Assembly: GCF_000447795.1 (NCBI RefSeq)
Contig: NZ_AUNI01000015.1
Location: 248,001 to 312,000, forward strand
Direction of reading: 5' to 3'
Length of the DNA: 64,000 bases
DNA from: Bacteriovorax sp. Seq25_V
GTDB taxonomy: Bacteria; Bdellovibrionota; Bacteriovoracia; Bacteriovoracales; Bacteriovoracaceae
This document shows positions 1-64,000 of this stretch, one piece after another (position 1 is the first letter of the stretch; each line of letters begins with the position of its first letter). A program made the position numbers and the translations under genes. The notes beneath the pieces were generated by a model, which did no database searches, was not told the origin of the DNA, and worked only from the letters and a program-made list of their open reading frames with translations.

Positions 1-3000
1 AGTATCGATACAATTTGATAGAGTTCCGTTGCTTGGAGCTGTAATAATCTTATAACCAAGTGTTTGAGCTGGATCGATATCTGTTGCACCATTAAGAGTG
101 AACGAAACAAGAGTATCTTCATTTGTAGAGATTGTTTGATCGCCAATCATTACTGGAGCATCATTTGTATTATTAATGTTAATTGTAACAGTGGCCTCTG
201 TCGAATCAAGATTCCCATCATTTACTTTGTACTTGAAAGTATACGTATTAATATCGTCAGCAACTGGAGTGTAAGTACAACTCGTTGAAGTTCCACCAGT
301 ACATGTTAAAGTTCCGGCCACTGGGTTTTGAGTGACAATATATGTGAGAGTGTCGCCATCAACATCTGCACCACTGTTAAGAGAGAAGTTTAGTGCAGTG
401 TCTTCAGTAACATTGATAGTTTGAGTTGAGGCAAGAGTTGGCGCATCGTTGATCGGATTTACAGTAATGTTTACTGTTGCTGTGTTTGAATCTAGTGTGC
501 CGTCGTTTACTTTATACGTGAAAGAGTCCGATCCATTAAAGTTTAGGTTTGGAGTATATGTACATGATCTCGAAGTACCACCAGTACAAGAAATAGTTCC
601 ATTTGTTGTATCTGAAACCTTTATGTAATTAAGCGTGTCTCCCTCAGTATCTGCCCCAATTCCAAGATCAAAAGTTATCGGAGTATCTTCATTTGTCGCA
701 ATTGCTTGCGGATCAACTAATGTAGGAGCATCATTAATAGCATTAACAGTAATTGTTACTGTTGCAATAGAAGAGTCAAGATCGCCGTCGTTAACTTTAA
801 ACGTGAATGAATCAACTCCATTGTAGTTTGCGTTTGGCGAGTAAGTGCACGATCGTGACGTTCCACCAACACAAGAGATGGCTCCATTTGTTGTATCACT
901 TACTTTAATATAACTAAGTGAACTACCTTCAATATCAGAGCCAAGGTTTAAATCAAAAGTAATTGGAGTGTCTTCATTTGTCGATATCGATTGTGTTGTG
1001 GAAACTGTAGGAGCATCGTTTACAGGAACTACAGTAATACTAACAGTAACAGATGTTGCCGAGTCAGATGTACCATCATTTACTTTATATGAGAAAGAGT
1101 CCGCACCGTTATAATTTAGGTTTGGAGTGTAGTCACATGTGAGATCCGAATCAGTGGCCATACAATTAGATAATGCTCCATTTGTCGGAGCAGAAGTAAT
1201 TGTATAAGTTAATGAATCACCATCAATGTCGTCACCAGCTGTTGCAGTGAAACTAAGTGCAGTATCTTCATTTGTAGAAAGTGCATAGTCTGACGGTACC
1301 GTAGGAATATTATTAGCAGAATTATACGAAAGAGAAGTTGAGATACTATCAAGACCACATGCCCAGTTAAGTGTCGCAACTTTTGAACCTTTTGTTGTTG
1401 GTTTAGGTCTGACTATAATGTCACAAGATGAACTTGGACCAATATCACCAGTTGCACAGTTATCCGTTGTGATTTCAAATTCAGAAGCATTAGCAGCACT
1501 TAGTGCCGCAATCGAGCAATCTTTTGTTGCAGCTGTTCCACTATTTGAAACAGTAAAAGTATAATTAGGACCAAGTGCCTTATTGAGAACTGAACCGTAA
1601 TCATATGAAGTAGGAGATACCGCTAAGATTGGTTTTTGAATTTCAAAGTCAGCAGTCTCTGTAATACCAGTATTTCCTACAACGTCAGTTAAGCTTACTC
1701 TTAATCTTGCGTTTGAGACAAGAATGTTTGGAAGTAAGTATGTTGTTGAAAAGGATTGGTTGTTTAAGAACCCATTTGCTGATGCAACGGCCGGTAGAGT
1801 AGACCAGCTTGAACCATCAAAGAATTCAACAACATGTTGGTTAGTAGTTGTTTGGTTAGCTTCTAGTACCGTCCAATCTAAAGTTAGTGTTGTGTCTGCT
1901 CGATAGCTTGAGGCTAAAGTGTCAATCGTAATTGCCGGAGCTGAAGTATCAAGGTTAATGGTAAATGTTTTCTTCGGACTTATGTCTCCGTTAACATCTT
2001 TTGCCCAAATATTTACTTCAATATCTCCATCACCTGAAACTAGGGTGTATGGGTTTATAACTTGTGTAATTGCTGTCGTACATGTGTATGTGAAGTCACC
2101 TGGAACTGGAATAGTAGATCCTTCAGTGATGGCAAAATTTGAGAAGCTCTCACAGTTTTGAAAATAACCACCCAGGTCAGCACCGGTTGAAATATCGATT
2201 AGAATATCTCTTGTTTGAGTTGGATTTGTACTTCCACTGTTTAGTGCGATATTTGGTGCAGTTGTTGGAGCATCATCACTAATATCGATACTATAAGTTA
2301 GTTCGTGAAATGGAAGTGTTCTGTCAACATCACTACCCGCACCTGCTACCGCTCTACCTACAAAGAGTTTAACCTCGATAGTTCTCTTCGAATTTGCGGA
2401 AGGCGTGTATGACCATGATGCAAGGTTTGATACTTTTGCACTATCAATATGCCATTCGTAAGCAGTCGTGTATGAAGTATTCCAGTGTTGAGATTCAACA
2501 TTTAAAATAGCTGAAACTTTTTCTTGTAGAGCTGTTGGTATTGTTAAACCTGTAATGTCTGGAGCAGCATCAGCAAGAACTTGATAATTTTCTCCTTCAA
2601 ATGCTTCTTCAAATTTAGCTTGAGTTGTTGGATCTGATTCAACGACACTATATGAAGCTTCAATTTCATCATTAATATTAATCTGAGAATCAATTGTGTT
2701 AATAAAGCTTTCGATTTTTGCACCATCAAGTTCTTCAATATCAACGCTTGATGAAGACTTGATAATTTTTGAAACAAGAGTCGAAGTAGGTGTAAGGTCC
2801 TGTTCTGTAAAATAACTAGTTACGATCCTTTCATAATTGATATCACAACCAGACGTTTTAAGAAGGTACTTTGTAGGTTTCGTAATATCAAGATTCAAAC
2901 CTACAGGCTCAAATTGAAAAGTTGTCGTCGTATTGAGATTTTCTGCAGTGATAGGATTGTCTGCAAGAACTGTCATTGTGTTAATATCAAACAGAGTTAT

Positions 3001-3672
3001 CTTTGGATTGGTACAGCTTGATGCTGCTGAGTAAGCCTTCTCAATTAAACTAAATCCAGAATCAACAACAATGATTCCAACGAGAGGTGGAATCTTTCCT
3101 TTTACTAGTGGAGGACTCGATACAAAAACATCATCCGTTTTTTTAGATGATGAATTTATTATTGTATCTTCAGATACTTCTTTTTCCATTGCCGGCTGGT
3201 ACGTCGGGTTGCCAACAATTGTTTCACTAATATTTTTCTTTAAGTCTGTTGAGGATTTTGAGCTGCTTTCTGGATTTGTTAGAGTTGTATCTGCTTGTGA
3301 AAATGAACTGCTTGGTACTCTATTATTACTGACAGCGCTATTAGTACTAACATTTCCTTTATTGATATTGAAAGCAGACTTCTTGTTTCCATCAGCAACC
3401 GAAACGTCACCGTTATAGTCAACTGTGTAGCTTGAATCGCTAACTACTTCTTTAAAGCCATGATTGATTGTTGTTACTGAGCTTGGATTTCGCTTTAGAC
3501 GGGCCTTGTTTTGCTCTTCTGCACGCGAACCTTTATTAAATTTATAGTTCTTTGAAGATTTAATGATATTTGACTGCAGCGCTTCATCTGAAACTTCGCG
3601 ATAGATTACGGCTGCAGCTGTAAAAATTAGCACTGGAGTAATCAGTTTTGTTATTAGTGTTTTTTTACTCAT
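1..3672 (-). CDS. Giant tandem-95 / cadherin-like repeat surface protein, 5' part only
   Basis: The reading frame is open from the ATG at 3670-3672 down to the window edge (1224 codons, no stop), so only the N-terminal part is seen. The N-terminus is a basic stretch then a hydrophobic segment (about residues 7-22), a signal anchor or signal peptide without a clear lipobox. A Ser/Thr/Asn-rich linker follows, then several Ig-like stretches, then a choice-of-anchor D type domain (about 1640-1310). Before the edge come four complete and one partial copy of a roughly 95-residue cadherin-like repeat with the signatures NDAPT, TNEDTP, GDTLxY and YKVNDGxLDS. Each repeat has one or two cysteines. Tandem-95 proteins are usually secreted adhesins or matrix proteins. 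A surface adhesion role is inferred. No good ribosome binding site is seen at this start. Confidence 0.85.
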   Translation of the reverse strand, partial: MSKKTLITKLITPVLIFTAAAVIYREVSDEALQSNIIKSSKNYKFNKGSRAEEQNKARLKRNPSSVTTINHGFKEVVSDSSYTVDYNGDVSVADGNKKSAFNINKGNVSTNSAVSNNRVPSSSFSQADTTLTNPESSSKSSTDLKKNISETIVGNPTYQPAMEKEVSEDTIINSSSKKTDDVFVSSPPLVKGKIPPLVGIIVVDSGFSLIEKAYSAASSCTNPKITLFDINTMTVLADNPITAENLNTTTTFQFEPVGLNLDITKPTKYLLKTSGCDINYERIVTSYFTEQDLTPTSTLVSKIIKSSSSVDIEELDGAKIESFINTIDSQININDEIEASYSVVESDPTTQAKFEEAFEGENYQVLADAAPDITGLTIPTALQEKVSAILNVESQHWNTSYTTAYEWHIDSAKVSNLASWSYTPSANSKRTIEVKLFVGRAVAGAGSDVDRTLPFHELTYSIDISDDAPTTAPNIALNSGSTNPTQTRDILIDISTGADLGGYFQNCESFSNFAITEGSTIPVPGDFTYTCTTAITQVINPYTLVSGDGDIEVNIWAKDVNGDISPKKTFTINLDTSAPAITIDTLASSYRADTTLTLDWTVLEANQTTTNQHVVEFFDGSSWSTLPAVASANGFLNNQSFSTTYLLPNILVSNARLRVSLTDVVGNTGITETADFEIQKPILAVSPTSYDYGSVLNKALGPNYTFTVSNSGTAATKDCSIAALSAANASEFEITTDNCATGDIGPSSSCDIIVRPKPTTKGSKVATLNWACGLDSISTSLSYNSANNIPTVPSDYALSTNEDTALSFTATAGDDIDGDSLTYTITSAPTNGALSNCMATDSDLTCDYTPNLNYNGADSFSYKVNDGTSDSATSVTVSITVVPVNDAPTVSTTQSISTNEDTPITFDLNLGSDIEGSSLSYIKVSDTTNGAISCVGGTSRSCTYSPNANYNGVDSFTFKVNDGDLDSSIATVTITVNAINDAPTLVDPQAIATNEDTPITFDLGIGADTEGDTLNYIKVSDTTNGTISCTGGTSRSCTYTPNLNFNGSDSFTYKVNDGTLDSNTATVNITVNPINDAPTLASTQTINVTEDTALNFSLNSGADVDGDTLTYIVTQNPVAGTLTCTGGTSTSCTYTPVADDINTYTFKYKVNDGNLDSTEATVTININNTNDAPVMIGDQTISTNEDTLVSFTLNGATDIDPAQTLGYKIITAPSNGTLSNCIDT

Positions 3673-3967
3673 GGAACCACTTTTTCTTAAGTAAAAGTTA
3701 AGTCACTATTCGGATCTGCTTAATTAATCTTAACTTACTGCCTAAAATTACACGGTTTTGGGTAGAAAATGACTCGCTGTGCCTTAAAAACGTCAACTTT
3801 CGTTGTCATTTGCGAGAAATTGTTAAAAAAAAACAATTATTGAACGCGCTCATTTTATTGCAATAGTTCCATTTTGTGGTTGTAACATCTGCCGGAAGCT
3901 TTTTTATCCCTTTACTAGTTGCATCTAAGTTGCTAAATTCCTCTGACATTTAGAAAACCAAATTATC
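3673..3967. other. Intergenic region between giant surface gene and S6-S18 gene
   Basis: AT-rich spacer between two divergent genes with no credible ORF. The best sigma-70-like match towards the ribosomal operon is TTGCAA (3858-3863), 17 bases, then TGTAAC (3881-3886), which is only a moderate fit. Upstream there is a run of nine A residues near 3827-3835. The spacer is long enough to hold both divergent promoters and the leader of the ribosomal operon. Confidence 0.4.
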
Positions 3968-3992
3968 GCTCAGGCCAATTGTGGACCTGGGC
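3968..3992 (+). promoter_or_regulatory. Leader hairpin upstream of S6-S18 gene
   Basis: Positions 3968-3992 fold into a nine-base-pair stem (seven outer pairs including one G-U, two inner C-G pairs) with one bulged A and the six-base loop AATTGT. It ends 30 bases before the start codon and 21 bases before the AGGAGG. Leader RNAs that bind the S6:S18 heterodimer and repress translation are known in other bacteria. This hairpin sits in the right place, but I could not match the CCG-box features of that motif, so the regulatory role is inference. Confidence 0.35.
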
Positions 3993-4022
3993 CAATATCA
4001 TAATATTGTTCAGGAGGTTTGT

Positions 4023-4640
4023 ATGATTTATGAGTTGGCATTAGTAGCCAGACCAGAAGCTACTGACGAGCAAATTGCTTCGCTTAAAGACATGATCGCG
4101 GAAATCGCAGGTCAGTACGAAGGTGAAGTTCTTCTTACAGATGATTGGGGAAGAAAGCAATTCGCTCAAATCGCAAAGAATGGTGCAACACACGGGCACT
4201 ATGTTTATTTTATCGTTAAGGGTAATAACAAACTTAACGACGAAATTAACAGACGTACTAAGATCAGTGAAGACGTTCACAAGATTCTTCTAGTAAAACT
4301 ATCTGACATTGACGCTGAAGCTGAAGAGATTGTAAAAAAATACAAGACTCCTCATTCAAAAGCACACAATGGTTCTCAAACTGATGAGTTAGAGAAGGGT
4401 GGAGACAAAGATAGAAGAAGATTTTCTAAGAGAAAGAACTGTTGGTTTAAACAAAACAGCATCTCTGCAGATTGGAAAGATCCAAAAACTTTTAATTGGT
4501 TAGTAAATGAATTTGGAAAAATTCAACCATCTAGAGTTTCTGGAATTTCTAGAAAGCACCATAGATATGTTGAGTCAGCAATTAAGAGAGCAAGAAACAT
4601 TGGTTTAGCTTCTCACTTGTCTGGAAACCTAACTGAGTAG
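4023..4640 (+). CDS. rpsF-rpsR: Fused 30S ribosomal proteins S6 and S18
   Basis: One 205-residue ORF carries both S6 (about residues 1-105) and S18 (about 130-203, with KNCWFK, GKIQPSRVSG and HRYVESAIKRARN). Normally these are two adjacent genes whose products bind each other on the platform of the small subunit. The ATG at 4023 follows a strong AGGAGG (4013-4018); an in-frame upstream ATG at 3981 lacks this signal. The junction (about residues 106-129) is a charged Lys/Glu/Gly/Asp linker. Between the end of S6 and the start of S18 there is no in-frame ATG, GTG or TTG, so S18 has no start of its own. Both other frames have stops in the linker. DUF2232 and rplI follow, the classic rpsF-rpsR-rplI order. 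Fusion rather than sequencing error is my preferred reading. Confidence 0.9.
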   Translation: MIYELALVARPEATDEQIASLKDMIAEIAGQYEGEVLLTDDWGRKQFAQIAKNGATHGHYVYFIVKGNNKLNDEINRRTKISEDVHKILLVKLSDIDAEAEEIVKKYKTPHSKAHNGSQTDELEKGGDKDRRRFSKRKNCWFKQNSISADWKDPKTFNWLVNEFGKIQPSRVSGISRKHHRYVESAIKRARNIGLASHLSGNLTE

Positions 4641-4660
4641 TTAGCTGGAATTATTTCATA

Positions 4661-5680
4661 ATGGTTTTAGAGAAAAACACATATTCAGGATCAACGCAAA
4701 ATTCTCAAAAGAGAGTTATCGGGCAGCTTAGTTTTATTAAGCTTATCCTTCTGTGTCTTGTTTCCTTTGTACTGTGTGCAGTAGGTCCATTAGTGATCTT
4801 TTCTCCGATTCCACTTGCTATGGCATTTTTAATGTATGGCTTTGTACAAACTTTCTCTGTCGCTCTAGTTGCAATTTTTGCAAGTATGGCTTTGGCTTTG
4901 ACTGTTCCTGCAATGGCTGAGCTCTCTATCTATAGTGTCATCATGGTCATCGTAACAATCGTTGGTTTCATGGTTTCTACAATAGTTGTAAGAGGAGAGC
5001 ATCCTGTAAAAGGTTTTATTCTCCGTGGTCTCGTTTCTTTAAGTGTTATTGGACTTTTAGTTTTTGCGGCTAATGTTATTTCGCCTGAGCCGTTAACGGC
5101 TTCATTCGAAAAACAAATCGTAGAATATACAAATGGGGTAAAAAGCACTGAGAATTATCAGGCAGTACTTAAAAATGGTGGTGATGAAGCAAGACAAATT
5201 GAGCAATTTATGTCGAATCCACTTGAGTTGATAAGACAGTTTTATAACTGGATTTTCTCTCTAGTATTCGTTTTTGTTTTCTTTGTTCTTTGGTTATCAA
5301 CTTTTACAGTTATGAGAAATAAGTCTTTATGGCATAGAATGCATAACTATAAATATGGATTAAGTGATTTTGTTAAGTTTAAAGTACCTGACTTTGTAGT
5401 CTATTTCGTAATAATAGGTTTTGGCCTATTTGTGGGATCTGACTTTTTAGGTGGTGAAACTGCAGAAATTATCGGTGGAAATATTTTACTTGGGTTAGGA
5501 GTTTTATACTTCTTCCAGGGAATGGGAATATATGTAGATCTTTTAAGATATCTTAGAATCTTCGGACTTCTTAGAAATCTTTTGACTATTATGACAATTT
5601 TTTACGGTTACCAATTCGTTGCTATCGCTGGCCTATTTGATACTTGGGTCAACTTTAGAAAATACTTCAAAAAGAAATGA
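4661..5680 (+). CDS. DUF2232-type multi-spanning membrane protein
   Basis: 339 residues with about eight hydrophobic segments: two or three between residues 25 and 85, two between 87 and 142, one near 195-215, and others near 243-330. A hydrophilic loop (about 148-190) separates the halves. Lying between rpsR and rplI is typical for DUF2232 (YybS-like) integral membrane proteins, and the hydropathy pattern fits. The molecular function of the family is not established. The gene starts 20 bases after the S6-S18 stop and is probably co-transcribed; the ribosome binding site is weak, so the exact start is less certain. Confidence 0.7.
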   Translation: MVLEKNTYSGSTQNSQKRVIGQLSFIKLILLCLVSFVLCAVGPLVIFSPIPLAMAFLMYGFVQTFSVALVAIFASMALALTVPAMAELSIYSVIMVIVTIVGFMVSTIVVRGEHPVKGFILRGLVSLSVIGLLVFAANVISPEPLTASFEKQIVEYTNGVKSTENYQAVLKNGGDEARQIEQFMSNPLELIRQFYNWIFSLVFVFVFFVLWLSTFTVMRNKSLWHRMHNYKYGLSDFVKFKVPDFVVYFVIIGFGLFVGSDFLGGETAEIIGGNILLGLGVLYFFQGMGIYVDLLRYLRIFGLLRNLLTIMTIFYGYQFVAIAGLFDTWVNFRKYFKKK

Positions 5681-5696
5681 ATTAAGGAGATATGTC

Positions 5697-6308
5697 ATGA
5701 AAGTCATTCTTAAAGAAAAAGTAAAAACTTTAGGAAACGTTGGACAAACTGTTAACGTTTCTGCTGGTCACGCAAGAAACTTCTTAATCCCAAACGGATT
5801 AGCAGTTCTAGCTGATGAATCAAATAAAGCTCAAACAGAGCACATGAGCAAAATTCTTGCAGCAAAAGTTGCTGAAGAGAAAAAAGTTGCTCAAGATCTA
5901 GCTAAGAAAGTAGATGGTGTTGCTATTGAAATGATCAAGAGAGTTGGAAACGGTGGGAAACTATTCGGTTCTGTAACTACTCAAGATTTAACTGCAGAAC
6001 TTTCTAAACTTGGTTACGATGTTGAAAGAAAAGCATTAACACTTGATAAGCCAATCAAAGGATTAGGCGTTTACAATGTTAAAGCTAAACTTTTCAAAGA
6101 AGTTGAAGCTAACTTTACTGTAACTGTAAAGATGGATCCAGCTCAAGAAGAAGAAAACAAGAAAAAAGCTGAAGAGCTAGCTGCTCAGAAGCAAGCTCTT
6201 GCTGCAATTGCTGCTGCTGAAGCTGAAGAGAATCCAACTGGTGAAGTTAAGGAACTTTCTGAAGAAGAAAAACTTAAGCAAGAAGCAAACAGAATTCTTA
6301 GAGGTTAA
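5697..6308 (+). CDS. rplI: 50S ribosomal protein L9 with extended C-terminus
   Basis: The N-terminus is the canonical L9 domain: MKVILKEKVKTLG, then GHARNFLIPNGLA, a connecting helix rich in Lys, Ala and Glu, and a C-terminal domain with NGGKLFGSVTTQDL. L9 binds domain V of 23S rRNA near the base of the L1 stalk. AAGGAG at 5684-5689 fixes the ATG at 5697 and rules out an in-frame upstream start inside the DUF2232 gene. The protein is 203 residues, against about 150 in Escherichia coli. The excess is a charged, Ala/Glu/Lys-rich tail after about residue 148. A rho-independent terminator lies 22 bases past the stop, so this is the last gene of the ribosomal operon. Confidence 0.95.
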   Translation: MKVILKEKVKTLGNVGQTVNVSAGHARNFLIPNGLAVLADESNKAQTEHMSKILAAKVAEEKKVAQDLAKKVDGVAIEMIKRVGNGGKLFGSVTTQDLTAELSKLGYDVERKALTLDKPIKGLGVYNVKAKLFKEVEANFTVTVKMDPAQEEENKKKAEELAAQKQALAAIAAAEAEENPTGEVKELSEEEKLKQEANRILRG

Positions 6309-6329
6309 TCTCTAGATTTGTTTAAATGG

Positions 6330-6356
6330 AGGCCTCATTTTTTGAGGCCTTTTTTT
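6330..6356 (+). terminator. Rho-independent terminator after rplI
   Basis: An eight-base-pair perfect stem, AGGCCTCA (6330-6337) with TGAGGCCT (6343-6350), encloses a five-T loop and is followed directly by six T residues. It ends the rpsF-rpsR/DUF2232/rplI unit 23 bases before the dnaB start. Confidence 0.9.
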
Positions 6357-6379
6357 CTCGTACTCATAGAGGATAATCA

Positions 6380-7738
6380 ATGTCTAATCAACACCCACAG
6401 ATAAAAGAACTTCCACATGACCTTTTGGCAGAGAAATCACTTCTCTCATGTCTTCTATTAGATAGTCAGGCATTTGATGAGATTAGTGATTTAAAACTTG
6501 ATGGCTCTGAGTTCTATCATCCAAAATATGGTGTTGTTTACGATGCTATCAAAGACATGGCGCACTCGAGAAGACCAATCGATTACGTTACTCTTTGCTC
6601 TTACTTAACTTCTCGAGGAAAACTTGAAGAGTTAGGTGGACAAGCATTCATTCTTGAGATTACAGAAGATCAAGTTTCAAGTGTTAATATTAGACACTAT
6701 GCTCAGCTTGTAAAAGATAAAGCTTCTCTTAGAGAGATTGTAAGAACAGCAAGAAGAGTTGCTGATATGGGACTTACTTTTTCTGGTGATGCAGCTGACT
6801 TCATTCAAGAGGTCGAATCAAGTTTTTTTAAATTAACAAATGAAGCGAAGACAGGTGCACTTACAAAATTAAATGTCTGTCTTAAAGAAAATATAAAAGA
6901 ACTCGAGGATACTTCGAGAAGACCTGGTGAGATTCAAGGTATTCCAACTGGCTATAACAGTCTTGATGAATTACTGCTCGGTATGCAGCCTGGTCAGCTA
7001 ATTATTCTTGCTGCTCGTCCGGCGATGGGGAAAACTGCATTGGCACTAAACGTTGCTCAAAATGCATGTGACTACTCTAAACTTCCTGTTGCGATATTCT
7101 CTCTAGAGATGATGAAGAAGGAGCTCTCTATGAGACTTCTGACTCAAAGAGCGAAGGTTGATGCGAAGAAAATACGTCAAAAGAATTTTGATGACACAGA
7201 TCTTCGAAAAATCGGAATGGGAATTCAGGCCCTATCTGATCTTCCGATCTATATTGATGATAATGGTAGTATTACACTTTTGGATATTCAGTCTCAGTGT
7301 CGTAAAATTAAGGCCGAACAAGGTTTAGCTCTAATTGTAATCGACTACCTTCAGCTGATGAACTCACACAATAAGACTCTCTCTCGTGAACAACAGATCT
7401 CGGAAATTTCTAGGGGATTAAAGTCGATGGCCAAGGAATTAGATTGTCCTGTAATCGCACTATCTCAGCTTAATCGTTCCGTAGAATCTCGTCCTAACAA
7501 AAGACCAAACGTTTCCGATCTTCGTGAGTCTGGAGCGATTGAGCAGGATGCCGATATTGTTATGTTCGTGTATCGTGATGAGTATTATAACCCAGATACT
7601 AAAGAGCCTGGGATTGCTGAAGTTATCGTAGGTAAGAACAGAGCTGGTTCTGTTGGTACAGCGAAGATGGCCTTTGTTGGTGCTCACACAAGCTTTGAGA
7701 ACGTTGCTTATGATGACAGTAGAGCACCTGCTAACTAA
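6380..7738 (+). CDS. dnaB: Replicative DNA helicase DnaB
   Basis: 452 residues, the usual length for DnaB. The N-terminal primase-interacting domain spans about 8-150. The RecA-like helicase domain starts near 180 with the Walker A motif PAMGKTAL (Lys218), then the Walker B region IVIDYLQLM and the QISEISRGLKSMAKEL and LNRSVESR stretches; SDLRESGAIEQDAD is also conserved. The enzyme is a hexameric 5'-3' helicase at the replication fork. Its place downstream of rplI is common in bacteria. GAGG lies just ahead of the ATG. No intein or truncation is seen. The last codons overlap the start of the next gene, suggesting translational coupling. Confidence 0.97.
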   Translation: MSNQHPQIKELPHDLLAEKSLLSCLLLDSQAFDEISDLKLDGSEFYHPKYGVVYDAIKDMAHSRRPIDYVTLCSYLTSRGKLEELGGQAFILEITEDQVSSVNIRHYAQLVKDKASLREIVRTARRVADMGLTFSGDAADFIQEVESSFFKLTNEAKTGALTKLNVCLKENIKELEDTSRRPGEIQGIPTGYNSLDELLLGMQPGQLIILAARPAMGKTALALNVAQNACDYSKLPVAIFSLEMMKKELSMRLLTQRAKVDAKKIRQKNFDDTDLRKIGMGIQALSDLPIYIDDNGSITLLDIQSQCRKIKAEQGLALIVIDYLQLMNSHNKTLSREQQISEISRGLKSMAKELDCPVIALSQLNRSVESRPNKRPNVSDLRESGAIEQDADIVMFVYRDEYYNPDTKEPGIAEVIVGKNRAGSVGTAKMAFVGAHTSFENVAYDDSRAPAN

Positions 7739-8867
7739 AACCCACGCTACATTTTATAAAAATGGTAAGAATATCCTTTGTCATGATCTTGATGAAGGAT
7801 ATCGCTACACCACGAAGAAGATTATCAATCTTAAAACAGGTGAGGAGTCATGTTTTGACTTCTCAGAACTTGAAAAACTTTTATCCGAAATAAATATTCA
7901 AAAATCTTTTGAGAAGCCGATTGTTGTGAATCTCTATTACGAATTAGGCTTATTATTAGAACTTAACGAAGTTCTTGATCAAGAAATTGTTCTTTGCGAC
8001 TTTCTCAAATTTAAGGCGACTAAAGAGCTTCCGGTTTCAGTTAATTTAAAGAATGTGAACTTTAGTTTTAAGAATAAAATATCGTCAGAGGAGTATCACA
8101 GATGCTTTAATGAAGTTTATCAAAATCTATTAGATGGTAATTGTTATCAGTTAAATCTTACAAAGGTTTTTGATGTTGCTTTTGATTGTTCCATCGAAGA
8201 ACTTTATCAAAACTTTCTTTCTGCTAAGAATAGGTCGTCGTTTGCCCATAGTATATTTATTGAAAATATGAACTCTCTGATTCTGAGTAATTCCCCGGAG
8301 TGTCTATTTGAAATAAAAGAAGAGGAGTTATACACTCGACCAATTAAAGGAACTCTTAGTGATAAGCTTGATGTAAAACTTTTAACAGAGGATGAGAAGA
8401 ATAATAGTGAACTATCTATCATTACTGATCTTCTGCGAAATGATCTTTCTCGTATAGGAAACTACTTCAGTGAAGTGGTCTCACTAAAAGAAGTCTTTCA
8501 TGTCCCTGGTCTTATTCATCAATTCTCTGAGATTAAAGTAAAGCTCGAAGAGTCAGTATCTCTTTTAAGAATTATTCAAGCACTCTTTCCTGGTGGAAGT
8601 ATCACAGGTGCACCTAAGAAACGAGTTTTGAAATTAATTAATGTAATCGAATCACAAACACGTGGAGCTTACACGGGCTCAACGATCATTCTTTTTGGTA
8701 AAATGAAATCTTGTTCAATCAACATACGCACAGCAAATGTTGATATTAAAAAATCAGTCCTTCAATACGGAGCGGGTGGGGGAATAACTCTGCTAAGTAA
8801 GTGTGATGAAGAGTACGATGAAATGATTTCAAAAGTTGAAAGCTTCTTTACACTGTTTAAGTGTTAA
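7713..8867 (+). CDS. pabB: Aminodeoxychorismate synthase component I-like enzyme
   Basis: A chorismate-binding enzyme of 384 residues. The C-terminal catalytic domain has NCYQLNLT, SPECLFE, PIKGTLSD, GGSITGAPKKR and the late AGGGIT stretch. The lysine of PIKGT (Lys212 here) matches the lysine that forms a covalent intermediate in E. coli PabB, whereas anthranilate synthases have a different residue there. This favours 4-amino-4-deoxychorismate formation for folate. The N-terminal part is short for PabB (usually about 450 residues). Two ATGs (7710 and 7713) overlap the dnaB end by about 26-29 bases; I chose the second. No glutamine amidotransferase partner gene is present here. Confidence 0.85.
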   Translation: MTVEHLLTKTHATFYKNGKNILCHDLDEGYRYTTKKIINLKTGEESCFDFSELEKLLSEINIQKSFEKPIVVNLYYELGLLLELNEVLDQEIVLCDFLKFKATKELPVSVNLKNVNFSFKNKISSEEYHRCFNEVYQNLLDGNCYQLNLTKVFDVAFDCSIEELYQNFLSAKNRSSFAHSIFIENMNSLILSNSPECLFEIKEEELYTRPIKGTLSDKLDVKLLTEDEKNNSELSIITDLLRNDLSRIGNYFSEVVSLKEVFHVPGLIHQFSEIKVKLEESVSLLRIIQALFPGGSITGAPKKRVLKLINVIESQTRGAYTGSTIILFGKMKSCSINIRTANVDIKKSVLQYGAGGGITLLSKCDEEYDEMISKVESFFTLFKC

Positions 8868-8920
8868 AAAAAACTAATTTAGTCAGATTCTAATAAAATC
8901 TTACATCTAGTATGTATGTT

Positions 8921-8950
8921 TTGACATAGTAAAAAGCGGATAGATATTAT
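8921..8950 (+). promoter_or_regulatory. Sigma-70-like promoter for the 66-aa protein
   Basis: TTGACA (8921-8926), 18 bases, then TATTAT (8945-8950). The -35 element is a perfect consensus and the -10 element matches five of six positions. It predicts transcription starting about 70 bases before the GGGAG-preceded ATG at 9028. Confidence 0.5.
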
Positions 8951-9027
8951 TTTGTGACAATATGTAGCAAAGGAATGCGCCCTAACATTGATGTCGGGGT
9001 TCGGATTATAGGACAAGGGAGTGTTTT

Positions 9028-9228
9028 ATGTCAACCTTAGAAATAGGTAAAAGAGCAGAGAACAAGGACGTTGATATGGTAAAGCTTGCTGAGCTTTCAG
9101 AGCTAGCTGGTGTACCAATGGAATACATCAAGGAAGAATTACTTCTTGATGGTGAAGAGGTTTCGATGGAAGCGTTAAGATCATCGATGTTGAATCTTCT
9201 TGATCAAACATTCGCAGCTAATAAATAA
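9028..9228 (+). CDS. Small acidic protein of unknown function, monocistronic
   Basis: A 66-residue acidic protein without signal peptide or membrane segment. Residues about 15-66 look helical, with a short helix-turn pattern around LAELSELAGVPMEYIKEEL and then EVSMEALRSSMLNLLD. GGGAG stands eight bases ahead of the ATG. The gene has its own sigma-70-like promoter and its own strong terminator, so it is a free-standing unit, which is unusual for a spurious ORF. I do not recognise the family. The acidic helical character would suit a regulator or adaptor, but nothing in the sequence establishes this. Confidence 0.75.
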   Translation: MSTLEIGKRAENKDVDMVKLAELSELAGVPMEYIKEELLLDGEEVSMEALRSSMLNLLDQTFAANK

Positions 9229-9263
9229 ATTCGAAACATAGGAAATGTTTCTATAAATAAAGA

Positions 9264-9294
9264 GGGGGTCATGCTTTGCATGGCCCTTTTTTTT
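9264..9294 (+). terminator. Rho-independent terminator after the 66-aa protein
   Basis: GGGTCATGC (9266-9274) pairs with GCATGGCCC (9278-9286), including one G-U pair, around a three-base loop. The stem is followed by eight T residues. It separates the small protein from the motility block. Confidence 0.88.
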
Positions 9295-9381
9295 GGCGCC
9301 GTAAAATTTATTGAGTTTTTCTAACTTCCCTAAATTATAGAATCATCAAATTTTGACTCATTTCAGACTTATACTTACTTT

Positions 9382-10044
9382 ATGTTTGAAGACAACGAAA
9401 TTGCAGTATTTGGGCAGGCCGAAAAAAAGAAGAGGCCTTCAGTTCCAAAGAAAATTAAAAAACAGGTATCACGAAAAGAAGCGAGCAGTTTCTTGCAGAA
9501 GGCTCATCTTTGTGTGACAGTTTCTCTACTTGCGACAGTCCTGTATTTGATTCAAGTAAATACCAATCTCTCTTTAGCAATATTTCAAGCTAATTCAGAT
9601 CGAGATGCGATGAAACTATCTTATGAGAAAAAGCTTCAGGCCCTAGAAGGAAAGTTGTCTAAGGCGAATGCAAAGCTTCTCGATTCGGCCTCGCATAGTA
9701 GGATAGATTCAATGCTTAGTGCAGATCTGGCCCAAGAGAATAAGAATCTATTGATGCAATTAAATGATATGCAACGTATGCTTGATTCGGCTAATTCAAA
9801 AATTTCTGACTTAGCGAAACCTACTTCATACGTTAAAAGCTCATCGTCGAGTTCGAGTTCTGGTTCTCGTCAAGAAATAAAGACGAAAAGAAGTGACTAT
9901 AGTTCTTCTAATCCATTTGAGAAAATATTTTCATCTGTTCGAAAACCTGCTGCAGCAGGTTCCACTCTTATATTAGAATCAAGTCCTAAGCCGAAGAAGA
10001 AGGCTGGGGAATCGAGTTGGGAGGATGCAGATGCTGTTTATTAA
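9382..10044 (+). CDS. Single-pass membrane protein with coiled coil and serine-rich tail
   Basis: 220 residues. A basic N-terminal cytoplasmic stretch (about 15-40, rich in Lys and Arg) is followed by one membrane segment (about 43-62). Residues 70-145 are a Leu/Lys/Glu/Asp-rich coiled coil. A low-complexity Ser run near residue 152 and a basic, Pro-containing tail follow. I do not recognise a family. It lies 131 bases ahead of motA on the same strand, so a link to motility or envelope structure is possible but not shown. The ribosome binding site is poor, and the start rests on the first ATG ahead of coding-like sequence. Confidence 0.65.
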   Translation: MFEDNEIAVFGQAEKKKRPSVPKKIKKQVSRKEASSFLQKAHLCVTVSLLATVLYLIQVNTNLSLAIFQANSDRDAMKLSYEKKLQALEGKLSKANAKLLDSASHSRIDSMLSADLAQENKNLLMQLNDMQRMLDSANSKISDLAKPTSYVKSSSSSSSSGSRQEIKTKRSDYSSSNPFEKIFSSVRKPAAAGSTLILESSPKPKKKAGESSWEDADAVY

Positions 10045-10109
10045 CAGTTGATCATTTTAGTTTTGTTTGAATTTTTTTTCCTAGTTTTAGTTATTTATCT
10101 AAATTTTTC

Positions 10110-10136
10110 TAATGTCATGATTACAATTTCCGATAG
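10110..10136 (+). promoter_or_regulatory. Possible sigma-28 (FliA-type) promoter for motAB
   Basis: TAATGTCA (10110-10117), 11 bases, then TCCGATAG (10129-10136). The E. coli consensus is TAAAGTTT, 11 bases, GCCGATAA: six of eight positions match in the -10 box, fewer in the -35 box, and the spacing is exact. The start codon of motA follows 39 bases later. FliA control is expected for motor genes. Confidence 0.4.
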
Positions 10137-10175
10137 TTATCCTGAAACAGTAAAAATTGTTACAGGGAAGTTTTT

Positions 10176-10946
10176 ATGGATATATCTACGGTCATTGGAT
10201 TAGTCGTTGCGATGGTTGCGATCATAGGATCAATTCTTGCGGGGGGGTCACTCATGATCTTCGTCGACGTTCCTTCTGTACTCGTTGTAGGTCTTGGGTT
10301 AATTGGTACAACATTTATTAAGTGGCCAATGGAATCGGTAAAATCAATTGTTCAGATTGGACTAAAATCAATATTTGCAACACCTGCAGATGCGAAACAA
10401 GTAATTTTAAAAATTAAAGACCTTGCAGAACTTGCGAGAAGAGAATCAGTTTTTGCTCTTGAAAAGGCTGAGATTGATGATCCGTTTATGAAGAAGGCGA
10501 TGACACTAGCAGCGGATAACAGACCGCCAGAAGTTATTGCAGCAATCCTTCAAATGGATATCGATTCAATGGAAGCTAGGCATACAACTGGTGCAGATAT
10601 ATTTGGTGGTATGGCAGAAGATGGTCCAGCGATGGGAATGATCGGGACCCTGATTGGTCTGGTACAGATGTTACAGAACTTATCTGATCCATCTGCGATT
10701 GGTCCTGCCATGGCCGTTGCCCTTTTAACGACGTTTTACGGTGCGATTATTGCCAACGTATTTTGTAATCCAATTAAGAATAAAATCAAGTTTAGATCAG
10801 CGGATGAACTAACAGCGATGAATATTGTCGTAGCCGGAACGCTAGGTATTGTAGCAGGTGAGAACCCAAGAATGATTATTGAAAAGTTAAGCTCATTCTT
10901 ACCACCAGCTGAAAGAAATATCGGTGAAGAAGGCGGCGGAGAATAA
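10176..10946 (+). CDS. motA: Flagellar motor stator protein MotA
   Basis: 256 residues with four membrane segments: about 5-24, 29-48, 150-170 and 182-205. The MotA/ExbB-type region around EDGPAMGMIGTLIGLVQML and the following ALLTTFYGAIIANVF are characteristic. MotA and MotB form the ion-driven stator ring that turns the flagellum, with MotA's cytoplasmic loop acting on FliG. The lengths, and the pairing with a periplasmic OmpA-like MotB 28 bases downstream, are normal. GGGAAG lies ahead of the ATG. Whether the stator uses protons or sodium cannot be settled by eye. Confidence 0.95.
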   Translation: MDISTVIGLVVAMVAIIGSILAGGSLMIFVDVPSVLVVGLGLIGTTFIKWPMESVKSIVQIGLKSIFATPADAKQVILKIKDLAELARRESVFALEKAEIDDPFMKKAMTLAADNRPPEVIAAILQMDIDSMEARHTTGADIFGGMAEDGPAMGMIGTLIGLVQMLQNLSDPSAIGPAMAVALLTTFYGAIIANVFCNPIKNKIKFRSADELTAMNIVVAGTLGIVAGENPRMIIEKLSSFLPPAERNIGEEGGGE

Positions 10947-10974
10947 TTTTTAGGCCAATATCACGGAGGACGAA

Positions 10975-11844
10975 ATGGCAGAAGAAGGCGAAAATTTAGG
11001 CGGCGGTGGCGGTGGAGACGATGGTGGTCCTCCAGCGGAAACGAAATGTCCTCCTTGTCCTCCTGGGCTTCCGGGTTGGATGGCGACGTTCTCGGATCTC
11101 GTTACGCTTCTACTAACATTCTTCGTTCTCTTACTTTCATTTGCTAAGACTGAAACAGCAAAGTACGAAGCAGCTCTTGGTTCTATTCGTGATGCTTTTG
11201 GTGGAAACGTTTTAAAGCAAGGTGAAGTTATCCAGCGAGGAAAGTCTCCTGATAATTTTCCAACGATGATGGAATCTCAAACTCCAATTCAACCTTTTCC
11301 AATTGAATTTCTTACAATGGAAGGAATTCTTGATAAGCATGAGATCAATAGAGAGTCTGACGAAGTTCTTAAACAGATGAAATACGATCTCAAAGAGTAC
11401 GATCTGACAGAATCAGTTGATATGTATGAGCAGCCAGAAGGTGTGAAGGTACGTGTAAAAGATAAGATTTACTTCAAGCTTGGAAGTATCGAAATTGAAG
11501 ATACAAAAGTTGCAGTACCTGTTTATGCACGTCTAATTAAACTTCTTAGTGATACTAAGTGGAAAGTTTTTGTCGTTGGACATGCTGCTCGTGGTGAAGT
11601 TGCAATAGATGGCAAGAGTGATGCGTACGAGTTATCTGCAGCAAGAGCAATGGCCGTTTCAAGATCTCTTATTAGAAGAGGTGTCTCGCCTGATAAGATT
11701 ACAACAGTCTTTTATGGTGATACTCAGACAACAAATATTCCTGGACGTTCAAGGTCTGAAATTGATGCCGAGAATAGAAGAGTTGAATTTATTTTAAGAA
11801 AAACTGATTTGCAAAATGATGGGCATAAAGTAGATTCTCATTAA
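10975..11844 (+). CDS. motB: Flagellar motor stator protein MotB
   Basis: 289 residues. A Gly-rich acidic N-terminus leads to the signature PGWMATFSDLVTLLLTFF, where Asp41 is the ion-carrying residue and residues about 41-57 form the only membrane helix. A plug-like and linker region follows. The C-terminal OmpA-like peptidoglycan-binding domain (about 185-280) shows VVGHAA, LSAARAMAVSRSL, RRGVSPDKI and ENRRVEFIL. It anchors the stator to the cell wall. CGGAGG precedes the ATG at 10975. The next gene starts 2 bases after the stop. Confidence 0.95.
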   Translation: MAEEGENLGGGGGGDDGGPPAETKCPPCPPGLPGWMATFSDLVTLLLTFFVLLLSFAKTETAKYEAALGSIRDAFGGNVLKQGEVIQRGKSPDNFPTMMESQTPIQPFPIEFLTMEGILDKHEINRESDEVLKQMKYDLKEYDLTESVDMYEQPEGVKVRVKDKIYFKLGSIEIEDTKVAVPVYARLIKLLSDTKWKVFVVGHAARGEVAIDGKSDAYELSAARAMAVSRSLIRRGVSPDKITTVFYGDTQTTNIPGRSRSEIDAENRRVEFILRKTDLQNDGHKVDSH

Positions 11845-11846
11845 TC

Positions 11847-12728
11847 ATGAAGCCTCTAACTAAGTTTTGTTCAATAAATTCATATCATTCAATAAAGGAG
11901 CTCCTAAATCAGGAGCTTCATTTTTCTGCTGCTTTATTAAAAAAACATTTACCAAAGAAGTTTCTAGAAAAGTCTGTTCGGGCTCAGGACGAAATAGAGC
12001 TTCCTCTTGATCTTGTGAATAATAATTTTATCAACCCAAGATATGAAGGTAACGAAATTCAAGTTATATTTGAAGATCAAGACTTCATCGTTCTTAACAA
12101 GCCTGCCGGGATACATGGTCACGCACTTGAATATAGTGAAGATATAACTGTTTTAAATTTTCTCCGTTCATATAAAAATTTAAAATTCCTTGCTGGGAAA
12201 AGTGATAATAGCGAAAGGGGATTACTGTATCGCTTGGATTTTGAAACGAGCGGGGTTTTGATTTTTGTAAAAGATGAATCTCTACACAGAGAGCTTCGTG
12301 AGAATTTCTCATCGCTGATGAAAGAAAAAACCTACCTTGCACTAATCGAAGGTAAGCTTGAAATTGATCGTGAAGTTAGAAACTATCTTCAAGGAAGCTC
12401 AAGCAAAGGTGCGGTTGTCAAAGAAGATTTGAGCGGACAACTTTGTATCGCTCATATGAAGACTGTTAAAGTTATTGGAGATAAAACCCTTGTTGAGGTA
12501 AATCTGCAAACTGGATTTAGGCATCAAATAAGAGTACAACTAGCACTACTTGGACATCCTATTGTTGGAGATTCTCTTTACGGCGCACAAAGCGCAAGCC
12601 GTATGTTTCTACATGCTCTAAAATATTCCTTAGAATGTCGTGGAGAGAAGAGAACTTTCTACGCGTTAGAAGATAAACTATTTTGTGACTTCTTGAACAC
12701 GGATAGTTTGTTGGAAGTGTCTCGATAA
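11847..12728 (+). CDS. RluA-family RNA pseudouridine synthase
   Basis: 293 residues. The catalytic motif reads YRLDFETSG with Asp131, which is the nucleophile of the RluA family (usually HRLDxxTSG). NKPAGIHGH (84-92), GFRHQIRVQLALLGHPIVGD and LYGAQ are also family features. The N-terminal 60 residues could be a diverged S4-like RNA-binding domain. The specific target uridine in rRNA or tRNA cannot be assigned. The gene starts 2 bases past motB with no ribosome binding site of its own, so it is probably translationally coupled to it. Its 3' end overlaps the convergent gene by 51 bases. Confidence 0.88.
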   Translation: MKPLTKFCSINSYHSIKELLNQELHFSAALLKKHLPKKFLEKSVRAQDEIELPLDLVNNNFINPRYEGNEIQVIFEDQDFIVLNKPAGIHGHALEYSEDITVLNFLRSYKNLKFLAGKSDNSERGLLYRLDFETSGVLIFVKDESLHRELRENFSSLMKEKTYLALIEGKLEIDREVRNYLQGSSSKGAVVKEDLSGQLCIAHMKTVKVIGDKTLVEVNLQTGFRHQIRVQLALLGHPIVGDSLYGAQSASRMFLHALKYSLECRGEKRTFYALEDKLFCDFLNTDSLLEVSR

Positions 12729-13178
12729 ATTTGAAACTTCTTTCATATTCTTAATATTCGCCACGTGCTGACCTTCACTCATTGAGTTCAAAGTGAGGTG
12801 AGGGTGAATCAGTCGAAAACTAATTATATTGGTGCGACTCAAACTCTCTTCGAGGGAGTATCTAGAAATACTCGCATATGAATTAGCTAGCGCCTTATAC
12901 ATTTTCTCTCTTAAGATTTTTGGGTCTTTAAGCTTGGGATCGATAACCTTTGGATCGACTTTCGTTTCAATTAATAAGTTGTTTCCATTACATTTCATTT
13001 CCCATGCATCGTTCATATATTTATTCAGTCTCACCATAACAGACTTGCACGAAGTAGGGATCATCGATTCCGCTCTTTTTGAAAAGAATCCTTTGTCTCG
13101 TAACTGAAAAAGGAAGATCGCCATAAAGAGGATTCCGACCATAAGTATAGGATTTTTCATCAATGATTTTAGTATCAT
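12678..13178 (-). CDS. Single-pass membrane protein of unknown function
   Basis: 166 residues from the ATG at 13178, preceded by GAGAG. One membrane segment lies near residues 10-25, followed by a short basic stretch and a soluble domain with Asp/Lys/Pro-rich repeats (DPKVIDPKLKDPK, about residues 72-84) and two cysteines. I do not recognise a family. The annotated frame opens upstream at 13322, but that extension reads poorly and would run into the divergent WYL gene, so I prefer the inner start. The 3' end overlaps the convergent pseudouridine synthase by 51 bases, which lowers confidence slightly. Confidence 0.6.
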   Translation of the reverse strand: MILKSLMKNPILMVGILFMAIFLFQLRDKGFFSKRAESMIPTSCKSVMVRLNKYMNDAWEMKCNGNNLLIETKVDPKVIDPKLKDPKILREKMYKALANSYASISRYSLEESLSRTNIISFRLIHPHLTLNSMSEGQHVANIKNMKEVSNLSRHFQQTIRVQEVTK

Positions 13179-13268
13179 AGAGTTATTATCTCTCACTTTT
13201 CTATAAAAATCACTAAAGGAAAAAAACGCAATACCCGATAAGAAACATAGGTTATTAATGGAGCATAC

Positions 13269-14051
13269 ATGACAAACAATTGCGCTGAAGTCAGTGACGT
13301 ATTCTGGAACACTCTTTTTCATCTGGAAGAGCTAAGGGTCCCAACGAAACTAAGTGAATTTTTAAACGAACATGATATTGAAAGAGACACTTTCTTTATC
13401 TTCCTTGAGCAAGCACACTATTTTGGACTAATCGTAAATCTCCAAGAAGAAGCTGAAGGATATAAAATCCTTCCTCTATCTTGGCATAAAGAGTTTGGCG
13501 ATCAAATAATTCAAAAAAGCTTTTACCGAGAACTTGCTGCTGATCTACAAAATTGTATTGAGACAAATCGTATTTGTAACTTGAGCTATAAGAATGATAC
13601 AGAGATGGAAATTAGGCCCTGGAGGCTTTTGTTTCTTGATAATTCCCTAACTCTTATTGGTGAAGATATAAAGACAAAGCGTCTGCTTACGATTGAGATG
13701 GATGAGATTAGTGAGATGGAAGTAAGAGGGGATGATTACAAATCCTTCTTTTCAAGACTTGAAGTCGAAGATTTTATCAATGCCATGCGATTAGTCGCGG
13801 GAAGTGATGAAAGGCTAGTTATTAAAATACAATATGGAAGTGAGATTCAAATGCCAAGTGAGTTGATCTTTCTTGGAAATCCATACACAACAACAAATCA
13901 GTATGGTGATGTCATCTGGGCCGCCTCTGTAGAGAAGTCAGATTATCTTTACGAATGGTTATTTTCTATTCGAGATAAGATTGATATTCTTGATCCCACA
14001 AGTATCAAAGATGAATTTGAATACTTTTGCAGTATGAGAAATGCTGCTTAA
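13269..14051 (+). CDS. WYL-domain protein, putative transcriptional regulator
   Basis: 260 residues. Residues about 100-160 form a WYL-like core: NLSYKNDTEMEIRPWRLLF, then DNSLTLIGED and RLLTIEMDEISEMEV, in place of the usual WYLIGxD pattern. The N-terminus (about 20-70) is helical and could hold a winged helix. WYL proteins typically bind nucleic acid or small ligands and regulate transcription. A C-terminal part (about 170-255) matches the usual WYL C-terminal extension. GGAG precedes the ATG. The gene diverges from the membrane protein upstream, with 90 bases between them. The target is unknown. Confidence 0.7.
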   Translation: MTNNCAEVSDVFWNTLFHLEELRVPTKLSEFLNEHDIERDTFFIFLEQAHYFGLIVNLQEEAEGYKILPLSWHKEFGDQIIQKSFYRELAADLQNCIETNRICNLSYKNDTEMEIRPWRLLFLDNSLTLIGEDIKTKRLLTIEMDEISEMEVRGDDYKSFFSRLEVEDFINAMRLVAGSDERLVIKIQYGSEIQMPSELIFLGNPYTTTNQYGDVIWAASVEKSDYLYEWLFSIRDKIDILDPTSIKDEFEYFCSMRNAA

Positions 14052-14059
14052 GGCTTTTC

Positions 14060-14689
14060 GTGACAAATCAAAATGAAAAAAATGCGAATAAGGGGATGGA
14101 AATTTCAAAAAGTTTCTATCTCCTTTCTTTTTTGCCTGCGATTGCGTACTGGTATCTTGAGGAAAATTACTCCATAAAGATTGCTGTTATTGGAGGAATG
14201 GGATTAGCTTGTATCGAGATCTTACTCGAGCTTTTCTTTGTAAGACATGTTCATTCACTGAGTAAACTAAATTTTGTTCTCTTATTTATTCTTGGACCTA
14301 TATCCTTAATTGGGGAAGATGGATTGTGGTTTAAGTTACAACCAATGTTTACAGGAATAATTCTCTATCTCTATCTTTTTATTCAAGGCCTTCGTGGAGA
14401 GAGCTTGATGTGGACGATGTCTAAAGATATGAATATGAAAATGAAAGTACCAAAAGAAGTTCTACTCGTATTAGAAAGGCATATGGCGTTCTTTTTACTT
14501 TTGTTCGGACTCTTTATGGGAGTTCTTGCCAAGTATTACTCAACTTCAATATGGGCATTTTTTAAAACAATAGGTTTCTATATCTGTTTTGGCATCTTTA
14601 TGATTGCAGAGATGTTCTACTTCCGTTTTGTTATATCAAAACGATTTACATCAAGTCTGGTCGATCACCACAAGGATAAGAACCAATAA
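14060..14689 (+). CDS. YciB/IspZ-like inner membrane protein
   Basis: About 209 residues with five or more membrane segments. The layout and phrases such as FLPAIAYWYLEENYSIKIAV, ILGPISLIGEDGLWFKLQP and FFLLLFGLFMG fit the YciB septation/cell-envelope family; WAFFKTIGFY near the C-terminus is typical. YciB proteins influence cell length and envelope properties, though the mechanism is not firmly known. GTG at 14060 has AAGG upstream; a later ATG at 14096 has the same stretch too close, so the start is uncertain by 12 codons. Its 3' end overlaps pheA (convergent) by 44 bases. Confidence 0.75.
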   Translation: MTNQNEKNANKGMEISKSFYLLSFLPAIAYWYLEENYSIKIAVIGGMGLACIEILLELFFVRHVHSLSKLNFVLLFILGPISLIGEDGLWFKLQPMFTGIILYLYLFIQGLRGESLMWTMSKDMNMKMKVPKEVLLVLERHMAFFLLLFGLFMGVLAKYYSTSIWAFFKTIGFYICFGIFMIAEMFYFRFVISKRFTSSLVDHHKDKNQ

Positions 14690-15482
14690 TTTTAATACTT
14701 GTTGCATGTTCTTCAAGATTCTTTAAGCAAGTCTTTGTGTTTTGGTCATCGAGACTTCCCATGAAATCGATATAGAAAATATACATAAATGGGTTTTCTG
14801 GAATTGGTCTTGATTCAAGCTTCGTAAGGTTAATATTATTATTTGAAAACTCTTGTAGGCAGCCAAGAAGTGCCCCCGGGTGGTGTTTGGTACAAAATGC
14901 AATACTTGTTTTTATGTTGCCAACTACTGTCGGTCTTTCATTTTCCTTCACGAAAACTAGAAAGCGAGTAAGGTTATTTTTTACTTTCTGTACATCGTCA
15001 GAAATAATATCAAGTCCATAATACTCAGAGCATAGACGAGAGCTGATAGTTCCTGTCTCATGGTCGTTTGATTCACTTAGTAATTTAGCTGCTCCAGCCG
15101 TGTCGTATTCAGGGATTGCTTGGATCCCATGTCTTTTTAAGAAGTCATGGCACTGGGCAAGGGCTATTGGGTGAGAGTATACTTTTTTAAGATTCTCTAG
15201 TTTTGTTCCCTTAGTTGCAAGTAGACAATGCTTAATTGGGAGATAGAGTTCCCCAATTGCGTAGAAGTGATACTTGAAAATCAAGTCCATATTGACATCG
15301 ACATTTCCAACGATACTATTTTCAATCGGGAGAATCGCGGCTGCGACTTCTTTTTGATCAAGCGCTTCACAAACGTCTTCACTAAGTGCTAAACCTGTTG
15401 GGATTATATTTTCTTTGCCGAAGTATTTATAGAGAGCTTCTTCTGAATATGAACCTTTAGTACCTTGAAATGCAATTTTCAA
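14646..15482 (-). CDS. pheA: Prephenate dehydratase
   Basis: 278 residues. The catalytic domain (about 1-180) starts MKIAFQGTKGSYSEEA and contains AAILPIENSIVGNV, SHPIALAQC and the conserved TRFLVF. The C-terminal ACT domain (about 190-270), with LESRPIP, gives feedback by phenylalanine. It makes phenylpyruvate from prephenate. There is no chorismate mutase domain fused here, unlike E. coli PheA; that activity is carried by the DAHP synthase gene of the same operon. It starts in the ATGA overlap with the tyrA stop and is the last gene of the operon. Confidence 0.95.
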   Translation of the reverse strand: MKIAFQGTKGSYSEEALYKYFGKENIIPTGLALSEDVCEALDQKEVAAAILPIENSIVGNVDVNMDLIFKYHFYAIGELYLPIKHCLLATKGTKLENLKKVYSHPIALAQCHDFLKRHGIQAIPEYDTAGAAKLLSESNDHETGTISSRLCSEYYGLDIISDDVQKVKNNLTRFLVFVKENERPTVVGNIKTSIAFCTKHHPGALLGCLQEFSNNNINLTKLESRPIPENPFMYIFYIDFMGSLDDQNTKTCLKNLEEHATSIKIIGSYPCGDRPDLM

Positions 15483-16207
15483 TCTTCTAACCTTTGTAAT
15501 ACTTTATTTAAGCAGTCTTTGAAACCTTCAGTCGTCTCTTTTGCAAAACGATTGTACTTATTCATATCTTGAAATAATTGCCATGAATCGTTTTCAACTG
15601 TCTCTAAGATTTTAAGTAATCTTCGATAACCTTTTGTATCGATTTCTTGTGGTGTTGATTCAAAGTCAATAAGTACGCGACCAATTAGGTGGGCGAGGTT
15701 AAGGGACTTAGCTATTTGTCTATCATGCTCTTCGGGTGTTACCTCGACAACCTTAAGACCATTTGTTTTTAAGTATGAACTAATCTTGTCGTACAGATCG
15801 TCATTAATTCTGATTTTAGAAATAACGATCTTTGAACCAAAGACAGTATCTTTTGCAGAATCTGGACCAAACATAGGGTGGGTTGCCAATATTTGAACAG
15901 ATTGTGGAAGATTTTTTTGCATGATCTCAACAGGGATTTCTTTAACTGAACAAACGTCAATAACAAGAGCACCATCTTTTAAAAGTGGTGAAATTTCTTT
16001 AATACAGCTTTCAAAAGCGCTAATTGGAACAAATGGAATTATTGCATCACACTCGCATACCTCTTTGAGTGTGGAAGCAGTGGCCCTGAGTTTTTTTATT
16101 TCATCAGTATGATCAACTAGGTCATATACAAGAACATCAAAGTCTTGAGCAAGATATCGTGTGATAAGTTTTCCTAATCGTCCAAAACCAATGATTCCAA
16201 TTTTCAT
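15479..16207 (-). CDS. tyrA: Prephenate (or arogenate) dehydrogenase
   Basis: 242 residues, a compact form. The N-terminal Rossmann fold shows GIIGFGRLGKLI and a matching acidic residue in VLVYD, consistent with NAD binding. ATHPMFGPDSA is the usual TyrA active-site stretch around the catalytic His. It lacks an ACT domain and a chorismate mutase domain. It produces 4-hydroxyphenylpyruvate from prephenate, or tyrosine from arogenate; the sequence alone does not decide. It overlaps the aminotransferase stop by one base and the pheA start by four, indicating tight co-translation. Confidence 0.92.
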   Translation of the reverse strand: MKIGIIGFGRLGKLITRYLAQDFDVLVYDLVDHTDEIKKLRATASTLKEVCECDAIIPFVPISAFESCIKEISPLLKDGALVIDVCSVKEIPVEIMQKNLPQSVQILATHPMFGPDSAKDTVFGSKIVISKIRINDDLYDKISSYLKTNGLKVVEVTPEEHDRQIAKSLNLAHLIGRVLIDFESTPQEIDTKGYRRLLKILETVENDSWQLFQDMNKYNRFAKETTEGFKDCLNKVLQRLED

Positions 16208-17373
16208 TATGCAAGTACCTTCGCAATTTGTTCGTATGCTTGTTTTAGCTCATCGATAGAGGCAGTGTAGGCGAGTCTAATAAAACCTTCTTGCCCGAAA
16301 GCCGAGCCTGGAACAAGAGCTACTTTGGCATCTCTTATTAGTAGCTCAACCATCTCTGCAGAGTTTTTAACGAGACCTGATTTGATATATTTTGAAATAT
16401 CTAAGAATAAGTAGAAAGCCCCTTCTGGTTTGTGACAGTCAAATAGCTTAGAAAATAATTCAAATGTAATATCTCTTCTCTTCTTCATTTCTTCAACAAG
16501 AGGAAAAGATATCTGTTCGTGAATGGCCAAAGCATCGACTGCTCCTAGTTGTGTAAATGGAGCAACGTTACCGCAAAGGTGTCCTTGGAATTTATCAATC
16601 TCTTTGATAACGACTTCATTGGCAATCATATAACCAAGTCTAAAACCAGTCATGCAAAATGTTTTAGAGAAACTCTGAATACAAATTGTACGCTCAAACA
16701 AATCTTCACTTAATGTATTAATTGCTACGAACTTTCTATCATAAGTTAATGATTCATAAGCTTCGTCTGCTATAATCCATAGGTTGTGTTCTTTTGCAAT
16801 TTCACCAAGAGCTAAAAGTTCTTTTTCATTGTAAACAATTCCTGTCGGATTGTTTGGCGTATTTATATAGATTGCTTTTGAGTTTTTAGAGACGGCTGCC
16901 TTTATGGCATCAAGGTCTAAGTGGAAATCTTTTTGACTTGGAACAAATTTACTTACTCCTCCTGCAAGCTTAACAGACTCAGGAATAGTCACCCAGTAGG
17001 GAACTGGAATAATAACTTCATCACCATCATTTAAAATTGCTTGAAAAGCATTGTAGATAATTTGCTTAGATCCATTTCCTACAAGAATATTTTGAGCTCC
17101 GATTACCGTACCAGTTCTCGCAAAAAAGTATTTTGCGATGGCGTCACGAAGCTCTCTTTCTCCACTAACTAGTGAGTATTTTGTTCTTCCGCTATCAAGT
17201 GCTTTCTTTGTTGCATTTAAAACAACTTCTGGAGTTTTAAAATCAGGCTCTCCAACATTGAGGCCAATAATTTTTTCACCTTTTTCTCTTAACTCTGTGA
17301 TGGCCTGGGCAATAGAAATGCTCCCTGAGGGAGCAATTGCTAGAATTTTATTTGATAAGTCCGATTTATTCAT
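16207..17373 (-). CDS. aspC: Class I aminotransferase, aspartate/prephenate type
   Basis: 388 residues, a full-length fold type I PLP enzyme. NVGEPDFKTP, TPNNPTG (171-177), DEAYESL and SFSKTFCMTGFRLGYM are class I signatures; Lys237 in SFSK is the PLP-binding residue. Sitting between the DAHP synthase and tyrA genes suggests it takes part in tyrosine and phenylalanine formation. Some class 1-beta aspartate aminotransferases also act on prephenate, which would open the arogenate route; this is inference. A 32-base spacer separates it from the upstream synthase gene. Confidence 0.92.
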   Translation of the reverse strand: MNKSDLSNKILAIAPSGSISIAQAITELREKGEKIIGLNVGEPDFKTPEVVLNATKKALDSGRTKYSLVSGERELRDAIAKYFFARTGTVIGAQNILVGNGSKQIIYNAFQAILNDGDEVIIPVPYWVTIPESVKLAGGVSKFVPSQKDFHLDLDAIKAAVSKNSKAIYINTPNNPTGIVYNEKELLALGEIAKEHNLWIIADEAYESLTYDRKFVAINTLSEDLFERTICIQSFSKTFCMTGFRLGYMIANEVVIKEIDKFQGHLCGNVAPFTQLGAVDALAIHEQISFPLVEEMKKRRDITFELFSKLFDCHKPEGAFYLFLDISKYIKSGLVKNSAEMVELLIRDAKVALVPGSAFGQEGFIRLAYTASIDELKQAYEQIAKVLA

Positions 17374-17405
17374 TTAGTTCTCATTGTTATGATTTACTAA
17401 ATATT

Positions 17406-18500
17406 TTAATCGTCACTTCCACTAAAGTCATTCATAATTTTTGTCTGTAGTCTAACTGATTCCGTATGAATAACGTGGAATAACTCTTCGATATATCTTT
17501 TTTCAAGGCCTAGCTTAGCACCAAGATCATTACGATCTTTCATTAAGCTATCCATACGATTGATTTGTAGGGGAGTTACATTATTTTCTTTTTTCGCTAG
17601 TCCAATTTCTGAAATAATATTCTTTCTCATATGTAAAAGCTCAAGTAATTCTCTATCTACTTGATCGATTTGTGATCTAAGCTTTTGGAGAGTTTCTTCA
17701 AATGTCTTATCCTCTGTCTCAAGTTTTCGAACAGAGAGATGCTCAATAATATTATTTAAACTCATTGGGGTTACTTGTTGTGCGGCATCACTTAGGGCCT
17801 TGTCTGGTGTAATATGAGTTTCAACCATTAGCCCATCCATACCTGCGTCCATAGCCTTTTGACAGACCTCTCCAATAAATTCTCTATCTCCCGCGATATG
17901 AGAAGGGTCACAGATAATTGGAAGTTCTGGAAGTAATCTTTTAAGTTCAATTGGTAGTGACCAAATTGGCTTGTTTCTGTATTTCGATTTTTCTGCTGTT
18001 GAGAATCCCCTATGGATAGCAGCAAGCTTCGTAAGACCTACGTTAGAAAATCTTTCAATAGCACCCATCCAAAGAGCAAGGTCGGCATTGATAGGATTCT
18101 TAACCATTACAGGAATATCAACGCCTCTAAGTGCGTCGGCAATTTCTTGGATCGCAAATGGAGAAACAGTTGTTCTCGCTCCAATCCAAAGAATATCAAC
18201 ATTATGTTTAAGAGCAAGTTCAACGTGCGAAGCATTTGCAACTTCGGTTGTTATAGGGAGTCCTGTCTCTGCTTTTACTTTTTCCATCCAAGGAAGACCA
18301 ACTAGTCCAACACCTTCGAATGTATTAGGTCTTGTTCTTGGTTTCCAGATACCGGCCCTAAATGCATCAACTTTACCAGATTCTTTGAGTTGTCTTGCAA
18401 TTGCCAAAACCTGCTCTTCACTTTCTGCCGAACATGGCCCTGCTATAACAAGTGGTCTCTCTTTTACACTAATCCAATTTGTTAATTTTTCTATTTTCAT
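17406..18500 (-). CDS. aroF: Bifunctional DAHP synthase / chorismate mutase
   Basis: 364 residues. The N-terminal part (about 1-260) is a type I-beta-like DAHP synthase: IAGPCSAES, FRAGIWKPRTRPN, IGARTTV, VKNPIN, CDPSHIAGDR and MVETH. It condenses phosphoenolpyruvate and erythrose 4-phosphate, the first step of the shikimate pathway. The C-terminal 95 residues (about 265-360) form a chorismate mutase of AroQ type, LRSQIDQVDRELLELLHMRKN. This domain order is well known from Bacteroidetes enzymes, where the mutase domain also serves as feedback sensor. GGAG precedes the ATG, and a sigma-54-type promoter lies 61-76 bases upstream. Confidence 0.95.
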   Translation of the reverse strand: MKIEKLTNWISVKERPLVIAGPCSAESEEQVLAIARQLKESGKVDAFRAGIWKPRTRPNTFEGVGLVGLPWMEKVKAETGLPITTEVANASHVELALKHNVDILWIGARTTVSPFAIQEIADALRGVDIPVMVKNPINADLALWMGAIERFSNVGLTKLAAIHRGFSTAEKSKYRNKPIWSLPIELKRLLPELPIICDPSHIAGDREFIGEVCQKAMDAGMDGLMVETHITPDKALSDAAQQVTPMSLNNIIEHLSVRKLETEDKTFEETLQKLRSQIDQVDRELLELLHMRKNIISEIGLAKKENNVTPLQINRMDSLMKDRNDLGAKLGLEKRYIEELFHVIHTESVRLQTKIMNDFSGSDD

Positions 18501-18560
18501 TTGAGCTCCAATACCTTTCTGTTTTGGTACGATCTTGTTATAACTGTATTCATTATTTAG

Positions 18561-18576
18561 AGCAATACCTGTGCCA
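18561..18576 (-). promoter_or_regulatory. Sigma-54 (-24/-12) promoter of the aromatic amino acid operon
   Basis: On the minus strand the sequence reads TGGCAC, A, GGTA, TTGCT, with GG and GC separated by exactly ten bases. This is close to the RpoN consensus TGGCACG-N4-TTGCW. The predicted start of transcription is about 12 bases past the GC, near 18550, giving a 5' leader of some 50 bases before the DAHP synthase ATG. RpoN itself is encoded at 61948. An activator binding site was not identified. Confidence 0.6.
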
Positions 18577-18676
18577 TTGAATTTGCCTATGTTTGTGATT
18601 TACGGGCCGGATTGTGTTAATATATCTGTGATTTGTATAAAGATTAGACAGTTTTTATCGTGCTAAAGGAGGCCTT

Positions 18677-19096
18677 ATGAAGTACTTACACGCGATGGTT
18701 AGGGTTTTAGACCTTGAAAAATCAATGAATTTTTTTGTCAATCAGTTAGGTCTTGTTGAAACAAAAAGACTTGATTTTGAAGAGGGAAGATTCTCGTTAA
18801 TCTACTTGGCAACAGCTCCAGGGGAGCCAGAAGTTGAACTTACTCATAACTGGAATAATAAAGAAGAATACGGAATAGGAAGAAGTTTTGGACACCTTGC
18901 TTTTGAAGTTGATGATATCTACGAAAAATGTCAGGCCTTAATGGATGCTGGTGTAACAATTAATAGACCACCACGTGACGGTTATATGGCCTTTATTAAG
19001 TCGCCAGATGGGATTTCAATTGAACTACTACAAAAAGGTGGAAAGCTTCCGGCCAAAGCACCGTGGAACACGATGGAAAATGTAGGGACTTGGTAA
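18677..19096 (+). CDS. gloA: Glyoxalase/VOC-family protein, lactoylglutathione lyase-like
   Basis: 139 residues forming a complete two-module VOC fold. Candidate metal ligands are visible as His5 (KYLHAMVRV), Glu near VELTHN, His in SFGHLAFEV and Glu in ISIELLQ, the usual GloA set. GloA converts the hemithioacetal of methylglyoxal and glutathione to S-lactoylglutathione. Divergent neighbours suggest its own promoter in the 176-base gap. AGGAGG sits ahead of the ATG at 18677. Other VOC enzymes share the fold, so the substrate is probable rather than proved. Confidence 0.85.
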   Translation: MKYLHAMVRVLDLEKSMNFFVNQLGLVETKRLDFEEGRFSLIYLATAPGEPEVELTHNWNNKEEYGIGRSFGHLAFEVDDIYEKCQALMDAGVTINRPPRDGYMAFIKSPDGISIELLQKGGKLPAKAPWNTMENVGTW

Positions 19097-19464
19097 TGAA
19101 ATCAGAAAAAGTACTCATCTTGGGAGCAAGTGATAATCAGGAACGATACTCTTATAAGGCCTTGCACATGTTGGAAGATCATGGACATCAGCCAATTTTA
19201 GTTAATCCAATTAAAGATGAAATTGAAGGAAGAAAAGTATTTCATTCTATCGAAGAAGTTCAAGAGAAGATTGATACATTAACAGTATATGTGAATAATA
19301 AGATTTCAAGTGAACTTACACAGTCAATTATTAAACTTAAGCCTACTAGGGTTATTTTTAATCCAGGAAGTGAGAATGAAGAGCTTGCTAAGAGTCTTAG
19401 CAAGCTGGGTATTAACTGTGAAAATGCTTGTACTCTTGTTTTATTAACAACAAATCAATTTTAG
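19096..19464 (+). CDS. CoA-binding Rossmann-fold protein
   Basis: About 122 residues, starting at the ATG that overlaps the gloA stop by one base (TAATG), with GGGACTTGG upstream. A Rossmann-like fold is indicated by VLILGASDNQERYSYKA, LVNPIKDEIEGRKVFHSI, and the late GSENEELAKS and GINCENAC. This is the CoA-binding domain family (YccU-like, related to succinyl-CoA synthetase alpha N-terminal domains). The job is unknown. It is coupled to gloA and ends three bases before the end of the giant convergent gene. A 25-base near-palindrome lies inside its 3' end. Confidence 0.8.
   Translation: MKSEKVLILGASDNQERYSYKALHMLEDHGHQPILVNPIKDEIEGRKVFHSIEEVQEKIDTLTVYVNNKISSELTQSIIKLKPTRVIFNPGSENEELAKSLSKLGINCENACTLVLLTTNQF
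19382..19406. repeat. 25-base inverted repeat in the 3' end of the CoA-binding gene
   Basis: Arms of 12 bases, AGCTTGCTAAGA and TCTTAGCAAGCT, flank a single G (19394). The match is perfect. It lies 62-86 bases beyond the stop of the giant convergent gene, but no T-run follows it on either strand, so it is not a standard intrinsic terminator. It could shape the 3' end of the giant mRNA. Confidence 0.5.
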
Positions 19465-19467
19465 AAA

Positions 19468-22400
19468 CTATGGTGTAGTGATATCAATTGTTGTTGTCGC
19501 TGCACCTTCAACTGTTGTTCCATTTTTAAACCAAATATCGAGTGTCGTTGTCGATGAGGCAGGAAGCCCTGTAAAGTTAATTGCTCCTACAACCTCGCTA
19601 CAAGCTAGCCATCCTGCATCTCCTGAACCTGGTGCAGGAGTTCCTGAAAGCTGGATCTTAACATCTGTGAATGATAGACAATCTCCAATTGTTAAATCAA
19701 CATCAGTACCTGAAACCGTGTTAGAAGCATGGGCTGCACTTACTTTAATAGTTGTAGGAAGTGACCTTGCCGCTTTTCCTTCTTTGTAGACATAATCAAC
19801 TTGTCTCATATCTAGAGACTGATGGTAGATAACTGTTTCATCAATTAACCCTGTGAAGTAGTTATCTGTTCCTGAACCATCCCAACCAATATAGAGGTTG
19901 TTTGGTGTATCAAGAACAGGATTGACGGAAACTGTACTGTTAACAGCTTCATATGCCCCATTAATATAAAGTTTAATGACACCATCTTTTCTTGCGACGA
20001 TAATATTATTCCAAGCATCGTAGTTTAAAGCTTTTGGAGCTTCAATACTATTAGTTAGGCCAGCTGTTTGGAAATCAAATTTCACAATACCTGCACTTGT
20101 GTAAAGTCTGAATTCTTCTTGTCCTGTAGACCACTTACTGATGATGTATCCATCATCATCTGAATCATCTTCTAAGTATACCCAAGTTGAAATAGCAAAT
20201 TCTGTACCTAGAGATACTGTCGGTCCTCCAAGAAGGTGTTCTTCATTTAGGAAACTAAATGATTCATTCAAAACACCATTTATACCATCTTGTGCGTATG
20301 TTAATGAAGCCGATTGGATATTAGTTAAGTTCATTGCACCCATGCGATCAGCGAGTACATATGTTCCACCAGTGTAATCCGCATCATCAAAAGTCCAGTA
20401 ATAGCTTGGAACAGCAGGTACTTGTGGCTGAATGTATTGATTAAGTGGTGTTGCATTCTTTCCTTTCGAATAAATTGCTTCAATTTGGAATTGCGTTAAT
20501 TCGGTCGTCCAAATTGCCATTTCATCTAAAGACCCAACAGTATAGTAAGCACCATTGCGCTCTTGTGCCCCAACTCGTGCAACAGGAGGTGATACAGATA
20601 GGAAATTTCCTGTATCTATTGCATCTGATTGCTCTTGAATACCATCAATGTAAAAATACAAATTAGCATTCTTTCGTGTCAGTGCAATATGTGACCACTG
20701 ACTAAAGTTAACCTTGTTGTATGAACACTTACGAGCATAACTTGATGTATTCCATGAACTTCCACCTGCTGAATTAACTGTTTGGAATGCCAGACAAAGC
20801 CTTCCTTCTGAGTCAACCTCGATAGAGAATTGGTTGTTTGCTGTATTCTCATCCCATCTACTATAGATAACAGAGCGTGTAGACGGTTTCGCAATTTTGA
20901 CCCATGAACTAAACGACAGTTCGTTTGAAAGAGAGATAGCTCCAGATGATCTCTCTAAGTAACCTGTACCAATATTTGCTAACGATCCTTTGATAATACC
21001 ATCTGTATTCGCTGATAAGCTCGCATTGTTTTTTCCTGCAAAGAAATCAGAATTAATAAGGTCAAAAGAACCTGCCGCTCCAGAGAGCTCTTTATCAAAC
21101 GGTAAATATAAGCTTGCCACTGGTATCGTTTGTGTATTGTATGTAATACTAAAGTCTCGAGTCAGTGGCTGAACATTTCCTGCCGCATCTTTAAACCAGA
21201 GACTTATGTTATTTACACCGTACACAAGTTTTGGATAAGTGATTGCTCCTGCAATTGTTGAACAACCTTGCCAACCAGAAAGTCCTGATACCGGTTCACT
21301 TGCTCCAGTTGTACCAACATAAACACCTGCAATATCCGCACAGCTACCAATTGTAAACTTCGCAATAGCTGAGTCGGTAGGAGTGCTGCTTGCTAGAGTC
21401 GCAGTTGGAAGCGCTGGAGGTGTTGTATCAGAAACATTTTTAATGATTGTAACAGACTGAGTATATGTCGAAACCACACCAGCTTTTTTGAAGTAAATAA
21501 TAAAGTCATTATTACCATCAACGAGTAGAGGAGTTTTGAATGCATCTACTGCAGTTGAACATGTCTGCCAGCCGAGCTGTGAGCCAGAGCCTGTGTCTGA
21601 AGCTCCTGGTGTTGCATCAGTAGATTTTGCAATCCAGACTGATTCGTATCCGTCACATTCGTTAATTTTCATATTTACAATAGTTAAATCAATAGTTGAT
21701 CCAGGTTCTGAGACAGCGAGAAATGGCATTGTTGAAATAGCATTACTATTTAAACCACGTTGATAAACATCATAGATTTGATCATGGTCAAGTGCCTTAC
21801 TTGTCCAAATTGCAGTTTCATCTATAAAACCTTCAAATCTATTTTCATCAATAGTTGCACTTGTGATATCTCCAATTCTAAACTTCGTTGTAACCGTTCG
21901 AAGAGGTGAGTTGGCCATATTCCAAACAAAGCCGGATTGCTTACCATTAATAAACATCGCCATATGGTTTCCAAGTCGTCTTACTGTAATATGGTACCAA
22001 TTAGAGTCAGTTGCAAAAATTTTATCAAGAGCAGATGTTACCTGAAATAAGTTGTTGTTTGCCAGACGATATTGGAATACAACAGTTCCAGCATTATTTG
22101 TCCTATCAACATACAGTCTATAGCTTTGCTCTGTTGGATCATCGCCCCATTGAGATAGTATCGTATATGTTTCTTGCTTCGGATCAGATAGTGGGTATGT
22201 CGTTTTTGTTAATTTTACCCATGTTGAAATTGTAAAGTCATTAGGAATATCAATAGTTGCACTTGATTCTAAGTATTGTGCAGCTCCAACACTATTGATT
22301 GAACCCCCGCCATCACTTCCTTCAAGAGTATCTTCATATCTTTTAATAAAGAATGACTGATTGACTTTAGCATCGACAGATCCCGTAATAACAGCATTGT

Positions 22401-25400
22401 TAATTGTTAGTGGTGCCGTAGCATCTTTTCCAAGGTCTGCTAATGTCGTAGTCACAATATTGGCATCGTCAAAATTATAGTAGTGATTAGGTTTTGTCGC
22501 AGCTAGGTAGTTTTCAGCTTTTGTTGGAACAGGCTGACCCTTCATTCCGCGATAGTATAGATACTGCATTTGTTCGATAGTTACATCTTTATTGTAGATT
22601 GCGAGCTCGTCAATAATAAGATACTTAGATGATGATTCAAGAAGTTTAAAGTTTCCTATTGGTTTTTGAAGACTCTGATCATTTATACTCGATGATGCTA
22701 CAATTTTTCCATTGAGTAGAACTTTAATTGATCCATCTTCTCTTATTACCCCAATATGGTTCCATGCCGTTGGAGTAACAATTTCAGTTGTTTCAACAGT
22801 TACAGTACTCCACCAAGAACCTTTTACTGTCGCGCTAATGGTTTCACTTGCTGTTTTAGCAATAGTGATTTGATTTGGTATTTCAAATATTTTAGTGTCA
22901 TTATCATAAGGGTAGTACCATACCGAGATTGCAAAGTTTTTATCAAGATTTAAGTCATCAAGATAAGTTCGATCAGTTGTTCCACCACTTATACCGTATA
23001 AGTTGTATGCATTTCCTACTTTCCCCCCTGGATTAGAAAATGTAGCAGCCCTTATGTGAAGATTATTCGCAGAATCATTAAGATTACCTTCGAACGCATA
23101 GTAGGCCCTTGGATTCTCCATTTCTGGTGGAAGATACGTTACATCAAATGTTATTGGAACAGAGGAAATGTCTCCCTCCTCATCTCGAAAATAGATATAG
23201 ATAGTAGAGTTACCTTCAGAAATCAGAGAACTAATGATTGCGTCAGCTTCCTTCGTACAATACTGCCATCCTGTTGTGAAATTATCTGGAGGTGTTGCAT
23301 CATCAACTTTAATATAAATTGAATTGATTGGAATGTCTTTGACTACAGGTGAAGTTTGATTATAAGTACAGCTTGGCATCGTAAATGTTGCAAAAGGTGA
23401 TGAGATAATTGTTTTATTATCTTTGATTTTTATACCTGGATCGTTAGGCGCATACCCATCAGCAGTATTTGCGATGTCATACTGAGCTCCATAGTTGTAT
23501 AGCGCTACAATTTGTGGTTCTGTAAGAACAGTCGGCCACATAGTAACTTCGTCAATTATTCCAGAGAAAAATGAGCCTGCTTCAGGAGCGTTGTCATCAG
23601 CTTCAGCTCCAATATACCATGGAGTTACATAGTTACTATAAGAGTAGTAGCGAGATGCTTGGTAAAATGGAATGTTGTATTTATTGATATAAACACCATC
23701 AAGGTAAATTTTTAAAATCTTTCCATCAAAAGTACCAGTGATATGGTGAAATCCTGTTGTATAAGAATAATTGTCAATTGATACTGAATATTCGGCAGCA
23801 GATAAACCAATTGCACTTGATGTGTTAACTGACATAACAAATTGCAATTTATTATTTTTAATTCTAATAGCGGTTCCACCAGCGTTAGTTGCTCCATTTT
23901 GCTTGTTGGAGATAATCGTCATGTTTCGTGTGTCACCTTTTACAAGGTAAGCCCAAGTTGAGATCGTAAGGTCTGTCTCATACGTGTTTGCACCTGTAGG
24001 AGCAAATGTCATATACTGATTGACTCCATTGAAATCTCTTCCTGCTGCAACTACTGCTGCTGTATCTGTTGTTGCGGTTGGCTCATTTCCTGAAGGAATA
24101 ACACCATTAACAGAAACGGAAGTTTTGTTTGTTGAGTCATAAAACTCCGTTGCACTTGTATGACCAGAAGCAACAGAGTCTAGAGATAGAATTGTTGTCG
24201 GTCTAGGGATTGTTACAGTTGCATTAAGGTTAACGACTTCTCCATTTAATGTCGCACTAGTGTTATGAACAATACCGTTAAATGACTTTAGCCATAAGCG
24301 TGGAGTAATTGGTGTTCCAGTTGTTAATGGAGAAGAAAGAATTGCTCCTGTGGCTGTTGTACATGGTTGCCAATTTTCATCTGTTGCACTTGGCGCAGTT
24401 GTACTGTCGTTTACTAATACAAGATCAGCATCAGTACAATCATTCATTGTTACTCTAATCCTATCTCCGTAGAAGAAGTTAGATGAGCTATCATAAATTG
24501 ATGCTTTTGTGTTAAGTGGAGTTGTTATTGTTCTCGCTGGATCATAAATACGTTGAGCAGTATTTCCTTTCGTATATAGTTCCATTATCTGAGTTGATGT
24601 TAGGGACTTATTAAAAATTGCTAGTTCATCAAGTGTTCCCTCATATAAATCAGAATTAGGTCCATTTGTTGCTGGGTTTACACCTGTTCCTAAGTATAAT
24701 GGAGTATTTGAGCCACCATCATAGCTGATAGTACGTCTGGTTAAGAAATCATCTACGTGTTTAAGCATGCCGTTTACGTACCACTTAACCCTTCTTCCAT
24801 CAAAAGTTAGAACGATGTGTGCTCTATTGTATCCAATATAGTCTTTTGGGATAACTGAGCGATATTTTACTCCATTAAGAGAGATGTAAAAGTGAATAGT
24901 TTTTAGTGAATTTATTCCTGCTCCAGGCCATCTTGATTGATTTAGAGACCAAAGATAGTACCCATCACCATCATTATTCATCGTAGATAAAATAGTTCCC
25001 GTGGTATCCGCTGAAGAATAATCACCGGCATCATCATTAATATCTGCCCAAAAAGAAATTGATAATTCATCTGTTGGCTTGAAGGCTGTGTTTGATGGGA
25101 TTTTTACATGTGTTCTTGCATTGTTAAAATCCAGTCCTTCATTAACTTGACCTGCTATTGCAGAATAATAGTGTAGTTCGGCATCGACTCTATTTGCTGA
25201 CTCATAAGCCTTTTGCGAATAAATAGTGTTAGCGTCAAAACTCCAATAAGCTGTTGGGGTTGGTGTTGGCTGTGCAGTGAAGTTAACAATAACATCTTGG
25301 CTTGTACTAGTTACATTGCCAGCACTGTCTTTAAACCATAGTCTGACTGTATTATCTCCATTTGCAAGCGCTGGTATTTCTATTGAGCCATCAGCAGTTG

Positions 25401-28400
25401 AACAGAATTGCCAACCATTAGAATCTTCGAGCGGCACAGTGATGTCATTAACAGTAATATAAACTGCAGCAATATCAGTACAATCATTGAGAGTTAAATA
25501 ATTCTCACTAGAAGTTCCAGTTTCCCATTTTGTGCCTGTCCAATTTTTTAAATCGAGACTGATTGTAGGAACTGTTGCCGGAGGAGTTGTATCACCCGCA
25601 TAGAGTTTAGATTTTAATCGATCATAATAGCTTACAATTTCTGTTTCTGTAAGGTTTTCATCGAATATCATTACTTCGTCTACGAGTCCATTACTGTAGA
25701 ATGGTCCAAGAGTGTCTCTGTTTATATATGTTGGCCCTGTCCCACTTTCTAATGTCTTGAAAATATCTGTAGAAAAATTATCTTCTGCAGCATTAATAGC
25801 TCTACGTTTGATACCATCAATCCAAAGAGATAAATTCTTACCGTCATATTGAGCTGTAATGTGATGAAGTCCTGATGTGATTTCTGATGTTGGTAAATAA
25901 ATTGTAGGATTTGAATTAACGTAACCCGTATAATTAGTATCATACGTTCTTTGTACCGAAAATCTTAAGGTTCCGTCGTACTGATAAATTCTCGTTGACC
26001 CGTGTTGATAAAAACCTCTTGAAGAAGTATCTCCATTAGTTAAAGTCGCATTGAACATGACAGTAATACCAAGAGCTTCATCATTAACATGATATTTACT
26101 AGAGGTTAAATGATTACTTGTTGTTGTTGATATACCATTGTTGATAGCATCTTTTATAACTGAGTAATTAGTTGTGTTTGATAGAATTGCATTGTTGTGT
26201 ACGATTGAATCGTAGTATCTATCAGTTAATCTTTGGTCTTGGTCTAGTGACCAGTAGGTGAGAGGTATAGTAAGATCATCATCATCATCAATCGCTGGAA
26301 TCTCAAGTATTGCAAAACCACTGGAAACATCACCATAATGATTTTTTGACCATATTCTCACGTATTGTGTTCCCATTGGAAGTTTGGCAGAAATAATTGC
26401 CCCAGGAGTTGTATTACACTCTCTCCAATCATTTGATTTTGGATCTGGTGAAGTAACAGATGGATCTCCAATGTATATAAATGGTGTAGATGTACAATTA
26501 AGAATTGTAACCTTTGTACGTGATTCAAAATTATCATAATGATAAACATAGGCATTATTCACATTTGTTGCAGTTTTTCTTACATCAAATAGATACTGTC
26601 CTGTGTTTCCTCTGTTGTAGATATCATTGATTTCAGATTGAGTAAGGGCCTGTCCCCATAATGCTATTTCATCAATTTTTTCACTGAAAAATGTTCCTGG
26701 TCTAGTTGTTGAAGTTTCAACATTTGAACCGATGTTTAGTCGTGGTGTATAAGTCCACTTGATAAAATCATTTTCAGCAAGCGTTGTTGTCGCTACTTGA
26801 GATGAGTTTACATATAAGAACATTTGGTTATTGTTAAACACTGCTGTGAAATGGTTCCATCCCGTTGGGACAAGAGCCATTGGTGCTGAAATGGTTCTCT
26901 CGCCCGCAATTGTAAGCCCAAGTTTGAAGTAGATATTTCCAGCATTTAAATAGAGGCGATAACCATCAGTAGGATTACTTGTATCTCTATCATAATATGC
27001 TGACTCTATTAAAGTTCTTTCAGCATTGTCTCCATTTGTTGTGTAAAACCAACCACTGAGTGATAGCTCGTTTACCGGACGGGTTAAGATTGAAGTATCA
27101 CCAGTTAGGTAAGATCGACCTCCAATATTTGCTGATTCATTCTTCTTTCCTGCTTCAAACCCTGAGACAGTATTAAGTGATGATTCAAAATTATAGGCAA
27201 ACATATCATGTTCAAAATTTTCACTGATTACATCTCTAAATTCCCTTCCTACATATGTTACTTGATCCATTGGCCAGTAGGCATTTGCTTGTGGAAGTGT
27301 CAGGTTATTGTAGTAGGCTACTGAGTCAGACGATATTGGTGTTACGTTACCTGCAAGATCTTTAAACCAAAGTGTAACTGTGTGACCACCTTCAGTTAAG
27401 CTTCTGTTAAAAGAGCCTGGTCTTGTTCTACAAATCTGCCATCTGTCATCTTGTTTGTCGGGTTGAGTTCCTTCGTTTACAAGGACCCCTGAAATATCTG
27501 TACACGAGTTTACTGTTAAATATAATTTATTATCGTATATTGTTTCTCTTTGGTTTTCTCTGCGCAGAGTAGGGTTTGCTGGTGGAGTTGTATCTGCGCT
27601 GTAAATAATATCAGCCCCATTATGGTATAGCGATGAAACCATTAAGCCAGTAAGAGGTTTATCCCATACAAGAACTTCATCGATTTCTCCACTTGAATAT
27701 GTCGATCTTACAATTGGGTATGAAGATGCATTCCAGTCTAGTGGAAGAGTGGCTCCTGTTGGTCCGTTTCCAACTGCAAATTTAATATTGGTATTATGAG
27801 TTATTGCACTTGCTGTGGCTGCAGAGAAGCTCTTAATGAATATACCGTCAACATAGAGAGATGCAGTCTGACCATCGTAAACACCAGTTAATAAGTGCCA
27901 TGCAGACGAAAGACTTGAAGTCTCTAAGTATGGCTTTAATGTTTGTCCATTGTCGAGACGTAATACAAACTCTACTCGAGGTCCAATTGGTGCATCATTT
28001 TGAAATCTTATACCATATCCCGATGACCCATTATAATTTCCAAGAATAACATCTTCTGAGCTACTATGGTTTGCTGGAATATATACCCATGCTGACACTG
28101 AAACTTTGTCTTTAATTCTTAGATGTTCGCAGTTGTCACAACGTGTGAAGTTTGTTGATGGTTGCTTGATTGCTTCATTAAGAACACCTGCTTGATTATA
28201 AAGCATGTCGTCTGAATTAGCGTAGTGGACAAAGTTGTAAACAGTATTGCCTGGGTCTGGATCAACATCTTCCCAGATACCTTTTTCACTCGATAGTATT
28301 GCACCTGAAATTCGATCAGTTAGTCTTCTTGTTGTCGAGTTGTTATGAGCACTATCAAATGTCCAGTGTACAATAGGTCTCGCAATAGGAAGGTCGTAAT

Positions 28401-31400
28401 TTGTTGTGATAGGAGTGTATTGGAATGTCGTCGAGATATTACCAAATTTATCCTTCGTCCAAACCTTTCCGTATGAGTCTGAAGAATTAAGCTCCTTAGA
28501 TAAAATACCACCAGTTAATGTATTACAAGTTTGCCAGTCTTCATCATTTTTGTCTGGTGGAAATTTCGATGCCGTAACGATTAGGTAGTCGATACCTGTA
28601 CAATCTGTTGAAGTCAGGTTCGCTCTAGATACTAGGGCATTATAGTAAATAAGGTTTAAAGTAGTTGGTATCGCAGGTGGTGTTACATCATAGAAAATTT
28701 TGTCTGCAACCGAACCTCTAGCATACATTTCTGTTACAACAGTGTCTGTGATAGCATCACTGAAAAATGAGACTTCATCGATTGTTCCAGAGAAGTAATT
28801 TGCATTGATATCATTTGCCGTGCCTGCTGATGCACCAATTACAAAAGCGTTGGCATATGTATAATCAATATTGTAGGTAGCACCCATGTCGTTATTAGCG
28901 ATTTCAACATCATTGATGAATAAGCGTAAGTATCCTTCATTGAAAACACCTGTGATCATGTAGTTTGTCGCTGTTGACAACGTTCCAGAAGGAGTTGAAA
29001 CAGTTTGTATTGAGCCATTTGCTTTGACTCTGAACTCTACAGTTCCATTGCCAAGAACAAGTGCGTAACCACCATCATTGAGATTACCTGCAATATATTG
29101 GTCAGCTGTTGGCCAGCTCGCAACATTGATCCAAGCACTCAAACTTACTTTAGATGTTGGTTGATGGGAAGCATCGTAGTTAACTAGAATATTAGAATCT
29201 GTTCCGTTAAATGATAGAGCTTCGAAAGACGCTCCTGATGTAGAGTTAGCATTCGAAATGATACCATCTTTTCCTGCTGTTACATCAATAGCTGTTGCGC
29301 CGAGAACGTTTACATTATCAAGTGTCCAATATGACGAAGGCTCAGGAATTGTAAAGTCGTAGTTAAATGTAATTGACATATCTGTTGATGTTAAACTGAC
29401 GTTCCCTGCAGCATCTTTAAACCATGTCTTAACAGTGTTAACACCATTTGCGAGTAGGTTAGAGTAAATCTTATCTCCGGTTGTTGAACATGCTTGCCAA
29501 TTCGCTGCATCTGATGTTGGTGTTGATATGTCTGTTGTAACGTAGACACTTGCGATATCATCACAGTTTTCAATGTTTACACGAACTAAAGGAATTCCAA
29601 CAGTGTACTCATTATTACGTGGAGTTACATCAACTGGATCGGGTGGTACTGTATCTTGCCCGTTGAAAATATTTTTAACGTCGGCTTCACTGATAACTGA
29701 ATTCCATAAGATTACTTCATCAACAATATTATCAAAGTGCGACCCAGCTGCTGCACCTTCATTACAAGTTGCACCTGCTCCAATAACAAATGATGGGAGG
29801 CAAGAGTAGTTGATATTTGATGAGCTACCAAAGTCATTAGAGGCTACAAGTTTTCCATCAATGAAGAATTTTGCTACTTGACCGTCGTATGTACCAACAA
29901 GATTATGGAAGTCTGTATTAAAGCTGGTTGTTGTAACTGCAAGTTCTCTTTTTCCTGCAATTGACTCCACGATGAATTTTAATTCAGCGTTAGGTCCATC
30001 AATTTCAATTGAGTATCCAGAGTTTGTGACTCTGTTACCAGCGATAACTTGATTTCTATTGTCGTTGTTTGTTAATTTTGCCCAAACAGAGAAAGTTAGG
30101 TTTGTTTCAATCATTGAAGTTGAAGCATATTTTGTCTCAATATAGTCACCTTCAGATTTGGTGAACTTGTATCCCTCATTTTGAATGGCCGGAGTATTAT
30201 AAGTAGCGCCATTATTTATACCAATCAGTTGTGAGTACATATCGGAAGTCTGAGAGGTCGAAGAATGTGTATTGTCGAAGTTAAAGTGTATTAGAGGCTT
30301 TGGAACATCAATGACACTAATGATTGTAGTATCAATCTTTTGATAACCCGCAGAAATATTATCGTACTCATCCTTTGTCCACACTTTTAGTTCATGAGCA
30401 CCTTGTGGAAGGCTTGTCTCTGAAAAAGCACCTAAAATAGATGTACACGGAGTCCAGTTTGCATCATTCGCGGTTGGTGGGTGAGTTGTTTCATTAAGGT
30501 AGATGAATTTCCCATCAACGCAGTTTGAAATCGAAAGTAGTGCATTTTGTTCAAACGCACCAAAGAATGTTGCTGAAGTAATATCAGCTGGTACTGTTGA
30601 CGAATAATTTACTTTAAATTTATTCTGACTATCAACAAAGAGGTTGTAAGCTTCAGTATCAGTTAAGCTCTTATCCCAAAGAACTAATTCATCTAGTGAG
30701 CCAGAGAACTTATTTGATACATCTACATTGTCTGTACATGTTGCAACAGAGGCACCAATGGCAAAGATTTTTGCACAACCATAAGTAATATTCTGTGGGC
30801 TTCCAAGATCTACTGTGTCTTTCAGAACACCGTCAATGAAGATTTTAACTAATTGACCATCAGATGTACCAGTGATGTAGTGCCAGCCTGTCGTATAGTC
30901 AGCCGTTGAAATTTTTGCAAATGTACTATTGGTATAGAATCTAAGTTCGTTTGACTCCTGTCTAAAACCGTACCCACCACCACTCGAAATATTTCCAGCA
31001 ATGTGTTGAGTTGAACCATCGCCACTTGTAAGATATGCCCACATTGATAGGGTTACAGCAACAGTTGGCTTAATAGCTACCGAGTTTTCTGTTACAAAGT
31101 AATTAGCACCATCCAAATCTACGGCTTCTTTTATTTTTCCAGTAATTTTACTTAGAGTCGTAGAAGATGCAATCTTAAGATCGGAAGTGCCTTTGATATC
31201 AATTAGCTTGTTGTGAAAGTAGTGATTATTATCAAATGACCAGTATGCAATTGGCTCTGGGAGTGTACTTGGTACTGGATCAAAGATAAATGAAACATTT
31301 CTTGGTATTGGGTTAATGTTACCTGCGGTATCCTTAAACCAAACTTGGAGTGTATAGTCCCCAGCGATATCTATTGGGTAAGTAATTGCTCCTGTTGCTG

Positions 31401-33855
31401 TATCACAATTTTGCCAAGCAGTATCTCCTGATGATGGCTGCGGATCGGCATTGTTATTAACAAACACTTGATCGATGTCAGTACAAGTTGATACTGTCAT
31501 TTGCGCTGGCGCTGTTGTAAGCGTCGGAGCATTCTCAACGGTTACAAGCGGTCTTGGTGGAGGAGCAGCATCACCAGATGTATCTACAATTACTGTCTGT
31601 GTAATTGGTGATGAGTTAACATTTCCAGCATCATCTTTAAACCATACATATAGAGTATTCGTTCCATCAGGAAGTGTTCCAGATTGAATTGCTGATGCAG
31701 ATGTTGTACATGTTTGCCAACCTGAATCACCATTTGCTGGAGGTGTCGCAGATGTACCTACATAAACACCAGTGATATCATCTTCGGAACTTCCTGTTGG
31801 TGAACATGAGTTGATTGTAAAATCAGCTCTCGAGTCATTTGCAAGTAGGGTTGGTGGAGAACCTCCATCACCATTGTCTAGAGTTGCAAGGATGTCACTT
31901 GTTGCCCCATCTCCAGTTGTGAGTGGAGGAGGTGTTGTATCAGGAGTTGTATAGTTAACAATATGCTGATTGTTAATAGGCATTACATAATTGTCAGTAA
32001 ACTTGTACCACACTCTAAGAGTGTGTGATCCATCAGTTCCAAAATTTGGAGATTGAAGAGCGTTACTTGCTGTATTACAGCTAACCCAACCACCTTCTGC
32101 TCCTGTTGGAGTTGTCGCATCATCCATGGTGATAAGAACTTGTTGGATATCTGTACAAGTATTAACAGTTAAGTAAGCTTTTGGTGTTGAAATACTTGGA
32201 GCATCCTTCACACTTGTTTGTGGAGGAGTGAAAGTTACAGAACTTGTTGCATACTCACCATAAACATTATCAAGAGCGTCTTTAAACCAAAAGTTTAGTG
32301 TTTGAGTTCCGGTAGAAAGACCATCATAAGTAATAGCACCTGATACTGTAGAACATGTTTGCCAACCACTGTCTGTTGCAAGTGGTGCGGGCCCTGGAGT
32401 TTTAACAAAAACTGAAGTTACACCTTCACATGATGCCAGTTTAAAGCTTGCTTGTGGTCTTCTTGTTACAGGTGTTTCAACCCATGAAACAGTCGGACTA
32501 AAGTAGACTGGAACATCTTTCGGGTTTGGAGAAATTAAGCCGTCTGCGTACTTAAAGTATGCTTTCAGGGTTGTCGAACCTGGACTTAGTGGACCATAGT
32601 TGAAGTGTCCAGATGCTGTATTACATGTTTGCCATCCACTAGCTGACGCTGACGGTAGAGTTCCTGTTTCGTTGAAAAATACTTGTGTAATAGAAGCTTC
32701 ATCACAGAACTCAATTGTCATATTTGCTGTCGAAGTAGAGATTGTTGGACCTCCTACAACTGTGATGTTTGGTGGATCATAGGTAGTTGTAAATGGTACA
32801 AAAGCTGAGTTTACGTTTTCAGCTGAATCTTTAATCCAAAATTTTAAACTATTACTACCTTCTATGAAGTCAGTATATTTTAGAGAGAAGGCTGAGCTAC
32901 TACATGCTTGCCATCCACTGTCTGTTGCGAGAGGTGGGGCGCCAGCTTTATTAATCATTACGCTTGCAATATCTGTGCAATCTGTAAAACGGTAAGTTCC
33001 TTGTGATTTACCTGTAAGCGTCGTTCCTTCGATTACAATTGATGACTCATCAGGAGCACTTGTGTCATATGTAACAGTGATATCCTCACTAGAGCTTGAG
33101 ATGTGAGTGATGGGTGTACTGTCATAATCAGTATCCTCTGACTTAACCCATACTTTTAGCTCGTAATCGTTATCTGTTAAAAATGTTGGTGAATCGATAC
33201 CATTATCAATAACATCCTGACATGTTACCCATGATGAGTCTCCAGCAGCAGGTTGAGTACTTCCAAGAGAGATTGAAAGATTATTGCTTGGTGGCTCATA
33301 ATAGATAGCGTCGGCACTACACTTACTCTGAAGACAAGCATCAACGAAAATTTTAGTTGAATTACTATTAGTAAGAGTTCCATTAGAAGATGAAATATTT
33401 GGAAGAATCGGCTCTGGGTCGATCGTAATATTAAAGTTTGCTCCGGTGTCCCCAAGAGTTGCGGAAGCCGTGTTATTATTACCATCGACAGCATCAATTT
33501 TAAATGTAGGTAGAGGATGATTCTTATTAGGGACACAGAATTTAATTGTTTGAGTACCACTTCCAATGTTTCTTAAAGTCTTGAATGATATACCGTCTGG
33601 TGAATACGATAGAGTTGAAGTTTTAACGCCTGAACCACCTGTGTTATCTGTAATAGAATAGGTAAGGTTGTAATCGTTATTCCCTGTGATACTTGTTGGT
33701 GTTGAGATAAATGAGATTGAGGGCGCAGTACTGTCTGGATTGACGATATTAGAAATCTCAATTTTACCTGTTAAGCTAGAAGTATCACTACAACTAGAGA
33801 TAAACAGTACAATTAAAATGTACACTAAAACATTTTTTAACAACTTAATTACCAT
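19468..33855 (-). CDS. Giant 4795-aa LamG-repeat lipoprotein
   Basis: A single 14.4 kb ORF for a secreted lipoprotein. The N-terminus has a hydrophobic signal ending in LFISSC, a lipobox with Cys22. After one Ig-like segment come about six two-cysteine modules in a row. Then 12 LamG (concanavalin-like) domains, recognisable from openings such as AYWSFD, AYWPMD and YYWTFD and the later FIDG or LYVDG strands, mostly alternate with further two-cysteine modules. Each module has a CxDI-type cysteine, WQxC about 25-35 residues later, and usually a WFKDAAGNV ending; about 18 copies occur. LamG domains usually bind sugars or protein ligands, so a surface adhesin or prey/substrate-binding role is likely but inferred. 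There is no visible protease or sortase motif. No clear ribosome binding site is seen. Confidence 0.92.
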   Translation of the reverse strand: MVIKLLKNVLVYILIVLFISSCSDTSSLTGKIEISNIVNPDSTAPSISFISTPTSITGNNDYNLTYSITDNTGGSGVKTSTLSYSPDGISFKTLRNIGSGTQTIKFCVPNKNHPLPTFKIDAVDGNNNTASATLGDTGANFNITIDPEPILPNISSSNGTLTNSNSTKIFVDACLQSKCSADAIYYEPPSNNLSISLGSTQPAAGDSSWVTCQDVIDNGIDSPTFLTDNDYELKVWVKSEDTDYDSTPITHISSSSEDITVTYDTSAPDESSIVIEGTTLTGKSQGTYRFTDCTDIASVMINKAGAPPLATDSGWQACSSSAFSLKYTDFIEGSNSLKFWIKDSAENVNSAFVPFTTTYDPPNITVVGGPTISTSTANMTIEFCDEASITQVFFNETGTLPSASASGWQTCNTASGHFNYGPLSPGSTTLKAYFKYADGLISPNPKDVPVYFSPTVSWVETPVTRRPQASFKLASCEGVTSVFVKTPGPAPLATDSGWQTCSTVSGAITYDGLSTGTQTLNFWFKDALDNVYGEYATSSVTFTPPQTSVKDAPSISTPKAYLTVNTCTDIQQVLITMDDATTPTGAEGGWVSCNTASNALQSPNFGTDGSHTLRVWYKFTDNYVMPINNQHIVNYTTPDTTPPPLTTGDGATSDILATLDNGDGGSPPTLLANDSRADFTINSCSPTGSSEDDITGVYVGTSATPPANGDSGWQTCTTSASAIQSGTLPDGTNTLYVWFKDDAGNVNSSPITQTVIVDTSGDAAPPPRPLVTVENAPTLTTAPAQMTVSTCTDIDQVFVNNNADPQPSSGDTAWQNCDTATGAITYPIDIAGDYTLQVWFKDTAGNINPIPRNVSFIFDPVPSTLPEPIAYWSFDNNHYFHNKLIDIKGTSDLKIASSTTLSKITGKIKEAVDLDGANYFVTENSVAIKPTVAVTLSMWAYLTSGDGSTQHIAGNISSGGGYGFRQESNELRFYTNSTFAKISTADYTTGWHYITGTSDGQLVKIFIDGVLKDTVDLGSPQNITYGCAKIFAIGASVATCTDNVDVSNKFSGSLDELVLWDKSLTDTEAYNLFVDSQNKFKVNYSSTVPADITSATFFGAFEQNALLSISNCVDGKFIYLNETTHPPTANDANWTPCTSILGAFSETSLPQGAHELKVWTKDEYDNISAGYQKIDTTIISVIDVPKPLIHFNFDNTHSSTSQTSDMYSQLIGINNGATYNTPAIQNEGYKFTKSEGDYIETKYASTSMIETNLTFSVWAKLTNNDNRNQVIAGNRVTNSGYSIEIDGPNAELKFIVESIAGKRELAVTTTSFNTDFHNLVGTYDGQVAKFFIDGKLVASNDFGSSSNINYSCLPSFVIGAGATCNEGAAAGSHFDNIVDEVILWNSVISEADVKNIFNGQDTVPPDPVDVTPRNNEYTVGIPLVRVNIENCDDIASVYVTTDISTPTSDAANWQACSTTGDKIYSNLLANGVNTVKTWFKDAAGNVSLTSTDMSITFNYDFTIPEPSSYWTLDNVNVLGATAIDVTAGKDGIISNANSTSGASFEALSFNGTDSNILVNYDASHQPTSKVSLSAWINVASWPTADQYIAGNLNDGGYALVLGNGTVEFRVKANGSIQTVSTPSGTLSTATNYMITGVFNEGYLRLFINDVEIANNDMGATYNIDYTYANAFVIGASAGTANDINANYFSGTIDEVSFFSDAITDTVVTEMYARGSVADKIFYDVTPPAIPTTLNLIYYNALVSRANLTSTDCTGIDYLIVTASKFPPDKNDEDWQTCNTLTGGILSKELNSSDSYGKVWTKDKFGNISTTFQYTPITTNYDLPIARPIVHWTFDSAHNNSTTRRLTDRISGAILSSEKGIWEDVDPDPGNTVYNFVHYANSDDMLYNQAGVLNEAIKQPSTNFTRCDNCEHLRIKDKVSVSAWVYIPANHSSSEDVILGNYNGSSGYGIRFQNDAPIGPRVEFVLRLDNGQTLKPYLETSSLSSAWHLLTGVYDGQTASLYVDGIFIKSFSAATASAITHNTNIKFAVGNGPTGATLPLDWNASSYPIVRSTYSSGEIDEVLVWDKPLTGLMVSSLYHNGADIIYSADTTPPANPTLRRENQRETIYDNKLYLTVNSCTDISGVLVNEGTQPDKQDDRWQICRTRPGSFNRSLTEGGHTVTLWFKDLAGNVTPISSDSVAYYNNLTLPQANAYWPMDQVTYVGREFRDVISENFEHDMFAYNFESSLNTVSGFEAGKKNESANIGGRSYLTGDTSILTRPVNELSLSGWFYTTNGDNAERTLIESAYYDRDTSNPTDGYRLYLNAGNIYFKLGLTIAGERTISAPMALVPTGWNHFTAVFNNNQMFLYVNSSQVATTTLAENDFIKWTYTPRLNIGSNVETSTTRPGTFFSEKIDEIALWGQALTQSEINDIYNRGNTGQYLFDVRKTATNVNNAYVYHYDNFESRTKVTILNCTSTPFIYIGDPSVTSPDPKSNDWRECNTTPGAIISAKLPMGTQYVRIWSKNHYGDVSSGFAILEIPAIDDDDDLTIPLTYWSLDQDQRLTDRYYDSIVHNNAILSNTTNYSVIKDAINNGISTTTSNHLTSSKYHVNDEALGITVMFNATLTNGDTSSRGFYQHGSTRIYQYDGTLRFSVQRTYDTNYTGYVNSNPTIYLPTSEITSGLHHITAQYDGKNLSLWIDGIKRRAINAAEDNFSTDIFKTLESGTGPTYINRDTLGPFYSNGLVDEVMIFDENLTETEIVSYYDRLKSKLYAGDTTPPATVPTISLDLKNWTGTKWETGTSSENYLTLNDCTDIAAVYITVNDITVPLEDSNGWQFCSTADGSIEIPALANGDNTVRLWFKDSAGNVTSTSQDVIVNFTAQPTPTPTAYWSFDANTIYSQKAYESANRVDAELHYYSAIAGQVNEGLDFNNARTHVKIPSNTAFKPTDELSISFWADINDDAGDYSSADTTGTILSTMNNDGDGYYLWSLNQSRWPGAGINSLKTIHFYISLNGVKYRSVIPKDYIGYNRAHIVLTFDGRRVKWYVNGMLKHVDDFLTRRTISYDGGSNTPLYLGTGVNPATNGPNSDLYEGTLDELAIFNKSLTSTQIMELYTKGNTAQRIYDPARTITTPLNTKASIYDSSSNFFYGDRIRVTMNDCTDADLVLVNDSTTAPSATDENWQPCTTATGAILSSPLTTGTPITPRLWLKSFNGIVHNTSATLNGEVVNLNATVTIPRPTTILSLDSVASGHTSATEFYDSTNKTSVSVNGVIPSGNEPTATTDTAAVVAAGRDFNGVNQYMTFAPTGANTYETDLTISTWAYLVKGDTRNMTIISNKQNGATNAGGTAIRIKNNKLQFVMSVNTSSAIGLSAAEYSVSIDNYSYTTGFHHITGTFDGKILKIYLDGVYINKYNIPFYQASRYYSYSNYVTPWYIGAEADDNAPEAGSFFSGIIDEVTMWPTVLTEPQIVALYNYGAQYDIANTADGYAPNDPGIKIKDNKTIISSPFATFTMPSCTYNQTSPVVKDIPINSIYIKVDDATPPDNFTTGWQYCTKEADAIISSLISEGNSTIYIYFRDEEGDISSVPITFDVTYLPPEMENPRAYYAFEGNLNDSANNLHIRAATFSNPGGKVGNAYNLYGISGGTTDRTYLDDLNLDKNFAISVWYYPYDNDTKIFEIPNQITIAKTASETISATVKGSWWSTVTVETTEIVTPTAWNHIGVIREDGSIKVLLNGKIVASSSINDQSLQKPIGNFKLLESSSKYLIIDELAIYNKDVTIEQMQYLYYRGMKGQPVPTKAENYLAATKPNHYYNFDDANIVTTTLADLGKDATAPLTINNAVITGSVDAKVNQSFFIKRYEDTLEGSDGGGSINSVGAAQYLESSATIDIPNDFTISTWVKLTKTTYPLSDPKQETYTILSQWGDDPTEQSYRLYVDRTNNAGTVVFQYRLANNNLFQVTSALDKIFATDSNWYHITVRRLGNHMAMFINGKQSGFVWNMANSPLRTVTTKFRIGDITSATIDENRFEGFIDETAIWTSKALDHDQIYDVYQRGLNSNAISTMPFLAVSEPGSTIDLTIVNMKINECDGYESVWIAKSTDATPGASDTGSGSQLGWQTCSTAVDAFKTPLLVDGNNDFIIYFKKAGVVSTYTQSVTIIKNVSDTTPPALPTATLASSTPTDSAIAKFTIGSCADIAGVYVGTTGASEPVSGLSGWQGCSTIAGAITYPKLVYGVNNISLWFKDAAGNVQPLTRDFSITYNTQTIPVASLYLPFDKELSGAAGSFDLINSDFFAGKNNASLSANTDGIIKGSLANIGTGYLERSSGAISLSNELSFSSWVKIAKPSTRSVIYSRWDENTANNQFSIEVDSEGRLCLAFQTVNSAGGSSWNTSSYARKCSYNKVNFSQWSHIALTRKNANLYFYIDGIQEQSDAIDTGNFLSVSPPVARVGAQERNGAYYTVGSLDEMAIWTTELTQFQIEAIYSKGKNATPLNQYIQPQVPAVPSYYWTFDDADYTGGTYVLADRMGAMNLTNIQSASLTYAQDGINGVLNESFSFLNEEHLLGGPTVSLGTEFAISTWVYLEDDSDDDGYIISKWSTGQEEFRLYTSAGIVKFDFQTAGLTNSIEAPKALNYDAWNNIIVARKDGVIKLYINGAYEAVNSTVSVNPVLDTPNNLYIGWDGSGTDNYFTGLIDETVIYHQSLDMRQVDYVYKEGKAARSLPTTIKVSAAHASNTVSGTDVDLTIGDCLSFTDVKIQLSGTPAPGSGDAGWLACSEVVGAINFTGLPASSTTTLDIWFKNGTTVEGAATTTIDITTP

Positions 33856-34073
33856 CCGACGTTCAACAAAAATTAAGAGGATTTCTCTTCATTGTCCTAT
33901 AAGTCTTTAATTCTTTATCGGAGTTTAGTAAAATTTATTGACTTAATATGTATTATTAGAGGCTTGGAAAAAAATTCCTAATGTAAATAGAAAGTGATTA
34001 CGATACTTGAATTATATAAATGACAATTTAAAATGGCGTTTACGGTTTTAAATAACTAATATTTGGAGGAATA

Positions 34074-34484
34074 ATGGCAAATAAGCTTCTCGATGAGATT
34101 AAGGTTCTTGTTGTTGATGATATGGCCACACTCAGGGAATCAATCGTAACACTATTGAGAGGAGTAGGGTTCACGAAAGTCAGTTCGGCACAAGATGGAG
34201 TCAAAGCCCTTTTAAAAATTGAAGATGCATATAACGAGAAGGAACCTTATCGACTAATATTGTCGGATATTAATATGCCTGAATGTAATGGGATAGAACT
34301 TCTTAAAAAACTCAAGGCCGATGACCGATTCAAAGATATACCTGTCGTTATGATTAGCACTGAGAATGAAGCTGCAACGGTTATGGATGCAATTCAAGCC
34401 GGAGCCGTGAATTACATCTTAAAACCTTTTACAACAGAGACTCTAAAAGCAAAGTTAAATGAAATAGGAAAGTTTTTAAAGTAG
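34074..34484 (+). CDS. CheY-like single-domain response regulator
   Basis: 136 residues, a complete receiver domain with no output domain. The acidic pair is VVDD near residue 15, the phosphoacceptor Asp65 is in LSDINMP, Thr/Ser near VVMIST and Lys117 in ILKPFT. It probably signals by protein-protein contact like CheY. AGGAGG precedes the ATG. The end overlaps the convergent histidine kinase gene by nine bases, and that CheA-like kinase is its likely partner. It diverges from the giant lipoprotein gene, with 218 bases between the starts. Confidence 0.92.
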   Translation: MANKLLDEIKVLVVDDMATLRESIVTLLRGVGFTKVSSAQDGVKALLKIEDAYNEKEPYRLILSDINMPECNGIELLKKLKADDRFKDIPVVMISTENEAATVMDAIQAGAVNYILKPFTTETLKAKLNEIGKFLK

Positions 34485-36905
34485 GGGAAGTTCGAACTTA
34501 AACTCTGTCCCTTTGTTTGCTTGTGTGGATAGTGTTAACTGTCCACCAATTCTTTCTACCGATTCTTTCACCGCACTCATTCCAATTCCACGTCCTGAGA
34601 TTTCTGTGACAGTATCACGTGTGGACATGTTAGGTAAAAAAATTGCCATTGAGATTTCTTCATCACTCATTGCTGCGACCTCTTGCTCTCCGTTTACTTG
34701 AATAAGTTTCTCACGAAGCTTTGAGATATTAATACCTGCACCATCGTCTTGAATTTTTAATTGAATTTTTGAATCATCTACGTTAGCCGAAACCTTTATT
34801 AAACCCTCTGTGCTTTTGCCATGAGCAGCTCTTTGATCTGCATCTTCGATTCCATGATCCATACAGTTTCTAAATAAGTGAACAAGACTAGAGAAGAAAT
34901 CTTTATATGTCTCAGGAGTTATGCGGATTCCATTATCATCTATTTGCAATGGAGCCATTGGTTTATTAAGTTTTAGAGAAAGATTTTCAACGAGAGAAGC
35001 ATAGCTTTCAAAAAGACTCGATATCTTTTTCTTTTTGATGTATTTATCAAATGCTTCAAGTGCAGGAGTTGAAATCTTATGAAGCTCATGTTCTAGGTCA
35101 TGTAAGTCTTCCTTGCTTACTTCAACCACATCTTTACCTGAGCTAATTTTTGATAGGAGATCTTCTTTAAACTTTGTCATTAGTTCAAGGTAAGATGAAA
35201 TCTCATTTTCAACAAAAAGATTGAAGTTTTCTTTTTCATGCTCAAAGCTTTTTATTTTTGTTTCAGTCTCTCTTGCGGCATTTACTAGCTCTTGAGCACT
35301 GTAAGAAGCGAATCCACCGTTTAAAGTATGAAATACAATCATGGCCTTGTTTTCTAAGTTATTATGACCAAGCGAGTAGCGAAGATCTTCAAGCATTGAT
35401 AGAGCTTCTTCATAAAGATCTAGGAAAGCTTGTTTGTTTTTTACAATTTTAATTAGCATTGAAACATAAAGATCTTTTTCTTTGAAAGCTTCTTGAGCAT
35501 TTATCTCATTGGTTTTATCTGTAGCTACAACAAGTACGTTGTTTAGTTGTCCTTCTTGATTATTCATTGGAATATACTCCAACTCAACATACTTGAACTC
35601 TGGGTGTCCAGGTTCATGTTCCTTAAAGTTTTTAGGACCTAGTGCTTTAGCGCTATTGAAAGGTAATTTGTTTTGAAAGAGAATTTCTGACCACTTTGTA
35701 AAGTTCGTCGTTTCCGTCGTATTAAGCTTTAAGAGAGTAGGTACATTTTGATGTTTTGCTTCGGTGTTGAAGATTTCAGTGCAAGCCTTATTACTCATCT
35801 CCTCAATTTTGTTTTCTTTGTTGAAAACAAAAATCCCCTGATTGAGTGAGTTGACTACAGTATTAATGAATTCATTTGCTTCTCTTAGTTCTTTTGTCCT
35901 TTCATTAACTTTGTTTTCTAGGTTTTTGTTATAGTCTTCTAATTGGATATTAGCCTTTTCTAGCGCTAAAATCATTTGTTCTTTATCTTGTAATAAATCT
36001 CTGATCTTTTGAGACATTGAGTTGATACTAATTCCAAGAGATTTTAGCTCATCATTGGTTTTAACTTGTAGATCACCGTTGTAATTACCTGCCGCAATCT
36101 GCTTAGTTTTATTAATGATTTGAATAATTGGATTTGTAAGTGTATTAGCAAAAAATACAGCCAAAATTAGGCAAAATCCAAGAATAATAACTGCAAAAAG
36201 TATGTTCTTAAAAATAATTTGACGAATTACAGAAAAACTCTTCTCTTTACTGATGAAACTTAAAACACTTATTTTAAACTTAGGATTAAAAGAATTTGCT
36301 GCAAGATATTCACCTATAAATTTTGCTTGATTCGTTGTTAAATCAAAACCTGTTGTACTAATTTCATTAGAGTCTAGTAGTATGAATTTTGCGATTGTTA
36401 TTTTGTACTGAAATATATTATCAACTGAAAAATTTCTTGTAATATCATCAAGGTTAATGATTGCAAAACGAGAGAAGTTATCTTTCTTGATACCAACTAT
36501 GAAGTCAGTGTTGAACTTGTCGAAATAGATGCCATCTTCTTTTCCTTTCAATAGGAACTGCATTTGATTTGAAAGGGCCTTTGTTTCGTATTTGTAATTA
36601 CTAGTATTACTTAACGTTTTAAGTTTCTCCTCTGAAAATTCGAAAATGGATTTGATATTTTCATTCTCATTGAGTTGTGAAATGTTTTTTTTCTGAAGTC
36701 CTTCGACGATAGGGTTTAAGAATAAAGAAATTTTTTCTAATGCCAATGAACTCGTGCGTTGAGCAGATTCAAAAATATAAGACTCTTTATCTGCCTTGAA
36801 TGTTTTATATGTGTAGTAAAGATTGAATGCTGTTGTTAATGCAACTACGGCAGTGATTGCTAAAATTAGTTTTGTTTTAATACTAAAAGGAACTCTTTGT
36901 GACAT
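34476..36905 (-). CDS. Membrane-bound CheA-like sensor histidine kinase
   Basis: 809 residues. Two membrane helices (about 11-30 and 233-255) flank a periplasmic sensor region of some 200 residues. HAMP and coiled-coil segments (about 256-340) and a PAS-like region (about 345-475) follow. An HPt-like helix carries the likely phosphoacceptor His526 in FHTLNGGF, near-identical in style to CheA's AHTLKG box. The C-terminal ATPase has the N-box HLFRNCMDHGIE, QDDGAGI and GRGIGMSAV. No usual DHp dimerisation His was seen, so this is a CheA-type kinase with its own membrane sensor. It overlaps the end of a single-domain receiver gene. Confidence 0.9.
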   Translation of the reverse strand: MSQRVPFSIKTKLILAITAVVALTTAFNLYYTYKTFKADKESYIFESAQRTSSLALEKISLFLNPIVEGLQKKNISQLNENENIKSIFEFSEEKLKTLSNTSNYKYETKALSNQMQFLLKGKEDGIYFDKFNTDFIVGIKKDNFSRFAIINLDDITRNFSVDNIFQYKITIAKFILLDSNEISTTGFDLTTNQAKFIGEYLAANSFNPKFKISVLSFISKEKSFSVIRQIIFKNILFAVIILGFCLILAVFFANTLTNPIIQIINKTKQIAAGNYNGDLQVKTNDELKSLGISINSMSQKIRDLLQDKEQMILALEKANIQLEDYNKNLENKVNERTKELREANEFINTVVNSLNQGIFVFNKENKIEEMSNKACTEIFNTEAKHQNVPTLLKLNTTETTNFTKWSEILFQNKLPFNSAKALGPKNFKEHEPGHPEFKYVELEYIPMNNQEGQLNNVLVVATDKTNEINAQEAFKEKDLYVSMLIKIVKNKQAFLDLYEEALSMLEDLRYSLGHNNLENKAMIVFHTLNGGFASYSAQELVNAARETETKIKSFEHEKENFNLFVENEISSYLELMTKFKEDLLSKISSGKDVVEVSKEDLHDLEHELHKISTPALEAFDKYIKKKKISSLFESYASLVENLSLKLNKPMAPLQIDDNGIRITPETYKDFFSSLVHLFRNCMDHGIEDADQRAAHGKSTEGLIKVSANVDDSKIQLKIQDDGAGINISKLREKLIQVNGEQEVAAMSDEEISMAIFLPNMSTRDTVTEISGRGIGMSAVKESVERIGGQLTLSTQANKGTEFKFELPLL

Positions 36906-36982
36906 GACTTTAATTTCCTAGTTACTTGTATCGACACATGCGTTAAAATAAATTTTGTTATTACTTATATCATATTGAAATT

Positions 36983-38251
36983 GTGGAAATGTTCAAGAGG
37001 CTTAATTTATCACATTTTGATGCTACGATAATGCTAATCGGTGTTTCACTCATTACAGTGGGTTCCTATTACTATCAAACTGACTTTAACAACACACTAA
37101 CAAGTGCTAGCGGTAAAATTGTGGGAAGATTGATTGAAGGTAAGGGAAATCAAAAGAGAGTAGGCAATCTTTTCTGGTTACCTCTACAGAATGAATCAAA
37201 AATCTGGAATGGCGATAAGATTTTTGCGAATCAAGATCAGCAAATTAATATTGAACTTTTAAAATCAAAAGCTATTGTTAACGTACCTAAAGAATCTCTC
37301 GTTGTTATTACAGAAAACCAAGACGACATCGTTCTTAATCTTGATCGAGGTGAAATTTCGATTGCTTCAGGTGAAAAAGATATACAGTTTAAGATACAAT
37401 CAAATACTGGAGTGTCCAAGTCAATCAAAGTCGCAAAGAAATCTGTGGTTAATCTCAAAAGGGTTGATAGTAATACACTTCTTGATGTTAAGCAGGGGAA
37501 AGCTGATCTTGTCTTAAATACTCAGGAAAAGGATAATATTACTGTTCAGGCAAATGATATCGTAAAGGTTTCTTCATCAAATCTTGAAAAAATCAGAATG
37601 AATAATATTTTGAAGGCAAAAAGCATTGATCCTCTTATCGATAATGATCTCTCTCTTGTGTCGGATAAATTTGATGGTCAGACTGTTGAGATTTATCAAT
37701 CTCTTGGAGACAGGCCAATAGCTACGAAAGTCGTGAAGTCCGATAAAATTGAGATGGATGATATCGGTCCGGGAAATTACTTTGTCAAAGTCGCAAATAG
37801 TCAAATTCTTGATCGAGTTCAAGTCAAGGAGTATAAGCCAATACAAATTGACCTGAAAGAATCTTCACAACAACTATTACAGGGTGAGAAGATTGACTTT
37901 AAATGGAGTAATCCTAACTCTCATACTGTTGAGGTTACAATTAACTCACCAAGCGGAGACTTATTTAGAAAAATTACTACAGGTAATCAGTTGGCCTTCT
38001 ATCCTCAGGAGTCAGGTGCTCATAATATAAGTGTTGTTCCTGTTAAAAAAGTTGGAGCTAAGCACGAACCTATTATTTCTGAATCATTAAAACTAACTGA
38101 AGGGCCAAAGCTCTTCGTCGCGGATAGTGTACTTAGTAATATTGTGACTAAACTTGATAAAAAATCTGATGTGAAGCGCTCAAGTGGTCATAATGTGATG
38201 ATGCTTACTACTTCTGATGGAGTTTCTCTACAAAAAGAATTCTTGAAATAA
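36983..38251 (+). CDS. FecR-like membrane-anchored protein
   Basis: 422 residues. One membrane segment (about 13-28) is followed by a periplasmic FecR-like region (about 40-195), with the repeated beta-strand pattern GDKIFANQDQQINIELL, KAIVNVPKESLVVI and LNLDRGEIS typical of that fold. A second part (about 285-400) looks Ig-like, with FKWSNPNSHTVEV. FecR proteins elsewhere relay envelope signals to regulators. The start is GTG 36983 or ATG 36989. The stop may be due to a frameshift: coding-like sequence resumes one base over straight after it and runs into the next ORF. Confidence 0.75.
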   Translation: MEMFKRLNLSHFDATIMLIGVSLITVGSYYYQTDFNNTLTSASGKIVGRLIEGKGNQKRVGNLFWLPLQNESKIWNGDKIFANQDQQINIELLKSKAIVNVPKESLVVITENQDDIVLNLDRGEISIASGEKDIQFKIQSNTGVSKSIKVAKKSVVNLKRVDSNTLLDVKQGKADLVLNTQEKDNITVQANDIVKVSSSNLEKIRMNNILKAKSIDPLIDNDLSLVSDKFDGQTVEIYQSLGDRPIATKVVKSDKIEMDDIGPGNYFVKVANSQILDRVQVKEYKPIQIDLKESSQQLLQGEKIDFKWSNPNSHTVEVTINSPSGDLFRKITTGNQLAFYPQESGAHNISVVPVKKVGAKHEPIISESLKLTEGPKLFVADSVLSNIVTKLDKKSDVKRSSGHNVMMLTTSDGVSLQKEFLK

Positions 38252-38330
38252 AAAGATCAACACATCAGATCTCACTTTTGATTTCTTTGATTCAAAAAGG
38301 AAATTAAAAATTATAGGTGTTAAAGAGGGA

Positions 38331-39593
38331 ATGATTAAAGATGGTGATAAGCAACAGATCGCTAGAACCCGATTCCTCTCGGGACAGGGGAAAGAAGAAG
38401 TTGAACTCTATGAAAGATCAAATATTGATAAAAAGATTCCTGCTCTAAGAAAAGCTAAGACCTATGATAGTCGTGGTCGAAAAATAGAAGAGTTAATTGC
38501 GAGATATGACTCAAAAGGTGAGATCACGTCGGTAACTCTTTTTCAGGGGAATAAAAAATTTGATCAACGTTATGAAAATGGAAAGGTCGTAGCGATTGAT
38601 AAAGATTATGGAAAAGAAATATCTCCGAGTATTCTAGCCGTCGCAGCAGCCTTTGTAGCGAAGAATTCAGTAGGGGCTCAAGGCTCTATTGCAAGTGCAC
38701 CTGCGAAATATGTCCCACTCGCAACTACAACTGGAAAACAATTTAATATTGCTCTCGATAGTCCTGTTAGTATTAAAAATAATATTGATGAGATTGACGT
38801 ACGTGATAACTATATAAAGAAAATTGAAGTTGAGTCTCAGGCAAAAGGAGAAGTTCGCTACGAGCTTCTTGCTGCAAACAGAAGTATTGTGAAGTCTGGA
38901 GTTTTAAAAAGTCCTGATATTAAATTCCAAAATTTAGATAGTGGTGACTATCAATTAAATTTTTATCAAGCAGGAAAGCAGGGGCAGAGAATAGGTAGTT
39001 CAAAGGTGAGTGTTGCTCCTCGTATTTCAAGCGTCAAAGTAAATCCAAGTATGATTAAGAAGACGGACGGTGCGTTTGAAGTTCCGTTGAAGTGGAACTC
39101 GCCAGTTGATGAAAATATTGTTGAAGTTTTCGAAAATAATTCTAAGACACCAATCATTACTAAAGCAGTAAAAGGTACTAGCACAAGTATAAAGGTCCCA
39201 AGTGTAAATAATCTTACTTGGAGAGTTCGTGGATCAATTTCTTCTGTGCTACCTTCAAAAAAATCCAAGATAGCTCCACCAGAGCTTTTAAAAGAGCTTC
39301 CTGTTCCAGCTCCAATTATAATGAAATACAAGAAAGATTTTGGAGGTTGTTATTCATTTGATCTTCCAAAAATTCCTAATAGTACGAAGTACTTCATAGA
39401 AGTATATGAAGATGCAAATAGAACGAAGATGGTATTCAATCGTTGGTTAGATAATACAGGAGTATGTTGGCAAAGTTCCAGACATGGGAAGTACTTCTAC
39501 CGTTATAAATACTTTGATAGTTGGAATCGTCAGTCATCCTTTTCAAAGATTGGTGAGATTATTTTTCCAATCTCACCTTTGACGGAGTTTTAG
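38331..39593 (+). CDS. FecR-associated periplasmic Ig-like protein, probably frame-split from its upstream neighbour
   Basis: 420 residues as called from the ATG at 38331. No signal peptide is present at this start, though the neighbours on both sides are exported. An Ig-like stretch (about 220-305, LKWNSPVDENIVEVFEN) mirrors one in the upstream protein, and the C-terminal domain (about 325-420) is Tyr/Phe/Trp-rich with two cysteines. GAGGG is only one base from the ATG, a poor spacing. In the same frame the 28 codons before it are open and read like protein back to 38247, directly after a TGA (38244-38246). I think the two ORFs may be one gene in relatives. The downstream barrel gene begins immediately after the stop. 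Confidence 0.65.
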   Translation: MIKDGDKQQIARTRFLSGQGKEEVELYERSNIDKKIPALRKAKTYDSRGRKIEELIARYDSKGEITSVTLFQGNKKFDQRYENGKVVAIDKDYGKEISPSILAVAAAFVAKNSVGAQGSIASAPAKYVPLATTTGKQFNIALDSPVSIKNNIDEIDVRDNYIKKIEVESQAKGEVRYELLAANRSIVKSGVLKSPDIKFQNLDSGDYQLNFYQAGKQGQRIGSSKVSVAPRISSVKVNPSMIKKTDGAFEVPLKWNSPVDENIVEVFENNSKTPIITKAVKGTSTSIKVPSVNNLTWRVRGSISSVLPSKKSKIAPPELLKELPVPAPIIMKYKKDFGGCYSFDLPKIPNSTKYFIEVYEDANRTKMVFNRWLDNTGVCWQSSRHGKYFYRYKYFDSWNRQSSFSKIGEIIFPISPLTEF

Positions 39594-40649
39594 ATGAAAG
39601 TATTATTTATACTTCTATCTCTTTTAAGCGGAAGCTTTGCATATGCAGAGTCACTTGATTTTAGAGATATTATTCAAAATAGAAAAGATGTTAAGTATAT
39701 TAAACTTGCTTATATTACAAGAAAAGGTGAAAACTTAGCATCTATATATAAGCGCTTTGTAAGAGATGATTCTATTATTTCTAAAAGTGAGGGAATGGTT
39801 GAAAAGACTATTCTTTCCAATCCAACAATTAAAACATGGGATAATTTACCACCTAAAAAGAAACTTCTTATTTATCTTGATGTTGAGTATATCGATCTTG
39901 ATAAGGTCACAAAGTATAACGAAAAGGTTGCAGAATTATCTAAGAGATTAAAAGAAGCATTAATGAAGAAGCGTGCCGCTGCTCCAAAGACATCTGGATG
40001 GAGAGGGTCTCTTTTTTATATGGCCTCATATGGAAAGTTTACTCAAGATAATCCTAAGCTTGCTAATATTACTTTTTTGCAGAACTCACCGCTATCTCTA
40101 GGGCTTTCAACTTCTTACTACCCAGAAAATTCTAATTTTTCGATTGCTTCAAGTTTATATTTTTCATATCTACTTGCTGCTGCAAGTAATTTGGGCGCAG
40201 ATAATATTCGAGTACCAACTGAAATCGGTGGAAATATTTATGGAGAGTACCGTTTTACAACTAAGAATTTTAGTGGTTATGCAGGTATTGATTACGAGAA
40301 GTTTACGACTTTCAGTTTAGAAGGAATTCAAGCAGAAAAGAAAATTTACTTTGATGAGAACTCTGTCTTCTATCTTACGGTCGGAGCTGCAAAGAAAGTA
40401 AAAATTTACAAATGGGATTTTTTTGCGAAACTAAGTTTATCACAATCAATTGCCTCTAGTCGTACTCCTGGCTTTTCTGGAGCAACAGGAGATACACCTT
40501 TTACAGGTAATAAAATATTATTTTATCTATTTAGAAGAGTGAATGATAAGTTTTTTGCACATACTCTCTTTAAGTATCACTGGATGTCTGGGCCATCAGA
40601 TATCACAACTTTGAGGCTAGGGGTAGGTTTTGGATATTTACTCTTCTGA
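39594..40649 (+). CDS. Outer-membrane beta-barrel protein with LysM-like N-terminus
   Basis: 351 residues. Signal peptide (1-18) with cleavage near AYA-ES. Residues 35-100 resemble LysM: YITRKGENLASIYKRFV, and later PPKKKLLIYLD. From about residue 135 to the end, alternating hydrophobic residues with many Tyr, Phe and Ser and the terminal phenylalanine (GYLLF) suggest an 8-12 stranded outer-membrane barrel. A peptidoglycan-linked porin or anchor is a reasonable picture, not proved. The ATG follows the previous stop without a gap, and GGAG lies 7 bases ahead, so the genes are translationally coupled. Confidence 0.75.
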   Translation: MKVLFILLSLLSGSFAYAESLDFRDIIQNRKDVKYIKLAYITRKGENLASIYKRFVRDDSIISKSEGMVEKTILSNPTIKTWDNLPPKKKLLIYLDVEYIDLDKVTKYNEKVAELSKRLKEALMKKRAAAPKTSGWRGSLFYMASYGKFTQDNPKLANITFLQNSPLSLGLSTSYYPENSNFSIASSLYFSYLLAAASNLGADNIRVPTEIGGNIYGEYRFTTKNFSGYAGIDYEKFTTFSLEGIQAEKKIYFDENSVFYLTVGAAKKVKIYKWDFFAKLSLSQSIASSRTPGFSGATGDTPFTGNKILFYLFRRVNDKFFAHTLFKYHWMSGPSDITTLRLGVGFGYLLF

Positions 40650-40757
40650 TTATTAATTAACTAAGTATCTAAAATTATATAATGTTAAAGAAATTTCATG
40701 GATTACCCGAGAAGAATAGTACAATACTTGTTCATCTAATAATTCTTGGGGATATTT

Positions 40758-41486
40758 ATGAAACTAAAGAAAAATTCGTTAATTATTCTTGCCCTTCTCA
40801 CGGCATCTTGTTCATTCAATGGAAATCAGCAGCAAAAGACTATTGCAGAATTAGGTGATTCTGTTGATGGGGATTCACTACAAATCGTAGAAACTAAAGA
40901 GGATGGAGTCGTTGAAATTTTTTCTTCACAAGTTGAGGATGTTGAAAATGTCATTGCTGAGGAACCAGTTCAAGCAAATACAATTATGGATAATCCTGCA
41001 CCAATGATTGCTCATAACGAAGAAGTGAAAGAAGAAATAGATAATGTAATTAGTAATGATCGTTACGAAGATTACGTTGTTCAAAAAGGTGATACACTAA
41101 TGATCCTTGCGTTCAGATTATATCGCGATGTAATGATGTGGAAAGATATCGCAGGATGGAATAGTGAAAATTTAAATGGAGGAACAAAAATCTATCCAGG
41201 AGATAAGCTAAAAGTTAAGGTCGTAGATTTTGAAGGAAATATTTGGCAACCACAAGGGAACCCGTATCTTATCCAAGATGGTGATTCACTTATGAGAGTT
41301 TCACAAAATGTTTATGATGGAACGACAAGGTACTGGAGAGATATTTGGGAAAATAATACTTACCTTATTAAAGATCCAAATATTATTTATGCTGGATTTA
41401 CTCTTTACTATCTTCCTGTAGAAGAAATAAAACAAAACAAGATGAGAGACTTAGCATCAAAAGGTAAGGATAATGAAAAAATTTAA
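40758..41486 (+). CDS. LysM-domain lipoprotein
   Basis: About 242 residues from the ATG at 40758, which has GGGG upstream; the longer frame begins at an unlikely TTG. The signal ends in LLTASC, a lipobox. Residues about 30-95 are an acidic spacer. Two LysM-like segments follow: YVVQKGDTLMILAFRLYRD with the closing IYPGDKLKV, and YLIQDGDSLMRVSQNVYDG with IYAGFTLYYLP. LysM binds peptidoglycan, so this protein may link the outer membrane to the wall. It overlaps the following receiver gene by 14 bases. Confidence 0.85.
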   Translation: MKLKKNSLIILALLTASCSFNGNQQQKTIAELGDSVDGDSLQIVETKEDGVVEIFSSQVEDVENVIAEEPVQANTIMDNPAPMIAHNEEVKEEIDNVISNDRYEDYVVQKGDTLMILAFRLYRDVMMWKDIAGWNSENLNGGTKIYPGDKLKVKVVDFEGNIWQPQGNPYLIQDGDSLMRVSQNVYDGTTRYWRDIWENNTYLIKDPNIIYAGFTLYYLPVEEIKQNKMRDLASKGKDNEKI

Positions 41487-41883
41487 AGTTCCAATAACAT
41501 CTGAATTCAAAATTCTACATCTTGAAGATTTAGAAGATTTAAGAGTTAAGATGAAAAGTGATTTAGTATCACTTGGAGTTGAAGCAACGATTGTTGAAGC
41601 TGAAGATGTCGCTACTGCAATTGCAAAGATTGAATCAGAGAAAATAGACTTTATTATTTCTGATTGGAATCTTCCGGATGGAACAGGTTTTGATTTTTTG
41701 AAAAAAGTAAGAAGTATATCAAAACTAGATAAAGTACCATTTATAATGTGTACAACACTGAATGAAGTTTCAAATATGCTCGATGCTATTAGTAATGGGG
41801 CAAATGAATTTATTACAAAACCGTGGGAGCTTGAAGAGTTAGAAGAAAAATTCTCTTCTACCTATTCAAGCTTTTACGAATAA
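41473..41883 (+). CDS. Single-domain response regulator
   Basis: 136 residues: a complete receiver with phosphoacceptor Asp64 in SDWNLP, Lys116 in ITKPWE and acidic residues in HLEDLED. No DNA-binding or enzyme domain. AAGGA precedes the ATG, which lies inside the 3' end of the LysM lipoprotein gene. The most likely input is the CheA-like kinase at 34476-36905 or another HPt protein. Being coupled to the LysM lipoprotein suggests that it reads out the state of the cell envelope. Confidence 0.9.
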   Translation: MKKFKVPITSEFKILHLEDLEDLRVKMKSDLVSLGVEATIVEAEDVATAIAKIESEKIDFIISDWNLPDGTGFDFLKKVRSISKLDKVPFIMCTTLNEVSNMLDAISNGANEFITKPWELEELEEKFSSTYSSFYE

Positions 41884-41889
41884 CCTAAC

Positions 41890-42333
41890 TTAGGCGGTCG
41901 GACAGTAGATCGCCGAGTTTTTTTCGTTTTCTTTTACTTCAAGACTGTAAACTCTAACTCTCTTATTTGTTTTCTCTTCGACCATTTTATTAACATGATC
42001 ATAGACAAAAATAGCCGTACCTTCCATCCCTGCGTTTGGAAGTTCTCTCATTTGAATAACTCCTTTTTTATCAAGTTCTACGAACTCTGCTTTAAAAGGG
42101 TCATCTTCAGAAACTAGAAATGTATGATCAAACATATAGTCAAGCCAAGCTTTAACATCTTTAAGATCACCGAAATCCATTACCCACATTTCTTTACTTA
42201 ATTCCGTGCATTCAAATACGAAGTGGAATGAGCGACTGTAGCCATGAACGTACTTGCAGTGACTATCTGCTTTCCATTGGCGGTGAGTACAAGGGTAACC
42301 ATAAAAGTTCTTTGTTGATTTAAATGTTTTCAT
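41890..42333 (-). CDS. queD: 6-carboxytetrahydropterin synthase-like protein
   Basis: 147 residues of the PTPS/QueD family. CTHRQWKADSHCKYVHGYSR carries the expected metal-binding region, DFGDLKDVKAWLDYMFDHTFL the conserved helix with DHT, and MEGTAIFVYDHVNK, VRVYSLEVKENEK the C-terminal catalytic half. The usual HGH zinc pair reads HGY here, as I recall from some alphaproteobacterial homologs, where other His residues are present. The enzyme makes the precursor of queuosine. No queC or queE gene is nearby. Confidence 0.85.
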   Translation of the reverse strand: MKTFKSTKNFYGYPCTHRQWKADSHCKYVHGYSRSFHFVFECTELSKEMWVMDFGDLKDVKAWLDYMFDHTFLVSEDDPFKAEFVELDKKGVIQMRELPNAGMEGTAIFVYDHVNKMVEEKTNKRVRVYSLEVKENEKNSAIYCPTA

Positions 42334-42378
42334 AGGCCGATATTATTCCAAATTTTGGTAGAACTCAAGGGGGAGAGA

Positions 42379-42400
42379 GCTCCTATTTAGAAATAGGAGC
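42379..42400. repeat. Ten-base inverted repeat between queD and pip
   Basis: GCTCCTATTT and AAATAGGAGC flank a two-base centre (AG). It lies in the spacer between two minus-strand genes, just past the pip stop, so it could form a hairpin in the pip-queD transcript. No T-run follows it on the minus strand, so it does not look like a standard terminator. Confidence 0.4.
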
Positions 42401-42416
42401 AAAATCATATTTTTGC

Positions 42417-43373
42417 CTAAATATTGCCAGTATTTACGTAACGATCAGTTGCTTCAATAAGACAACTTCTGATGCCCTTCTCGCTAAGTGAGTGTCCAGC
42501 ATCTTGGATTATCTCAAACTTAGCCTCTGGCCAAGCACGGTGAAGATCCCAAGCACTTGTCATTGGGCAAACGACATCGTAACGACCTTGCACAATAATC
42601 GCTGGAATGTGTCTAATCTTATCAACGTCACGAAGGATTTGATCATCACATTCAAAGAATCCTTTATTTGTGAAAAAATGGCATTCAATTCGTGCGAAAG
42701 CATCGGCAAATTCATCATCGCCAAAGTCTTCCATCAGGGCCTTGTCTTGAATAAGCTTACTTGTTGAAGCTTCCCAGATTGACCAAGCTTTTGCAGCAGC
42801 TGAGCGAATTTCTTTGTCATCACTTGTTAGTCTTTTGTAATAAGCAGAGATGAAATCCCCACGCTCAGATTCTGGAATTGCGTCTCTATAGAATTCCCAA
42901 GCGTCTGGGTAAATGTAGCTAGCACCATCTTGATAGAACCATTTAAGTTCTTTTTGACGAAGCATGAAAATTCCACGAAGAAATAATGCCTCAACTGATG
43001 ATGGATGAGTTTGCGCGTATGCAAGGGCAAGAGTTGAGCCCCAACTTCCCCCGAAGACCGCCCATGTGTTAATGCTTAGATGATTTCTAAGTTTCTCAAT
43101 ATCTGCAACAAGGTCCCATGTTGTATTTTCTTTAAGTTCAGCAAATGGTGTTGAACGTCCGCAACCTCTTTGATCAAAGAGAACGATATTATACTTCTCT
43201 GGATCAAAGTATTGACGGTAGTTATCATCAATTCCCCCGCCCGGTCCACCGTGAAGAAAGACAACAGACTTTCCATCTGGATTTCCACAGACTTCATAAT
43301 AGATATTATGGATTTCGCTCACTTTAAGATGCCCAGTCTCACGTGGTGTAATTTCTGGATATAATGTACGCAT
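42417..43373 (-). CDS. pip: Proline iminopeptidase (alpha/beta hydrolase)
   Basis: 318 residues, the normal length for S33 proline iminopeptidase. HGGPGGG (41-47) is the oxyanion region, DQRGCGRSTP follows, and the nucleophile is Ser110 in GGSWGSTLAL. The acid and base lie in the C-terminal third (QGRYDVVCP and DAGHS). It releases N-terminal proline from peptides and is probably cytoplasmic. AGGAG precedes the ATG. It diverges from the Pol II gene with a 74-base gap. Confidence 0.93.
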   Translation of the reverse strand: MRTLYPEITPRETGHLKVSEIHNIYYEVCGNPDGKSVVFLHGGPGGGIDDNYRQYFDPEKYNIVLFDQRGCGRSTPFAELKENTTWDLVADIEKLRNHLSINTWAVFGGSWGSTLALAYAQTHPSSVEALFLRGIFMLRQKELKWFYQDGASYIYPDAWEFYRDAIPESERGDFISAYYKRLTSDDKEIRSAAAKAWSIWEASTSKLIQDKALMEDFGDDEFADAFARIECHFFTNKGFFECDDQILRDVDKIRHIPAIIVQGRYDVVCPMTSAWDLHRAWPEAKFEIIQDAGHSLSEKGIRSCLIEATDRYVNTGNI

Positions 43374-43447
43374 ATTTTCTCCTTTTTTGGCTCTCGCTTA
43401 CTTTCTTTTTCTCATGGCCATTGGTAAAGTAGGCTCAAAGGAAGCAG

Positions 43448-45748
43448 ATGAAAGGTTTTATATTATCAGACAATATTATTGATGGTCCACACGGGATGAC
43501 AATCGAATACTGGGTGAAGACAGAAAAAAATCCGGTAAAATTAGTGATTACATCTGAAAAACCAATCTTCTTTGTCGAGCGTCGTGCAGATGTAAGGTTA
43601 GGAGCTGACGTTGAGCGAAAACAACTCAATCTTAAAAGCTTTAATGGGGCCGAAGTTGATGGTCTTTATTTTAAAGATTATCGCTCGCTTCTTAATGCAA
43701 GGGAGTCACTTAGTTCAAGTGGTGTCAGAACATATGAAAGTGACGTCAGGCCTAATGAAAGATTTCTTATGGAGAGATTTATTAGTGGTGGAGTTGAATT
43801 CCAAGGGGATGCTAAAGAAGTTTCCGGAGTACAAGTAGTCACAAACCCTAAAATGCAAAAAGCTGATGTTGAAGTTTCTCTCTCGACTTTATCTTTTGAT
43901 ATAGAAACCTCTCTTGGAGATGATCTTTATTCAATTGGAATTCACCATATTGACGGAGATGTTGAGTATAAGAAAGTGCATATTATCGGGGAGCTTCCAA
44001 ACACTAATGAAGTTCAATTTCACCCTGGAGAGAGAGAAGTTATTCTCGCTTTTATTAATGACCTTCGAAAGCTCGATCCAGATATTATTTGTGGATGGCA
44101 CGTGGTTGGTTTTGACCTTGCCTTCCTTGAGAGAAAGTGTCGTGCATTAGGGATTAAATTTTCTCTGGGACGAGATGGCAGTGAAGTTCGACTTGTCGAG
44201 AGAAAGGGAAGTGGGCACTTCGCTGATATTGCTGGAAGAGTTGTCTTTGATGGTCCTTGGCTATTGAAACAAGCATTTCATAATTTTGAAAATTATAGAT
44301 TAGATACCGTTGCCAATGAAGTTCTGGGAACAGGTAAGGATATTGACAGTACGGGTAGCGATAAGGTTAGTGAGATTACACGTCGCTTTCATGAAGACAA
44401 GATGGGGCTTGCAAAATATAACCTTCTTGACTGTACCTTAGTCTTAGATATTTATGAAAAATTGAATATCGTTGATCATTATGTAAAACGAATTAAATAT
44501 AGTGGGATGTTAATGGATCGAATTTCTTCATCGGCAAAGGCCTTTGATCATATTTATCTTCCACTCATTCATCGAAAAGGTCTTGTTGCTAATAACGTTA
44601 TTGATACACAAAAGGATGCGTCAAGCCTTGGTGGTTATGTGATGGATGGGATTAAAGGTCTTCATGAGCATGTCATTGTCCTTGATTTTAAAAGTCTCTA
44701 TCCGACAATTATAAAGACCTTTAAAATTGATCCTTACTCGAGATTAAAAGGTGATATAAATTCTCTGACGACCGTCAATGGGGTGAACTTTTCAAAAACA
44801 GAACATATCCTCCCAGGAATTATTGATGGTCTTTTAAATCTTAGAAGTATCGCTAAACATAAAAAGGATGCCAACCTTTCTCAGGCCGTGAAAATTTTGA
44901 TGAATTCATTTTATGGTGTTATGGGCTCTGGTGGCTGTCGTTTTTATCATGCTGATCTTCCTCAAAGTATTACCCAGACTGGGCAGTGGTTATTAAAAGA
45001 GACAATCTCTTATATTGAAGAAAATGGTCATCGTGTGGTTTATGGTGATACTGACTCTCTATTTATCAAGCTAAATTTCTTAGAGATTGGGGCTCGAGAT
45101 AGAGTAGGAAAAGAGATCGCAACAAAAGTTAATAGTCATCTCGAATCAAAGATTAAGTCAAAGTTTGGTGTTGAGTCTTTTCTTGAAATTGAATATGAAA
45201 AATATTTCTCTAAGCTTTTTATCCCAGAGTCTCGCTCAACAGATAAAGGGGCGAAGAAGCGTTACGTTGGGCTTCTTGAAAAAGAGAACTCTTCAAAGCT
45301 CCACTTTTCTGGAATGGAGTTCGTCAGGTCTGACTGGACAAAGCTTGCTAAGAACTTTCAATTTGATCTGATCACTAAGTTTTTTGCTGAGGAAAAGGTT
45401 GAAGAATTTATTAAAGATTATGTAAAGAGGCTTAAAGATTCTGAGTTTGATAATCTTCTTGTGTATAAGAAGAGACTTAGTAAACCTGTTGAAGAATATA
45501 TTAAAACAGTTCCTCCACATGTTAAGGCCGCAAAACTCCTACTTGAAAAGGACCCTAAGTTATTTATCAAGGATGTATCCTATTTAATGACATTTAGAGG
45601 GCCTATTCCCATTGAATTTAATCCGACTGATATTGATTATCAGCACTATATTGATAAGCAGATTGCTCCACTTGCAACAGATGTATTAAAATTTCTAAAT
45701 TTGAGTTTTGATGATATAATTTCAGGTAGTCAAATGAGTTTGTTTTAA
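43448..45748 (+). CDS. polB: DNA polymerase II (family B)
   Basis: 766 residues, close to E. coli Pol II (783). The 3'-5' exonuclease is visible as SFDIETS (Asp151, Glu153), then GWHVVGFDLAFLE and KYNLLDCTLV. The polymerase motifs are DFKSLYPT (motif A), VKILMNSFYGVMGS (motif B) and VYGDTDSLF (motif C). Both activities look intact. Family B polymerases in bacteria act in repair and restart of replication after damage. AGGA lies ahead of the ATG. A small membrane protein gene follows 12 bases after the stop. Confidence 0.95.
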   Translation: MKGFILSDNIIDGPHGMTIEYWVKTEKNPVKLVITSEKPIFFVERRADVRLGADVERKQLNLKSFNGAEVDGLYFKDYRSLLNARESLSSSGVRTYESDVRPNERFLMERFISGGVEFQGDAKEVSGVQVVTNPKMQKADVEVSLSTLSFDIETSLGDDLYSIGIHHIDGDVEYKKVHIIGELPNTNEVQFHPGEREVILAFINDLRKLDPDIICGWHVVGFDLAFLERKCRALGIKFSLGRDGSEVRLVERKGSGHFADIAGRVVFDGPWLLKQAFHNFENYRLDTVANEVLGTGKDIDSTGSDKVSEITRRFHEDKMGLAKYNLLDCTLVLDIYEKLNIVDHYVKRIKYSGMLMDRISSSAKAFDHIYLPLIHRKGLVANNVIDTQKDASSLGGYVMDGIKGLHEHVIVLDFKSLYPTIIKTFKIDPYSRLKGDINSLTTVNGVNFSKTEHILPGIIDGLLNLRSIAKHKKDANLSQAVKILMNSFYGVMGSGGCRFYHADLPQSITQTGQWLLKETISYIEENGHRVVYGDTDSLFIKLNFLEIGARDRVGKEIATKVNSHLESKIKSKFGVESFLEIEYEKYFSKLFIPESRSTDKGAKKRYVGLLEKENSSKLHFSGMEFVRSDWTKLAKNFQFDLITKFFAEEKVEEFIKDYVKRLKDSEFDNLLVYKKRLSKPVEEYIKTVPPHVKAAKLLLEKDPKLFIKDVSYLMTFRGPIPIEFNPTDIDYQHYIDKQIAPLATDVLKFLNLSFDDIISGSQMSLF

Positions 45749-45760
45749 GAGAAGGAATTT

Positions 45761-46015
45761 GTGGCAAGATACAAACAAAATTGGATTTTTATTTTCGTCT
45801 TTTTTTCCATTTTTGGACTACTTTTTTATATCTACGAAGCGGAGACTTATACATACTTATGTGAATCCGAAAGTAACGCCCCTGCTTGCTATCTTCTATC
45901 AAAAAAATATGAAAGTAGCGGAGAGTTGAGTAAGTCAGATCGCTACCTTCACGTGGCCTGCGATAAGAAATATGACCGCGCCTGTGAGATAATTAAGAAT
46001 GAAATTAAAAAATAG
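45761..46015 (+). CDS. Small membrane-anchored cysteine-rich Sel1-like protein
   Basis: 84 residues, starting with GTG at 45761 behind AAGGA. One N-terminal membrane segment (about 8-25) is followed by a helical pair with four cysteines: CESESNAPACYLLSKKY, then YLHVACDKKYDRACEII. That pattern resembles one Sel1/Helicobacter cysteine-rich protein repeat, where paired helices are bridged by disulfides. A periplasmic role, perhaps binding another protein, is inferred. The C-terminal codons overlap the yihY start by 17 bases, so the two are probably coupled. Confidence 0.7.
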   Translation: MARYKQNWIFIFVFFSIFGLLFYIYEAETYTYLCESESNAPACYLLSKKYESSGELSKSDRYLHVACDKKYDRACEIIKNEIKK

Positions 46016-46889
46016 ATTTCGCTCCTTTCTACAGTTTTTAATATTACTGGCTAAGGACTGTGACAGAAGTCATTTAGGAATCCTGGCCGCAAGTTCGAGC
46101 TTCTATCTTATTTTAACCTTCGTTCCTCTTGTTCTCGTTTTGACACGCATTTTAGGGTTCTTCTTTGGACCAGAAGGCGAAAAGTTTGATCTTCTTATGG
46201 TATATGTATTCGAACTTATTCCACCTCACTTAGATGGGGTTGTTAACATTATTGCAGACATGCTCAAGAAATCGCTCTTTGCTAATAAAGGTTTTAATAT
46301 CATCAATACCTTCTTTCTACTGATTTCTTCACTTGGGTTTATTAATTCTATCTGGAAGGCATTAAGTGTTATTACAGGTGAAAAGAATGCTTCTCAAGTT
46401 GTAAAAACGATTAAAGGAATTGGTGTTCTTGCTATTACGTGCGGTTTTTTAACATTGGCCTTTATCATTCCAATTGTTTTTCAATTGATTACCAAAATTA
46501 GTGAAGTGGGTTATATTGCTAAGATGATTGCTTTCTTTAAGATAGAGAAGATATTTGAAATTTTAAACTCATTAATTATAGGAGCAGATATCGTTTCTGT
46601 TATTATGATTGTGATTTTTATGATGTCGATACTTCGCTATATTTTACATCCAAGAATTAACTTTAAAAGTGCTTTACTAGGGTCTGGTGTATTCACAATT
46701 CTAATTATTTCGGTGAAGTCTCTTTTCTTCTTCTATGTCTCATTTGTTGAAGCAGGACTTGTTGCTAATTATGGCGCTTCGTATGCATTGATACTTTTAT
46801 TTATTTGGATTTTATTTTCAATGTTTGTATTTTATTTTTCTGTTCTTTTAAGCTTGAACTTTCATAAATACTACTACAAAAAGGTCTGA
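45999..46889 (+). CDS. yihY: YihY/BrkB-family inner membrane protein
   Basis: 296 residues with about six membrane segments, beginning with a cytoplasmic stretch and SFYLILTFVPLVLVLTRILG. The pattern, with a helix-rich loop holding the PPHLDGVV stretch and later helices near 140-170, 190-215, 225-245 and 255-285, is typical of YihY/BrkB. E. coli YihY was once proposed to be ribonuclease BN, a claim later dropped; the real function is unclear. The start overlaps the small cysteine protein gene. Confidence 0.85.
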   Translation: MKLKNRFRSFLQFLILLAKDCDRSHLGILAASSSFYLILTFVPLVLVLTRILGFFFGPEGEKFDLLMVYVFELIPPHLDGVVNIIADMLKKSLFANKGFNIINTFFLLISSLGFINSIWKALSVITGEKNASQVVKTIKGIGVLAITCGFLTLAFIIPIVFQLITKISEVGYIAKMIAFFKIEKIFEILNSLIIGADIVSVIMIVIFMMSILRYILHPRINFKSALLGSGVFTILIISVKSLFFFYVSFVEAGLVANYGASYALILLFIWILFSMFVFYFSVLLSLNFHKYYYKKV

Positions 46890-46965
46890 CTAATCGCAGT
46901 GCAAGAGGGTATTTCTCAGTCCCTTGAGTTTTCATTTCAATAGGATTATATTTTGTTGATAACAA

Positions 46966-47202
46966 ATGGAGTTGATTTTGATTCGTGCTTTAATTGACAT
47001 TTATATTCTAATACTAATTATCGATGTTATTCTAAGTTACTTACCGCAGTACAAAGGGCATCCTTTCTCTGTGAAAATTAAGCAAATCTCAGATTTCTCA
47101 TGTGGTCCAGTTAGGCGCTTAATGCCAAAACTAGATATTCCTTTTGATATTTCTCCAATGGTTGTTATCTTCTGTTTAAAAATTTTAGAAGTTCTCTGGT
47201 AA
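46966..47202 (+). CDS. YggT-family small membrane protein
   Basis: 78 residues, one half of the usual YggT pair: a hydrophobic segment (about 4-25, with DVILSYLP) and a second (about 58-76), joined by a loop with SCGPVRRLMPKLDIPFDISPMV, a YggT signature close to PLRRxIPxxGGIDxSP. E. coli YggT is around 188 residues with two such units; single-unit forms exist. The start is ATG 46966 or a TTG at 46978 behind GGAG. The family is implicated in membrane or osmotic processes, without a clear mechanism. Confidence 0.8.
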   Translation: MELILIRALIDIYILILIIDVILSYLPQYKGHPFSVKIKQISDFSCGPVRRLMPKLDIPFDISPMVVIFCLKILEVLW

Positions 47203-47285
47203 TTAATTAAATCAAATACTTGCCAAACCGCAGTAAACAATTTTAAAATTTTAATAATGATTGTTTTACCTAGGGAGGGGTGAGA

Positions 47286-48152
47286 TTGCACACACCAAGT
47301 GAGTTTGAGTTTTTAACTCAAGAAACAGTGCGCATAAGCGAGGAAATGAGACTCGCTAATATGGCCGATCTCAATATTGAATCGTATGACGACGAACTTT
47401 ATAATGAGTTCTCTCTCTCATCACATTTTGATGAACCAATCGTTGAAAGCGAAGATCAAAGAATAGAGTATCCAAATAAACCGGGGCTGGTTTATACAAT
47501 CTTTAAAAGTGGAACAACATTTTCTCTTAGAGGCTTCGCATGTGAATCTATTGAAGAAGCGTTCGACTCAATCTATAGCGGTGAAAAGTCTTTTTTAAGA
47601 GCGCTACGTTTAAATGATAGCGAATTAGATCAAATTAAATTTTTCGAACTTTCAAGTTTTGAAAGAGCAGAGATAGTTCTCGACCAAGTATTTAATAAGC
47701 GTTTTCCTCTTGAGGAGGATGTGCTTTGTAATATTAGTGACCCTGGATTTTCTTGGTGGTATGGAAAAGCTGATGATGGCTTCCGTATTAATTTCAAGAG
47801 TCACAAGTTTATGTGTCAAGGCGAGAGAACGAAGCTTGGTCCAATTGGTGATGTGATCGTTGCTTGTCTAAGATTTGCTAAGTTAAAAGAACATTTTAAA
47901 TATCATCTTCCAATTTCAGAACTTGTTATTAATGAGAAACAATTCGTTCTAAGAAGTTCAGATAAGACTCATCCAATTATGAAAGAGTTGATGAATCTTT
48001 TTGAAAGAGGCGAGATAAGTGAAGAAAGTGCACTTCTATGTGAGCTAGATCTAAGTCTTAGGCTATATCTACTTGAGCTTGCAGATATTAGAAGATTTTG
48101 GATTGATGTCGAAGGTGCACTTTATGATAATAATTTAAATTTATTAAATTAG
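47286..48152 (+). CDS. Protein of unknown function
   Basis: About 288 residues with no signal peptide and no membrane segment. I prefer a TTG start at 47286, spaced about eight bases from AGGGAGG; a GTG at 47280 lies inside that Shine-Dalgarno. The N-terminal 60 residues are acidic and probably disordered. The centre (about 70-200) has Trp/Tyr-rich strands, and the C-terminal third is mainly helical. I do not recognise the family. It follows YggT and precedes the FtsB-like gene on the same strand, without an obvious tie. Confidence 0.65.
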   Translation: MHTPSEFEFLTQETVRISEEMRLANMADLNIESYDDELYNEFSLSSHFDEPIVESEDQRIEYPNKPGLVYTIFKSGTTFSLRGFACESIEEAFDSIYSGEKSFLRALRLNDSELDQIKFFELSSFERAEIVLDQVFNKRFPLEEDVLCNISDPGFSWWYGKADDGFRINFKSHKFMCQGERTKLGPIGDVIVACLRFAKLKEHFKYHLPISELVINEKQFVLRSSDKTHPIMKELMNLFERGEISEESALLCELDLSLRLYLLELADIRRFWIDVEGALYDNNLNLLN

Positions 48153-48156
48153 ATTG

Positions 48157-48184
48157 TTGAATAAAATTCAAAACTTGATAAAAT
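48157..48184 (+). promoter_or_regulatory. Sigma-70-like promoter for FtsB-like gene
   Basis: TTGAAT (48157-48162), 16 bases, then TAAAAT (48179-48184). Each hexamer differs from consensus at one or two positions. It lies 45 bases before the TTG start of the FtsB-like gene. Confidence 0.4.
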
Positions 48185-48228
48185 AATTAAAAACAGGATG
48201 TTTTTAAACACAACAACAGGATGTTAAT

Positions 48229-49173
48229 TTGCAATTTTCTTTTGAGAGAAAGTCAGCACCTACGGGAGCGGCACCACAAAATGCAGCTTCTTCAAATAAT
48301 GTAGGAAGTTCAGCTGATGATAAATTAAGAAAGGCCATAGAGCGTAACAGAGAAAAAATGCTGAAAAGACAGGGCTCTTCGGCAGCATCAGCCTCTACAG
48401 GTATGCAAGCTTCGGCTCCACAGAGACCAAGGCCTATGGGTTCAACTCCTCCGCCAGTTCCAAATCAAACTTTACAACAAAGATTAAATGCATCTCAAAA
48501 TACAGCGGCGAGACCTGCTTCTTCAGCGGCCTCTTCAGATGATTCAACTTCGTTACTTGAGAAAATGCGTGCTCGTAGAGCACAGGCTTCTGGGAAAGAT
48601 ATTCCTAGGCCTTCAGTTACTCAACCAGTTAACTCGGGAATGTCTGGAGCTTCTGGCTCAACTACATCGAGTATGCCAAGAAGAACTGTAACGGCAGATC
48701 CCGATAAGATTGAACTTGCTGGAAATTTACGTAAAGGAACGACTGCTCCAGCTGTTGTTAACTATGGTGCGGAACCGATTAAAGCTCCTGTAAAAAAATC
48801 AGTTAGTGCGAAAAGAAAATTAAAAACTAAAAATAAGAATACAAGCGAGACATCTTCAATTTCTAGTTGGTTTGTGAAGGGAACTTGGATGTTTTGTGCT
48901 TTCCTGATTGGAAGATTGATATTCTCTGATGGTGGAGTTGTTGAGTACCTTGACAAAAAAGCAGTTTATGATCAAAAAGTTCATGAGCTTGAAATCACGA
49001 AGAAGGACAATGCTCTTCTTATGCAAGAACTTGAGCTTATTAAAAGTGATGGTAAATATCAGAAGAAACTAGTTCGTGACCATCTTGGTTATATCGCAAA
49101 AGATGAATATCTAGTTCTATTTTCTAAGGGGAGTGAGGCCTCGACAGAAAATAGGGATATTTCTTCCATTTAA
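48229..49173 (+). CDS. FtsB/DivIC-like division protein with long disordered N-terminus
   Basis: 314 residues. Residues 1-212 are low complexity, rich in Ser, Ala, Pro, Thr and basic residues, and probably cytoplasmic and disordered. A membrane helix (about 213-232) leads to a coiled coil and the closing LVRDHLGYIAKDEYLVLF, which fits the FtsB/DivIC family (usually about 100 residues with a tiny cytoplasmic tail). FtsB works with FtsL and FtsQ in activating septal wall synthesis. TTG at 48229 follows AGGA. The 3' end overlaps the convergent DUF192 gene by 50 bases. Confidence 0.75.
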   Translation: MQFSFERKSAPTGAAPQNAASSNNVGSSADDKLRKAIERNREKMLKRQGSSAASASTGMQASAPQRPRPMGSTPPPVPNQTLQQRLNASQNTAARPASSAASSDDSTSLLEKMRARRAQASGKDIPRPSVTQPVNSGMSGASGSTTSSMPRRTVTADPDKIELAGNLRKGTTAPAVVNYGAEPIKAPVKKSVSAKRKLKTKNKNTSETSSISSWFVKGTWMFCAFLIGRLIFSDGGVVEYLDKKAVYDQKVHELEITKKDNALLMQELELIKSDGKYQKKLVRDHLGYIAKDEYLVLFSKGSEASTENRDISSI

Positions 49174-49642
49174 GAACAGAGCCTAATTCAATTTTATATT
49201 TATCAGCTTCACCTGCGTGTAGTTCTAAAACGTGGGCGCTGTAATATGTAGGAGTTACTGGAATTGACTTTATTGGCTCTCGGCCTTTGAAGTGTTGAAC
49301 ATTCTTCTCTAGGCCAACGACCTTCATGTTGAGATCAAGAAAGATAATATCTAGATTAAAGTATGTATTAGGCATCCAGAAAGTTTTTGAGCTCATATTG
49401 TTGTAAACAAAAAATAGTCCTTCATTAAATTTCATTTTAGATGGGTGAAGCCCACTGAGTCCCTTTGTCTTCTCTTCATTACTGATAGCAAATGAGACGC
49501 TGATGATATGCCCATTTGGTGCGATCAGCTCACTCGAGCCACGAGAGCTGTTTAGGAACTGCGCATTAACATCTAATGTATTAAAAAAAATGCACAAAAA
49601 GATAGTGAGCAAATGGCTAGGCTTTGATATATTTATGTTCAT
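49124..49642 (-). CDS. Secreted DUF192 protein
   Basis: 172 residues from the ATG at 49642. A hydrophobic signal peptide (about 8-24) ends in NAQ. The DUF192 domain covers about 35-165: [41 protein letters not shown] and the closing [17 protein letters not shown]. The family is small, often exported and of unknown function. The open frame extends upstream, but the extension overlaps the aspartyl-tRNA synthetase start and reads badly, so I reject it. It converges with the FtsB-like gene. Confidence 0.85.
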
Positions 49643-49685
49643 ATTTAGATATTGCTCTAAAAATTTAGGAAATGGGAGAAGCTTT

Positions 49686-51467
49686 GTGTCAAATATCGCT
49701 GGTTTAATGAAGACGCACCACTGTGCACAACTAAGGTCATCTAATGAAGGAGAGAAAGTTACTCTTTGTGGTTGGGTAAATAAGAATAGAGATCTTGGAG
49801 GATTAAACTTCATCGATATCCGTGACAAGTACGGTGTTACTCAAGTTGGTTTCACAAGCTTTAAAGGAGATCTTTCTATCCTTAAGTCTTGTCATCTTGA
49901 ATCTGTTATCAAAGTTGTTGGAACAGTTGTGAAGAGACCTGCTGAAGCAATCAATAAGAATATGGCAACTGGGGAAATTGAAGTTCAGGCCGAGGAGATT
50001 ACGCTTCTTTCTGCAAACGATATTAATTCAATCCCATTTCTACCATATGGAGCGACTGAGGCTACTGAAGATAATAAGCTTAAATATAGATATCTCGATC
50101 TTAGAACGCAAAAACTACAAGATATTTTAAAGCTAAGAGCAGACACAACTTTTAAAGTTAGAAGTATGATGATGGAAGAGGGCTTTATTGAAGTTGAAAC
50201 ACCAATTCTATACAAGTCGACTCCGGAGGGAGCAAGAGATTATATTGTGCCATCACGTGTACACCCTGGTCATGTTTATGCTCTTCCACAATCTCCACAA
50301 ACGTTAAAGCAGCTTTTAATGATTGGGGGGACTGATAAGTACTTTCAAATCTGTAAGTGTTTTAGAGATGAGGATTTAAGAGCGGATAGACAACCTGAAT
50401 TTACTCAAATTGATATCGAAGTTTCTTTTTCAACAGAAGAATATATTAAAAATCTTGTTACAAAAATTCTAAAAGGACTTTTCAAACTAGATGATAATTT
50501 TTCAATTCCTGTTATGAGCTATCAAGATGCAATGAAAGATTACGGATGTGATAAACCAGATACTCGTTTTGGATTAAAGCACCACATTGTGAATGACATT
50601 TTTAAAGGAACGGACTTTGGAGTTTTCTCAAGCGTTCTTGCAACTAATGGTCTAATCAAGGCAATGTTTATTCCTGAGTCATTGGGAACGTTTTCAAGAA
50701 AAATTCTTGATGGGTTCGTAGATGTTGTAAAACCACACGGTGGAAAAGGTGTTGCGTTTTTTAAAGTAGAAAATGAAGCAGCTACAGGCGGTATTTCAAA
50801 ATTTATTACTGAAGATATTTTAAAACAACTGAATGGATTGGAAGCAGAAGGTAATAATGGAACATGGTTATTTTTTGCAGACGTTGCTGAAGTTGCCCAC
50901 GCAAGTGCTGATGCTGTAAGAAGACATCTTGGTAAAGAACTAGGGCTTCTAGGTGATAAAAAAGCATTTCTTTGGGTTAATAACTTTCCATTATTCGAAT
51001 ATAGTGAAGGACGTTTCTATGCTTGTCACCACCCATTCACACAAGTTAGAGAAGATCAGCTTGATGATTTCCTAAATGGTGATATCAATGATCCAGATGG
51101 ACCTATTAAAGACCTTTGTGCTCAAGCTTACGATATCGTGTGTAATGGCTATGAAATTGGTGGTGGATCACTTCGTATCTATAACCAAAACGTTCAATCA
51201 CGTATGTTTGAAATTCTTGGAATGAGCGAAGAAGAAGTTAAGCATCAGTTTGGTTTCTTCGTTGAAGCATTAAAATATGGAACTCCTCCACATGGTGGAC
51301 TCGCTTTTGGCCTTGACCGTCTTGTGATGATTCTTGCTGGAACAGATAATATTAGAGATGTTATCGCTTTCCCAAAAACTACAACAGCAAGTGATATGAT
51401 GTCGAGTGCGCCATCAAGACCGTCTAAAGATCAAACAGATGAGCTTCATTTCTCGTTTAATAAATAG
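49686..51467 (+). CDS. aspS: Aspartyl-tRNA synthetase
   Basis: About 593 residues, close to E. coli AspRS (590). N-terminal anticodon-binding OB fold ([21 protein letters not shown]), class II motif 2 ([16 protein letters not shown]), the bacterial insertion domain (about 290-410) and motif 3 ([12 protein letters not shown]). YALPQSPQ is the usual flipping-loop stretch. It charges tRNA-Asp with aspartate. I choose the GTG at 49686, with GGGAG seven bases ahead, over the ATG at 49707; the longer frame from 49503 is not supported. An inverted repeat follows 15 bases after the stop. Confidence 0.96.
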
Positions 51468-51482
51468 TCAATTTTTGTCATG

Positions 51483-51506
51483 GGTGTTCACAAAAAAGTG
51501 AACACC
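51483..51506 (+). terminator. Hairpin after aspS
   Basis: GGTGTTCAC (51483-51491) and GTGAACACC (51498-51506) form a perfect nine-base-pair stem around a six-A loop. No T-run follows, so termination may need Rho or the hairpin may protect the mRNA end; on the minus strand a six-T loop occurs instead. Confidence 0.5.
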
Positions 51507-51579
51507 TCTCCAACTTATAACAAATACCCATAATTCTAGAGAGACTTCGAGTTAAAATTAACTTAAGAGGTCTAGGATT

Positions 51580-53256
51580 ATGAATATTAAAACTTATACA
51601 TTAATTATTTCCGATGACCCGCTTTTCTCAGGACGTATAAGGCGTGTCTTATCTAAGAATGAAATTTCTATAGAGTGGCGTACACTTGTTTTTTCTAACA
51701 GTGAATCAAATGAGGAAAAAGATTTTAAACTCGATAAGCTATTCGAACTAATCTTAAAAATAAAAAAAGTGAATATTGTCGTCTTCTTTGATTTTGAAAA
51801 GAAAGAAGAGTTTTGTTTGGACCTTATTAAGATTTTTAATAAGTATCAAGGAGCGCAGTATATTCTACAAATCTGCTTCTTTGGAGAAGAGAATCCAAAG
51901 ACCGATTTAGAAGCCGCTCTCGCTGCTGGTGCCCATATGGTTGAGTATAAGCGACCAGACCTTGATGATATTGTAACAAATATTCAGTATCTCAAAAATT
52001 CAGAATTTAATTTTTTACCTGAATATGCAACGAGTAGGGGTTATGACACTGTCTTATGGCCAAGATTCTTTTGCAAGATAAAGCATATTGACCCTCAGAA
52101 TATATTAGCAACAACAACATTTGATAAACTTAATCCAAGTGATGAGTGGATAAAGCGCTTTATTCCGCAAATTGGAGATGGAAAGGCAATGGTTAGTAAT
52201 TCTGAATCGTTGGAAAAAAAATGTCGATGGATTGAAGATATTAATACACTAAAATTTGAGTACAGTGAGAATGAACTACTAACAGGAGACTTTTTAAATA
52301 TTTCATCAGTAGAAAAAGATGCGGTCGATACTTTTACTTATAAATTAGCAAAAAGAGTTTCACCTTCAGAGTTTGAAGAAGTACAAAAAAAGACAAAAAA
52401 AATATTCTCAAAAATGGTGGATACTAGAGTCCGTGTTATGGTGATTGATAAGCGCGTAAAGTTACTCCAAAAAAACCATGAAACAGAAAAACAGAAAGCA
52501 AATCTTTTTTCATATCCTTTCTTATCTATGAAGCATGAAGATCAAATAAGCTGTCGGCCTCATATTATTGCTTTACAGTGGGATCAGTTAACAATTCTCG
52601 ATGAAAATTCGAATGAATTAAGTTTGAATGATGATCAAAAAATTCATTCCATTGAAAGCTATATCAAAAAACTTCTAAATGAGGATACGGTACTAATCAT
52701 TTTTGGACTTCATGACATTGATATTAAAAAAATTTCGAAAACACAATTGAATGTCCCATTTGATATTACTTCTGATTTCTTGAACAAGATTATTTCGGTA
52801 TATGAAAAGAAAATTGAGCATAATCCACTTCGGGTTGAAGAAGTTCTTGGAATTGAAGAAATTAAAAATTTTGAAGTAGATCCACTACTAAAGCTTGAAT
52901 TTCCAATTATTATTGAAAAACTTAATGAGCATCGCTTAACATTTTCTAGTCCTATGAAAATATCAGATAAGACTGTAATTAAGTTCTCAACTCCATGTGT
53001 TTTTTATCTTCTAGTTCTTGATAAACTTGCAGATAAGGATTTCTATGGAGGACTAATAATGGGAGTCGATGAGCTTGAAAAATCCCTACTAAGGAGGGAA
53101 GTTAACCGATTGCTAAGAATACCTATAGAAGCTGAAAATGAGCAGGATAAGCTAAAATTTGTAAATCTCAATAGTGCTGAGCTTATTAAAAGACAGAAGG
53201 AGACTTTGAAAAAGAATAAGAAGGATGTAGTCGATAAGCTTAAAGATGAGCAATAA
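51580..53256 (+). CDS. Large cytoplasmic protein with degenerate receiver-like N-terminus
   Basis: 558 residues with no signal peptide or membrane helix. The first 130 residues resemble a receiver domain, TLIISDDPLFSGRIRRVL and later AALAAGAHMVEYKRPDLDDIV, but the expected phosphoacceptor segment reads VVFFDFEKK and the lysine near KPD is kept. The middle is Lys/Glu-rich; residues about 460-500 (RLTFSSPMKISDKTVIKFSTP) might form a PilZ-like barrel, but that is tentative. I do not know the family. GAGG precedes the ATG by eight bases. A small basic protein gene follows 38 bases after the stop. Confidence 0.6.
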   Translation: MNIKTYTLIISDDPLFSGRIRRVLSKNEISIEWRTLVFSNSESNEEKDFKLDKLFELILKIKKVNIVVFFDFEKKEEFCLDLIKIFNKYQGAQYILQICFFGEENPKTDLEAALAAGAHMVEYKRPDLDDIVTNIQYLKNSEFNFLPEYATSRGYDTVLWPRFFCKIKHIDPQNILATTTFDKLNPSDEWIKRFIPQIGDGKAMVSNSESLEKKCRWIEDINTLKFEYSENELLTGDFLNISSVEKDAVDTFTYKLAKRVSPSEFEEVQKKTKKIFSKMVDTRVRVMVIDKRVKLLQKNHETEKQKANLFSYPFLSMKHEDQISCRPHIIALQWDQLTILDENSNELSLNDDQKIHSIESYIKKLLNEDTVLIIFGLHDIDIKKISKTQLNVPFDITSDFLNKIISVYEKKIEHNPLRVEEVLGIEEIKNFEVDPLLKLEFPIIIEKLNEHRLTFSSPMKISDKTVIKFSTPCVFYLLVLDKLADKDFYGGLIMGVDELEKSLLRREVNRLLRIPIEAENEQDKLKFVNLNSAELIKRQKETLKKNKKDVVDKLKDEQ

Positions 53257-53294
53257 GGTATTGTAATTTCAAGAAAAAAAAGTAAAATCAGATA

Positions 53295-53597
53295 ATGGCC
53301 ATTCGTTTAAACGACTTAAAATCACCCAGAAAACCGCTTGCAGAGGAATCCTTACTCGATATCATTTTGAAGAGAAAGGAAGAGCGTTTTAAAAGAAGGC
53401 AAGGTGGTCGCTTTAAGAAAAAAAGTGTCAGACCCTGGGCCAAGAAAGATGAGACTGCTCTCTTTGAGGACCGCCAGTCATCAGTAATGATGCCATTTAC
53501 AAAAGATAATCAAGATTTTGATGAAGAAAAGCTCCTACGAAAAATCATTGTAAGAGCGAAATCATTGTTTCATGGATTGGATCTAACTGATCTTTAG
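53295..53597 (+). CDS. Small basic protein of unknown function
   Basis: 100 residues, strongly basic in the middle (about 27-50, rich in Lys and Arg with KRKEERFKRRQGGRFKKK), acidic near the C-terminus. No signal peptide or membrane segment. A nucleic-acid contact is conceivable but unproved. There is no clear ribosome binding site, and the end overlaps the convergent RDD gene by 15 bases, so confidence is moderate. It follows the degenerate receiver gene on the same strand. Confidence 0.55.
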   Translation: MAIRLNDLKSPRKPLAEESLLDIILKRKEERFKRRQGGRFKKKSVRPWAKKDETALFEDRQSSVMMPFTKDNQDFDEEKLLRKIIVRAKSLFHGLDLTDL

Positions 53598-54191
53598 TAA
53601 TCTGTTTGAAACAGGATCTTCAGGGAACATATCAATCTGTTCTGCTTTAGGTGATATATTCTCCTCAAGTGTATCAATAATCGCAAATTCTTCATCCGTC
53701 ATCACAGTTGTTCCAGATAAGTAATCTCCAATACTCTTCATATCCTTCTTTAAATAGACTAGAGCAAAAGGAATAAAGAACATGTAGTTGCATAGCAAAT
53801 AGCCTAAAGCGCGAGCGAAGCATTCTTTCGCAGAAAGCTCCTCTTTGCGATGTCCATTAGAATACACTCTAAGCTTAAAAAACATTTTACCTAATGTTCT
53901 ACCTTCTCCTAGATAATAGAAGAAAAAGAAATATGCCGTATAAACAATAGGCAGTGAAAGATTAGTCGCCCCTGAATTCACTAGAGAGGAGGACTTTGAG
54001 TTAAAGAGCGAGATATTCGAAATATAGCTATTCACAAAGCCAAGCCAAGCGAAAACCATAAACTTATTCAAGAAGACAATCGCGTAGAGATCTAAGATAA
54101 AAGCGTACATGCGCTTTTTAAGGATCTTCTTTCTCTCTGGCATCTTAGGGGTTAAATGTTCAATTTCAGTTACAAGTCTTACTCTTTCCAT
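53583..54191 (-). CDS. RDD-family membrane protein
   Basis: 202 residues with three or four membrane segments (about 30-55, 80-95, 125-150). The family's features are KRMYAFILDLYAI near the start of the first helix, EGRTLGKMFFKLRV in the middle and DYLSGTTVM near the end. RDD proteins are widespread, with suggested transport roles and no agreed function. The N-terminal 25 residues are basic. It is convergent with the preceding small gene. No clear Shine-Dalgarno is visible. Confidence 0.8.
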   Translation of the reverse strand: MERVRLVTEIEHLTPKMPERKKILKKRMYAFILDLYAIVFLNKFMVFAWLGFVNSYISNISLFNSKSSSLVNSGATNLSLPIVYTAYFFFFYYLGEGRTLGKMFFKLRVYSNGHRKEELSAKECFARALGYLLCNYMFFIPFALVYLKKDMKSIGDYLSGTTVMTDEEFAIIDTLEENISPKAEQIDMFPEDPVSNRLLKIS

Positions 54192-54270
54192 AGCAGGCGT
54201 ATCGTCATATCCCTCTCTAGATGAAGCTCCTGGGCTCCCGCTGGCGTCTGAAGGCAGATTTTACCCAAAG

Positions 54271-54287
54271 TTGGCATAAGGCTTGCT
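54271..54287 (+). promoter_or_regulatory. Sigma-54 (-24/-12) promoter for the metalloprotease-like gene
   Basis: TTGGCATAAGGCTTGCT has GG and GC separated by exactly ten bases, with the TTGG/TTGC boxes of RpoN promoters (consensus TGGCACG-N4-TTGCW). Transcription is predicted to begin near 54298, giving a leader of about 75 bases before the ATG. The gene encoded downstream is the secreted HExxH protein. Confidence 0.5.
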
Positions 54288-54371
54288 TTATAAACAACAA
54301 ATATGAAGTTTACTAAGTAAATCAAGCTTAGAAAGTGTCTAAGACATGGACATGTGTACAAGGGAGAAATG

Positions 54372-56417
54372 ATGAAAATTTTGAAAGGACTATTTGCTGT
54401 AGCTATTGCCTCAAGTATTTTCGCGTCCCCAGTTTTAAAGCTTGATGAATCTTCTGTCTCCAAAAATGAAATATACGCAGTCAAAAATTTCCTTCAGGAA
54501 GTAGAAGAGAAAATTCCTGACTCAATAAAAAGAACTATCAAAGAGCCTCTTACTATTAGATTTAAAAGCTTTGATGAAAATAAGTCAATTTCGGTATTAC
54601 CCAAAAATAGATGTGAAGATAACTCAAATATTCTTTACGCCCAAGTGAATACATTCAGTAGAGACACTATCAAAATATCAAAACTATTTCTGCCTCAGAT
54701 CTTAGCTGGTGAAGAGAGTGCAAATTCATATAACTGTGGACATGGAAATTACTACAAGAAAGCCATTGCAACTGTTCTACATGAAGTGGCACATATTTAT
54801 GATTTCAAGAGAATTCGTTCCGCAGAGCACAGGAAAAATGTAAAAGAGTGCTACGACTCAAGTGATAGGAGATGGAGACATTCTTCAAAATGTAATGCAG
54901 TAAAGAAAGAAGAAATGAATAAAAAATCAGTAAGTGGACTATATGACTTCTTTAAACTTGCGAATTGGCAGCAAAAACTTTTCTCAAAACAATCTAAGAA
55001 TCTATCACGTAAGAGATCTGCAGATGAGTATGAGTATGAAAATCTTGAAGAACACTATGCTGTAAATTTTGAATTCTTCTTAATGGATGAAAACTACAAG
55101 TGTAAGCGTCCTAGCTATTATAATTTCTTTTCAAAGGTGTTTGATGTTTATCCACATGAAAATGCTGATTGCAAAATTAATACAAAGATCATTTTAGATG
55201 ATAAGAAAACAGTGATCGATATCGACCCAAAAAGAGTTTATCGAGTTGATTATCTCCTCGCTTCAAGTGGTGATGCTCTCATGTCTGGTTTTGGTCATTC
55301 AATGTTCAGGCTTATTGTTTGCGCACCTTTTAGACAAGAAGCAAGTGAGGATTGTATTAAAGATAAGCTTTACCACGTTGTTTTAAGTTATAGAGCCAAT
55401 GTTACTGATATTAAGAGTAATGCTATTAAAGGTGTGTTTGGCGGCTATGATTCGATTCTCTATATGCTTTCACTTCCAAATGTAATTGAAGAGTACACAA
55501 TGGGAGAGCTAAGAGACCTAATGAGTCTTCCTATTGAGTTGAACGAAGATGAAAAAAGAAGCTTTATCCACAAGGTTCTCGAAACCTATTGGGAATATGC
55601 TGGTAACTATAAATTTTTAAGTAGCAACTGCGCGTCTGAATCCCATGATCTACTTCAAAGTGCAATGCTTGATCATGAAATTAAGTATGGAAATATCATT
55701 AAGCCATATTCTTTAATGGATGAAATTATTGAAAATGGGCTTTCTCGAGAAGATTATTTTGAAGATAGAGCAAAGGCCGTAGCTGAAGGTATTCTATTTG
55801 AGAGTGATGAAAAAAGATTGTCTGATATTAAAAATGAGCTAATTGGTGAAGAAGAGTCTGATTATAAAATTTATCGCTATTCAAATCATGGGAAAAAATT
55901 CGGAAGTAATTATAGAGAAGTGAAAAAGAAAAAAGATATTAAGGAGATTATTGAAAGTATCTCTACGGAAAAGTTAAAAGATATTTTTATGAGCACTTTT
56001 GAGGAAGGAGCTTCAGTTGAAACAAAAGAAAAGTTACAGCGCTTGTCGATCCTTGCTCAAGGGGTAATGAATGTAAGACAGCATGCTCTAGATGAAGAAA
56101 TTGGAACATTTCTTGAGAAACTTGAAAAAGATGAAGGCGAGCTTGGAAAATTTGTACGTGAATGGAATGAGAAGAGAAAGAACTTCAGATTATATCCAAA
56201 TGATAAGACGTATGGAATCCCGCTTGAAGTAACAGCGCAAGATAATAAGAACTATCAAGAGTCAGCAAAGGTTCTTGAAGAGGCTGAAACTAAACTCATT
56301 GAAAGTGTAAAAAATAGATATTTAAAAGATATAAATGATTTATCAACGCTTAAAAATTTAATTAACGACATTAGAACAAAAACTAAAATTATTTCAATGA
56401 AACTTTATTTAAAGTAA
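54372..56417 (+). CDS. Secreted zincin-like plus DUF4105 (Lnb-like) protein
   Basis: About 681 residues. The N-terminus is a signal peptide (about 1-19, ending near FAS). Residues 137-141 are HEVAH, a zinc-binding HExxH, and a likely third ligand lies near 227-234 in EEHYAVNFE. Residues about 290-430 fit DUF4105 (Lnb N-terminal periplasmic domain), with DYLLASSGDALMSGFGHSMFRL and later FLSSNCASES, where Cys420 and His309 could be a catalytic pair. The C-terminal 200 residues are helical and Lys/Glu-rich. It is a candidate periplasmic peptidase. GGGAG precedes the ATGs at 54369 and 54372. The gene is co-directional with and 11 bases ahead of a secreted repeat protein. Confidence 0.8.
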   Translation: MKILKGLFAVAIASSIFASPVLKLDESSVSKNEIYAVKNFLQEVEEKIPDSIKRTIKEPLTIRFKSFDENKSISVLPKNRCEDNSNILYAQVNTFSRDTIKISKLFLPQILAGEESANSYNCGHGNYYKKAIATVLHEVAHIYDFKRIRSAEHRKNVKECYDSSDRRWRHSSKCNAVKKEEMNKKSVSGLYDFFKLANWQQKLFSKQSKNLSRKRSADEYEYENLEEHYAVNFEFFLMDENYKCKRPSYYNFFSKVFDVYPHENADCKINTKIILDDKKTVIDIDPKRVYRVDYLLASSGDALMSGFGHSMFRLIVCAPFRQEASEDCIKDKLYHVVLSYRANVTDIKSNAIKGVFGGYDSILYMLSLPNVIEEYTMGELRDLMSLPIELNEDEKRSFIHKVLETYWEYAGNYKFLSSNCASESHDLLQSAMLDHEIKYGNIIKPYSLMDEIIENGLSREDYFEDRAKAVAEGILFESDEKRLSDIKNELIGEEESDYKIYRYSNHGKKFGSNYREVKKKKDIKEIIESISTEKLKDIFMSTFEEGASVETKEKLQRLSILAQGVMNVRQHALDEEIGTFLEKLEKDEGELGKFVREWNEKRKNFRLYPNDKTYGIPLEVTAQDNKNYQESAKVLEEAETKLIESVKNRYLKDINDLSTLKNLINDIRTKTKIISMKLYLK

Positions 56418-56428
56418 GGAGAATTAGT

Positions 56429-57328
56429 ATGAAAAAAATGACAATCGCAACACTTATCGCATTAATCGCAGCTCAACCATTTGCAGCTGATATTAGAGAT
56501 GCTTCTTTGAATACATCTTCTAAGGCATCTGAGGTAGTTCTTGATAAAGGTAAAAGTTCAATTGATGCAACGGTTGATATTGCAGACTTTTCAGCGGAAA
56601 AACTTAAAGCTTTCATCTCTAAAAACTTTGCTTCTTCAATTGAAGCATCAGGGAAAATCGGTGAAGCAATCGTTAAGCTTTCTGAAGTTTCTCAACCTGT
56701 ATTTAGATTAACTGCAGACGGTATCGCAATGGTATTTGAAGTATCTCAAGCAACGGGTGAGCAAACTCTTAAAGCTTCAGAAAAACTAGTTGTACTTCTT
56801 GATCCAACTCTTGAAGTCTCTGGAGATATCATTATTGAATTACTTAAACACCTATCAAAAGGGTCAGAACTTTCTTCTGATGTAACAGAAAAAATCTTAG
56901 TGTTCTTAGGTGATGTACTTGAGAAGCCATTTGAGCTTACTGATATGACGCTTGATCAATTCTATAAAATTATCACGAAAGGATCTGAGTCAAGTTCAGA
57001 AGTTTCTAAGGCCGTCCTTGGTGAAGAAAACCTTGATAATGGACTTGAGTTAACAGGAAAAGGTATTTCATTAACTTCTGAAGGGATTTTTGCAGCTCTT
57101 TACTTTGTTACAAGATCAGTAACAGCAATTTCAAATATCTTCGAAGTCAACAGAGAGGAAATTGAAAGAGCAGTAGAAAGAAATGATCAAGATACTCTTG
57201 CAGGTCTAAGAGAGATGATTAGAGCAGAAATCGAAAAAAATATTGAAGGTGGAAAAACACTTAATCAACTTCTTTCTGATAATGACCTAGACTTCTACAT
57301 TGAAGCAAAATTAATGTCAGAGAAATAA
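56429..57328 (+). CDS. Secreted amphipathic repeat protein
   Basis: 299 residues with a signal peptide (about 1-20, ending PFAAD). The rest is helical, built from loosely repeated 30-40 residue units rich in Ser, Val, Leu and Glu, such as SSIEASGKIGEAIVKL, SQPVFRLTADGIAMVF and SELSSDVTEKILVFLGDVLEK. The C-terminus is acidic. No cysteines or known domain were seen. AAGGAG lies ahead of the ATG. The 11-base gap behind the zincin-like gene means they are one operon, so it could be a substrate, chaperone or scaffold of that protein. Confidence 0.7.
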   Translation: MKKMTIATLIALIAAQPFAADIRDASLNTSSKASEVVLDKGKSSIDATVDIADFSAEKLKAFISKNFASSIEASGKIGEAIVKLSEVSQPVFRLTADGIAMVFEVSQATGEQTLKASEKLVVLLDPTLEVSGDIIIELLKHLSKGSELSSDVTEKILVFLGDVLEKPFELTDMTLDQFYKIITKGSESSSEVSKAVLGEENLDNGLELTGKGISLTSEGIFAALYFVTRSVTAISNIFEVNREEIERAVERNDQDTLAGLREMIRAEIEKNIEGGKTLNQLLSDNDLDFYIEAKLMSEK

Positions 57329-57363
57329 TTTAACTTAATAAACAGTAGGGCAGGTTCTCTGTC

Positions 57364-60018
57364 CTACTGATATTGGATCAAATCTTTTAACTCTTGTAAT
57401 TTATTTAATGCCTGAATCGGTGTCAGATTATTAAGGTCGAGCGAATTAATCGCTTCTTCCACATCTTTAAGATACTCTGGGGTATAAACTTCTGGCTCGA
57501 TTGAAGAGAAGAAGTTGAGTTGTTCAGGATTACCTGGCTCAATAAGGCCTTGTGCGTGATTGTGATTCTTTTCAAGAGTTTTAAGAATTTGCTGACTTCT
57601 TTTTAGAACATCATTTGGAATTCCAGCGAGTTTCGCAACATAAATACCAAAACTTTGAGATGCCGCTTTTTCAATAAGTCTATATAGGAATTTTACATCT
57701 CCATTGTGATTCATTGTCTCAACAGTAAGATTCTTTGTTTGATCATAACTATCAACAAGATCAATTAGCTCATGGTAGTGAGTTGCAAATAAGCAGATTG
57801 ATTTTGTCTTTTCAATAAAGTGCTCTACTAGTGCCCATGCAATTGAAAGTCCATCGTAAGTAGACGTTCCACGCCCAACTTCATCAAGAATAATAAGTGA
57901 ATTCTCTGTCGCGTGTCTTAGGATTTCTGCTGTCTCGGCCATTTCAACCATGAAAGTCGACTGTCCCTTTAGGATATCATCACTTGCTCCAAGACGGCTA
58001 AATAGGTAATCACATACCGAAACCTTTACAGAGTCTGCTGGAACGAAAGAGCCAATTTGGGTAAGAAGTTGGATGATTGCAACCTCTCTCATGACTGTTG
58101 TCTTACCGGCCATGTTAGGACCTGTGATAAGACCAAAGTATTTTTTATGATCAAGATTTAAGTCGTGACTTACGAACTGATCTTTAATTGCTGCTTTAAT
58201 CAGTGGGTGCCATGCGCCTTTTAGTGATACTTCCTTACTCTTTGTACTTAGTTCTGGACAGATAAAGTCTTCACTACGTGCAATCCATGCAAATGATTGA
58301 AGTACATCGATTTTTGCCAGAATAGTCGCGAGTAGTTGGATATGCGCTCTGTTTGCAATAATTTCTTCAATTAGTGATTTGAAAATCTCTCTTTCAAGCT
58401 TTTGTAGCCTCTCTGAAGCAATCACTAATTCTTTTTCAAACTCATTAAGCTCTTGCGTCGAGTAACGCTCGCTATTTACTAAAGTTTGTCTTCTGATAAA
58501 GTGCGGTGGAACCTTATCAGTATAAGTTTTAGAAACTTCAATAAAATACCCTGCAACGTTATTAGATTTAATTTTTAATTTTTGAATACCAGTCTCATTA
58601 CGATACTTGGTTTCAAGAGTTAGAAGTTCAGCCGAAGCATTTTGAGAAAGTCCAGCGAGACGATCTCTTTCTTTATTTGCTCCTGGTTTGATCAGGTTAC
58701 CTTTTTCAAGGTTGGCACCAATTTCATCATTGATGGTAACCGTGATCGCTTCTGCAAGCTTTAAAAGATCAGTGACATTCTCTTTTGGTAACTCTTTCAA
58801 GTTATTCACAGGAAGGTCTTTTAGAATAATAGAAAGCTTCTGGTAAACATTAATAGCACCAGAGATATTAAGAAGATCTCCGGCATTTGCTTTATTAGTA
58901 GACACCTTAGCAAGAATTCTTTCAAGGTCTCTTACATTTGAAAGAAGTTCTCTTGATGTTTGAAGAATATCTTCATTTTCTAAGAAATAAGCCGTCGTCG
59001 ACTGGCGCTGCTTAATTTTCTTTACATCAGTTAACGGACTTGTGAAAACGTCTCTTAGCGTACGAGCACCAAGAGCTGTTTTTGTTTTATCCATAAATCC
59101 AAGTAGTGACTCATGATATGTCTCACGCGATTTTGGAAGGATCTCTAAACCTGTTAGGGTAGGGATCGTAACTTTCATATAACCAGTTTCTGAAATTAAT
59201 GAGAATGGTTGAATATGAACAAAATCTTCGTTGTTTTGGGTCGAACTCACGTAATAACTTAATGCTCCAATCGGATTTAAGATAACATCGTTTTCAACAA
59301 GAACCTGATCTCTCTTGTAAGTAGGGATTAGCTTTTCGATATAAATTTCTGTGAAAGTTGACTCAAAATATTCTTTTGATAGATTAGTTACAAGTGTGCC
59401 CATGTGATTTAAAAGTGTTTTTAAATCATCACTTTTTGCACTGTTATCCCATTGTCCAAGGAAAGTAATAAATTCCTTAGGAGCAAGGTTTCTAATCTTT
59501 TCAAGAAAGTCTTCTTCTGTATTTAGTTCGAAACCTTTAAACACGCCAGTCGTGAAATCAAGAGCAGTAATATAGAAAGTATTTTGTTTTTTAAATGTTG
59601 AAACAATGAAGTGAGTTTCATTAGAATTTGTTTTCTCAAGATCATATGGCATACCTGGAGAAACAACCTGAGTAACAGCGCGCTTTACAATACCTTTTGC
59701 TTCTTTTGGGTCTTCAACTTGCTCACAGATTGCAACTTTGATTCCGTGGCTTGCAAAACGATCAATATATGTTGCAGCTGCATGGTGTGGAATACCCGCC
59801 ATTGGAATTGGATGGTCACCAACTTTTCCACGATGGGTAAGTGCAATATTTAAAATTTGAGATGCCGTTTTTGCATCTTCAAAAAATACTTCATAAAAAT
59901 CACCCATTCTAAATAGAAGAAGGTGATCAAGGTACTTTGTTTTAATTTCAAAATACTGCTCCATCATTGGAGTTAATTTCGTTCCGCTGTTAACAATACT
60001 TTCTATTTGTAGTGTCAT
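57364..60018 (-). CDS. mutS: DNA mismatch repair protein MutS
   Basis: 884 residues. The N-terminal mismatch-binding domain carries LLFRMGDFYEVFFEDA with the Phe and Glu that touch the mispair. The ATPase has GPNMAGKTTVMRE (Walker A), ILDEVGRGTSTYDG (Walker B) and FATHYHEL. The clamp and lever regions in between are full-length, and the C-terminal dimerisation tail is present. MutS detects mismatches and recruits MutL; no mutL gene is nearby. The ATG at 60018 follows AGGAAG, so the longer frame from 60075 is not used. It diverges from the Lpt operon. Confidence 0.97.
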   Translation of the reverse strand: MTLQIESIVNSGTKLTPMMEQYFEIKTKYLDHLLLFRMGDFYEVFFEDAKTASQILNIALTHRGKVGDHPIPMAGIPHHAAATYIDRFASHGIKVAICEQVEDPKEAKGIVKRAVTQVVSPGMPYDLEKTNSNETHFIVSTFKKQNTFYITALDFTTGVFKGFELNTEEDFLEKIRNLAPKEFITFLGQWDNSAKSDDLKTLLNHMGTLVTNLSKEYFESTFTEIYIEKLIPTYKRDQVLVENDVILNPIGALSYYVSSTQNNEDFVHIQPFSLISETGYMKVTIPTLTGLEILPKSRETYHESLLGFMDKTKTALGARTLRDVFTSPLTDVKKIKQRQSTTAYFLENEDILQTSRELLSNVRDLERILAKVSTNKANAGDLLNISGAINVYQKLSIILKDLPVNNLKELPKENVTDLLKLAEAITVTINDEIGANLEKGNLIKPGANKERDRLAGLSQNASAELLTLETKYRNETGIQKLKIKSNNVAGYFIEVSKTYTDKVPPHFIRRQTLVNSERYSTQELNEFEKELVIASERLQKLEREIFKSLIEEIIANRAHIQLLATILAKIDVLQSFAWIARSEDFICPELSTKSKEVSLKGAWHPLIKAAIKDQFVSHDLNLDHKKYFGLITGPNMAGKTTVMREVAIIQLLTQIGSFVPADSVKVSVCDYLFSRLGASDDILKGQSTFMVEMAETAEILRHATENSLIILDEVGRGTSTYDGLSIAWALVEHFIEKTKSICLFATHYHELIDLVDSYDQTKNLTVETMNHNGDVKFLYRLIEKAASQSFGIYVAKLAGIPNDVLKRSQQILKTLEKNHNHAQGLIEPGNPEQLNFFSSIEPEVYTPEYLKDVEEAINSLDLNNLTPIQALNKLQELKDLIQYQ

Positions 60019-60122
60019 ATTTCTTCCTAAAGTGGACTGATGTACTCGGTTTCTGTGTATCTTGAATCCTATCAATTCAGCTAAAAATCGTCAAAGAAAC
60101 AAGTAATTTATCTTAAGCTAGA

Positions 60123-60147
60123 TATAATGCTAAAAGTCCCTTATAAT
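60123..60147 (+). promoter_or_regulatory. Candidate -10 elements ahead of the lptC-lptA gene
   Basis: Two perfect TATAAT hexamers, at 60123-60128 and 60142-60147, lie 30-50 bases before the TTG start of the Lpt gene. No good -35 box was found at the standard spacing for either, so the actual start is uncertain. Confidence 0.3.
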
Positions 60148-60175
60148 AATGACTTATGGCCCATAGGAGTGGCAC

Positions 60176-61156
60176 TTGTTAAACCTAAGACATAATTTAG
60201 TTATTGGAATATTTTTTGCACTTTGCATTGGTGCTATTGTGCTGAGCAGTATGCCTGTTTATGAGTTCGAACCAGTAGAAGATACAGAAGAGGCGAGTAC
60301 AAAGATTATTGAAAGCTACTTCAATTCTGCTGATTATTATCTTATTGGTAAGGATGCAGACAACTTTCACTTATACTCTTCCGAGCTTATTCATAATCAA
60401 ACTAAGAATGAATTGATTCTCACTTCACCTAACGGGGTTTTCTTTTCTGATGATGGAGATCCAATGTATTACTCTGGAGGAAGTGGGTTTTACGATATTG
60501 ATGAGGGAAAATTATTTTTAAAAGAAAATGTAATTCTTCGTTCACGCAAGATGACAATTAATTCAGATGAATTTAACTACGACGATAAATTGAAAACAGT
60601 TCTCTCTAGAGGAAATGTTTTTTCGAAGACAACAAATTACGATGATATGTTTGAGCTAGTAATTGAAAGCGAAGCCTTGAGATATTTTCATCTCGCAAGA
60701 AAAGCTCAATATAGTGGAAATGTAAGAGGAAAAATGAATAGGTTTCGCAAATATGAAGCCCCATTTTATTTCAATTCAGATCGCCTTACACTCTTGATGG
60801 ATGACAAAAAAGCCGAAATGGATGGAAATGTTGCTATACAAAAACAGGGGCTTAGGGCCAATTCTAGGCGAGGAGAAGTATTTCTCGAGAACTATAATAA
60901 AAAACTCAAGTATTTTGCATTATTTGACGATGTGATTGTTAAGGAAAAGGTGGCGCCAGAAAATACTCCACCTTTTGAGCGTAGGGCCTACAGTGAAAGA
61001 TTAGAAGGTTTTACTTCAGAAGGAATGGTTGTGTTACTTGGGTCTCCAAAAGTATATCAGAAGAAAGATGTACTTAAGGGGAATGTTATCATCCTTAGAG
61101 AAAACAACGAGACTATCGAAGTTGATGATGCAAATACAAACTTTAAACTGAGGTAA
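60176..61156 (+). CDS. lptC-lptA: LptC-LptA fusion, lipopolysaccharide transport bridge
   Basis: 326 residues, much longer than LptC (about 190) or LptA (about 185). One membrane helix (about 8-25) is followed by the LptC-type periplasmic region (about 30-180) and then a second OstA-like half with NSDRLTLLMDDKKAEMDGNVAIQKQGLRANS and the closing GSPKVYQKKDVLKGN. Such Asp-Gly-Asn strands are typical of the beta-jellyroll. It would bridge LptB2FG and the outer-membrane LptDE. TTG at 60176 follows AGGAGT by six bases. lptB begins two bases later. No separate lptA is seen here. Confidence 0.8.
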   Translation: MLNLRHNLVIGIFFALCIGAIVLSSMPVYEFEPVEDTEEASTKIIESYFNSADYYLIGKDADNFHLYSSELIHNQTKNELILTSPNGVFFSDDGDPMYYSGGSGFYDIDEGKLFLKENVILRSRKMTINSDEFNYDDKLKTVLSRGNVFSKTTNYDDMFELVIESEALRYFHLARKAQYSGNVRGKMNRFRKYEAPFYFNSDRLTLLMDDKKAEMDGNVAIQKQGLRANSRRGEVFLENYNKKLKYFALFDDVIVKEKVAPENTPPFERRAYSERLEGFTSEGMVVLLGSPKVYQKKDVLKGNVIILRENNETIEVDDANTNFKLR

Positions 61157-61158
61157 TT

Positions 61159-61893
61159 GTGAGCGAAGCTCTAGCATGTTTAAAAGCAGAAAATTTGCAA
61201 AAAATATATGGTGGTAGAACAGTTGTTAAAGACGTAAGTCTTGAGGTTACTCAAGGTGAAGTCGTGGGCCTTCTTGGTCCAAACGGTGCAGGAAAGACTA
61301 CTTCATTTTATATGATCGTTGGTCTTGTGAAAGCAGATAGAGGATCAATTACTTTATCAGGTGTCGACTTAACGGAAGATCCAATTCACAAGCGTGCACT
61401 TAAAGGTGTTGGTTATCTTCCACAGGAAGCTTCAGTCTTTAGAGATTTAAGTGTGGAAGCAAATATATTCGCTGTATTGGAAAATAGATTACTTCCAAAG
61501 GCGAAGAAGAAAAACTTACTTGAATCACTGATTAGTGATTTTGGTTTAGGACACATCAGAGAATCAAAAGGGTCTGCCCTTTCTGGTGGAGAGAGAAGAA
61601 GAGTGGAGATCGCTCGTGCTCTTGCCCTTGAACCTAAGTTTGTTTTACTTGATGAACCATTTGCAGGTGTTGACCCTCTAGCTGTTTCTGATATCCAAAG
61701 TGTTATCACTGGACTAAAGAGAAGAAATATCGGCGTACTTATCACAGACCATAATGTTAGAGAGACTTTAGGAATTGTTGATCGAGCATATATTATGAGT
61801 AGTGGTGAACTCCTTGTGAGCGGGAAGCCTGAGGAAATTGTAAATAATGAAAGAGCACGGAAGTTCTATTTAGGTGAAGAATTTAAAATGTAA
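61159..61893 (+). CDS. lptB: Lipopolysaccharide export ATPase LptB
   Basis: 244 residues of ABC-transporter ATPase: LLGPNGAGKTTSF (Walker A), ALSGGERRRVEIARALA (signature), FVLLDEPFAGVDP (Walker B, with DEPFAGVDP typical of LptB), and an ITDHNVRETLGI H-loop. It powers the extraction of lipopolysaccharide with LptF and LptG, which are not in this window. GTG start behind TGAGG. The lptC-lptA-lptB-rpoN-hpf order is the known neighbourhood in many proteobacteria, which supports the calls. Confidence 0.96.
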   Translation: MSEALACLKAENLQKIYGGRTVVKDVSLEVTQGEVVGLLGPNGAGKTTSFYMIVGLVKADRGSITLSGVDLTEDPIHKRALKGVGYLPQEASVFRDLSVEANIFAVLENRLLPKAKKKNLLESLISDFGLGHIRESKGSALSGGERRRVEIARALALEPKFVLLDEPFAGVDPLAVSDIQSVITGLKRRNIGVLITDHNVRETLGIVDRAYIMSSGELLVSGKPEEIVNNERARKFYLGEEFKM

Positions 61894-61947
61894 TTTAGAA
61901 ATTAATTTCTAGATTAAACCTTTATAAGAAAACTTAGGTGTTTAGTT

Positions 61948-63414
61948 ATGGCAATAAAACTCTCGCAGAGTCTTAAGCAAACTCAAAACTTAATGATGAC
62001 CCCGCAACTTCAGCAGGCCATTAAGCTTTTGACTTTAAATCATCTTGAAATGACAGATATGATTTCAGCAGAACTTGTAGAGAACCCAGTTCTTGAAGAG
62101 ATCAGTGGAAGTGATAGGAAAACTCAAGAGGATTATAGGCTTGAATCTCTTGAATCTCAAAACAGAGAATCGAGTAGTTCAGACTTTCAAGAAGACTCAT
62201 TTGTTGCTTCAAAAGATGAGAGTATTGACTGGCAACAGTATGCTGATAGCTTTAATTCAACTACATATCAACAACCAAATATGGCCGCTCCTGATTTAAG
62301 CGAAGATGGTCCAAATTACGAAAATATGGTTTCAAAAGGGATGACTCTTGCTGAGCATCTTGAATGGCAACTTCGTATGGAAGATCTTGAAGCAATTGAA
62401 TTAGAGTGTGCACTTCAAATCATCAATAATATTAATGACGATGGATATCTTGCAACTCCATTCGACGAGATTATTGAAGAGATTGATATTTCACGTGAAG
62501 AGGCTTTAGAGGTTTTAGAGATTGTTCAAAGACTTGATCCGGTAGGATGTGGTTCTGAAAATTTAACAGAGTGTCTTCTTGCACAAGCTCGTATCGCTGA
62601 AGAAAGGTCACCACTACTTGAAAAAATAATTCGTAATCACTTAGTTGATTTAAAAAATAGAGATTTCAAAAAAATTGAAAAAGAGATTGGAGTATCTGAG
62701 GAACAAATTGTAGAGACAGCAAAACTTCTTCATAACTTTCATCCAAAACCAGGACGACTTGTTGCGCCTGCTGAAACACATTATGTGACACCAGATGTTT
62801 ATGTTGTTGAAATCGGTGGAGAGTTTGTTGTTCAGGTAAATGATGATGGCGTTCCAAGACTTAGAATTTCAAAACTATATCAAGATATGCTTAACCAGGC
62901 TGAGAGCTTTAATAATAAGGAAGCAAAAGAGTTTGTTTCTGAGAAATTAAAGTCAGCTCTATGGTTAATTAAATCTATTCAAAATAGACAAAAGACTATT
63001 GAAAGAGTTGCAAAAGCAATTGTTAGACGTCAGCAACAATTTTTTAAGAAGGGGCCTAAGTGCCTTAAACCTATGGTATTGAAAGATATTGCTAATGAGA
63101 TTGGAATGCACGAGTCAACTGTTTCAAGAGTTACCTCAAATAAATACATGCACACGCCGATTGGTATGTTCGAATTGAAATACTTCTTTAGTTCTGCGAT
63201 TGGTGGAAATAACGGTGGGACAGAGGTTGTGGGTGAAGTTTTAAAACTTAAGATAAAAGAGCTAGTTGAAAACGAAAACCCTAAGAAACCTTTAAGTGAC
63301 CAAAAAATTGCCGAGGTTTTGAGTCGAGATGACGTCGAAGTTGCAAGAAGGACAGTTGCTAAGTATAGAGAAATGCTTGGGATTTTGTCATCAGCTAAAC
63401 GTAAAATAAAATAA
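61948..63414 (+). CDS. rpoN: RNA polymerase sigma-54 factor
   Basis: 488 residues. The Gln-rich N-terminal activator region starts with QSLKQTQNLMMTPQLQQAIKLL, the acidic middle follows, then the core-binding region and the DNA-binding part near the C-terminus with the RpoN box ARRTVAKYRE. Sigma-54 recognises -24/-12 promoters and needs an ATP-driven activator. Two matching promoters are found in this window (18561-18576 and 54271-54287). The start is the ATG at 61948, 54 bases past lptB, probably in the same transcript. Confidence 0.97.
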   Translation: MAIKLSQSLKQTQNLMMTPQLQQAIKLLTLNHLEMTDMISAELVENPVLEEISGSDRKTQEDYRLESLESQNRESSSSDFQEDSFVASKDESIDWQQYADSFNSTTYQQPNMAAPDLSEDGPNYENMVSKGMTLAEHLEWQLRMEDLEAIELECALQIINNINDDGYLATPFDEIIEEIDISREEALEVLEIVQRLDPVGCGSENLTECLLAQARIAEERSPLLEKIIRNHLVDLKNRDFKKIEKEIGVSEEQIVETAKLLHNFHPKPGRLVAPAETHYVTPDVYVVEIGGEFVVQVNDDGVPRLRISKLYQDMLNQAESFNNKEAKEFVSEKLKSALWLIKSIQNRQKTIERVAKAIVRRQQQFFKKGPKCLKPMVLKDIANEIGMHESTVSRVTSNKYMHTPIGMFELKYFFSSAIGGNNGGTEVVGEVLKLKIKELVENENPKKPLSDQKIAEVLSRDDVEVARRTVAKYREMLGILSSAKRKIK

Positions 63415-63501
63415 TACAACTTTACTTAATTGGGGGATAAGAAAGTACGATAAGGAATACATACACAACAACTTTACACACAAATTTGGAGTCGGACGTT
63501 T

Positions 63502-63879
63502 ATGAAAGTTACAATCACATTTAGACACTTAGAGCATACACCTTCACTTGATGAAAGAATTCATGAGAAATCTGAAAGACTTTCAAAATACCTTGGAGGT
63601 AAATCACATATTAAATGGAGTTGTTCAGTAAAAGAAGGTGTTCACTACGCTGAAGTAGAACTTAGTGGACCAAACTATAGCTACCATGCAACAGGATCAA
63701 GTGAAAACTTATACAAGTCATTTGATATTGTTGTCGCAAAAATTGAAAGACAATTACAAAAGAGAAAAGATAAAATTACTTCCAAAAAATCACGTCCAGG
63801 ACATAAGGATTTACAGATTATGGATCCAGAAGCTGCATGGCTTGATTATGATGAAGATAATTTCGGAAATATTGCCTAA
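63502..63879 (+). CDS. hpf: Ribosome hibernation promoting factor, HPF/YfiA family
   Basis: 125 residues: the S30AE domain (about 1-100) starts MKVTITFRHLEHTPSLDERIHEKSERL and has VSVKEG-like and EVELSGP strands. This is somewhat longer than E. coli HPF (95) and shorter than the long form (about 190); the tail (about 105-125) is acidic. HPF binds the 30S A and P sites and stabilises inactive ribosomes in stress. GGAG lies ahead of the ATG. Position after rpoN is the usual one. Confidence 0.93.
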   Translation: MKVTITFRHLEHTPSLDERIHEKSERLSKYLGGKSHIKWSCSVKEGVHYAEVELSGPNYSYHATGSSENLYKSFDIVVAKIERQLQKRKDKITSKKSRPGHKDLQIMDPEAAWLDYDEDNFGNIA

Positions 63880-63896
63880 TTAAATCCAAGTTTGAA

Positions 63897-63925
63897 AAAT
63901 GGCCCTGAATAGGGCCATTTTTTTT
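63897..63925 (+). terminator. Rho-independent terminator after hpf
   Basis: AAATGGCCCT (63897-63906) pairs with AGGGCCATTT (63911-63920) around a four-base loop, followed by five T residues. The A-rich arm lets it also work on the minus strand, for the convergent gene beyond. Confidence 0.9.
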
Positions 63926-63960
63926 AACTCCTAGTACACAAAATTTAAAAGATATTTTAA

Positions 63961-64000
63961 TTATTTGTTTATTATCTCAACAACTTTAAGATCGTGAAAT
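63961..64000 (-). CDS. 3' end of a convergent gene
   Basis: Reading the minus strand, twelve codons ending in a TAA (63961-63963) give FHDLKVVEIINK, a normal-looking protein C-terminus. It lies just past a terminator that could serve both strands. Only the end is visible, so nothing more can be said. Confidence 0.35.
   Translation of the reverse strand, partial: FHDLKVVEIINK

Follow-up and report, generated by a model that had tools for sequence, protein, structure and literature searches.

A natural in-frame fusion of the genes for ribosomal proteins S6 and S18 in the family of Bacteriovorax sp. Seq25_V

Introduction

Few traits of bacteria are conserved as strongly as the protein composition of the ribosome. 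In E. coli, the S6:S18 complex represses rpsF through the mRNA leader, which has a hairpin (H2) and two conserved cytosines that are contacted by K60 and R63 of S18, and whose H1 stem probably contains the Shine-Dalgarno sequence (PMC4647458). A different link between the two proteins has been described in mitochondria, where the bS18m-bS6m pair is bridged by a [2Fe-2S] cluster (PMC11791143).

In the window, the whole stretch of 64,000 nucleotides that was analysed, S6 and S18 are encoded together by one gene. The gene arose by a natural in-frame joining of rpsF and rpsR, and we consider it quite probable that this happened once, early in the family, and that the product serves in the 30S subunit as an uncleaved 1:1 chain and represses its own synthesis through the leader. 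To our knowledge, no second case is known in which two ribosomal proteins of bacteria are naturally fused. The open-access literature searched yielded no description of an S6-S18 fusion, and a study of the genomes of predators in this phylum does not refer to ribosomal proteins or to fusions in its main text (PMC11656739).

The Fused Gene and Its Product

A single open reading frame on the forward strand (4023-4640, stop included) encodes a protein of 205 amino acids in which complete bS6 and bS18 domains are joined by a charged linker. Its start codon is ATG, preceded by AGGAGG at 4012-4017. The bS6 domain (aa 1-92; 4023-4298, forward strand) matches PF01250 at aa 3-92 over the full length of the profile (positions 2-90 of 90) with 61.6 bits against a cut-off of 27, and scores 40.7 with the NCBIfam S6 equivalog, slightly under the cut-off of 42.9. 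The bS18 domain (aa 136-205; 4428-4637, forward strand), which has lost the metal-ligand site CX2CXnCX2H, is likewise full-length: its Pfam core (aa 148-195) covers positions 4-51 of 52 of PF01084 with 56.9 bits (cut-off 21), and it scores 52.9 with TIGR00165 (cut-off 38.75). Both Pfam domains are thus above cut-off, which bears out the preliminary description of complete S6 and S18 in one reading frame with a charged linker. That description had also noted that S18 has no start of its own, and in the window there is indeed no in-frame ATG, GTG or TTG between the domains, and both other frames contain stops. The genome to which the window belongs (3.45 Mb, 99.97% complete) carries a single S6 and a single S18, which share the fused frame, and a search across it for a second, separate copy of either gave none. 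Downstream lie a gene for a DUF2232 membrane protein (PF09991; 4661-5680, forward strand), rplI for ribosomal protein L9 (PF01281 and PF03948; 5697-6308, forward strand) and a replicative helicase gene, dnaB by sequence (6380-7738).

The AlphaFold2 model of the protein, made with 46 family sequences, has a mean pLDDT of 84.8 and a pTM of 0.80. Confidence is highest in the S6 part (pLDDT about 91-96), which matches solved S6 chains; it is 60-87 in S18 and near 60 in the linker, one of the most poorly ordered regions of the prediction. The pTM value suggests that S6 and S18 may be positioned relative to each other, and the single chain may fold with S6 packed on S18.

Distribution of the Fusion

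The survey covered 129 genomes of the window's family, in 118 of which S18 was detectable. The preliminary description had named separate rpsF and rpsR in related genomes as the comparison to make. Such separate short frames do occur, in five of the 118 genomes (G006, G023, G029, G032 and G099), beside 110 in which the open frame that holds S18 spans at least 203 aa; in two others (G013 and G140) the S18 frame is cut by a contig end. All 63 of the 63 long-frame genes that were read out in full have the order S6-linker-S18, with 198-214 aa. One fused genome, G007, matches the published Halobacteriovorax marinus SJ (PMC5760749) in size and has no second S6; by that match, the family is the one holding H. 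marinus, and the window comes from a different genus of it.

These results settle whether the window holds a frameshift or sequencing error, a doubt that the preliminary description had raised and that now carries a negligible probability. The A run near 4333-4340 is prone to indels, and an error there could have joined two genes, but the arrangement recurs in about 110 genomes from dozens of genera, including the one that matches H. marinus SJ in size, and all 63 read-outs are in frame, with selection at the protein level; an error shared by a whole family is not credible. The fusion is real, old and under selection, because it is family-wide and the RNA switch that usually governs the pair still precedes the gene. 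In one genome (G030; L063:2350-3300), S6 and S18 share a frame that is interrupted by a single TAA. This codon sits where the conserved Glu of D-x-E-K-D stands, and there is no ATG, GTG or TTG start between it and S18; an assembly error, readthrough and a non-canonical start are the candidate explanations.

In the family of genome G040, the longest S18 frame among 57 genomes is 167 aa, and among the genomes listed from other families of the phylum none has an S18 of fused length, the maximum being 155 aa. Beyond the phylum, sampling consisted of control genomes, solved structures, and plasmid and phage collections. Among the matches listed, each solved S6 or S18 chain covers just one of the two domains. 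The fusion was also sought in the plasmid collection, where the three inspected matches are separate genes, in the phage collection, where the matches cover S18 alone, and in viral contigs, none of which encodes a relative. In Legionella adelaidensis (L165:292-867), rpsF and rpsR are separate genes that share a reading frame and are 9 bp apart, which shows how small a step a fusion can need.

The Linker and the Fate of the Chain

The linker (about aa 97-135; 4311-4427, forward strand) consists of the S6 C-terminal tail (KKYKTPHSKAHNGS) and an acidic, charged stretch equivalent to the N-terminal extension that S18 has in split relatives. In those relatives, S6 mostly ends in an NYKSPF-like tail and S18 opens with an acidic extension ahead of DRRMFSRKKSCWF. 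To judge from the sequences, the linker in the fused forms resembles these segments placed end to end, the tail of S6 and the extension of S18 having presumably been turned into linker. Between close relatives, pN/pS is 0.19 in the linker, compared with 0.22 in S6 and 0.12 in S18, and the linker is therefore translated and constrained, under purifying selection. Its best-conserved part is NYKxP, which belongs to S6 and is not a processing site, because most split relatives carry it at the end of their S6 too. An in-frame ATG, GTG or TTG is absent from the linker region in 28 of the 63 fused genes and present in the other 35, five of which have a Shine-Dalgarno-like 4-mer upstream of it. The missing internal start described for the window is therefore not general in the family.

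The fused chain most likely stays uncleaved. It would then enter the platform of the 30S subunit as one unit, with S6 and S18 in intramolecular contact, and if it is uncleaved their ratio is fixed at 1:1. It might instead be a polyprotein that is translated whole and cut in the linker, so that ordinary separate S6 and S18 reach the ribosome. Some bacterial ribosomal proteins, such as L27 of Firmicutes, do have a leader that is cleaved off, and a charged, poorly ordered linker of variable length would suit such processing, but no cleavage motif shared by the whole family turned up in the linker; the conserved stretch that was considered for this role is the S6 tail shared with most split relatives, and we regard cleavage as improbable. 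Still less probable is internal initiation, in which a separate S18 would also be started inside the linker, besides the fusion. The 35 genes with an in-frame candidate codon, five of them with the codon behind a Shine-Dalgarno-like 4-mer, speak for it, but a codon that is absent from the remaining 28, the window's gene included, is not a conserved S18 start, and we give this reading very little weight.

One observation counts against the model of an intact fused chain. The classical substrate of RimK is the free C-terminus of S6, ending in Glu. The window's own genome retains a RimK of the S6--L-glutamate ligase equivalog type (G000:C20:35058-35957; L156:1498-2400), which scores 425.6 bits with NF007764 against a cut-off of 331, and relatives of RimK are present in 83 of the 129 family genomes, although some of these matches may be RimK-like paralogues. 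In the fused proteins the C-terminus of S6 is internal, and Glu stands at the chain end in only part of them. The presence of RimK does not track a C-terminal Glu, and the idea that RimK now tails the end of the fusion was dismissed for this reason.

The mRNA Leader and Autoregulation

Comparison with the leader described in E. coli (PMC4647458) identifies an rpsF-type mRNA leader upstream of the gene (3965-4017, forward strand). It has an H1 stem with the Shine-Dalgarno sequence, a hairpin H2 (GCUCAGG/CCUGGGC; 3968-3992, forward strand) and an invariant C (4011) directly before AGGAGG (together 4011-4017, forward strand). Upstream of the fused genes, H2 (GCU...GGC) is 90% paired, seven of its nine pairs are changed on both sides, and its covariation score is 0.687 versus 0.223 for shuffles. 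In H1, the CUC 5' of the hairpin pairs with the GAG of the Shine-Dalgarno sequence (columns 28-30 with 82-84), with 96% of cells paired and one mismatch in the window; these pairs hardly vary, so they give no covariation signal. The second cytosine of the binding site is C in 45 of 45 and the first in 40 of 45 (T otherwise, the window included), the equivalence of the two to the CC of E. coli being by position only. On the protein side, K188 and R191, which by our own count along E. coli S18 correspond to its K60 and R63, do not vary in any of the 46 fused proteins.

A similar leader arrangement, judged by eye, is seen in two outgroups without the fusion (G038 and G049) and in the split G032, which suggests that the leader probably predates the fusion. 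The split genomes G023, G029 and G099 (L056, L062 and L115) seem to be without a CUCGCU hairpin leader before rpsF. An Rfam scan of the window and six loci gave no relevant match, and the covarying rpsF-type leader could become a new family.

The conserved leader and the invariant contact residues suggest that autoregulation is probably kept, with a single chain as the repressor: the fused chain would bind the leader, which would mimic its 16S site, and thereby repress its own translation. The preliminary description had expected the fusion to change autoregulation. This expectation is borne out in part, since the repressor would be one chain and not a heterodimer, while the leader architecture and the S18 contact residues are retained.

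Origin of the Fusion and Loss of the S18 Metal Site

A phylogeny of S6 plus S18, built from the domains without the linker core, has all fused forms and G030 in one clade (96/83) and the split forms outside it. In a tree of RpoB and RpoC, the split genomes fall within the fused ones, with weak support; on the same data, one clade of fused genomes has an AU p of 0.094 and is neither rejected nor supported. The metal site of S18 (CX2CX32CX2H) is found in none of the 63 fused proteins and not in G030, and it is present in all five split members of the family. Outside this family, the site is common in the phylum; it has also been lost in some families that have no fusion, and its loss alone therefore does not force fusion; loss of Zn as a sufficient cause was dismissed on this ground. 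We hypothesize that the tether makes the metal of S18 dispensable.

A single origin, early in the family, is the most likely history, in which the stop codon of rpsF and the adjacent start of rpsR would have been lost once. Several origins, or an ancestral fusion that was split again in a few lineages, are possible but doubtful. Such a history would account for the RpoB and RpoC tree, in which G032 and G023/G029 stand, with weak support, beside one of two fused groups, as well as for the different linkers of these groups (YKTPxSKxxxGS versus YKNPN) and for the one in-frame stop between the domains of G030. It has to contend, however, with the single fused clade of the S6 and S18 tree, with an AU test that fails to reject one clade, and with the metal site, the ligands of which are absent from every fused protein and kept in every split one and are unlikely to have been regained.

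Implications and Comparison with Known Systems

A fusion of S6 and S18 in culturable predators provides a natural test of whether the two proteins must ever act apart. The functions that it probes are the order of assembly, the tailing of S6 by RimK, the N-terminal acetylation of S18 and the autoregulation that depends on the heterodimer. We give about even chances to the proposal that in this ribosome the two proteins, elsewhere a heterodimer, are permanently one chain, the tether replacing both the metal-stabilised form of S18 and the assembly of the heterodimer, and the uncleaved protein acting alone as an autorepressor through the old leader. For annotation, the consequence is that genomes of this kind may be scored wrongly wherever a marker set or proteome search assumes S6 and S18 to be two proteins.

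The fused protein resembles bS6 and bS18 of other bacteria in that both domains exceed their Pfam cut-offs, the predicted S6 fold agrees with solved S6 structures, and rplI and dnaB are nearby; it differs in being one chain without a free S6 C-terminus or S18 N-terminus. In eukaryotes, UBA52 and RPS27A each combine ubiquitin with a ribosomal protein in a chain that is cleaved. There, as here, a ribosomal protein is made within a fused chain, but the partner is ubiquitin and is removed, whereas here two ribosomal proteins are joined. The leader shares with the described rpsF leader (PMC4647458) its position upstream of the rpsF start, the stem containing the Shine-Dalgarno sequence, the adjoining H2 and at least one conserved cytosine between them; its membership is judged by architecture only, and its ligand would be one covalent chain. 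The two forms of bS18, C+ with the Zn-binding CX2CXnCX2H and C- without it (PMC11791143, PMC9976891), are both represented in the family, the split proteins being C+ and the fused ones C-; the C- form coincides with the fusion here, whereas elsewhere in the phylum it occurs without one. The mitochondrial bS18m-bS6m pair is likewise a lineage-specific extra connection of these two proteins, made there by a metal bridge and here by a peptide bond.
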